Positions 1 through 33,396 of a stretch of DNA of 33,396 nucleotides are shown in pieces. A program made the translations under genes and the position numbers. Under the pieces are notes generated by a model. It was not told where the DNA came from. It ran no database searches and saw nothing but the letters and a program-made list of their open reading frames with translations. The stretch covers positions 1 through 33,396 of the forward strand of contig WBUG01000035.1 in the NCBI GenBank assembly GCA_008933835.1, given 5' to 3'. The stretch comes from Bacteroidota bacterium (GTDB lineage Bacteria > Bacteroidota > Ignavibacteria > UBA10030 > UBA8401). Numbering within the stretch: the first letter of the stretch is position 1; every line of letters starts with the position of its first letter.

Positions 1-809
1 TAGTCCGATTGCGAATTCATTATATAGTACGTTGTATCTATCGGAAAGAAATTCTCATGACTCCAAAACACAGTTCCAGCATTACCTTTTCTCCCCACAA
101 TAATTCCTGGGCCTTCAACTAAAAAGTCTCTATGCCTTCCGATTTCTCCGCTCGATCCGTACACAGGGTATGGTCCGTCAGATCGGTTTTCTTCTTTGAG
201 TGATTTACCATACCTTAGTTCTATTACGTCTCTCAATTTCTTCCTCTCCCATCCCTCCGGCACTCCATTCACAATCTTCGTCTTTTCATATCCCGGAAAT
301 CGCAACCGCACAAACCATTCTTTGTAGAGTTCACGAGCGGATTCTTCGAGCAAGTCAATGCGTTTGCGATTGTTATCAATCAGATCGTCATAGACAGATA
401 ATAAGTCGGCAATTCTTTTTTGTGCTTTATTTCTCGGGATTAAAATCGAGATATTATCAAGGTTATTCCGATTTAGCGTTGGTACTGATGCTCCACTACT
501 AAACTGATTGAGGTTAAGTGTCTTCAACTTGTAATAGACGAACTTGGGGACGTTTCCCTTGAAGTCCTTTACCCATAACGAAGTATTATGAGGCCAGAAT
601 GGGCCCTCAGCATATTGAACGATTCCAAGAGTTCCCGATCTTCCAGTGATGACGCCCGGTCCTTCGACCTTATATACATTGTGATATCCAATTATCGTAT
701 TAGATCCAAAGACAGGCACGTCACCTTCAACTATATTATCAACAGGGAGATCGAATCCTCTCTGTAATGTAATGAAGTCTTTGAACTCGACTTTTTGCCA
801 GGAATTCAT
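1..809 (-). CDS. hsdS: Type I restriction-modification specificity subunit HsdS (3' end outside window)
   Basis: HsdS provides DNA target recognition for the HsdM2S methylase and the HsdR2M2S2 restriction complex. I translated the minus strand by hand: 269 codons stay open from the ATG at 809 to the window edge, so the stop is missing. The first target-recognition domain covers about residues 1-125 and starts MNSWQKVEFKDF. The conserved helical spacer follows (residues ~126-170, with KRIADLLSVYDDLIDNN and LYKEWFVRLRFPG). The second recognition domain begins at VPEGWERKKL (~183). The half-repeat organisation is typical of HsdS, which is normally 380-450 residues, so roughly two thirds is visible. 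The start overlaps the hsdM stop as ATGA (806-809), implying translational coupling. hsdR is not in the window and could lie past the left edge. The composition is AT-rich, unlike the rest of the window. Confidence 0.93.
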   Translation of the reverse strand, partial: MNSWQKVEFKDFITLQRGFDLPVDNIVEGDVPVFGSNTIIGYHNVYKVEGPGVITGRSGTLGIVQYAEGPFWPHNTSLWVKDFKGNVPKFVYYKLKTLNLNQFSSGASVPTLNRNNLDNISILIPRNKAQKRIADLLSVYDDLIDNNRKRIDLLEESARELYKEWFVRLRFPGYEKTKIVNGVPEGWERKKLRDVIELRYGKSLKEENRSDGPYPVYGSSGEIGRHRDFLVEGPGIIVGRKGNAGTVFWSHENFFPIDTTYYIMNSQSD

Positions 810-2938
810 ACTAATTCACCAATATTCTTTTGGATCACCTTTGCCAATATTTCTGCCTCCAAGTTCAATGCTGCAAGTTCTTCATGTATTTCATGCAAGC
901 GGACCTCGAAATCAAATTCATCGTCTTCTTCGTTTGGGGTGACACCGACGTATCGCCCAGGTGTAAGACTCCAATCATTCTTCTCAACTTCCTTTTGAGA
1001 TACAAGTTTCACAAGTCCTTCGACATCTACATACTTAGCATCCGGGAAACGCTCCTGCAGCCAGTGGATCTGTCGATAGAAATATGATACGAACTTGATC
1101 GGCTCAAGCGTCTCTGACAACAACGTCGTTTCACCAGAATCGGGTTTTGGTGGAGCAAAATCTTTCACCTGTTGAAACAATTCCTTTTTACCCCCGTTGT
1201 CATTCAACTCATCACTTCCATCAAACAGTTTGCGAATCTGAGTAACAGCCCGTCCTATCAGTTTGGCTATGTGTTCGATCTGTTTCTGCGTTGCTTTAAG
1301 ATCGTTGGCCAATTCATCGAATGATTCCCGTGTTTTCTTTTGCTGTGAATTGGTCTCAGGCAGCTTCTTGTCAATAGATCTATGGAATTGATCAAGTTTG
1401 TTCGAGATGCTTTTACTTTCGCGTTTGAAGTCCGATTTGGTGGCTAACAATTCGTCATACGTTTTCTGTAACTCCTCCAGCGTATCTTTATGTGTCCCTT
1501 TCGCCTCCTTGACCATCGACAATTGGTCGGCCAACTTTCCAGTCAGGGATGCGAGCTCTTCAGAGAACTTGGCAAGTAATTCCGGAATCACAACAATCGC
1601 GACATCCATTTTCTCAAAATAGCTTTTAACAAGTCCAAGGTATTTGTCCGTCTCTCCCCGATACAGCCATACGATTGCCGATAAGTTGCTAAGCTGCTCA
1701 GGTGAAAAGTCAAATATCTTTCGTGTCACCTTGCGATGGATATTCCTCGCATCGATCATCAGGATCTTATCTAGCTTCTCTTTCGGCTTTCCCTTGTCAT
1801 AAAACCATAGTTCGCAGGGCACGGAGCGTGTATAAAAGAAGTTGGATCGGATGGAGACCATGACGTCAACATGGCCTGTTTCCACAATCTTACGGCGAAC
1901 CGTTGCTTCATCATGCCCGGCACTCGACGCCTGTGATGACATGACAAAACCGGCTCGTCCAGTTTTATTCAGGTAGCTATAGAAATACGACATCCACAGA
2001 TAGTTACCATTCGAGACCGCCTTACTTTTATTCACACCGGGAAGACCAAATGGCAACCGGGGATCTTTCTTGATCTTTTCTGCATCGACCCCATCAACGT
2101 TGAAGGGGGGATTTGCCATGACAAAGTCGGCCTTGCCAAGCATCTCATATTCATCCTGGTAGAAGGTGTTGCCGTTCTTGATGGCTCCTTCCAATCCGTG
2201 GACCGCCAGATTCATCTTGGCTATCCGAATAGTCGTTTCGTTTTTTTCCTGTCCGTAGAAGGTTACCACTTTGGCGACATCCTTGTGAAGCTCTTCTACG
2301 AAATGACTGGTCTGCACGAACATTCCGCCTGAACCACAGGCAGGATCAAAGACCTTTCCGTGGTCCGGTTCAATGACATTCACGATCATCTGTACAATCG
2401 AAGGCGGGGTGAAGAATTCCCCGTTGTCATGGGCACCCTGCATCGAAAACTTCATCAGAAAATATTCATAGATCCTCCCGAAGACATCGCCCGATGCTTT
2501 CTTTAATTCATCGTCGTTGAAAATACCAACCAGTCTTTTCAGGAGATCGTCAGCAAGTGCTTCATAATTGCGGGGGAGTATGCCTTTCAGGCTGTCGTAG
2601 TCTTTTTCAATCAGATCGAGTGCCTCATTAAGCGCTTTGCCGAAGTTCTCGTCTCCCTTGAGATTTACCAGATATTCATATTGCGATTCAGGACGAAGAA
2701 ATATCGACCGGCGCTTTGTGTAATCATCTTTCGTCGCGGGACGTTTCTGACCACCGCGACTCGGCAAATCTTTTTCCACTTCCGGCGTCACAGCCACAAA
2801 CCTGGTGTACGCCTGACGAAGAAAGAGGATACCCAGGACTGGCAGGAAATATTCATTCGATCCCAGACCGGAATTGCTTCGCAGCTGATCCGCAGCTGAC
2901 CAGAGCCTTTTTTCGAGCTTTTCGATATTCTGCATCAT
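806..2938 (-). CDS. hsdM: Type I restriction-modification methyltransferase subunit HsdM
   Basis: 710-residue N6-adenine DNA methyltransferase of a type I system, acting with HsdS. The N-terminal HsdM helical domain spans about residues 6-150. The SAM-binding motif I is DPACGSGG (198-205) and the catalytic motif IV is NPPF (276-279, context ADFVMANPPFN). The GEFFTPPSIV stretch (~173-182) is also typical. A long, highly charged, probably coiled-coil segment (~460-600) precedes the C-terminus, making it longer than the usual ~500-residue HsdM. The start is an ATGATG pair; the first ATG overlaps the upstream abiEii stop by four bases and has AAAGGA about ten bases upstream. The 3' end overlaps hsdS by four bases. 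All motifs needed for catalysis appear intact, so the methylase is probably active; the full system cannot be judged without hsdR. Confidence 0.96.
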   Translation of the reverse strand: MMQNIEKLEKRLWSAADQLRSNSGLGSNEYFLPVLGILFLRQAYTRFVAVTPEVEKDLPSRGGQKRPATKDDYTKRRSIFLRPESQYEYLVNLKGDENFGKALNEALDLIEKDYDSLKGILPRNYEALADDLLKRLVGIFNDDELKKASGDVFGRIYEYFLMKFSMQGAHDNGEFFTPPSIVQMIVNVIEPDHGKVFDPACGSGGMFVQTSHFVEELHKDVAKVVTFYGQEKNETTIRIAKMNLAVHGLEGAIKNGNTFYQDEYEMLGKADFVMANPPFNVDGVDAEKIKKDPRLPFGLPGVNKSKAVSNGNYLWMSYFYSYLNKTGRAGFVMSSQASSAGHDEATVRRKIVETGHVDVMVSIRSNFFYTRSVPCELWFYDKGKPKEKLDKILMIDARNIHRKVTRKIFDFSPEQLSNLSAIVWLYRGETDKYLGLVKSYFEKMDVAIVVIPELLAKFSEELASLTGKLADQLSMVKEAKGTHKDTLEELQKTYDELLATKSDFKRESKSISNKLDQFHRSIDKKLPETNSQQKKTRESFDELANDLKATQKQIEHIAKLIGRAVTQIRKLFDGSDELNDNGGKKELFQQVKDFAPPKPDSGETTLLSETLEPIKFVSYFYRQIHWLQERFPDAKYVDVEGLVKLVSQKEVEKNDWSLTPGRYVGVTPNEEDDEFDFEVRLHEIHEELAALNLEAEILAKVIQKNIGELV

Positions 2939-3819
2939 TGTGAAATAGTGTCCTTTCGTCCTTTTTCTTCCATCAATCCCTTGTTGAACTGCACAAGCAG
3001 TTGAAATGTCCTATCGGCTGAATAGTCATCTCTGAAACCGCCGCTCATCATGTCGGACAGCAGATTGAGAGGGGATCCTTCTGCCAGTTCTTCTGCAAGT
3101 ATCCCGGCGATGATTGTTCTCGTTTCTTCCGTGCATAGTAACCGAGCGTCGCGTCCTAGGAGACGGGCACTTTCCTGGTCGGAATCCAAACCCTCGGTAA
3201 GCAGATCCTCATCGCTCGTGAAGAGGCGAGCGTCATTGCCGGCACGTATATATGTCTTCAAGAGATACGAGACATCGATTGCGTCTTTTGGTCTGTTTGG
3301 ATAATCATCCTTCCAAGCTTGAAGCTTCATTATCGCCAATGCTGGAGGAGTGCTCACCTTTACAACCACGTCCGGATCAGAAGATATCTTCACATCAATA
3401 GCGCACTGAAGTGCTTCCTCAAATCCAATTGTTTTCATCACCGAAGCAAAATCAGGAGGCCAGGCAATAGATCCGGTCGGATGCTCTATCGGACCGAATG
3501 GAACGATATCAATGATCGTACCGGCATGATATATTCGGTGAGCCTTTCGTCTGTCCCGCTGATAAGACTTTGCCTCAATCAGTTTACCGATGATTGACCA
3601 GAATTCGCTCCATGAGTTTACGCGGATGGCCACATCAATATCCATGGTTGCGCGGGTCGTTGGAACACCGTAGAGATGTTGAAAAAATATATCCCGTGCT
3701 GTAGCACCAACCACAAAAAATGGAATGCCCAATGAAGTCGCAACCTCTGCGACATCAATCAGAACCCCGACGATGCTGGGATCGAGCTTATTGGAAATGT
3801 CTTTTGAGATATTCATCAT
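2935..3819 (-). CDS. abiEii: AbiEii/AbiGii-family nucleotidyltransferase (putative type IV toxin)
   Basis: 294-residue protein of the AbiEii/MenA nucleotidyltransferase superfamily. Known AbiEii proteins are growth-arresting toxins of bi-component abortive-infection systems. The sequence shows a GATARD element (38-43), a DID metal-binding motif (60-62, context TRATMDIDVAI), a further acidic strand IDIVPFG (103-109) and the later Lys/Asp block LAIMKLQAWKDD...KDAID (~161-182), which together make up the expected active-site pattern. The 5' end overlaps abiEi by 32 bases (29 if the second of the two leading ATGs is used) and the 3' end overlaps hsdM by four (ATGA), so it sits inside one coupled operon. 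The toxin role is inferred from the family and from the adjacent AbiEi-like gene. A non-toxin nucleotidyltransferase role is possible. Confidence 0.82.
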   Translation of the reverse strand: MMNISKDISNKLDPSIVGVLIDVAEVATSLGIPFFVVGATARDIFFQHLYGVPTTRATMDIDVAIRVNSWSEFWSIIGKLIEAKSYQRDRRKAHRIYHAGTIIDIVPFGPIEHPTGSIAWPPDFASVMKTIGFEEALQCAIDVKISSDPDVVVKVSTPPALAIMKLQAWKDDYPNRPKDAIDVSYLLKTYIRAGNDARLFTSDEDLLTEGLDSDQESARLLGRDARLLCTEETRTIIAGILAEELAEGSPLNLLSDMMSGGFRDDYSADRTFQLLVQFNKGLMEEKGRKDTISQ

Positions 3820-4813
3820 GTATCATTGTTGCCGCTTCAATCGTGCGAGGATCACCAACGGCAATAAGGTCCGCATACACAAGTAATGGTGGAACAACAT
3901 TTCTATTATCAGGATAATCGAATTGCCAAAACTTCTCTCGTAATTCGATCGGTCCCTTCTCATCCTTTCGCAACTTCAATGCGATGACGAGTTCATCAAC
4001 CGGTTTGCGCGTGTAGAGCGTAATGACCTCGGGCTTTAAATATTGAATCAGTTTATACGCAGCTACTTCGCCGCCCCACAATGCCTTTATCGGATCAATC
4101 TGAATATCCCGCCAAAACTGTTCGCGAGGTGCGGCATATCGTCCAATGAATCGTTTTCGACGTAACTTCGTTGTATAAGCATCGGTCCACTTCTCGGCAA
4201 GTTCCTTTTTCTTCATCAAAGTTCTTCCTCTGCCTGCGAGCTCGACGAGGTGCTGCTGTTCAGTTAAGTCTTTCATGACTCCGGCAACCGTGCCAAGCGC
4301 GACGCCGGCCGCAGTTGCGATATCCCGATATGTTGCGTTCACAAGATTTGGCTCACACAGAAGTGCAAAGATAATACGAATGCCACCAACGCCGAACAGT
4401 CCTTCGATGGTAGGTTCTGCATGACGCTCAGCAGCTTTGTTGCCGTAGACATAGACAAGGACCGGCGGTCTATTGAGGAATGCATTTCCTGCGGTGTCTA
4501 TAAACTGGATGTGAAGCTCCTTCATCTTCTTTGCCAGGTATGGAGGAGCGTATCTGGTTACGAGGATGTAGTTTTCGGGATTTGTGCGGACATGCTGGGC
4601 CAATCTTCCGAGGATTACTTCGTTGATCGTCGCTTTGACTTCGACGTTCAAATCATCAGTGTTGAAGTTTCCCGTCAGGCGTATCCGCCCATCAAGGTGC
4701 ATTTCGAGCGGAAGATGGTTATCCTGAAAATATTCCAGATGAATCCCAGTCGTTTGCTGAAATGCGTTGAGCGCCTGCTGAAGGATTTCCGTTTCAGTGT
4801 TTTGTCGTGTCAT
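3788..4813 (-). CDS. abiEi: AbiEi-family antitoxin/transcriptional regulator, COG4861-like
   Basis: 341-residue protein. The central part (~141-200, GIRIIFALL...YRDIATAAGVALGTVAGVMKDL) is a clear winged helix-turn-helix. The N-terminal ~130 residues contain LNVEVKA (55-61) followed by YILVTRYAPPYLAKKMKELHIQFIDTAGNAFL in two-strand style, which recalls a PD-(D/E)XK-like core; that fold reading is a guess. The C-terminal block PPLLVYADLIAVGDPRTIEAA is the region I associate with this AbiEi-like family. AbiEi antitoxins repress their own operon through inverted repeats in the promoter, and such repeats are present just upstream (4824-4874 and 4917-4935). It is the first gene of the operon abiEi-abiEii-hsdM-hsdS. 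It could alternatively act as regulator of the whole restriction-modification operon. Confidence 0.8.
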   Translation of the reverse strand: MTRQNTETEILQQALNAFQQTTGIHLEYFQDNHLPLEMHLDGRIRLTGNFNTDDLNVEVKATINEVILGRLAQHVRTNPENYILVTRYAPPYLAKKMKELHIQFIDTAGNAFLNRPPVLVYVYGNKAAERHAEPTIEGLFGVGGIRIIFALLCEPNLVNATYRDIATAAGVALGTVAGVMKDLTEQQHLVELAGRGRTLMKKKELAEKWTDAYTTKLRRKRFIGRYAAPREQFWRDIQIDPIKALWGGEVAAYKLIQYLKPEVITLYTRKPVDELVIALKLRKDEKGPIELREKFWQFDYPDNRNVVPPLLVYADLIAVGDPRTIEAATMIHDEYLKRHFQ

Positions 4814-4823
4814 TTCAAGTATC

Positions 4824-4874
4824 GTTCATATAGTAAATTGGTTCAACAATAGTGAACATAATGAAAATATGAAC
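4824..4874. promoter_or_regulatory. Nested palindromic operator in the abiEi leader
   Basis: Two inverted repeats share one centre at 4849. The outer arms are GTTCATAT (4824-4831) and ATATGAAC (4867-4874), a perfect 8-base match. The inner arms are GTTCA (4841-4845) and TGAAC (4853-4857). The element covers the -10 and the spacer of the operon promoter, which is where a repressor would bind. AbiEi autorepression through inverted repeats is established for other AbiE systems; that AbiEi binds here is inferred. Confidence 0.6.
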
Positions 4875-4883
4875 ACATGTCAA
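4855..4883 (-). promoter_or_regulatory. Promoter of the abiEi-abiEii-hsdM-hsdS operon
   Basis: On the minus strand TTGACA (4883-4878) is followed after exactly 17 bases by TATGTT (4860-4855), a near-consensus housekeeping promoter 42 bases from the abiEi ATG. The -10 element overlaps an inverted-repeat arm. No competing promoter is seen within the operon. Confidence 0.7.
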
Positions 4884-4916
4884 ACTATTTCATTAAAGAC
4901 ATTCACATTGTACGCG

Positions 4917-4935
4917 TGTTCATAATATGTGAACA
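4917..4935. promoter_or_regulatory. Second inverted repeat upstream of the abiEi promoter
   Basis: TGTTCA (4917-4922), seven bases, TGAACA (4930-4935). The spacing equals that of the inner repeat at 4841-4857. A further half-site TATGAACA lies at 4944-4951. Probably a second operator for the same regulator. Confidence 0.5.
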
Positions 4936-4966
4936 AGAAATAATATGAACATATCGTAAAATATCT

Positions 4967-4995
4967 AAAAAAAGCGCCATTTCTGGCGCCCTTTT
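4967..4995 (-). terminator. Intrinsic terminator, possibly bidirectional, downstream of ftcD
   Basis: GCGCCA (4974-4979) pairs with TGGCGC (4984-4989) around a TTTC loop. On the minus strand the stem is followed by seven T (complement of the A run 4967-4973), so it should end the ftcD transcript before the defence operon. On the plus strand CTTTT (4991-4995) follows, so it may work both ways. Confidence 0.75.
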
Positions 4996-5134
4996 GTGAG
5001 CGGGAATCCCAAATACCAAAGTGCATAATCAGCAGATTAACGAATGAAGAAATGTGTAGGAAGATGCCACGCATTGCCGGATACAAAGGTTTTACTGAAT
5101 GCAGACGGCATCAGTACCGATATGGTAACGCGCT

Positions 5135-6820
5135 CTATTGGATTTTCCCGTTCACGATCTCGAGGATCTCTTTTTCGAGCGCCATGGTCTTGCGCTCGAG
5201 CTCTGCGCCCTTTTCAAGTTTCTCTTTGACGAAACCAGGGTCCTTCAAACCGGCCGCGTTGATCTTCACGTTCAGGAACGCCCCCATCACGGCGGACCGT
5301 GCGCACAGTGCGCCGACCCCCGCGTCACTGACCGAATTCGGGTTCCCGTTCTCCGCCATGGCCTTGATCAGGTCCATCGATGCGTAGGATGCCTCCATCA
5401 CCTGAAAGGGGATCTCGATCGCATACTTCGTCGCCGCCTGAATCGCCTCGGTCCGCATCTTCTTCTCCGCCTCGGTCGATTTCGGCAACTTGAACGAATC
5501 CATGATGCCGTTGAAGGCGTTGGTGTCCTCATCGACCAGGAACAACAATCTGTCCTTGAGCGCCTGACCTTTCTCGGCCCAGCCGGAGAACTCCTCCCAC
5601 CGCTCGTCCCAGCCGGGTTTGTGGGACGATAAGTTCGCCACCATCGTTCCCAGTGACGCTCCCAGCGCGCCGATGTACGCGGCGATCGACCCGCCTCCCG
5701 GCGCGGGAGATTCCGACGCAGTTTCGTCGGCGAACCCTCGGCAGGTGCGATCGACCAATTTCTTCTTCGATCGGTCCTCCAGAAGATATTCGATGATCTT
5801 CTCCTTCGGGTCGAACGGTTTGAGGTCGTCGAGACCGAGAGACTTGACCGCGATCTTGATGAGTTCCTCCTCCGAGACGCCGACCGAACGTTGCTGCTTC
5901 CTCAGAAAATATTTCCCCGCGTCGAGCATCGCCTTCAGTGGAATCAATCCCACCAGTTCGGAACCGGTCACCCGCAAACCCCGCTCCATCGCTTTTTTCG
6001 AAGCCTCTTCGAACGCGACGTGCACGGGGGTGACGGTGATGTTGGTCAGATTGATGGAGATCTGGGCGATGCCGTACTCCTCGATGAACCAACCGATCGC
6101 TTTCACCGCTTTCAATGTTCCGGGGATGTAGATATCCTCTCCCTTTTCATCCTTCAGGATCTTCCCGGTGATCTGGTTCCCATCGCGTTTCGGACGTCCC
6201 TTCTCCCGGATATCGAACGCGACCGCATTGGCCCGCCGTACGGAGGTCGTGTTCAGATTCACATTGTACGCGACGAGAAAATCCCGCGCACCGACGGCGG
6301 TCGCCCCCGCGGTCGCATTGAACGCCGCCGGGCCGAAATCGGGTCTCCATTTCGGGTCGGACAATTTCTTCTGAAGACCTTCATACTCTCCCGCCCGGCA
6401 GTTCGCGAGATTCCTCCGCTCTTCGGCAAATGCCGCATACTCGTAGCAGTACACAGGAATGGACAGTTCTTTCCCGATCCGTTCGGCCAGGCGGCGCGCA
6501 TAGACGACGGTCTCTTCCATGGTGATACCGGAGATCGGGATGAGCGGGCAGACGTCGGTCGCCCCCATGCGCGGATGTTCGCCGGTATGGTCCCTCATGT
6601 CGATGATCTCGGAGGCCTTCTTGACCGCCAGGAACGCCGCTTCGATGACCGCCTCCGGTTCACCGACGAACGTCACCACCGTTCTGTTGGTCGCCTTGCC
6701 CGGGTCCACGTCGAGCAACCGCACCCCTTCCACCTGTTCGATCTGAGCGGTGATCTGCCGGATGACGGCCATGTTCCGGCCTTCGCTGAAGTTCGGGACG
6801 CATTCGATGAGCTTTTTCAT
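5135..6820 (-). CDS. ftcD: Bifunctional glutamate formimidoyltransferase / formiminotetrahydrofolate cyclodeaminase
   Basis: 561-residue fusion enzyme of histidine degradation. It transfers the formimino group from formiminoglutamate to tetrahydrofolate and then releases ammonia to give 5,10-methenyl-THF. The N-terminal transferase domain starts MKKLIECVPNFSEGRN and contains GEHPRMGATDVCP; its histidine is residue 82 from the chosen start, the same number as the catalytic His82 of mammalian FTCD, which favours this ATG over one four codons upstream (6832). The C-terminal cyclodeaminase domain begins around residue 350 (SESPAPGGGSIAAYIGALGA) and is complete. No hut genes lie beside it in this window, so it is a detached gene. 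The promoter was not identified; a hairpin terminator follows at 4967-4995. Confidence 0.95.
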   Translation of the reverse strand: MKKLIECVPNFSEGRNMAVIRQITAQIEQVEGVRLLDVDPGKATNRTVVTFVGEPEAVIEAAFLAVKKASEIIDMRDHTGEHPRMGATDVCPLIPISGITMEETVVYARRLAERIGKELSIPVYCYEYAAFAEERRNLANCRAGEYEGLQKKLSDPKWRPDFGPAAFNATAGATAVGARDFLVAYNVNLNTTSVRRANAVAFDIREKGRPKRDGNQITGKILKDEKGEDIYIPGTLKAVKAIGWFIEEYGIAQISINLTNITVTPVHVAFEEASKKAMERGLRVTGSELVGLIPLKAMLDAGKYFLRKQQRSVGVSEEELIKIAVKSLGLDDLKPFDPKEKIIEYLLEDRSKKKLVDRTCRGFADETASESPAPGGGSIAAYIGALGASLGTMVANLSSHKPGWDERWEEFSGWAEKGQALKDRLLFLVDEDTNAFNGIMDSFKLPKSTEAEKKMRTEAIQAATKYAIEIPFQVMEASYASMDLIKAMAENGNPNSVSDAGVGALCARSAVMGAFLNVKINAAGLKDPGFVKEKLEKGAELERKTMALEKEILEIVNGKIQ

Positions 6821-7196
6821 AGTGGACCGCATTGGATAGATGATGTCTTCCCGTCACGACCAGTGGTGCAGTGAATTGATCGTCCAAGAATAATGAAATA
6901 ATCGAAAAGAAGGAATAGAGCTGCTGTTCAAATGCGTATTTGGATCATATGAGCAGAGCCCCTCAGGAGTTGCGGACCATTTCTCCCTTCAACGGATGCC
7001 ATGCACTGATGAAAAGAACTTGCTGTTGACATTGCGTTCATTAAACCGGAACTTGCAGGAACAGTTGAGTGACCCGCAGCGAACTGCGGGGACTCCGTAT
7101 TCCGGAAATCTCCTCCTGAAGCCCCCGCGGTGAACGCCGTCGGGGGCTTCGTCGTGTACGAAGACCCTTGACCGGCGTACGAAAGGAGCTTCTGCC
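6821..7196. other. Intergenic region between divergent ftcD and propeller gene
   Basis: About 376 bases with no convincing coding sequence. The part near 6880-6960 is AT-rich and probably holds the ftcD promoter, but no convincing -35/-10 pair was found. TTGACA occurs at 7026-7031 on the plus strand without a good -10 at the right distance. The main structure is the hairpin at 7118-7150. Confidence 0.5.
7118..7150 (+). promoter_or_regulatory. Strong GC hairpin in the 5' region of the propeller gene
   Basis: GAAGCCCCCG (7118-7127) pairs perfectly with CGGGGGCTTC (7141-7150). Inside, CGG (7128-7130) can pair with CCG (7137-7139) over a six-base loop. It lies 46 bases before the ATG at 7197. 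No T run follows on either strand, so it is not a standard intrinsic terminator; it may be a leader structure or a processing element. Confidence 0.5.
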
Positions 7197-8498
7197 ATGT
7201 TCGGAATGAAACAATGTCTGCTCGCGGCTGCCATGCTGTTCGGTGCCGCCATGTGCCATGGTCAATGGGTTCGCACCAACGGACTGTCGGGATATTCGGT
7301 CAGCTGTCTGGCCGAAGGGGACGATACACTCTTCGCCGGAACCCGTCACGGTGCGTTCCGGACGACGGACGATGGAAACGGATGGACCGCGGTGAACGAG
7401 GGATTGACGGACACCACCGTTCTCTCGTTCGCGTTCATGCCGGCGGCCGGCGGGGGAACGGTCTGCTTCGCCGGAACGGGAGGCGGCGTCTTCCGTTCCA
7501 CGAACGGCGGCGCCGTGTGGACTTCGTCGAACGACGGATTGCCCTCCGGGAACGTGAACACGCTCGCCGTGTTCCCGCTCACCGATGACACCATGGCGCT
7601 CTTCGCGGGAGTGTACGATCTCGTGAACGGAGGGGGGATCTATCGTTCTACGGACGGAGGTGCGCATTGGTCTCCGGCGATGACCGGATTGACGCATCAC
7701 GATGTACGGAGCCTCGTTCGACTGATGTCCGGCGACACCCCGAGGCTGTACGCGGCGACGTACGGTGGAGGCGTGTTCCTCTCCGGCGACAACGGCGGCA
7801 CCTGGTCGGCCGAAAACACCGGCCTGTCGAGTCCGTACGTCGCCGCGCTTGCCGGATGTTCCGCTGCGGGGCGGCTCTTCGCCGCGACGAACGGAGGGGG
7901 CGTCTACCGCTCGACCGACCTCGGCGGGAACTGGAACCAGGTGAATGACGGTATCACGAACATGATCGTCAACGCGCTGATCGTCTGTTCGTCCCACGGC
8001 ACGGCGGACAGCGTGCGGCTCGCTGCCGGGAGCGGCTGGAGCGGGGTGTTCGCGTCATCGAACAGCGGCGGTGGATGGTCGCAAGAGAATACCGGACTGA
8101 CGACGAGCCAGATCAATGCCCTGCATCTGAGTCACGACCGTCGCACGCTCTTTGCGGGCACAGACGACGGCGTCTGGCGCAGACCCCTCGCGGAAGTGCT
8201 GACGGACGTTCCGCTGGAAGGACCGGGCGCGCCCGCACGATTCCGTTTGGAGCCGAACTATCCGAATCCGTTCAATGCTTCGACAACGATACGTTTTAAG
8301 ATACCGGAGAAAGGGGCGGTGCTGTTGGCGGTCCACGACCTGCTCGGAAGAGAAGTCGATCGTCTTATGAACGATGAACGGGAGGCCGGAGAACACCGGT
8401 TTCGGTTCGACGCTTCGGCGTTGCCGGGAGGTGTGTACTTCGCCCGCCTCTCCTGGGCCGGAGGCGCGATCGTTCGGAAGATGGTGCTGCTGAAGTGA
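7197..8498 (+). CDS. Secreted seven-repeat beta-propeller protein with T9SS sorting domain
   Basis: 433 residues. A signal peptide is likely (MFGMKQCLLAAAMLFGAAMCHG). Seven BNR/sialidase-like repeats follow, each with the pattern 'LFAGT-GGGVFRST-GG-W---N-GL', for example CFAGTGGGVFRSTNGG and LFAATNGGGVYRSTDLGG; seven copies fit one closed propeller. The last ~80 residues are a type A T9SS sorting domain (NYPNPFNASTTIRFKIP ... GVYFARLSWAGG ... KMVLLK). AAAGGAG precedes the start by about ten bases. The protein is probably exported and cell-surface attached or released. The ligand or enzymatic role is unknown; the sialidase-type repeats alone do not show glycosidase activity because no catalytic residues are recognised. 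Confidence 0.88.
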   Translation: MFGMKQCLLAAAMLFGAAMCHGQWVRTNGLSGYSVSCLAEGDDTLFAGTRHGAFRTTDDGNGWTAVNEGLTDTTVLSFAFMPAAGGGTVCFAGTGGGVFRSTNGGAVWTSSNDGLPSGNVNTLAVFPLTDDTMALFAGVYDLVNGGGIYRSTDGGAHWSPAMTGLTHHDVRSLVRLMSGDTPRLYAATYGGGVFLSGDNGGTWSAENTGLSSPYVAALAGCSAAGRLFAATNGGGVYRSTDLGGNWNQVNDGITNMIVNALIVCSSHGTADSVRLAAGSGWSGVFASSNSGGGWSQENTGLTTSQINALHLSHDRRTLFAGTDDGVWRRPLAEVLTDVPLEGPGAPARFRLEPNYPNPFNASTTIRFKIPEKGAVLLAVHDLLGREVDRLMNDEREAGEHRFRFDASALPGGVYFARLSWAGGAIVRKMVLLK

Positions 8499-8531
8499 CG
8501 GCGACGCAATGCCGTGGGGTTCGGGACCGGC

Positions 8532-9773
8532 CTACGCCTTCGCGGGCGGTTCCGGGAGCGTGACGGGAAGTCCCGCACCGATGAGGGTCCGGCTGCGGAG
8601 GGCGACGGCGGCGGTGAGGAGGATGAGCGCTCCGGTGACGATCAGGATGCGCTCGATCGGGACCGCCTCCGCCATCGGACCGAAGACGAGCATGCCGATC
8701 GGCATCACCGAGGTGAAGAGCATCGTGTTCACGCTGAAGACCCGTCCGAGGTAATCGCCCTCCACGTGTTCCTGCAGCAGCACCGCCGACGGAGTGTTGA
8801 GAAGAGGGATGACGACGCCGAAGAGGGTCATGAACGAGAGGTAGAGCCAGAAGTTCCCCGTCACGCCCAGCGCCACCGTGCAGGCTCCCATCACCGCCGC
8901 CGAGAGCAGCATCGTATGCATGCGGTTGGCGAACCCGCCCCAGAAACCCATCAGCGCTCCCCCCGCGATCATCCCGGCGGAGAAGACGATCTCGATGGCG
9001 GTGAGCCGCCACACCTCGCCGCCGAACGAGCGCACGACCTGCAGCGGCGTGAGGAACGCGGCCGGCGAGATGAGGAAGAGCAGCAGACCGATGAAGGTGA
9101 AGAAGGCGATGAGGTACCGGTGGTCCCGGATGTAGCGGAGTCCCTGCGCCATGTCCGCGAAGTACGAGGCGGTCTGCGGCTGCGCCGCCTTCGCATGCGG
9201 CGGAACGCGGAACAGGAACGCCAGCACGGCGATGGCCGCGGCGGCGGTGACCACGTCCACGGCGAAGAGGTAGTGCATCGGCCAGATGGTGATGAGCGCG
9301 CCGCTGACGAGGGGCGACACCAGCGCGATGACCCCCTGGATGGTCTGGGCGATGCCGTTCACGCGGGTGAGGTGCTCGGCCGGGACGAACTGCGGCAGGA
9401 TGGCCCCCACCGCCGGCATCTGCACCGCCGCTCCGGCCGCGCGGAGCGCCGCCGCGGCCATGATGAGCGTCAGGCTGCCGCCGCTCTGGAGGAACGACAC
9501 GGCGAGCGCCAGCGTCACGAGCGCGATGAGCCCGTCGGCAAGGATGATGAGCCGTTTCCGGTCGTACCGGTCCGCCCACACGCCGCCGAACGGGGAGAGG
9601 AAGAAGGTCGGCAGGAAACCGCACACGATGTAGAGCGTGAGCATCGTGCCGGACTTCGTCTCCAGCGTGATGTACCAGAGCAGCGCGTACTGCACCAGGG
9701 AGGAGCCGAAGAGCGACAGCGCCTGGCTCGACAGGAAGATGGCGGTGTTCCGTTTCCACATGGTGATGGTCAT
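8532..9773 (-). CDS. MFS transporter, probable drug/macrolide-type exporter
   Basis: 413-residue polytopic membrane protein of the major facilitator superfamily, DHA3-like. The first helix region runs IFLSSQALSLFGSSLVQYALLWYI. The loop 2-3 signature appears as GGVWADRYDRKRLIILADG (~63-81), the MFS motif A variant typical of this group. About 12 hydrophobic segments can be read, ending near LILLTAAVALRSRTL. The start used is MTITMWKRN; the internal Met at residue 5 is an alternative, and no strong Shine-Dalgarno distinguishes them. It lies 49 bases downstream of the CPBP gene in the same direction and so is probably the last gene of that operon. The substrate is not determinable. It converges with the propeller gene 33 bases away, and no clear terminator was seen between them. 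Confidence 0.87.
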   Translation of the reverse strand: MTITMWKRNTAIFLSSQALSLFGSSLVQYALLWYITLETKSGTMLTLYIVCGFLPTFFLSPFGGVWADRYDRKRLIILADGLIALVTLALAVSFLQSGGSLTLIMAAAALRAAGAAVQMPAVGAILPQFVPAEHLTRVNGIAQTIQGVIALVSPLVSGALITIWPMHYLFAVDVVTAAAAIAVLAFLFRVPPHAKAAQPQTASYFADMAQGLRYIRDHRYLIAFFTFIGLLLFLISPAAFLTPLQVVRSFGGEVWRLTAIEIVFSAGMIAGGALMGFWGGFANRMHTMLLSAAVMGACTVALGVTGNFWLYLSFMTLFGVVIPLLNTPSAVLLQEHVEGDYLGRVFSVNTMLFTSVMPIGMLVFGPMAEAVPIERILIVTGALILLTAAVALRSRTLIGAGLPVTLPEPPAKA

Positions 9774-9822
9774 CCCGTTGATGATGAATGAAAGTGACGG
9801 TGTCCGGTCGTGCAGTGCAGGG

Positions 9823-10761
9823 TCACGGTTCCGGCGCGGCGGAGAGGGGCCGCGTGCGGTGCAGGTAGTAGAGGAGCGCGGTGATGAGGAACGGAACGGT
9901 CACCGCGGCGGTCCAGAGCTCCCCCGAGAGCAGCGGCAGCGGGAACGCTTCGGCCCCGTCCGCCGTGCGGGCGGAGGTGACGACCGCGGCGAGATTGTTG
10001 GTGAAATGGGCGGCGGCGCCGGGAAGCAGGCTTCCGCTGCGGTGATAGAAGAGTCCGAAGAGCACGCCCAGCACCGTCAGCACCGGCAGACCGAGCGGCT
10101 GCTGATGGAAGAGGGCGAACACGACGCCGACCACGGCGATGCTGCGGGCGCCGAGGCGGCGGCCGAGGGTCCGCTGCACGTATCCGCGGAAGAAGACCTC
10201 TTCGCAGATGGCGGGGGTGACGCAGACGACGAGCACCAGCCACGCGAGCTCCTCCGCGGTGTAGGCGGTGAAGAGCTCCGCGTTGATGCGCATGAGGAAG
10301 TCGGGCATCCGCAGGGACTCCGCGAGCAGTCCGTTGACGAAGCGGAGCGAGGGGAGCGAGAGCAGCGTGATGAGCACCGCCAGCAGCGTCTCGGACCAGG
10401 GGGCGCGGACCGCCTGCACGTATCCACGCACGTCGGAGGAGTGCCACCGGCGGACGAGCCAGAGCGCCGGGAGGAGCATCGCGGTGTACTGCGTGATGAA
10501 CAGGGCGAGCCGCAGCGGCTGCTTGGCCGCTTCGGTCATCCGGGTGAGCGAAGCGATGAAGGAACCGTCGTCCCCCGTGAGCAGATCGCGCGACATCACG
10601 AACATGCCGGCGACGGTGAGGAGTCCCTGCGCGTACGTGTAGAGCACGCCGATGCCGATGAGTCCGATGACCGCCGCGGCGACCGGGCTCCGCCCGTTCC
10701 GCTCCCACCGCCCGTCCAGCGGTGTCCACTCGTCCTCCATGTCCGCCGCGTTGACGGTCAT
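9823..10761 (-). CDS. CPBP-family intramembrane metalloprotease (CAAX/Abi type)
   Basis: 312-residue membrane protein with all three CPBP motifs: EEVFFR (187-192, EExxxR), FALFH (215-219, FxxxH) and HFTNN (252-256, HxxxN). These residues bind the catalytic metal or water in Rce1-type glutamyl intramembrane proteases. Around eight hydrophobic segments are present. Bacterial CPBP proteins act in signal or peptide processing and in self-immunity to bacteriocins; which applies here is unknown. The start overlaps the stop of the upstream membrane protein by four bases (ATGA, 10758-10761) and is preceded by GGAGCGGAAGG. The MFS exporter follows 49 bases downstream. Confidence 0.9.
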   Translation of the reverse strand: MTVNAADMEDEWTPLDGRWERNGRSPVAAAVIGLIGIGVLYTYAQGLLTVAGMFVMSRDLLTGDDGSFIASLTRMTEAAKQPLRLALFITQYTAMLLPALWLVRRWHSSDVRGYVQAVRAPWSETLLAVLITLLSLPSLRFVNGLLAESLRMPDFLMRINAELFTAYTAEELAWLVLVVCVTPAICEEVFFRGYVQRTLGRRLGARSIAVVGVVFALFHQQPLGLPVLTVLGVLFGLFYHRSGSLLPGAAAHFTNNLAAVVTSARTADGAEAFPLPLLSGELWTAAVTVPFLITALLYYLHRTRPLSAAPEP

Positions 10762-11738
10762 CCTTCCGCTCCGTCCGGCGTGAGCGGGAGCGGCGCCGCG
10801 GGTTCCGACCGTACGATGAGGTCCTGGTACACCACGGCGACGACGGGGGGCGAGAGGGTGACCCGCAGCAGCGTGGTGACGCCGATGCCGACCCCCATTC
10901 CGCTCCCCATCTGCGCCTGCAGGCGGGCGAAGAGGTCCTGGTCCACATCACCGCCGTTCGCCCGCATCACGCTGAAGAACTCCTTGTACACGTCCAGCAT
11001 GGAGCCGAAGGTGAACGGGAGCGAGACGATGGTGGTGACGAATTCGACCGAGATCCACAGCAGTATGAGGATGCCGAACGTTCTCCACCACATCCCTTCC
11101 ATCAGGGACCAGCTCCGCTGCAGCGCGTCGACGGGCGACCGGTTCTCGATCGCGGCGGCCGCGAGGGAGAAGTTCCAGCGGATGACGACGTACAGCACGC
11201 CGGGAATCCCGATTCCGACGAGCAGGATGATGAGCAGTGTCGAGAGTGTGCCCGCCACTCCTCCGAACGCAGCGGAGACCACGGCGGCACCGAGTCCCGC
11301 CACGATCACCGTACCGGTGAACGCGAGGACCTTGATGATCTCGGCGCCGAGTCCGCGCAGCCAGCGTCCGTCGAACGTTCGTGTGATGGCGGTGGCGTAT
11401 CCGATGGGATCGCCGGTCAGGTCTCCCGCCGCCACCTGGAGGCATGCCGTTTCGGTGATGAACGAACCGAGACTGAGCAGGAGCGTGGAGACGATGAACG
11501 GAAGGAAGAGACCCGCCATCGCCGTCAGCCGCTCCATGCCATCGCCGAGCCCGGCGAGACGGTCGCTCATCTCCAGAAGTCCGGCGAAGTACTCGTTCGC
11601 CGCCGCCGTGAAGAGGATGAGCGGCAGGGTGAGGAAGAGCGCGGCGATGATGACGTTCCGGACGAACGTGCCGCCGATGAGGGCGAGGGATTGTTCGATG
11701 ATGCCGGAAAGGTCGAGCGGTGTTCTGGTCTGGGACAT
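10758..11738 (-). CDS. Multi-pass membrane protein, GPDP-membrane-domain/DUF975-like
   Basis: 326 residues with about six to seven hydrophobic helices (for example NVIIAALFLTLPLILFTAA and AFTGTVIVAGLGAAVVSAAF). The internal RWNFSLAAAAIENRSPVDALQRSW block is characteristic of membrane proteins related to the glycerophosphodiester phosphodiesterase membrane domain. The function is unknown. No signal peptide beyond the first helix. GGAG lies nine bases before the ATG. It is first in a leftward operon with the CPBP protease (ATGA overlap) and the MFS exporter, which suggests a joint envelope or export task. The 151-base gap to the divergent oxidoreductase gene should hold both promoters, but none could be placed with confidence. 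Confidence 0.75.
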   Translation of the reverse strand: MSQTRTPLDLSGIIEQSLALIGGTFVRNVIIAALFLTLPLILFTAAANEYFAGLLEMSDRLAGLGDGMERLTAMAGLFLPFIVSTLLLSLGSFITETACLQVAAGDLTGDPIGYATAITRTFDGRWLRGLGAEIIKVLAFTGTVIVAGLGAAVVSAAFGGVAGTLSTLLIILLVGIGIPGVLYVVIRWNFSLAAAAIENRSPVDALQRSWSLMEGMWWRTFGILILLWISVEFVTTIVSLPFTFGSMLDVYKEFFSVMRANGGDVDQDLFARLQAQMGSGMGVGIGVTTLLRVTLSPPVVAVVYQDLIVRSEPAAPLPLTPDGAEG

Positions 11739-11889
11739 GGGCGCTCCGGAGTGTGTGGAACCGCGGTCAGCGGTGGTGAAAAGTGATGTTTTATTGGGAC
11801 AGATGCAATAGAAAGACCGCAGTCCGATCCGCTGCGGCGCATCCTTTTGTTGTCCGGCTGCATCTCATGGTGACGAACGAAGGACGACC

Positions 11890-13059
11890 ATGAAAAAACA
11901 CGTACTCGTGCTCGGGGGCGGGTTTGCCGGAGTGCAGGCCGCCATCGAACTCCGCCGGTACGACCGGTTCGATGTCACTCTTATCTCGGACCGCGATTAC
12001 CTCTTCCTCTATCCGACCTCCATCTGGATACCCACACGCGGGACGACCTTAGAGCGGACGAAAGTGCCGCTGGAGGATGTCCGGCGCGCCCACGGTTTCT
12101 CCGTGCTCGTCGATGACGTTCGCGAGATCCGAACGAAGGACCGCAGCGTCGTCACGGCGTCACACACCCTGACGTACGACTATCTCATCGTCGCCGTCGG
12201 CGCCGAAAAGCTGACACCGCCGGGGGTCGAGCACACCCTCTCCATCTGCGGAAAGCCGGAGGTCTCGCTCGACGTGCGGGAACGGCTCGACGCACTGCTG
12301 GAGAAGGGGGGCGGGCGCATCGCGGTCGGGTTCGGCGGTAATCCGAAGGACTCGTCGGCGGTGCGCGGCGGTCCGGCGTTCGAGTTCATGTTCAATGTGG
12401 ACCATCACCTGCGTCGACGGAAGGTCCGCGGGAACTTCGAACTCACCTTTTTCGCTCCGATGGAGAGTCCCGGCGAACGGATGGGGAGCGGAGCCGTCCG
12501 AGCCGTGAATGCCATGCTCAATGCGAAAGGGATCGGACGGAGGTTCGGCACGAAGATCGCATCGTTCCGGCCGGAGGGCGTCCTGTTCGAGGACGGGTCG
12601 CATCTCGCGGCGGACCTCGTGATGTTCATTCCCGGTTCCTCCGGGCATTCGCTCTTCCGACGGTCCGACCTTCCGCTGACGGAGGCGGGATTCATCCGCA
12701 TCGACGATACCGGTCTGGTCGAGGGGACGACGAACGTCTACGCCGCGGGTGATTCGGCCGCCATCGACGGGCCGCCGTGGCGGGCGAAACAGGGACATCT
12801 CGCGGAGGTCATGGCGCGGACCGCCGCGCGGAACATCGTCCGGCAGGAGGAGGGTTCGCGGGAACGCGACGGGTACGGACGGCACATCAACATCCTCTGC
12901 ATCATGGACACCGGCGACGGTGCGGCGCTCGTGTACCGCGACGCCCGCCGGCAGATGCTCGTTCCCCTTCCGGTGGTGGGACACTGGCTGAAGCGAGCGT
13001 GGGGATGGTACGCTCGCGTATCGAAGACGAGCCGGCTCCATCTCCTTCCGCGTCTGTAA
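11890..13059 (+). CDS. NAD(P)/FAD-dependent oxidoreductase, sulfide:quinone reductase/NDH-2-like
   Basis: 389-residue flavoprotein. The first dinucleotide-binding motif is VLGGGFAG (7-14), followed by TYDYLIVAVGAE (~95-106) and the C-terminal FAD motif NVYAAGDSAA (~282-291), the usual order in the SQR/NDH-2 group. A second Rossmann region lies near GRIAVGFGGNP (~142-152). The protein has only two cysteines (120 and 337). At the position of the SQR catalytic Cys in the C-x-G-x-P context (158-162) the sequence is VRGGP, so a normal sulfide:quinone reaction is doubtful; it may reduce quinone from another donor. No transmembrane helix is evident; the basic C-terminus with WGWYARV may be a peripheral membrane anchor. 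A likely Shine-Dalgarno is GAAGGACG. A GC-rich hairpin follows (13074-13108). Confidence 0.85.
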   Translation: MKKHVLVLGGGFAGVQAAIELRRYDRFDVTLISDRDYLFLYPTSIWIPTRGTTLERTKVPLEDVRRAHGFSVLVDDVREIRTKDRSVVTASHTLTYDYLIVAVGAEKLTPPGVEHTLSICGKPEVSLDVRERLDALLEKGGGRIAVGFGGNPKDSSAVRGGPAFEFMFNVDHHLRRRKVRGNFELTFFAPMESPGERMGSGAVRAVNAMLNAKGIGRRFGTKIASFRPEGVLFEDGSHLAADLVMFIPGSSGHSLFRRSDLPLTEAGFIRIDDTGLVEGTTNVYAAGDSAAIDGPPWRAKQGHLAEVMARTAARNIVRQEEGSRERDGYGRHINILCIMDTGDGAALVYRDARRQMLVPLPVVGHWLKRAWGWYARVSKTSRLHLLPRL

Positions 13060-13073
13060 CTGGTGTTCCAGAG

Positions 13074-13108
13074 GGAGGGGGGCCGCACCGGAACGGCCCA
13101 CCCCCTCC
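13074..13108 (+). other. GC-rich hairpin after the oxidoreductase gene
   Basis: GGAGGGG-GGCCG (13074-13085) pairs with CGGCC-CA-CCCCCTCC (13094-13108) with a small bulge and an eight-base loop. It begins 14 bases after the stop. There is no T run, so it is at best a weak intrinsic terminator or a transcript-stabilising 3' structure. Confidence 0.45.
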
Positions 13109-13119
13109 GCGGAATCCTC

Positions 13120-13149
13120 TTGTCATTCCCTCCCAATCCGCCGTATCTT
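13120..13149 (+). promoter_or_regulatory. Promoter of the LOG-family gene
   Basis: TTGTCA (13120-13125), 18 bases, TATCTT (13144-13149), ending 39 bases before the ATG at 13189. The -10 resembles two other candidate promoters in this window (TACATT at 13842 and TATCTT at 30933). Confidence 0.5.
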
Positions 13150-13188
13150 CCATCGTGCGTTCCATCCATCCGTTCAAGGAGTCCTCTC

Positions 13189-13767
13189 ATGAAGATCTGC
13201 GTCTATTGCGCCTCCAGTCCGAAAGTGGACGCTATGTACTTCACAGCGGCCGAATCGCTCGCCGCCGCTTTCGCCGACGCCGGCGTGTCGGTGGTGTACG
13301 GCGGCGGGGCGACGGGACTGATGGGGCGGCTGGCGGACACGATGCTCGCGCGCGGCGGTTCCATCAAAGGGATCATGCCGCGCTTCATGAACGAGGTGGA
13401 GTGGGCGCACCGGGGTCTGGCGGACATCGAGTTCACCGAGACGATGCACGAGCGCAAGGCGAAGTTCCTGGAAGGGATCGACGCGGTGGTGGCGCTGCCG
13501 GGAGGGACCGGCACGCTGGAGGAACTGCTGGAGGCGATGACGCTGAAACGGCTCGGACTCTTCACCAAACCGATCGTCATCGTGAACACCCGCGGTTTCT
13601 ACGACCCGCTCCGCACGATGCTCGAGCGGTGCATCGACGAAGCGTTCATGCATCCGAAGCACCGCGGACTCTGGACCTTCGTCGCGACGCCGGACGAGGT
13701 GCTGCCGGCGGTGCGCGCGGCGCAACCGTGGGGACCGGACGCCATCACGTTCGCCCGGAACGGCTGA
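13189..13767 (+). CDS. LOG-family (TIGR00730) nucleotide 5'-monophosphate phosphoribohydrolase
   Basis: 192-residue Rossmann-like protein of the lysine-decarboxylase-like/LOG family. Members hydrolyse cytokinin riboside 5'-monophosphates or AMP-type nucleotides to base plus ribose 5-phosphate. The hallmark LPGGTGTLEE (103-112) is present, together with MHERK (86-90) and the N-terminal CVYCASS and YGGGATGLMG. The length is normal. The start at 13189 is chosen because AAGGAG precedes it by about nine bases and the family's MKICVYCASS N-terminus begins here; the frame is open further upstream, but that part is not family-like. It has its own promoter candidate. The physiological substrate in bacteria is often uncertain. 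Confidence 0.92.
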   Translation: MKICVYCASSPKVDAMYFTAAESLAAAFADAGVSVVYGGGATGLMGRLADTMLARGGSIKGIMPRFMNEVEWAHRGLADIEFTETMHERKAKFLEGIDAVVALPGGTGTLEELLEAMTLKRLGLFTKPIVIVNTRGFYDPLRTMLERCIDEAFMHPKHRGLWTFVATPDEVLPAVRAAQPWGPDAITFARNG

Positions 13768-13818
13768 CGGCGCCGCCCCTCACGCCGGACGGCACCGGAT
13801 CCTCTTCATCCTGAGCCT

Positions 13819-13847
13819 TGACAGTCGCCGCCCCCTTCGGTACATTT
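13819..13847 (+). promoter_or_regulatory. Promoter of the FG-GAP T9SS protein gene
   Basis: TTGACA (13819-13824), 17 bases, TACATT (13842-13847). The extension TACATTT also fits the Bacteroidota TAnnTTTG-type -7 box. It lies 115 bases before the ATG at 13963, leaving a long leader that otherwise shows nothing recognisable. Confidence 0.55.
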
Positions 13848-13962
13848 CCGTCAGCACAACGGTCCGGCCCCGTTCCACGCGCACGACCCCCCTCCGAAGC
13901 CGCTTCGCGCCGGACGACACACCATCGCACCATCCGTTCATCACATCCAAACGAGGACACCC

Positions 13963-15627
13963 ATGAAACGATCGGTACTGTTCGTCCTGCTGCTGGCCGC
14001 CGCGGCACTCCCCTCCGCCGCGCAGGATCCCTGGAACGTCGTCTGGCGCATGACCGCGCCGCCGTACCTCACGCTCGAGAACATCACCGAGATGGGGATC
14101 GTGAAGGCCGGGTTCGACACCGACAAGGACGGATGGGGCGAGTTCCTCTGCGCCTGGACCGATCTGGACACCAACGCCATCCTCATGTATGAAGCGGCGG
14201 GGAACGACACGTACGCGCTGGTCTGGTCCTGGGTCTATCCCATCTCCGCCAACTCGTTCGCCGGCATCGCGGTGGGCGACATCAACAACAACGGCGTCGT
14301 GGACATCGTCACGACGATGCCCTCCACCACCGACTCCGATCCGAAACCGCCGCGGGTGTGGGTGTTCGAATGGAACGGCGTCACGGGGAAGAACGACTAC
14401 GGCATCAAGAACAGCGGTACCGGTCTGTTCGACCCCTCCGCATCGTGGAACTTCGACCTGCCGGACGGGTACGACTTCCGTCCGTACAGCCTCACGATCG
14501 AGGACATCGACAAGGACACCGTGAACGAGCTCATCGTCGGCGTCCGGACCGCGGGGAACGGGTCCAGCCGCGAAGTGTACGTCGTCTCCGTCACCGGCAG
14601 TTTCGACCTCTTCCCCGTGTGGGAGACGGAGTGGAGCTACAAGCACGACTTCGGCGGCTCGCTCTACAGCGTCACCACCGGCGACCTCGACAACGACGGG
14701 AAGCGGGAGATCTATGCGTTCGTCTGGAACAGCTTCACGATGCGCATCTTCGAGTGCGGCGGGAACCGCCAGTTCACCGAGGTGTTCGCGGTGGACGAGA
14801 TGACGGCGGCGCAGGGGGTGGACCACGGAGCGCTGGACGCGGTGCGGATGGCGGACGTGAACAAGGACGGCGTGAACGAGCTCTACATCGCCGGCACGGA
14901 ACCGGGGAACACGCTCTTCATCATCACCGGCGTGACCGACGTGAGCCAGATGACCGCCGCCAACATCAAGCAGCTCTATACCATTCCGAGGACCGCCGGC
15001 GGGAAGTTCCGCTCCATGTACATCGCCGACCCGGACCATGACGGCCGCACCGACCTGATGATCGCCGGCGAGACGAACGGGCAGATCTTCTCCCTCGAAT
15101 ACAAGGGGAGCGGGGACCCGGCCGACTCGGCGAGCTGGGAACACCGCGTGCTCTATGACATCTTCACCGAGAGCGGGCTCACCACGCTCACGCCGCGCCT
15201 CTTCTACGGCTCGCCCGCGGGGGATATGGACAAGGACGGAAAGGACGAGTACGTGTTCGTGAACTACGCGCCGGACTTCGGCATCTGGCCGGACGATTCG
15301 CCGCTGCGGATGATCGAGATCGACAAGGCGAACGCGGTCCGCGACGCCAACGCGCCCGCTCCGTCGGGATTCGCGCTCCACCCGAACCATCCGAACCCCT
15401 TCAATCCCTCCACGACGCTCCGGTACTCGCTCCCGCACCGTGCGGCGGTGGAACTGACGGTGTTCGACGCGCTGGGCCGGAGGATGTCGACGGCGGTGCG
15501 TGAGACGCAGGAGGCGGGGGAGTATTCGGTGAGGGTGGATGCCGCCGGGTGGCCGAGCGGGGTCTACTTCGCGATGCTGACGGCGGACGGGATGCGGAGC
15601 GTGCGGAGGATGGTCCTGCTCAAGTGA
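13963..15627 (+). CDS. Secreted FG-GAP/VCBS-like propeller protein with T9SS sorting domain
   Basis: 554 residues. The signal peptide is MKRSVLFVLLLAAAALPSAAQ. The body has repeated calcium-loop-like units of the form D-x-D-x-D-G followed by a hydrophobic strand, e.g. DTDKDGWGEFL, DINNNGVVDIV, DIDKDTVNELIV, DLDNDGKREIYAF, DVNKDGVNELYIA, DPDHDGRTDLMIA and DMDKDGKDEYVFV. Seven are readable, consistent with an integrin-alpha-like seven-bladed propeller. The C-terminal ~85 residues are a type A T9SS sorting domain (HPNHPNPFNPSTTLRYSLP ... GVYFAMLTADG ... MVLLK). CGAGGAC precedes the start. It is probably an extracellular structural or adhesive protein; no catalytic domain is seen. Its last eight bases overlap the end of the convergent STAS-like gene. 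Confidence 0.88.
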   Translation: MKRSVLFVLLLAAAALPSAAQDPWNVVWRMTAPPYLTLENITEMGIVKAGFDTDKDGWGEFLCAWTDLDTNAILMYEAAGNDTYALVWSWVYPISANSFAGIAVGDINNNGVVDIVTTMPSTTDSDPKPPRVWVFEWNGVTGKNDYGIKNSGTGLFDPSASWNFDLPDGYDFRPYSLTIEDIDKDTVNELIVGVRTAGNGSSREVYVVSVTGSFDLFPVWETEWSYKHDFGGSLYSVTTGDLDNDGKREIYAFVWNSFTMRIFECGGNRQFTEVFAVDEMTAAQGVDHGALDAVRMADVNKDGVNELYIAGTEPGNTLFIITGVTDVSQMTAANIKQLYTIPRTAGGKFRSMYIADPDHDGRTDLMIAGETNGQIFSLEYKGSGDPADSASWEHRVLYDIFTESGLTTLTPRLFYGSPAGDMDKDGKDEYVFVNYAPDFGIWPDDSPLRMIEIDKANAVRDANAPAPSGFALHPNHPNPFNPSTTLRYSLPHRAAVELTVFDALGRRMSTAVRETQEAGEYSVRVDAAGWPSGVYFAMLTADGMRSVRRMVLLK

Positions 15628-16021
15628 GCGGACGCGGTCCCCGGCCGGAGCCGTCGAACAGCCACGTCAACGCCTCCTCCCGCGTGGAGAAGATGCGCAC
15701 GTTGAGTCCGCGGTTGCGGGAGACGGTCTCGAAGAAGCGGACGCTGAGGCGGCTCCGTTCCTTCTCCGGCAGGACGACCGCTTCGCGGAAATCGAGCGGT
15801 ACCTTCTCGGCGATGATGGAGCCGACGAGATCGATGAGGTCGAAGAACGACGGGGGAGCGGTGAGTCCGGTGCAGTTGGCGAGCAGCAGCAGGCACTGGT
15901 GTTCCAGGAGCGCCGCCGCGGTGGCGCGGTACGCCTCGGTCAGGTCCTGTGCGGTGACGGCGCCGGTGTAGAAGGTCTCGACGACGGCGTCGTCGTCATG
16001 GTATCGGAGGTTCCAGGGCAT
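15620..16021 (-). CDS. Small STAS/SpoIIAA-like protein
   Basis: 133 residues starting MPWNLRYHDDD. The alternation of short strands and helices (VVETFYTGAVTAQDLTEAYRATAAALLEHQ, CLLLLANCTGL, DLIDLVGSIIAEKV, REAVVLPE, FFETVSRNRGLNVRIFSTREEALTWLF) resembles STAS-like single-domain proteins used in regulation. I cannot assign a partner. The frame is open further upstream (to 16117) but the added residues are low-complexity, so the internal Met at 16021 is preferred; no strong Shine-Dalgarno supports either. It lies 79 bases downstream of the NtrC-type regulator gene in the same direction and may be cotranscribed. The 3' end overlaps the convergent gene by eight bases. Confidence 0.65.
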   Translation of the reverse strand: MPWNLRYHDDDAVVETFYTGAVTAQDLTEAYRATAAALLEHQCLLLLANCTGLTAPPSFFDLIDLVGSIIAEKVPLDFREAVVLPEKERSRLSVRFFETVSRNRGLNVRIFSTREEALTWLFDGSGRGPRPLT

Positions 16022-16100
16022 TCTGGAGATGGACGCAGAGGGATCCGGTACAGTAGCCAATGGAAGGTACGGAACGTCCGGTACGGACGCAACACGGGTG

Positions 16101-17453
16101 TCACTCCGTTCGGGCACCGGGAAGGAGGCGGGCGATCTTGCTGCTGAGGGTGGTGCGCGGGATTCGGAGGAGCCGGGCGGCGTCGCTCACGTTGCCGCGG
16201 CACCGTTCCAGCGCCCAGCGGAGCATCTGCGTCTCCTTCGCGGTGATGTACTCGTCGAACGACGCGTACTGCGAAAGGTCGTCCGCCGCGCCGGCGTTCC
16301 CATATGGAGCGAAATCGATGACCGACGGATCGATCTGTCCGCTGAACGAGAGCGCGATCATCCGCTCGACGATGTTCTCCAACTCCCGCACGTTGCCGGG
16401 CCAGTGGTGCGACTGCAGTTTGGCGAAGATGCCGGCGGTGAGCAGCATGATCTTGTCCTCCGCGCGGTGCTTGCGGAAGAAGTGCTCCACCAGCAGCGGG
16501 ATGTCCTCCTTCCGTTCGCGGAGCGGCGGCAGGCGGAGCGGGATGATGTTGAGACGGTAGTACAGGTCCTCGCGGAACCGCCGTTCGTCCACCATGCGCC
16601 GCAGGTCCACCTTCGTGGCGCCGATGATGCGCACGTCGATGCCGATGTTCCCGTTCCCCCCCACGCGCGTCAGTTCCCGTTCCTGGATCACCCGCAGCAG
16701 CTTCACCTGCACCCCCATCGGCACGTCGTCGATGTCGTCGATGAAGAGGGTGCCGCCGTTCGCGCGCTCGAAGAAACCGGTGTGCTGCCGCACCGCTCCG
16801 GTGAACGCCCCCTTCTCGTGTCCGAAGAGCTCGCTCTCCAGCAGCGTCTCGGGGATGCTCGACACGCTCACCGCCACGAACTTCTCCCGCCGGCGCGGTC
16901 CGGAGAGGTGCAGCGCCCTCGCCACCATCTCCTTGCCGGTCCCGCTCTCCCCCTCGATGAGCACCGTCGAATCGTTCTGCGCCACCTGCGCCACGGTCTT
17001 GAGCAGGCGTTTCATCGGTTCGGACACGCCGATGATGGGGCGCTCCTCCATCCGCGCGAGACGGTCCTTCAGCTCCGCGTTCTCGATGATGGCGTCGGTG
17101 AGCTGGGCGATGTTCCGGAGGATGGAGAGGAGCTTCTCCGGCGCGAACGGCTTGGTGAGGTAGTCGTACGCCCCGGCCTTGAGGGAGCGGATGGCGGTGT
17201 CGACGCTCGCGAAGGCGGTGATGAGGATGACGCGGCAGTGCGGGTCCTGCTGCAGCACGGCGCTGAGCACCTCCATGCCTCCCAGCTTCGGCAGCCGCAG
17301 GTCCGTGATGACGATGGCGGGACGCTCGCGGGCGAACAGGTCGAGCCCTGCCTCACCCTCCTCGGCGGCATGCACCTCGTATCCCTCGGCGGTCAGGATG
17401 TCCGTGAGGGAGCGGCGGGTGATCTTCTCATCCTCGATGATCAGGACCTTCAT
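16101..17453 (-). CDS. Sigma-54-dependent response regulator, NtrC family
   Basis: 450 residues in three domains. The receiver (1-~120) has acidic EDE (7-9), phospho-acceptor Asp51 (VITDLRLPK) and YLTKPF with Lys101. The AAA+ domain (~138-370) has Walker A GESGTGKE (168-175), the sigma-54 contact loop GAFTGA (215-220) and Walker B around LFIDD (236-240). The Fis-type helix-turn-helix is at the C-terminus (ERCRGNVSDAARLLRIPRTTLSSKI). The Walker B reads FIDDIDD where the family normally has a DE pair, a conservative but notable change. The intact GAFTGA indicates direct activation of sigma-54 RNA polymerase. The start overlaps the kinase stop as ATGA (17450-17453), so kinase and regulator are cognate. 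The frame stays open upstream of this Met inside the kinase gene, but the true start is fixed by the receiver domain. Confidence 0.95.
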   Translation of the reverse strand: MKVLIIEDEKITRRSLTDILTAEGYEVHAAEEGEAGLDLFARERPAIVITDLRLPKLGGMEVLSAVLQQDPHCRVILITAFASVDTAIRSLKAGAYDYLTKPFAPEKLLSILRNIAQLTDAIIENAELKDRLARMEERPIIGVSEPMKRLLKTVAQVAQNDSTVLIEGESGTGKEMVARALHLSGPRRREKFVAVSVSSIPETLLESELFGHEKGAFTGAVRQHTGFFERANGGTLFIDDIDDVPMGVQVKLLRVIQERELTRVGGNGNIGIDVRIIGATKVDLRRMVDERRFREDLYYRLNIIPLRLPPLRERKEDIPLLVEHFFRKHRAEDKIMLLTAGIFAKLQSHHWPGNVRELENIVERMIALSFSGQIDPSVIDFAPYGNAGAADDLSQYASFDEYITAKETQMLRWALERCRGNVSDAARLLRIPRTTLSSKIARLLPGARTE

Positions 17454-18910
17454 GCGGCCGGCTCCGGGCTCACGGGCAGGGTGACGGAGAAGACGGTGCC
17501 GGACCCCGGCGTGCTCCGCACGTCGATGCGGCCGCCGTGGGACTCGACGATGCCGAGGCACACGGAGAGCCCGAGGCCGGTGCCGGTGCCGACGTCCTTG
17601 GTGGTGAAGAACGGGTCGAAGATGCGCTTGAGGTTCTCCGGGGCGATGCCCGCGCCGGTGTCGTGCACCTCCAGCACGGCGCGCTCCGTCCCCTCGGCGC
17701 GGGTGACGATGGCGATGGCGCCGTTGCGGTCGATGGCGTCGAAGCTGTTGAGCACCAGGTTCATCACCACCTCCTGGAAGAGATGGTAGTCGATGCGGAC
17801 GCGGCCGAGCCCCTCGTCGAGCCGCTGCGTCACGGCGATCTGTTTCTCCTTCAGCCGCAGTTCGAAGAGTCCGGTCACCTTCCGCACCGCCTCGTTGATG
17901 TCGATGAGCGATTCCGAGGCGGGCTGCTGGCGGGCGAAACCGAGCAGTTTCTTCACCACCGTCTCGATGTCGTCGATCCCTTCGTTGATGTAGCCGAGGT
18001 ACTCCGCCACCTTCGCGCGGTCCTCGGGGTTCTGGCGGATGGCGTAGAGGCACGACTTGATGCCGTTGAGCGGATTGTTCACCTGATGCGCCACCCCCGA
18101 GGCGAGACGCCCGATGGAGGCGAGCTTCTCCGCCTGGTACACCTGCTGCTGCGCCTGCTGCAGTTCCTGCTTCGAGACGGCGAGACGCTCCTGCAGCAGG
18201 GTGAAGTGGAACTGGAAGAGCCCGATCTCGTCCTTCGGCTCCGCGCTCCCGCTCCGGTCCGTCGTGAAATCGAGCGCATCGATCGCCTTCACGAGGTTCT
18301 CGATGGAGGAGGTCATCCGGTTGATGAGGACGGTGAGCAGGTAGAGCACCGCCGCGGTGATGACGATGGTGGCGGTGAGCAGCAGGAAGAACGCGTCGCT
18401 CACCTCCGCCCGGATGCGGCGCGCGTCGAACCCGATCACCGCGGTCCCCCAGCGCCGGCCGGAGAAGACGAGCGGCTCGCGCACCTCCAGCGTCCAGCCG
18501 AGCGCGTCGTTCTCGTAGATGCGGACGGTCCGGCGGACGCCGTCGTCCGGCATCGCTGCGGGCGGAGAGAAGGGATCCCGTCCCGTCCCCCCGCCCACCT
18601 GCACGAGCGGGGCCCCGCCGGCGTCGGCGATGAGCACGTACGTGACGGTCCCCATCCGGTCCCGGAAGTTCTCGACGTACGTTTCGAGGATGTTCTCCTT
18701 GCGGTAGACCGACTTGTCCTCGTAGATCATCGCGTCGATCACCGTGACGGCGAAGGTGCGCGAGACGGCCACCGCGTTCTCGGTCTGGTTCTCGATGATC
18801 ATCTCGCGCCACTTGAAGAGGAGGATGAAGGAGATGATGAGCATCAGCAGCGAGATGACGGTGCCGGTGAGGAGGAGGATGCGCGTGCGGAGGCTCGAAC
18901 GGACGTTCAT
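17450..18910 (-). CDS. Membrane sensor histidine kinase (NtrB/AtoS-like)
   Basis: 486 residues. Helix 1 is at about 11-33, a periplasmic sensor domain of ~140 residues follows, helix 2 is at ~174-196, then a HAMP-like linker and a coiled coil (ERLAVSKQELQQAQQQVYQAEKLASIG). The phospho-acceptor is His275 in GVAHQVNNPL. The ATPase domain has the N box (NLVLNSFDAI), G1 (DTGAGI), the F box (FDPFFTTK) and G2 (GTGTGLGLS). The periplasmic part resembles a dCache/PAS-like extracellular sensor but is not assigned. GGGAGGACG lies before the start, which overlaps the upstream binding-protein stop by four bases (ATGA, 18907-18910). The downstream NtrC-type regulator also overlaps by four, giving a tight three-gene signalling cassette. 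Confidence 0.94.
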   Translation of the reverse strand: MNVRSSLRTRILLLTGTVISLLMLIISFILLFKWREMIIENQTENAVAVSRTFAVTVIDAMIYEDKSVYRKENILETYVENFRDRMGTVTYVLIADAGGAPLVQVGGGTGRDPFSPPAAMPDDGVRRTVRIYENDALGWTLEVREPLVFSGRRWGTAVIGFDARRIRAEVSDAFFLLLTATIVITAAVLYLLTVLINRMTSSIENLVKAIDALDFTTDRSGSAEPKDEIGLFQFHFTLLQERLAVSKQELQQAQQQVYQAEKLASIGRLASGVAHQVNNPLNGIKSCLYAIRQNPEDRAKVAEYLGYINEGIDDIETVVKKLLGFARQQPASESLIDINEAVRKVTGLFELRLKEKQIAVTQRLDEGLGRVRIDYHLFQEVVMNLVLNSFDAIDRNGAIAIVTRAEGTERAVLEVHDTGAGIAPENLKRIFDPFFTTKDVGTGTGLGLSVCLGIVESHGGRIDVRSTPGSGTVFSVTLPVSPEPAA

Positions 18911-19839
18911 CGCGTCCTCCCGGCGGCGTTCACGAGGGTGCGGATGGCGTCGTACTCGCGGTCGTCCGCCGGCACGAACCCGTTGACGAACTCATTGTCC
19001 CAACCGCGGGTGATCTCGGCGAGGTCCGCACGGTCCGGCCCCAAGGCGAGCAGCACGCGGCGGATCTCGGCGACGATGCGCGGGTCGTGCTCTTTGGCCA
19101 CGACGAGCGGCGAGGTGGGGAAGGGGTCGGAGTACAACAATACGCGCAGGCCGCGGCCGCGCATGCGGGCGATGAGGTACTCGCGCGTGACGCCGGCGTC
19201 GAACGCGCCGGCCAGTACGTTGTGGATCACGCTCTGGTGATGCGGGAAGTTGACGATGCCCTTCAGTTCCTTCGGTGCCAGGCCGTGCCGGACGAACTCG
19301 GTCTGCAGCAGCCAATTGGCGGAGTACGATTCGGCGGAGGGGAGGGCCAGGGTGCGTCCCCGCAGGTCCTTCACGCCGAACACCGGCGAATCGCCGCGGG
19401 TGAAGAGCACCGAGCGGGAGAAGGGTTCGCGGTTGGTGTTGAGCGGTTTCAGCACCGGCACCACGCCGTGCTCCTTCCGCGCCTTGATGTAGACGTACGA
19501 GCCGAGGAAGGCGGCCGCCGCCTCGCCCTCGAGCAGCAGCTGCACCGCTTGATTGTAGTCGTCGCACAGTCGGAGTTCGAAACGGTACGGCGTGTTCGCC
19601 GTGAGGTAGTCGAGCATCGGCTGGTAGCCGCTGTAGATGACGTTCGGCGGGTAGCGCGAGATGACGCTGATGGCGACGACGGGCTTGTGCAGCCGGGTGG
19701 AATCGGCCGCAGCCTCCACCGGCACGGAGAGCACCGTGCCGCCGATGTCCACCGCGTACCGGTGGAAGAAGAGCGTGAAGAGCGCCGACAGCGCCAGCAG
19801 CGCCGCCGCGAGCAGCGTCCGGGAGCGGCGGGTGATCAC
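18907..19839 (-). CDS. PhnD-like periplasmic substrate-binding protein, membrane-anchored
   Basis: 310 residues of the phosphate/phosphite/phosphonate-type (PhnD) binding-protein family. The N-terminus has a single hydrophobic segment (~9-27) with no lipobox, so it is either cleaved or retained as an anchor. Family-like elements include the GYQPMLDYL strand-helix (~72-80), AAFLGSYVYIKAR, the DLRGRTLALPSAESYSANWLLQ block and the AGAFDAGVTREYL hinge region. No ABC permease or ATPase lies nearby. Instead it is overlapped by a histidine kinase gene (ATGA), which suggests it senses a periplasmic ligand for the kinase rather than feeding a transporter. The ligand is unknown; oxyanions such as phosphite or phosphonate are plausible from the family only. 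The adk-like gene ends 30 bases upstream. Confidence 0.85.
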   Translation of the reverse strand: MITRRSRTLLAAALLALSALFTLFFHRYAVDIGGTVLSVPVEAAADSTRLHKPVVAISVISRYPPNVIYSGYQPMLDYLTANTPYRFELRLCDDYNQAVQLLLEGEAAAAFLGSYVYIKARKEHGVVPVLKPLNTNREPFSRSVLFTRGDSPVFGVKDLRGRTLALPSAESYSANWLLQTEFVRHGLAPKELKGIVNFPHHQSVIHNVLAGAFDAGVTREYLIARMRGRGLRVLLYSDPFPTSPLVVAKEHDPRIVAEIRRVLLALGPDRADLAEITRGWDNEFVNGFVPADDREYDAIRTLVNAAGRTR

Positions 19840-19869
19840 CGCGCCTCCGGACGGACCGCCGGTCCGTTC

Positions 19870-21039
19870 TTACCGCAGGTTCCTGAATCCATTCTTCACC
19901 TCGTTGCTGAGGACGGCGAACACCTCGTCGAAGGTGCCGGTGCCGTCCACCGTCACCACGCCGCGCTGCTGCCGGTACTTCTCGATGACCGGCACCGTCT
20001 TGGTCTCGTGCTCTTTCAGGCGCTTCACGATGCGCTCCGTGCTCGAATCGTACGGCATCCGCTGTCCGGTGCGGCTCCGCCGGTCCAGCCGCGCGATGAG
20101 CTCGAGCGTCGGCACCGCGATCTCGATCACGGCGGAGAGGGTGGAGCCGCGCTTCATGAGGAGGCCGTCGAGGATGTACGACTGCACCAGCGTGCGGGGG
20201 AATCCCTTGAAGATGAACCCTTTCACCCCCTTCGCCTCCGCGAGCTTCCGTTCGATGAGGGGCACCACCACGTCGTCCGGCACGAGCTCGCCGCTCTCGT
20301 AGAGGGCGTTGATGCGGGCGCCGAGCGGACTGCCGCTCCGCACCTCCTCCTCCAGCATCGCCCCCGTCGCCACGTACTCCAGGCCGAACTCCTTCGCCAG
20401 CGCCTTCCCCTGCGACCCGCGTCCGGAACCGGGGTGGCCGAACAGGACGATGGTGAGGAGGCGCTTGGACAGTTCGCGGTCGACGTACGCCGCGACGGCG
20501 CCGTGCACCGCGTCGATGGAGGCGGTGCCGTCCACCTCCTGCACGATGCCGCGGTCGCGGTAGAAGCGCATCACCGGGAGGGTCTTCTCGGCGTACTCGT
20601 GCAGACGGTTCCGGATGACCGCTTCGTTGTCGTCGCTCCGGCCGGAGGTCTTCCCGCGTTTCAGCAGCCGCGCCACCGATTCCTCCTCCGGCACCGACAG
20701 CGAGATGAGGCCGGTCAGCGACGTGTTCAGTTTCAGCATCAGGCCTTCCAGGATGTACGCCTGCACCGTGGTGCGCGGGAATCCGTCGAACAGGAATCCG
20801 TTCGCGTCCGGATGTCCGGTGATGGTCTGTTCGATGATCTGCACGATGACCTCGTCCGGCACCAGGCCTCCGGACGCGATGATGTCCGCCGCCTCCCGAC
20901 CGAGCTTCGTGCCGAGCGCCATCTCCTTCCGCAGCAGATCGCCGGTGGAGATGTAGAAGAGGTTGTACTTCTTTAAGAGGAATTCCGACTGGGTCCCTTT
21001 ACCGGCGCCGGGCGGACCGAAGAGAGCGAGGTTGAGCAT
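19870..21039 (-). CDS. Tandem adenylate kinase: active first half, degenerate second half
   Basis: 389 residues made of two adenylate-kinase-like domains. Domain 1 (1-~192) has P-loop GPPGAGKGT (8-16), the AMP-site STGDLLR (31-37) and DGFPRT (85-90), with a short LID, so it should convert ATP + AMP to 2 ADP. Domain 2 (~193-389) matches the same order but with GHPGSGRGS (201-209, P-loop Lys replaced by Arg207), ATGAMLE (224-230, AMP-binding Arg lost) and KGFPRT (278-283), so it is probably catalytically weak or inactive. The start is the Met beginning MLNLALFGPPGAGKG; the frame is open for 31 more codons that are not family-like. Bacterial Adk is usually ~190-220 residues. It is upstream of the PhnD-kinase-regulator cassette in the same direction (30-base gap). 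Confidence 0.9.
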   Translation of the reverse strand: MLNLALFGPPGAGKGTQSEFLLKKYNLFYISTGDLLRKEMALGTKLGREAADIIASGGLVPDEVIVQIIEQTITGHPDANGFLFDGFPRTTVQAYILEGLMLKLNTSLTGLISLSVPEEESVARLLKRGKTSGRSDDNEAVIRNRLHEYAEKTLPVMRFYRDRGIVQEVDGTASIDAVHGAVAAYVDRELSKRLLTIVLFGHPGSGRGSQGKALAKEFGLEYVATGAMLEEEVRSGSPLGARINALYESGELVPDDVVVPLIERKLAEAKGVKGFIFKGFPRTLVQSYILDGLLMKRGSTLSAVIEIAVPTLELIARLDRRSRTGQRMPYDSSTERIVKRLKEHETKTVPVIEKYRQQRGVVTVDGTGTFDEVFAVLSNEVKNGFRNLR

Positions 21040-21099
21040 GACGAACGTTCTGATGGATGATTGATATAGAGGGAATCCCTCCTTACGTCCACTCCATCT

Positions 21100-21105
21100 A
21101 TTATA
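21100..21105 (-). promoter_or_regulatory. Possible -10 element of the tandem adenylate kinase gene
   Basis: TATAAT on the minus strand, 61 bases before the ATG at 21039. No good -35 lies at 16-18 bases; TTGCGT is 21 bases upstream. The surrounding 21040-21333 is AT-rich, carries promoters for both divergent genes and holds no convincing coding sequence. Confidence 0.35.
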
Positions 21106-21179
21106 AAAACCGTTCCAAAGAACCCGACGCAAAAAATCGCTGAATTACAGCGTTTCATTCCTCTTTCTGCAAAACAGTA

Positions 21180-21216
21180 TGACGAAAAATCGTCACAACG
21201 TCAAATCATCGTCACT
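21180..21216 (+). promoter_or_regulatory. Palindrome and Pho-box-like direct repeats before the phosphate gene cluster
   Basis: TGACGA (21180-21185) and TCGTCA (21190-21195) form a perfect palindrome around AAAA. CGTCAAA (21199-21205), TCAT, CGTCACT (21210-21216) are direct repeats with an 11-base period and a 4-base AT-rich spacer, the geometry of a PhoB box. CGTCA also occurs at 21191. The site is 118-154 bases before the first gene of the rightward cluster. No PhoB gene is in the window; regulator identity is inferred. Confidence 0.4.
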
Positions 21217-21333
21217 AAATATAAGACAATTCGGTGAAATATCGAAATTCTCGCCAAAAACGAAGATTTTGCCGGATGGCATGTTTATTGCAAAAGATGC
21301 AGTGATCACCCTTCACCAAATCATGGAGAACCT

Positions 21334-21918
21334 ATGCAAGAGATCGTCCCGCGGTGGGAATGGAGAACCTTCACCAACGACCTGAAGCAGGCCGAGGCCA
21401 ACATCCGGAAGCATCCGGAGGGGAAGACCCGGGAGAGCGCCGAGGTCTACATCCTCTCCGAAGTGAGCATGGACAACACGAAGGTGCGGGACGGCCTGAT
21501 GGACATCAAGACCCTCCAGCAGGTGAACGAAGACCGTCTCGAACTGTGGCTCCCCATCATGAAGGGGGAGTTCCCGCTGCCGGTGTCCGAGATCGAGAAG
21601 GTGTTCAAGTGCTTCCGCGTCAGCCCGCCGAAGTTCCAGCGCGAGGCGTACACGTTCGAACAGTACCTGGACGAGGTCATCCGCCCGTTGAAGCTGCTGA
21701 AGGCGGTGAACGTGCACAAGAAGCGGACCGGCTTCACCATCAACGGCACCATCGTGGAGATCGCCGAGGTGACGGTGGACGACAAGAAGGTCAAGACCGC
21801 GGCGGTGGAGTTCGAGGACCCCGCGATGGTGATCAAGACCGTCCGTGAGCTCGGGCTCGACGGATTCCCGAACGTCAACTACCTGCGGGGGCTCAAGAAC
21901 CTCGTCGGCATGAAATAA
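21334..21918 (+). CDS. CYTH-like (triphosphate-tunnel-fold) protein
   Basis: 194 residues, no signal peptide. Strand-rich, charged pattern with EWRTF at the start, AEVYILS, VRDGLMDIKTL, DRLELWLP, KRTGFTINGTIVEIAEVTVDD and TAAVEFED, resembling a divergent CYTH barrel in which alternating Lys/Arg/Glu line a tunnel. The canonical ExExK start is missing (EIVPRWEWR instead). It directly precedes a clear CYTH gene (nine bases), which supports the assignment by association. The start is preceded by TGGAGAA at a suitable distance. Possible roles are polyphosphate or nucleotide binding or hydrolysis; this is inferred only. First gene of the rightward phosphate cluster. Confidence 0.6.
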   Translation: MQEIVPRWEWRTFTNDLKQAEANIRKHPEGKTRESAEVYILSEVSMDNTKVRDGLMDIKTLQQVNEDRLELWLPIMKGEFPLPVSEIEKVFKCFRVSPPKFQREAYTFEQYLDEVIRPLKLLKAVNVHKKRTGFTINGTIVEIAEVTVDDKKVKTAAVEFEDPAMVIKTVRELGLDGFPNVNYLRGLKNLVGMK

Positions 21919-21927
21919 GGAGAAGCC

Positions 21928-22395
21928 ATGGGAAAAGAGATCGAACGGAAGTTCCTCGTCGCCGGCGAGTTCAAAACGCTGGCGGTCAAGTCCACCCGCA
22001 TCGTGCAGGGGTACCTCTCGTCGGTGCCGGAGCGGACCGTCCGCGTGCGCATCAAGGGTGACAAAGGCTTCCTCACGGTGAAGGGGATCGGCAACGATTC
22101 CGGCGCGAGCCGGTTCGAGTGGGAGACGGAGATACCGCTCCGCGAGACCGAAGAACTGCTGAAGATCTGCGAGCCGGGCGTCATCGACAAGACGCGGCAC
22201 CTGGTGAAGGCCGGGGCGCACACCTTCGAGGTGGACGAGTTCGCCGGCGAGAACCGGGGACTGGTGGTCGCCGAGGTGGAGCTCGCCTCCGAGACCGAAG
22301 CGTTCGAGAGACCGGCCTGGCTCGGCCAGGAGGTGACCGGCGACGCGCGGTACTACAATTCCATGCTGATGAAGCATCCGTTCACGAAGTGGTGA
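21928..22395 (+). CDS. CYTH-domain triphosphate tunnel metalloenzyme
   Basis: 155 residues covering one complete CYTH domain. The signature EIERKFL (ExExK) begins at residue 4. Further strand motifs with alternating charges follow: TRIVQGYLSS, RTVRVRIKGDKGFLTVKG, FEWETEIP, KTRHLV, FEVDEFAGENRGLVVAEVEL and YYNSMLMKHP. Bacterial single-domain members (CthTTM, NeuTTM and related) hydrolyse inorganic tripolyphosphate with divalent metal. AAGGAG lies before the ATG. It sits nine bases after a CYTH-like gene and 36 bases before an SLC13 transporter, in line with a role in polyphosphate/phosphate metabolism. Nucleoside triphosphatase activity is an alternative. Confidence 0.9.
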   Translation: MGKEIERKFLVAGEFKTLAVKSTRIVQGYLSSVPERTVRVRIKGDKGFLTVKGIGNDSGASRFEWETEIPLRETEELLKICEPGVIDKTRHLVKAGAHTFEVDEFAGENRGLVVAEVELASETEAFERPAWLGQEVTGDARYYNSMLMKHPFTKW

Positions 22396-22431
22396 TCCGT
22401 ACGGACCGCCGCTGATTCCAGGACACGCACC

Positions 22432-24027
22432 ATGACCATGACCGATCCGCTCGACATGCAGCAGTACCGCATCGAGCGGCTGCCGAAACGGGACAAGGGA
22501 CCGGTGGAGCGGTGGCTCGCCGCCGCCGGACCGTTCCTGGCCCTCGCCGCCTTCGTGCTCTTCGCCTACGCCGTCGAACTGCCGTTCCTCCGCGGCCTGC
22601 AGCCCTCCGACGTCGTGACCGCCTCCGCCAAACAGACGCTGGAGAAGGTGGGGCTCGAGCGCTTCATCCGCAACAACGAGTACATGCTGGCGGTCTTCGC
22701 CGCCTCCATCATCCTCTGGATGACGCAGGCCATCCCGAACTACCTCACCTCGCTCCTGCTCATCATCACGCTCGTGCTGACCGGCGTCCTCCCCGAGAAG
22801 ACCGCCTACGCGCAGCTCGGCCATCCGGTGATGTGGCTGAACATCATGTCGTTCGTCCTCGCGAGCATGCTCGTGGCGACCGGCCTCGCGAAGCGGTTCG
22901 CGCTCTGGCTCATCCTGCGCTTCGGCAAGACCGCGCCGTCGGTCTTCCTCACGTTCATCGTCATCAACATGATCCTCTCCGCCTTCATCTCCGCCACCAC
23001 GGCGAAGGCGGCCATCCTGCTCCCCATCTTCATGGTCATCGCCGCCATCTACGGGGCGGAGGGGGGCGCGAAGCGGAACAACTTCGGACGGAGCATCGTC
23101 CTGCAGAACCTGCTCAACATCAATCTCGGCGCCGGGGCGTTCGTCACCGGCTCGGGGGCGAACCTGCTCGGCGCGGCCATCATCGGCGGCGCCATCAGCG
23201 GGTCGGTCTTCTTCGCGGACTGGATGCTGGCGATGTTCCCCTTCATGCTCGTCCTGATGCTCCTCGGCTACCTGCTGGCGATGCGGATCTTCTTCCCGCT
23301 CTCTCCGGCCGAACGGCTGCCCCAGATCGAAGGGGGGATGGAGCGGCTGCGGGCGGAGTACGGCCGCCTGGGCCGCATGTCGGCGAACGAGGTGAAGGCC
23401 GCCGTCATCTTCGTCGTCATCCTCGCTCTCTGGGCCACGGACAGCCTGCACGGCATCAGTCCCACCGCCGTCGCCTTCGTCGGCGCCATCGTGGCGCTGT
23501 TGCCGCGGTACGGCATCGTGCAGTGGAACGAGGTGGACGTGCCGTGGCACCTCATGCTCTTCTCCGCCGGCGCCTACACGCTGGGGAGCGGGCTGGACGC
23601 GACGGACCTGCCGGCCATCGCCGTGAACGCCTTCTTCAACCATCTCGGCATCGGCACCGAGACGCCGTTCTGGGTGCTCTACCTCTCCCTGACGGCGCTC
23701 ATGGTCTACAGTGCGCTCCTCTTCCAGTCCAAGACCATGCGCGCGATGATCTTCATCCCCATCGCCATCGGCGTGGCGAACCGGTTCGGGTTCCCCGTCA
23801 TCAGCCTGGCGCTGCCGGTCGCCTTCATGATCGAACACGTGTACGTGCTGCCGTTCAACAGCAAACCGGCGGCGCTGCTGTACGAGACGGACCACTACAG
23901 CCTCGGCGACACGTTCCGGTACGGTGTCACGATGATGACCATCGCCTGGCTGCTCATCATCGCGGCGGGCGAGACGTGGTTCCGGTACCTCGGTATCACG
24001 CCGAACGGTGTCTTCGGCCTCTTCTGA
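22432..24027 (+). CDS. SLC13/DASS-family anion:Na+ symporter
   Basis: 531-residue membrane protein with about 11-12 helices and a ~30-residue cytoplasmic N-terminus. DASS hallmarks are WMTQAIPNYLTSLLLIITLVL near the first third, the SATTAKAAILLPI segment (Ser-x-Thr-Thr near helix 5a) and its symmetry mate SALLFQSKTMRAMIFIPI near the end, with the final conserved ISLALPVAFMIEHVYVLPFNSKP. In SLC13 the Ser-Asn-Thr motifs bind the anion; here the first reads S-A-T-T and the second S-K-T, so the substrate site differs from standard dicarboxylate carriers. Family substrates are dicarboxylates, sulfate or phosphate. The neighbouring CYTH and PiT genes suggest a phosphate-type anion, which is inference. 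An ATG two codons later is an alternative start. Confidence 0.88.
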   Translation: MTMTDPLDMQQYRIERLPKRDKGPVERWLAAAGPFLALAAFVLFAYAVELPFLRGLQPSDVVTASAKQTLEKVGLERFIRNNEYMLAVFAASIILWMTQAIPNYLTSLLLIITLVLTGVLPEKTAYAQLGHPVMWLNIMSFVLASMLVATGLAKRFALWLILRFGKTAPSVFLTFIVINMILSAFISATTAKAAILLPIFMVIAAIYGAEGGAKRNNFGRSIVLQNLLNINLGAGAFVTGSGANLLGAAIIGGAISGSVFFADWMLAMFPFMLVLMLLGYLLAMRIFFPLSPAERLPQIEGGMERLRAEYGRLGRMSANEVKAAVIFVVILALWATDSLHGISPTAVAFVGAIVALLPRYGIVQWNEVDVPWHLMLFSAGAYTLGSGLDATDLPAIAVNAFFNHLGIGTETPFWVLYLSLTALMVYSALLFQSKTMRAMIFIPIAIGVANRFGFPVISLALPVAFMIEHVYVLPFNSKPAALLYETDHYSLGDTFRYGVTMMTIAWLLIIAAGETWFRYLGITPNGVFGLF

Positions 24028-24048
24028 ACGGCAACGACAAGGAGCGAT

Positions 24049-24693
24049 ATGTCACTCTTCTTCAAGAACACCCTGAAACTCGAAGCGCAGATCGACGAGT
24101 ACCTTGACCTGGTGGTGAAGGGAGGGCTCGTGTTCCGTCAGGGCATCAAGTGCTACCTCGACCAGCAGACGGACGAGTTCGAGAACTACCTGAAGGAACT
24201 GCGGAAGATCGAGGACAAGGCGGACGACCTGCGGCGCAACATCGAGATCAAGCTCTACACCCGCACCCTCATCCCCGAATCGCGCGGCGACGTGCTCGGC
24301 CTGATGGAGAGCTGCGACAAGGCGCTCAACATCACCACCGAGACCCTGCTCGAGTTCTCCGTCGAGATCCCGAAGATCGCGCGGGCGCAGCGGCAGGACT
24401 TCCTCGACCTCTCGGAGAGCGCCACCGCCTGCCTGGAGAACACCGTGAGCGGCATCCGCTCGTACTTCAAGAACATCGATGCGGTCCGCGACTACGTCAC
24501 GAAGGTGCAGTTCTACCGGAAGGAGACGAACAAGATCGCGGAGAAGATCAAGCGCACCGCCTTCCGCACGAAGGACGAACTGAGCCAGAAGATCCACATC
24601 CGGTACTTCACGTTCCACATCGAGCGCATCGCTGAACAGTCCGAAGACGTCTGCGACCGTCTCTCCATCGCCATCATCAAAAGGTTCGAGTAG
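24049..24693 (+). CDS. DUF47/TIGR00153 PhoU-like protein, PiT partner
   Basis: 214 residues, all-helical and charged, no signal peptide. It matches the TIGR00153/DUF47 pattern: an N-terminal FFKNTLKLEAQIDEYLDLV, then FENYLKELRKIEDKADDLRRNIEIKLYTRTLIPESRGDVLGLMESCDKALN, and the C-terminal IRYFTFHIERIAEQSEDVCDRLSIAIIKR. The family is a PhoU relative encoded next to PiT transporters and thought to modulate them. AAGGAGCG lies at the right distance before the ATG. The stop overlaps the GTG start of the PiT gene by one base (TAGTG), so the two are likely coupled. Confidence 0.92.
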   Translation: MSLFFKNTLKLEAQIDEYLDLVVKGGLVFRQGIKCYLDQQTDEFENYLKELRKIEDKADDLRRNIEIKLYTRTLIPESRGDVLGLMESCDKALNITTETLLEFSVEIPKIARAQRQDFLDLSESATACLENTVSGIRSYFKNIDAVRDYVTKVQFYRKETNKIAEKIKRTAFRTKDELSQKIHIRYFTFHIERIAEQSEDVCDRLSIAIIKRFE

Positions 24694-26177
24694 TGTCCGA
24701 CCTGACCACCTGGTTCTTCATCTCCAGCGGGCTCTTCCTCGGCTGGTCCCTCGGCGCCAACCACGCGGTGAACGTGTTCGGCACGGCGGTGGTGTCGAAG
24801 ATGGTGAAGTTCCGCACCGCGGCGCTCATCGCGGGGATCTTCGTCGTGCTCGGCTCCGTCATCAGCGGCGCGGGGACCACGCGCACCATCACCGAACTCG
24901 GCCCCATCAACGCCATCGCCGGCAGCTTCTCGGTGGCGCTCGCGGTGGGCATCTCGGTCACGCTCATGACGAAGTGGAAACTCCCGGTCTCCACCTCGCA
25001 GGCGGTCGTGGGGGGCATCATCGGCTGGAACCTCTTCACCGGTTCGCCGACGGACCTGGACTCCCTCAGCCTCATCGTCTCCAGCTGGGTCGCCTCGCCG
25101 CTCGTCGCGGGGGCCGCGGGCTACCTCCTGTTCCTCCTGCTGAAACGGACGGTCCTCCGCTGGCGCATCCACCTGCTGCAGCTGGACCAGTACACGCGCA
25201 CCGGGCTCATCGTGGTGGGGGCGCTCGCGTCGTACGCGCTCGGCGCCAACAACATCGCCAACGTGATGGGAATGTTCGCGTCCGCACCGCTCTTCACGGA
25301 CACCGGCGTCGCCGGGCTCTTCGAGGTCACCGGCGTGCAGCAGCTGTACTTCCTCGGCGGCGTGGCCATCGCGGTCGGCATCTTCACGTACGGGCGCCGG
25401 GTGATGGAGACGGTGGGGAACGACCTGTACAAGATCTCGCCGCTGACGGGGTTCGTGGTGGTGCTGGCCGAGTTCTTCGTGCTCACGCTCTTCACCTCCG
25501 AGACCATCGAAGCACTGCTGCTGCGCAACGGACTTCCCGCCATCCCGCTGGTCCCCCTCTCCACCACGCAGGCGTTCATCGGCGCCATCCTCGGGGTGGG
25601 ACTGGCGAAGGACCCGCACTCCATCAACTTCCGCGTGCTGGGGAAGATCGCCGCCGGCTGGGTCATCGCGCCGGTGAGCGCGCTGCTCATCACCTTCCTG
25701 TCGCTCTTCTTCATCCAGAACGTGTTCGAGCAGAAGGTCGTCATCCCGGTCCCGCACGTCATCACCGCGAACGTCGCCGGCCGGCTCGCCGCGGAGGGTG
25801 TGCCGACGGACCCGCTGATGGACCTGGAGGGACAGCGGTTCGACAACAAGAAGGTGCTGCGCAACGAACTGATGCGGCGCCATCCCTACACGAACGCCCA
25901 GATCGTCGCCATCTTCCAGTACGCCATCATCGACAGCTTCCGCGTCGACTCGCTCGCCGTTCCGGCGCTCTCCGCCGACGCGGGACTGACGCCCGAACAG
26001 GCCGCGGCGCTCTCGGGCCGTCACGGTTCCCTGTACGGGCACAAGATCGACTTCGACCGCGCCCTGCAGGAGTGCGGTATCTCTCTCGCTCCGACCGGCG
26101 ACAAGCTCACGGACCGGCGGAACGACGAACGGCGGCGGATGCTGGAACGGACGTTCCGGCTCCCGGCCGTCCCGTGA
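24693..26177 (+). CDS. PiT-family inorganic phosphate transporter with a C-terminal extension
   Basis: 494 residues starting with GTG. Two inverted PiT repeats are visible: LGANHAVNVFGTAVVSK (20-36) and LGANNIANVMGMF (183-195), with repeat partners PVSTSQAVVGGIIGWN and PLSTTQAFIGAILGVG. The canonical GAND motif reads GANH in the first half and GANN in the second, so the usual aspartate is replaced in both. After the last helix (~345) there is a soluble extension of about 147 residues that I do not recognise. The gene overlaps the DUF47 partner stop by one base. Likely H+ or Na+ coupled phosphate uptake, with the motif changes leaving energetics uncertain. Confidence 0.9.
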   Translation: MSDLTTWFFISSGLFLGWSLGANHAVNVFGTAVVSKMVKFRTAALIAGIFVVLGSVISGAGTTRTITELGPINAIAGSFSVALAVGISVTLMTKWKLPVSTSQAVVGGIIGWNLFTGSPTDLDSLSLIVSSWVASPLVAGAAGYLLFLLLKRTVLRWRIHLLQLDQYTRTGLIVVGALASYALGANNIANVMGMFASAPLFTDTGVAGLFEVTGVQQLYFLGGVAIAVGIFTYGRRVMETVGNDLYKISPLTGFVVVLAEFFVLTLFTSETIEALLLRNGLPAIPLVPLSTTQAFIGAILGVGLAKDPHSINFRVLGKIAAGWVIAPVSALLITFLSLFFIQNVFEQKVVIPVPHVITANVAGRLAAEGVPTDPLMDLEGQRFDNKKVLRNELMRRHPYTNAQIVAIFQYAIIDSFRVDSLAVPALSADAGLTPEQAAALSGRHGSLYGHKIDFDRALQECGISLAPTGDKLTDRRNDERRRMLERTFRLPAVP

Positions 26178-26236
26178 CCGTGCACGTATTGGCACACCAT
26201 GACACCGACACTACACCACACAACCATGGAGCATCC

Positions 26237-27520
26237 ATGAACACCTTCACTTCCCGCACCTTCGCGATGCTGCTCGTGCTGACGCTCGCGGCGTCCGCCA
26301 CCGTCACCGCGCAGGATTCCCGCATCCCCGGCGGATCGCACTACGATTCGCTGAAAGCGGCCGTCCGCAACGGCAAGATGGTCTTCGAATCGGCCGACGG
26401 CAACTTCCGCTGGTGGTTCGATTCGCGCCTGCAGATCGACGCGGCGATGTACTTCGAGAACAAGAACGCGATGAGCAACGGCGCGCACTTCCGCCGCCTC
26501 ACCTTCGCCATCAAGTCGATGCTGCACCGCGACTGGGAAGTGGAACTGGACATGGACTTCGCCGAGCAGGTCGACACCAAGCCGCAGACCGAGCTGCGCG
26601 ACATGTGGATCAAGTACACCGTGCCGGACGAGAACCTGTCGTTCCAGGTCGGCCATTTCAAGGAGCCGTTCGGTCTCGAACGCCTGAACAGTTCACGGCT
26701 GCTCACGTTCCTCGAACGTTCCTCCATCTCCAACGCGCTGCCGCTCGGACGCCGCATCGGCATCTCGGCCCGCTACTGGTGGGAGGACCTCGGCCAGGTG
26801 ACGGTCGCTCTGATGGGACACGAACCCTCCACCCGCATCGACAAGGGACAGCGCGACGAAGGGTACTCGACGAACCTCCGGGCCAGCATCTCGCCCGTCA
26901 ATGAACCGGGGCATGCGCTGCACATCGGCGCCGCCGGGTCGTACAAGATACCCGACGCCACCTCCGACCTGAAGCCGAACACCATCGAGATCAGCGCGCG
27001 CACCGAGTCGTACGTCTTCAATCCGAAGTACCTGCACACCGGCGACATCAGCGACGTCAACTACTACCTGCGGTACGGCGGCGAACTGCTGTACGTGAAC
27101 GGACCGTTCTACGCGCAGACCGAGGTGATGGGGACCAGCATCGAGCGGTGGTACGGCAAACCCTCCGCCATGCTCGGCGGCGGTTATGTGATGGCCGCGT
27201 ATGTGCTCACCGGGGAGACCCGCTATTATTTCTCGGATGAAGGAGAGATCGGTCCCATCGAAGCGCCGAAGAACCCGTGGGGCGCGCTGGAAGTCGCCGC
27301 CCGCTATACGGTCACGGACCTGAACGACGGCGCCGCCGGCATCCGGGGCGGCCAGGCGAACCAGCTGATGCTCGGCGTGAACTACTATCCCAATGCGAGC
27401 ATCAAGTTCCAGCTCAACTATTCGATCGTGGACCTGGACCAGTACGCGACGCGGAAGGGGAACCTCTTCGGCGACGACGACCACTCCTTCATCCAGTGCC
27501 GATTCCAGGCCTCCATGTGA
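26237..27520 (+). CDS. Phosphate-selective-type outer membrane porin (OprO/OprP family)
   Basis: 427 residues with a signal peptide (MNTFTSRTFAMLLVLTLAASATVTAQ). The family pattern is clear: DSRLQIDAAMYFENKN, RRLTFAIKSMLHRDWEVELDMDF, LRDMWIKYTVPDENLSFQVGHFKEPFGLERLNSSR, FLERSS and C-terminal alternating beta strands (QLMLGVNYYPNASIKFQLNYSIVDLD). The end is FQASM rather than a C-terminal Phe. OprP-type trimers admit phosphate or polyphosphate across the outer membrane. It is 59 bases after the PiT gene with no terminator between them. GGAG precedes the ATG by five bases. The substrate is supported by context, but the family also includes unspecific porins. Confidence 0.88.
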   Translation: MNTFTSRTFAMLLVLTLAASATVTAQDSRIPGGSHYDSLKAAVRNGKMVFESADGNFRWWFDSRLQIDAAMYFENKNAMSNGAHFRRLTFAIKSMLHRDWEVELDMDFAEQVDTKPQTELRDMWIKYTVPDENLSFQVGHFKEPFGLERLNSSRLLTFLERSSISNALPLGRRIGISARYWWEDLGQVTVALMGHEPSTRIDKGQRDEGYSTNLRASISPVNEPGHALHIGAAGSYKIPDATSDLKPNTIEISARTESYVFNPKYLHTGDISDVNYYLRYGGELLYVNGPFYAQTEVMGTSIERWYGKPSAMLGGGYVMAAYVLTGETRYYFSDEGEIGPIEAPKNPWGALEVAARYTVTDLNDGAAGIRGGQANQLMLGVNYYPNASIKFQLNYSIVDLDQYATRKGNLFGDDDHSFIQCRFQASM

Positions 27521-27546
27521 CCCGTGTGAACTGAAAGGACACCGAC

Positions 27547-28470
27547 ATGAAATCGACCATCACCCTGCTCCTCCTCGCCGTCACCGTCAGTCTGCTGTTC
27601 GTCTCGTGCAGCCGAGACGAACCCACCGTGGCGGGACCGCCGCCGGCCGTCGTCCTGCCCGTCGTGATGAACGAGGTCTATTCCCGCGGCGATTCCCTCT
27701 CCCCGGACTGGATCGAACTCTACAACCCGAACAACGCCGCGGTGGACATCGGCGGATACCTCCTCTATGACAATGGCGGCCAGTCCGGCTCCAAACCGAA
27801 GAAGGCGGTCCCGGCCGGCGTTTCGCTCGCCGCGAAGGGCTTCTACGTCGTCACGGTCGATACGTCGGACGCTTCGGGCTTCGGCATTTCGAGCGGCGGA
27901 GAGACCGTATGGCTGGCGAACGCGTCCGGCGCGCTCCTCGATTCCGTCGCCGTGCCGGCGCTCGGCGTCGACACGTCGTACGCCCGCATTCCGGACGGCG
28001 GCTCCGCCTGGTCCGCCGTCACGCTGCCGACCAAAGGGGTCACGAACGTGAGCGGCGCGGCCGCCCAGCCCATCGTCATGAACGAGATCTTCTCCCGCGG
28101 CGTCCCGGCCGATCCGGACTGGATCGAGCTCTACAATCCGAACAGCGCTCCGGTGAGCATCGGCGGATACAAGATCTACGACGGCGGGGGCAACACCGGC
28201 ACGAAACCGAAGTTCGAGATACCTGCCGGCACCGTGGTGCCCGCGAACGGGTACACGGTCATCGTCGTGGATGTGGCCGACGCGTGGGGCTTCGGGCTCG
28301 GCAGCGGCGGCGACGAAACGTGGCTGGAGAACGCCGGCGGCACCATCATCGACCATCAGACGGTCCCCGCCATGCCGGTCGCGACGACGTCGTACTGCCG
28401 CATCCCGGACGGCTCCGCCACATGGCAGATCTCGAACACCATCACCAAGGGGGCGGCGAACCAGCCGTGA
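27547..28470 (+). CDS. Lipoprotein with two lamin-tail domains
   Basis: 307 residues. Lipoprotein signal MKSTITLLLLAVTVSLLFVSC with Cys21. Two lamin-tail (LTD) immunoglobulin-like domains follow, the first from about VVMNEVYSRG (~39) and the second from IVMNEIFSRG (~177). Each shows DWIELYNPNxAxVxIGGY, the PKKAVPAG/PKFEIPAG strand, a glycine-rich GFGISSGGETVWL type strand and a closing PDGSAxW. They are ~40-50% alike by eye and clearly duplicated. Extracellular bacterial LTDs are often joined to nucleases or phosphatases and may bind surfaces; nothing catalytic is present here. It begins 26 bases after the porin gene with a GAAAGGA Shine-Dalgarno, so it appears to be the last gene of the phosphate cluster, ending at the terminator 28485-28509. 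Confidence 0.87.
   Translation: MKSTITLLLLAVTVSLLFVSCSRDEPTVAGPPPAVVLPVVMNEVYSRGDSLSPDWIELYNPNNAAVDIGGYLLYDNGGQSGSKPKKAVPAGVSLAAKGFYVVTVDTSDASGFGISSGGETVWLANASGALLDSVAVPALGVDTSYARIPDGGSAWSAVTLPTKGVTNVSGAAAQPIVMNEIFSRGVPADPDWIELYNPNSAPVSIGGYKIYDGGGNTGTKPKFEIPAGTVVPANGYTVIVVDVADAWGFGLGSGGDETWLENAGGTIIDHQTVPAMPVATTSYCRIPDGSATWQISNTITKGAANQP
27658..28458 (+). repeat. Tandem lamin-tail coding units in the lipoprotein gene
   Basis: Two diverged units, beginning near 27658 and 28069, about 411 bases apart. Both start with CCC-[GA]TCGT-ATGAACGAG and encode the same strand order. A second pair with about a 405-base period occurs at 29392-30190. Confidence 0.7.
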
Positions 28471-28484
28471 TCCCGACGCCGGAG

Positions 28485-28509
28485 GGGGAGCGGAGCGCTC
28501 CCCGTTTTT
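28485..28509 (+). terminator. Intrinsic terminator of the phosphate cluster
   Basis: GGGGAGCG (28485-28492) pairs with CGCTCCCC (28496-28503) over a GAG loop, followed by GTTTTT. It begins 14 bases after the stop of the lamin-tail lipoprotein. Confidence 0.85.
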
Positions 28510-28528
28510 CCGGCGATACGTCACTTCT

Positions 28529-29296
28529 ATGACCCCATTTTTTCGTACATTGTCCGCCGTGCTGCTCTCGCTCGCCGCGTTCTCGTGCAGCCGGAACGAA
28601 CCGGTGACGGTCGTTCCGGACCCGGTCCCGGGCACCGCCTCCATCACGCCCATCGCCTCGTACTCCATCGGAACGCACGTGGCCGAGCCGTCGGGGATCG
28701 TCCACCATCCGGGGCGCAATGCGCTGCTGGTGGTCTCGGATTCCCATCCGGAGGTGGTCGAACTCAGCTTCACCGGAACGTTCCTGTCGGCGGTGTCGAC
28801 GGTGAGCGCGGACCTGGAAGGGGTGGCGCTCTCCCGGACCGCGGACAGCATCTACGTCGTGGAGGAACGCACCCGCTCCGTCGTGACGTACAGTGCGAAC
28901 GGAACGAAGCTGTCATCCTTCACGGCGGACGTTTCGACCCTTCCGAACAACGGTCTGGAAGGGATCACCGTCGGCGCGGACGGCAACCTGTTCGTCCTCA
29001 ACGAGAAGGCCCCCGGCATGATCCTGGAGTTCACGCGGCAGGGGACCGAAGTGCGACGCATGACGCTCACCTATGCGCTGGACTACTCCGGACTGTTCTA
29101 CGACGGAACTGCCGACTGTCTGTGGGTGGTGAGCGATGAATCGAAGAAGGTGATGAAACTGAGCATGACCGGCGCGCTCATCAAGGAATGGCTCCTCCCG
29201 TTCACGAAAGGGGAGGGCATCACCATCGTCCGCGACACGATGTACATCGTGAACGACGCGGACGCGAAGTTGTACGTCTTTACGGCACCACACTAG
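28529..29296 (+). CDS. SdiA-regulated-type beta-propeller lipoprotein
   Basis: 255 residues. Lipoprotein signal MTPFFRTLSAVLLSLAAFSC with Cys20. The body follows the SdiA-regulated domain: PSGIVHHPGRNALLVVSD, VVELSFTGTFLSAV, DLEGVALSRTADSIYVVEE, NGLEGITVGADGNLFVLNEKAPGMILEF, YSGLFYDGTADCLWVVSDESKKVMKL, EWLLPFTKGEGITI and TMYIVNDADAKLYVF. This family is a periplasmic or outer-membrane propeller of unknown function. Only 19 bases separate the start from the T run of the preceding terminator, and no Shine-Dalgarno is visible, so expression may rely on read-through or on a promoter inside the upstream gene. Flanked on both sides by lamin-tail genes. Confidence 0.85.
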   Translation: MTPFFRTLSAVLLSLAAFSCSRNEPVTVVPDPVPGTASITPIASYSIGTHVAEPSGIVHHPGRNALLVVSDSHPEVVELSFTGTFLSAVSTVSADLEGVALSRTADSIYVVEERTRSVVTYSANGTKLSSFTADVSTLPNNGLEGITVGADGNLFVLNEKAPGMILEFTRQGTEVRRMTLTYALDYSGLFYDGTADCLWVVSDESKKVMKLSMTGALIKEWLLPFTKGEGITIVRDTMYIVNDADAKLYVFTAPH

Positions 29297-29329
29297 AACA
29301 CTCTCTCACATCCTCAAAGGAGTCCCACG

Positions 29330-30499
29330 ATGAAGAAAACAATGCTACTGTTCGGTACGCTGTTCCTTGCCGGCCTGCTCTCGGCACAGACGGTGAAGAT
29401 CAACGAAGCGTACTCCCGCGGCGTCCCCGGCGACCTGGACTGGATCGAGGTCTACAACACCTCCTCCTCGGCGGTGGACATCAGCGGATACAGGATCTAT
29501 GACAACGGGGGTCTGGCCGGAACGAAATCCAAGAAGCAGTTCCCGGCCGGCACCATCCTTCCCGCGAAGGGCTTCTACGCCATCGTCGTTGATACGGCGA
29601 CGTTCGTCGGCGACACGTCCGGATTCGGCATCAGCAGCAGCGGCGAGACGGTGTGGCTGGAGAACGCCTCCGGCACCGTCATCGACACGCTCGCCATCCC
29701 GTCGCTCAGCACGGACACCTCCATCGCCCGGGTCCCCGACGGCGGCAAGAACCTGATGCGGGTCGCTCCGCGCACGAAAGGGAAGAGCAACGTCCTCATC
29801 AAGATGAACGAGGTCTATACCCGCGGCGTCGCCGGCGCCCTGGATTGGATCGAGATCCACAACGCGCACACCGCCTCCATCGACATCAGCGGTTACAAGA
29901 TCTATGACAACGGCGGCCAGGCCGGCACGAAGTCCAAGAAGCTCTTCCCGGCCGGGACCATCGTTCCCGCCAACGGATTCACCGTCATCATCGTCGACAC
30001 CGCCACGTTCGCCGGCGACACGTCCGGGTTCGGTCTCAGCAGCGGCGGCGAGACGGTATGGCTGGAGAACGCGGCCGGTCTCCTCATCGACACGGTCGCC
30101 ATTCCCGCGCTCGGCACCGACACCTCGTACGCCCGAGTGCCGGACGGTTCCAACATCCTCGTGAAGAAGGCCCCCGTCACCCGCGGTACGTCCAACGGCA
30201 CCGGCACGTCGGTCCGTCCGGACGCACCGGCCGTGAACGGATACGCGCTGGAGCAGAACTATCCGAACCCCTTCAATCCCGCGACCACCATCCGCTACCG
30301 CACCGCGGCGGCCGGTCCGGTGAACATCACCGTGTTCGACCTGCTCGGCAAAGAGGTCGCGACACTGGTGAACGCTCCGCAGGCGGCGGGCGAGCACACC
30401 GTGCAGTTCAACGCCGGCCGGCTCTCGAGCGGCCTGTACTTCTACCGTCTTGCGGCCGGGAACGTCACCGTCACCCGGAAGATGGTGCTGATGAAATGA
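29330..30499 (+). CDS. T9SS-exported protein with two lamin-tail domains
   Basis: 389 residues. Signal peptide MKKTMLLFGTLFLAGLLSAQ. Two lamin-tail domains follow (about 21-150 and 156-290), each with INEAYSRG or MNEVYTRG, LDWIEVYN/LDWIEIHN, DISGYRIYDNGG, SKKQFPAG, GETVWLENASG and VPDG. The two units are much alike and closely resemble those of the lipoprotein at 27547. The C-terminal type A T9SS sorting domain starts LEQNYPNPFNPATTIRYR and ends RKMVLMK. AAGGAG lies before the start. The protein should reach the outer surface, whereas its lipoprotein relative is a membrane lipoprotein. Its stop overlaps a small ORF by four bases (ATGA). Confidence 0.9.
   Translation: MKKTMLLFGTLFLAGLLSAQTVKINEAYSRGVPGDLDWIEVYNTSSSAVDISGYRIYDNGGLAGTKSKKQFPAGTILPAKGFYAIVVDTATFVGDTSGFGISSSGETVWLENASGTVIDTLAIPSLSTDTSIARVPDGGKNLMRVAPRTKGKSNVLIKMNEVYTRGVAGALDWIEIHNAHTASIDISGYKIYDNGGQAGTKSKKLFPAGTIVPANGFTVIIVDTATFAGDTSGFGLSSGGETVWLENAAGLLIDTVAIPALGTDTSYARVPDGSNILVKKAPVTRGTSNGTGTSVRPDAPAVNGYALEQNYPNPFNPATTIRYRTAAAGPVNITVFDLLGKEVATLVNAPQAAGEHTVQFNAGRLSSGLYFYRLAAGNVTVTRKMVLMK
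29392..30190 (+). repeat. Tandem lamin-tail coding units in the T9SS gene
   Basis: Two units start near 29392 and 29797, about 405 bases apart. They share stretches such as TGGATCGAG and GACAACGG. They are more alike to one another than to the units in the lipoprotein gene by eye, suggesting recent duplication or conversion. Confidence 0.7.
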
Positions 30500-30606
30500 G
30501 CAGACAGGGACCGAAGAACTCTCCGCTTTCGTACGCCGAACTGGCCGTGCTCGCTGCGGCCGTGGTGTTCGGCCTGGTCCAGGTGGTGTTGTTCTTCATG
30601 AATTGA
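30496..30606 (+). CDS. 36-residue single-helix membrane protein
   Basis: Starts at an ATG overlapping the stop of the T9SS lamin-tail gene (ATGA 30496-30499) and ends 31 bases before an intrinsic terminator. The sequence begins MSRQGPKNSPLSYAELAVLA, a basic N-terminus followed by one hydrophobic helix rich in Ala, Val, Leu and Phe (residues ~15-35), then Asn. The third codon positions are largely G or C, like the neighbours. No family recognised. It could be a small membrane modulator coupled to the upstream gene, or a chance ORF; the overlap, codon use and hydrophobic pattern favour a real gene. Confidence 0.55.
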   Translation: MSRQGPKNSPLSYAELAVLAAAVVFGLVQVVLFFMN

Positions 30607-30637
30607 GCCGAAGACCGGTGTTCCGGTCTCACACCGC

Positions 30638-30673
30638 ATCCCCGTCATCGCCGTGATGACGGGGATTTTTATT
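30638..30673 (+). terminator. Intrinsic terminator after the lamin-tail/small-protein unit
   Basis: ATCCCCGTCATC (30638-30649) pairs perfectly with GATGACGGGGAT (30655-30666) over GCCGT, followed by TTTTATTT. A smaller hairpin, GACCGG/CCGGTC, precedes it at 30613-30628. Confidence 0.9.
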
Positions 30674-30909
30674 TCGGATCGTTCTGACCTCCTTCGTCAC
30701 ACGACGCTGCGGCGCGCCCGGAATGGCGGGGAAGCGGTGTGCGGGCGAACCGCACCGGCCGCATTCCTCTTTCCTTTATCCGCCTCGGACGAACATCCGT
30801 ACTGTCCACCGTTCCGCCGATCGCCCCGCTCCGGTGACGGAGGACGCCGCTTTCGTGTGTCATTCATCACATCGAGCCGGACCGGGAAGGATGCGGAGAG
30901 TCCCATTTT
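30674..30909. other. Noncoding spacer before the surface-protein gene
   Basis: About 236 bases between the terminator and the next promoter. Short open frames exist on both strands but none has family-like sequence or a convincing start. Nothing regulatory was recognised. Confidence 0.4.
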
Positions 30910-30938
30910 TTGCATTTGAACCGCATCTGCTCTATCTT
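30910..30938 (+). promoter_or_regulatory. Promoter of the large cohesin/cadherin-like gene
   Basis: TTGCAT (30910-30915), 17 bases, TATCTT (30933-30938). The -10 matches that of the LOG gene promoter. It leaves a leader of about 85 bases before the ATG at 31032. Confidence 0.55.
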
Positions 30939-30949
30939 GTGACGTTCCG

Positions 30950-30990
30950 GCGACACCGGGCAGGGCATCGTGTGCGGTGGCCCGGGTCGC
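30950..30990 (+). promoter_or_regulatory. Leader hairpin of the large surface-protein gene
   Basis: GCGAC (30950-30954) and CCGGGC (30956-30961), with one bulged A, pair with GCCCGG (30980-30985) and GTCGC (30986-30990). The loop is 18 bases. No T run follows, so it is not a terminator. It lies early in the predicted transcript. Confidence 0.5.
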
Positions 30991-31031
30991 CCATTTGTGA
31001 CCATTCGTCCGCCCAACCCCATGAGCGCTGC

Positions 31032-33396
31032 ATGAAAGTCTATACCGCCCTGTTGACGTTCCTGTCGCTCGCCGTCACGGCCTCCGCGGCCTCCACCACC
31101 ACCATCAACGGCCTGCCGAACCAGGTGGCCGTGGGAGACACGTTCTACGTCACCGCTTCCGGTTCCATCGCCCCGTATTCGTGGTCGTCGTCGCATCCCG
31201 CCGTCGTACAGGTGACGCAGCTGGACAGCGTGAAGGCCGAGATCATCGTCCTCGGTGCGGCCCCGTCGGTCATGATCAGCGCCACCAGCATCAACGCGCA
31301 GACCGACGACCGCTTCATCGCCGCCCGGCATTTCTCCGTCCGCATCGCGGACACCTCCTTCATCGTCGGCGACACCGTGGAGGTGCCCGTCTACTATACG
31401 GACCGCTCCGTGCCGTTCGAGTTCCTGGCGGCGGACATCACACTGCCGTTCGACACGACCCTGTTCCGCTTCATCGGTGTCTCCCAGGCCGGTGCGCTGA
31501 CGAGCGGTATGACGGTGCTGGCCAACCGGGTAGCGGACGAGATCAAGATCGGCGTGGCGGCCACCCTGCCGGTGCCGTCGGCCGAGAAGCAGCTCTTCCT
31601 CACGCTGCGCTTCGCGGCGAAGGACACCGTCGCCGCGCCGGAATCGCGGCCGCTCCACTTCACGCAGTTCCGCGTGAACGAGACGGAGGACGGCGTGGTG
31701 CAGGACGGATGGCTCGTGCTGAATCCGGTGCCGAACTATCCGCCGCATTTCATCGACACGTTCGTGTCGCAGTCCATGAACGAGAACGGCCTCTTCACCT
31801 TCACGTTCACGGCGGCGGACTCCAACGGCGACGACGTGCACTTCCTCCTCACGCTGAACTCCGCCGGCGGCGCCGCATCGCTGGATTCGCTCACCGGACT
31901 CTTCAGCTTCTCGACGACGTACAACGACGCCGGCACCTATGACTTCGAAGTGACGGCGTCGGACGGCAACGGCGGCTTCACTCCCCACACGTTCACCGTC
32001 ACGGTGGACAACGTGAACCGGTCCCCGGTGTTCAGCGCGATGCCGGACACCATCTATATCAAAGAAGGAGTCCAGTTGAACGCTCCGCTGTACGCGACGG
32101 ACCCGGACCTCGACCCGCTGCGGTACCACGGCTCCGGTATGCCCATCGGCATGACGGTCGATTCGGTGACGGGGACCGTTCAATGGACCCCCGGATTCTT
32201 CGACGCCGGTTCGTTCATGGCGACCTTCACGGTCAAAGACCAGTACTTCGCGAGCGCGGCCTATACCCCGATCGTCGTGGTCATCGATTCCAACCGCACG
32301 CCTCTCTTCACCATCATGCCGGCCGATTCCGTCATCCCGGAGGGGTATGCGTACGGCTCCACCGTGCAGGCGGCGGACCCGGACGGTGACGTGCCCCGGT
32401 ACTACCTTCTCGACGCGCCACCCGGTTTCCTTCTCGACTCGCTCAGCGGCGCCATCGCCTTCCTGCCGACATCGGGCGATTCCGGCACCTACCAGATCGT
32501 CATCAAAGCGACCGATGGCAAGGCGTACGGCGACACCGTGGCGTCGTACTGGCTGACGGTGACGAACGTGAACCTCCCCCCGCAGTACACGCTGTCGCTT
32601 CCGGACACGATGTGGCTGGTCGAGAACACGCCGTTCACGTTCGATTTCGAGGCGATGGACCCCGACGGCGATCCCGTGACGTTCTACGCGCTCAACCTGC
32701 CGGCCGGCATGACCTTCGATTCCGTCTCCGGCGTCGCGGAATGGACGCCGACCTTCGAACAGGAGGGAGAATACACGCCGACCTTCAAAGTGAGGGATCC
32801 GTTCGGACTGTACGACTATAACGACGTCCGGTTCATCGTGCTGAACATGAACCGTCCTCCGCTCTTCGCGTCGGCGGTGAACGATACCACGGTCAACGAA
32901 GGACAGATGCTCGAGCTGACGTTCACCGGCAGCGATCCGGACGGCGATTCCCTGACGTTCTACCTGCTCACTCCGACGCCCAATGCGATGATATCGACCG
33001 GCGGCGTGCTCCAGTTCCAGCCGTCGTACGTCCAGGCCGGCGTCGAATCGCTCATCGTGATGCTCTCCGACGGAGCCGGTCTCGCCTTCGATACCGTGGC
33101 GGTGACCGTCCTCAACACGAACAATCCTCCCGTGTTCATGGTGACGATGCCCGACACGGCGGTGGCGCGGTTCGACACGCTCTGGTTCCCGTACTTCGCG
33201 ACGGACAATGAAGGGGATCATGTCTCCTATTCGCTGCTGCAGGCGCCGTCCGGAGCGTCGATTGATTCCTTCGGAGTGTTGAAGTGGGGGCCGCCCCCCG
33301 GCGCGGCCGGCGACCATCTGTTCGTGGTGCAGGCGTCCGATTCCCTCTCCAGCGTGACCGACACTGCCGTGGTGCGGGTGTACCGGCTCGGTGATG
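31032..33396 (+). CDS. Large secreted protein with cohesin-like domain and cadherin-like repeats (3' end outside window)
   Basis: 788 codons open to the window edge, translated by hand. Signal peptide MKVYTALLTFLSLAVTASA. Residues ~22-100 form an Ig-like (Big2-type) domain. About 105-228 resemble a type I cohesin-like fold (IADTSFIVGDTVEVPVYYTD, ADITLPFDTTLFRFIGV, KQLFLTLRFAAKD). From ~237 six cadherin/He_PIG-like repeats of ~90 residues follow, each with N-x-P-P-x-F, an EG/EN strand, A-x-DPDGD, a P-x-GM-x-DS-x-[ST]G-W-P turn and a D-G/D-F final loop; the calcium-type DPDGD is clear in repeats 2 to 5. No catalytic domain is seen so far. The C-terminus, possibly a T9SS signal, is missing. No Shine-Dalgarno is visible before the ATG, which is common in Bacteroidota. 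Likely an adhesin or scaffold. Confidence 0.85.
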   Translation, partial: MKVYTALLTFLSLAVTASAASTTTINGLPNQVAVGDTFYVTASGSIAPYSWSSSHPAVVQVTQLDSVKAEIIVLGAAPSVMISATSINAQTDDRFIAARHFSVRIADTSFIVGDTVEVPVYYTDRSVPFEFLAADITLPFDTTLFRFIGVSQAGALTSGMTVLANRVADEIKIGVAATLPVPSAEKQLFLTLRFAAKDTVAAPESRPLHFTQFRVNETEDGVVQDGWLVLNPVPNYPPHFIDTFVSQSMNENGLFTFTFTAADSNGDDVHFLLTLNSAGGAASLDSLTGLFSFSTTYNDAGTYDFEVTASDGNGGFTPHTFTVTVDNVNRSPVFSAMPDTIYIKEGVQLNAPLYATDPDLDPLRYHGSGMPIGMTVDSVTGTVQWTPGFFDAGSFMATFTVKDQYFASAAYTPIVVVIDSNRTPLFTIMPADSVIPEGYAYGSTVQAADPDGDVPRYYLLDAPPGFLLDSLSGAIAFLPTSGDSGTYQIVIKATDGKAYGDTVASYWLTVTNVNLPPQYTLSLPDTMWLVENTPFTFDFEAMDPDGDPVTFYALNLPAGMTFDSVSGVAEWTPTFEQEGEYTPTFKVRDPFGLYDYNDVRFIVLNMNRPPLFASAVNDTTVNEGQMLELTFTGSDPDGDSLTFYLLTPTPNAMISTGGVLQFQPSYVQAGVESLIVMLSDGAGLAFDTVAVTVLNTNNPPVFMVTMPDTAVARFDTLWFPYFATDNEGDHVSYSLLQAPSGASIDSFGVLKWGPPPGAAGDHLFVVQASDSLSSVTDTAVVRVYRLGD

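Follow-up and report, generated by a model that had tools for sequence, protein, structure and literature searches.

A four-half-site palindromic array over the abiEi promoter of an Ignavibacteria contig, a probable operator for autorepression by AbiEi antitoxins of the COG4861/PF09952 branch

Introduction

Negative autoregulation of the bicistronic abiE operon has been established in Streptococcus agalactiae, where the type IV antitoxin AbiEi of the COG5340 branch carries a winged helix-turn-helix (HTH) and represses its own promoter through the repeats TGTTGCTTTTA-N27-TAAAAGCAACA, arranged as 23-3-23 and occupied by two monomers (PMC3985639, PMC7319586). In Mycobacterium tuberculosis, Rv2827c has four 23-bp repeats with gaps of 13 bp and 4 bp, and negative cooperativity was reported (PMC7319586). 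The COG4861-COG4849 pair was named a putative AbiE relative without sequence identity, and COG5340 and COG4861 are reported to share no sequence identity with each other (PMC3985639). Our literature search, which mostly covered journals outside subscription, found no earlier operator description for the COG4861-COG4849 pair.

Here we analysed the window, a stretch of 33,396 nucleotides (contig WBUG01000035.1) from an Ignavibacteria genome of the Bacteroidota, which encodes an AbiEi of the PF09952 family that we take to belong to COG4861. A sequence-only reading of this DNA had proposed a palindromic operator over the promoter of a defence operon. For AbiE of the COG4861/PF09952 branch, the analysis yielded a predicted operator with a defined geometry and a candidate specificity residue. 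In the window, this antitoxin operator is positioned such that it could govern a type I restriction-modification (R-M) operon as well.

Materials and Methods

Homologues of abiEi were taken from the genomes of the phylum and from a large genome collection, giving 107 non-redundant loci of the PF09952/COG4861 branch. The four-half-site array was scored against a template of 20 positions, and a sequence-blind spacing scan counted any 5-mer repeated at a given distance, in comparison with shuffles. Viral contigs were scanned with the full 51-bp element, in which 20 bases were fixed.

Results and Discussion

Gene content and promoter of the abiE locus

The features of the locus are given in Table 1. 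Its first two genes form an AbiE type IV toxin-antitoxin pair, an AbiEi-family regulator followed by AbiEii with the genes overlapping, and the scores were 136.7 bits against PF09952 for AbiEi (cut-off 21) and 35 bits against PF08843 for AbiEii (cut-off 22.5). The reading frames overlap by 32 bp at abiEi/abiEii and by 4 bp at both abiEii/hsdM and hsdM/hsdS, the start of hsdM lying over the abiEii stop and that of the hsdS-like gene over the hsdM stop. Because neighbouring frames overlap in this way, abiEi-abiEii-hsdM-hsdS are likely co-transcribed.

Table 1. Features of the abiE locus and its control region in the window
Feature	Position	Strand	Evidence or remark
hsdS-like specificity subunit	1..809	-	translation and tblastn; cut by contig end
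hsdM, type I DNA methyltransferase	806..2938	-	Pfam N6_Mtase E 2.6e-75; PADLOC MTase_I
abiEii, 294 aa, nucleotidyltransferase toxin family	2935..3819	-	PF08843, Pfam E 1.9e-8
abiEi, 341 aa	3788..4813	-	PF09952 AbiEi_2, Pfam E 9.4e-40; central winged HTH
Half-site 4, gene-sense TGAAC	4824..4828	-	10 bp ahead of abiEi start codon
Half-site 3, gene-sense TGAAC	4841..4845	-	directly beyond likely transcription start
Half-site 2, gene-sense GTTCA	4853..4857	-	overlaps -10 end as TATGTTCA
Candidate -10, TATGTT	4855..4860	-	consensus prediction; TAT before half-site 2 conserved
Half-site 1, gene-sense GTTCA	4870..4874	-	inside -35/-10 spacer; position 0-4 kept in 95 loci
Candidate -35, TTGACA	4878..4883	-	consensus prediction; TTGAc enriched at same place in 95 relatives
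Second array, likely auxiliary operator	4901..4950	.	ATTCA 4901, GTTCA 4918, TGAAC 4930, TGAAC 4946
Terminator-like hairpin	4968..4995	-	separates abiE promoter from upstream gene 6832-5135

On the plus strand, GTTCA at 4824-4828 and 4841-4845 mirrors TGAAC at 4853-4857 and 4870-4874 about a common centre at 4849, with the outer arms extending to GTTCATAT/ATATGAAC. The outer and inner inverted repeats described by the sequence-only reading, including their exact common centre, were therefore borne out. In gene sense (minus strand), half-sites 1 to 4 start at offsets of 17, 12 and 17. The candidate promoter on the same strand consists of TTGACA (4883-4878), a 17-bp spacer and TATGTT (4860-4855), so that the inner repeat overlaps the predicted -10, again as had been proposed, and the array as a whole overlaps the predicted promoter before abiEi, the placement of an operator. 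The further GTTCA-N7-TGAAC that had been noticed upstream is present at 4918-4934, but its own outer half-sites at 4901 and 4946 had been overlooked. Since these outer partners exist, with a plus-strand spacing of 17/12/16 and one mismatch in ATTCA at 4901, the region holds two arrays rather than one array and one repeat, and the coordinates of the locus should reach 4950. Across the 3.57 Mb genome we counted just five occurrences of the inner pattern, and two of these are the ones in the abiEi promoter, 77 bp apart. A chance origin of the repeats was ruled out by shuffles and reversed-pattern controls.

Conservation of the array before abiEi homologues

The sequence-only reading had suggested looking for GTTCA-N7-TGAAC ahead of homologous abiEi genes, and such conservation was found across several phyla: by template scoring, the four-half-site array reached at least 18/20 before abiEi in 95 of 107 loci, the best shuffle reaching 17/20. 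The records bearing it came from Ignavibacteria, Chlorobium, Deltaproteobacteria/Desulfobacterales, Nitrospirae, Acidobacteria and Proteobacteria; a few homologues (such as L101, L105 and L183) had no array. The aligned consensus of the relatives, in which promoter and operator are fused, can be written as TTGAcTTTTGTTCAtTATTTt..TATGTTCAttATTAATGAACAaa.aaAATAAaTGAAC or as TTGAcTTTTGTTCAtTATTTt..TATGTTCAttATTAATGAACAaa.aaAATAAaTGAACAAA. An additional array further upstream was seen in 20 of 108 relatives under a strict test and in none of the shuffled controls. A search with DNA alone agreed: of 395 genomes of the phylum, 39 contained three half-sites in the expected pattern (reversed control, 0), and abiEi was present in 27 of these 39 pattern-bearing genomes versus 39/395 overall. 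Matches that fell inside genes, for example in L110 and L122, look like chance.

In the sequence-blind scan, a 5-mer direct repeat at 17 bp appeared in 101 of 107 loci, compared with about 21 in shuffles, and inverted 5-mers were enriched at gaps of N24 (101 loci; shuffles 24), N7 (83; 26) and N41 (70; 19). These figures bear on whether the repeats could act as RNA, in the form of a leader hairpin, an attenuator or a terminator, as might be thought from inverted repeats that could pair within a partly transcribed array. A hairpin, however, is not expected to impose a 17-bp direct-repeat constraint. Moreover, complementarity between the 12-bp stretches separating the half-sites hardly differed from that with partners from other loci (4.5 versus 4.4 in viral copies, 5.3 versus 5.1 in cellular ones), and we give an RNA role almost no credence. 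An intrinsic terminator or RNA hairpin as such was disfavoured, the arms lacking extended complementarity.

The two-tier layout of the earlier reading is exact as geometry, but the tiers may instead be two interleaved palindromes. In the clade L083-L087 all remaining pairs are of the N24 type, and two such pairs are separated by exactly 70 bp. For this reason we think that the elementary unit is the N24 palindrome and that the full array would be two such palindromes interleaved with a 17-bp offset. A nested reading, with inner and outer tiers, is possible.

Furthermore, abiEii lies downstream of abiEi in 92 of 113 loci, while hsdM follows in only 4 of the 64 loci having at least 4 kb of downstream sequence, which indicates that the array accompanies abiE and not the restriction genes. 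As hsdM rarely follows, R-M gating would characterise the window locus and a small number of others, for example L072, L171 and L133, but not the family.

In Chlorobium-group loci (L008, L010, L013, L018 and others) the abiEi start codon lies inside half-site 3 as ATGAAC, and in most of them half-site 4 falls within codons 6-8 (IEH), so that the operator dictates part of the AbiEi N-terminus there. A start codon inside the operator was rejected as a general rule: it holds in Chlorobium, but in viral copies the outer half-site reads ATGAAC about as often (46 of 120 among the matches listed) as the base preference at that place predicts.

A second element was also seen shortly after the abiEii stop, at distances of 16 and 28 bp (L093:4993-5043 and L102:4374-4424), or between divergent genes (L097:5492-5542), and some abiE cassettes are thus flanked by two operators. 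Flanked cassettes like those of L093 and L102, together with solo copies 4-15 bp behind the stops of other defence or toxin-antitoxin genes, would also suit a recombination or cassette-boundary site, in which inverted core sites around a 7-bp spacer serve to move abiE and other defence cassettes. Against this, the half-sites are conserved among loci whereas spacer and flanks diverge, the overlap with -35/-10 is precise, and most loci have no flanking second copy. We therefore regard a recombination site as very improbable.

AbiEi and its half-sites

The structure model of AbiEi (mean pLDDT 89) places the winged HTH at about residues 142-200 and its recognition helix at 173-185. By structure comparison of the model, this HTH resembles MarR and CRP family domains; a Foldseek search of the PDB gave no match at E 0.001 or better. 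Half-sites in abiEi loci are mostly GTTCA and sometimes GTACA or GTCCA. Residue 173 opens the modelled recognition helix, and all four half-sites lacked T at base 3 for 7 of 11 proteins without Leu173 versus 0 of 97 with Leu173. On the tree, changes in residue 173 and half-site formed seven independent pairs (3.8 agreeing, 0 disagreeing, 3.2 without difference; median p 0.125). When the alignment columns were simply scanned under a less strict label, columns other than residue 173 ranked higher. Because p is 0.125 once phylogeny is counted, the data are only suggestive of operator alleles changing in step with residue 173.

Two observations concern the other parts of the protein. Residues 229-341 (window 3791-4129), the AbiEi_2 C-terminal domain, resemble minimal nucleotidyltransferases, with ANT(2'')-Ia (Z 8.1) and MenT1 (Z 7.4) as matches, a Z near 8 being middling. 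The domain shares the fold family of AbiEi's own toxin and has no evident DxD motif; going by the model, AbiEi is possibly a pseudo-enzyme antitoxin. In the N-terminal part (window 4514-4813), strand order and a VEVK motif, the latter absent from some relatives, recall PD-(D/E)XK nucleases.

Proposed autoregulation

The array is very probably the autoregulatory operator of AbiEi antitoxins of the COG4861/PF09952 branch. The winged HTH of AbiEi would bind the four GTTCA half-sites, 17-12-17 bp apart, across the promoter spacer, the -10 and the start. The simplest arrangement would be two AbiEi dimers, one on the N24 palindrome of sites 1-3 and the other on that of sites 2-4, interleaved with it, possibly binding cooperatively, and their occupancy would exclude RNA polymerase and lower abiEi-abiEii transcription. 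The upstream second array may raise the local occupancy of AbiEi. The operator suggested by the sequence-only reading thus gained support from an array that is conserved before abiEi across phyla and accompanies abiEi rather than restriction genes. Its reminder that AbiEi autorepression through inverted repeats is known elsewhere holds for the COG5340 branch (PMC3985639, PMC7319586).

In likeness to S. agalactiae abiE, the window has a type IV antitoxin with a winged HTH, and its inverted repeats lie over -35, -10 and start. However, S. agalactiae has 23-bp repeats of the TGTTGCTTTTA type set 3 bp apart, and the window has instead four 5-bp half-sites at 17-12-17; moreover, the HTH is central in the window AbiEi and N-terminal in the COG5340 branch of S. 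agalactiae. The Rv2827c operator likewise has two inverted-repeat pairs over the promoter, four sites in total, but its half-site is unrelated to GTTCA.

The abiE transcript probably continues into hsdM and hsdS, and since it would then include them, expression of the type I R-M system would come under the same operator. Multi-site palindromic operators governing R-M operons are familiar from controller (C) proteins. The window resembles these in having such an operator at the head of an R-M operon. However, its head gene is abiEi of PF09952 and not that of a small HTH C protein, and R-M genes follow in only few of its relatives.

Copies of the element in cellular genomes and viral contigs

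Some Bacteroidota genomes in which PF09952 had no match, single-contig genomes among them, contain perfect solo copies, and several of these copies begin 4-15 bp after the stop codon of another defence or toxin-antitoxin gene. The neighbours of solo elements in genomes lacking a PF09952 match (L111, L113, L115, L116 and L117) are abiE genes of the COG5340 type, a DUF6088-AbiEii pair or an HNH nuclease.

In viral contigs, the full 51-bp GTTCA pattern matched at least 120 stretches, and the alleles GTACA and GTCCA were found 14 and 8 times; the GTGCA variant, the reversed pattern and a pattern re-spaced to 11/8/11 were found in none. Preferences between half-sites are the same as in abiEi operators, with T before each half-site and few G/C at positions 7-9. 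An abiEi homologue adjoined 1 of 80 GTTCA copies among the matches listed and 0 of 22 GTACA/GTCCA copies. A single-protein scan of the viral contigs found no close abiEi relatives, and AbiEi had no match in INPHARED phages with the query used. Phages (viral contigs L238-L357 and L359-L380) thus carry stand-alone four-half-site elements in the three half-site alleles known from abiEi operators, nearly all without abiEi.

Because perfect copies occur both in Bacteroidota lacking PF09952 and in phages lacking abiEi, another binder may exist, and AbiEi may have co-users and not be the sole user of the element. Carried further, these copies would suggest that the site belongs to another, more widespread DNA-binding protein of host or phage, which abiEi loci exploit or whose DNA-binding domain they share. 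However, the viral alleles are GTTCA, GTACA and GTCCA and never GTGCA, as expected if AbiEi-type proteins read them, no conserved regulator gene was seen beside the viral copies, and in 95 of 107 loci the element forms part of the promoter region of abiEi; we consider such an owner of the site unlikely. From the match between the alleles of viral copies and abiEi operators, AbiEi-type proteins are favoured as readers of the phage copies, another regulator with the same reading mode being possible.

If AbiEi is the reader, the copies in phages of many lineages may be decoys that titrate AbiEi during infection, or AbiE may sense infection when replicating phage DNA titrates AbiEi; we put forward this pair of ideas tentatively, as possible rather than probable. 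Should either hold, infection would be coupled to AbiE output through AbiEi bound to phage DNA, and phage copies read by AbiEi would give a direct handle on the means by which AbiE-type systems detect infection or are escaped. The nearest precedent is the pseudo-ToxI of phage PhiTE, described as phage mimicry of a toxin-antitoxin element serving as an escape route; it mimics an RNA antitoxin, not a DNA operator (PMC3475682).

Most viral copies are intergenic, with 16 of 120 lying within a called gene (automatic gene calling, among the matches listed), and many sit in gene-free gaps of 700-900 bp. Within the gap that holds it in one phage group, no other block is as well conserved as the element. 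The idea that viral copies serve the following gene as promoter-operators was rejected, as the -35/-10 signature was absent in 60 oriented copies. An Rfam search of ten phage loci gave nothing at the element. Among the proteins encoded in the vicinity of the viral copies are terminase, portal and major head proteins, DNA ligase, T4-type gp32 and UvsX, and one element-bearing viral contig also carries a permuted tmRNA (L264:4288-4503).
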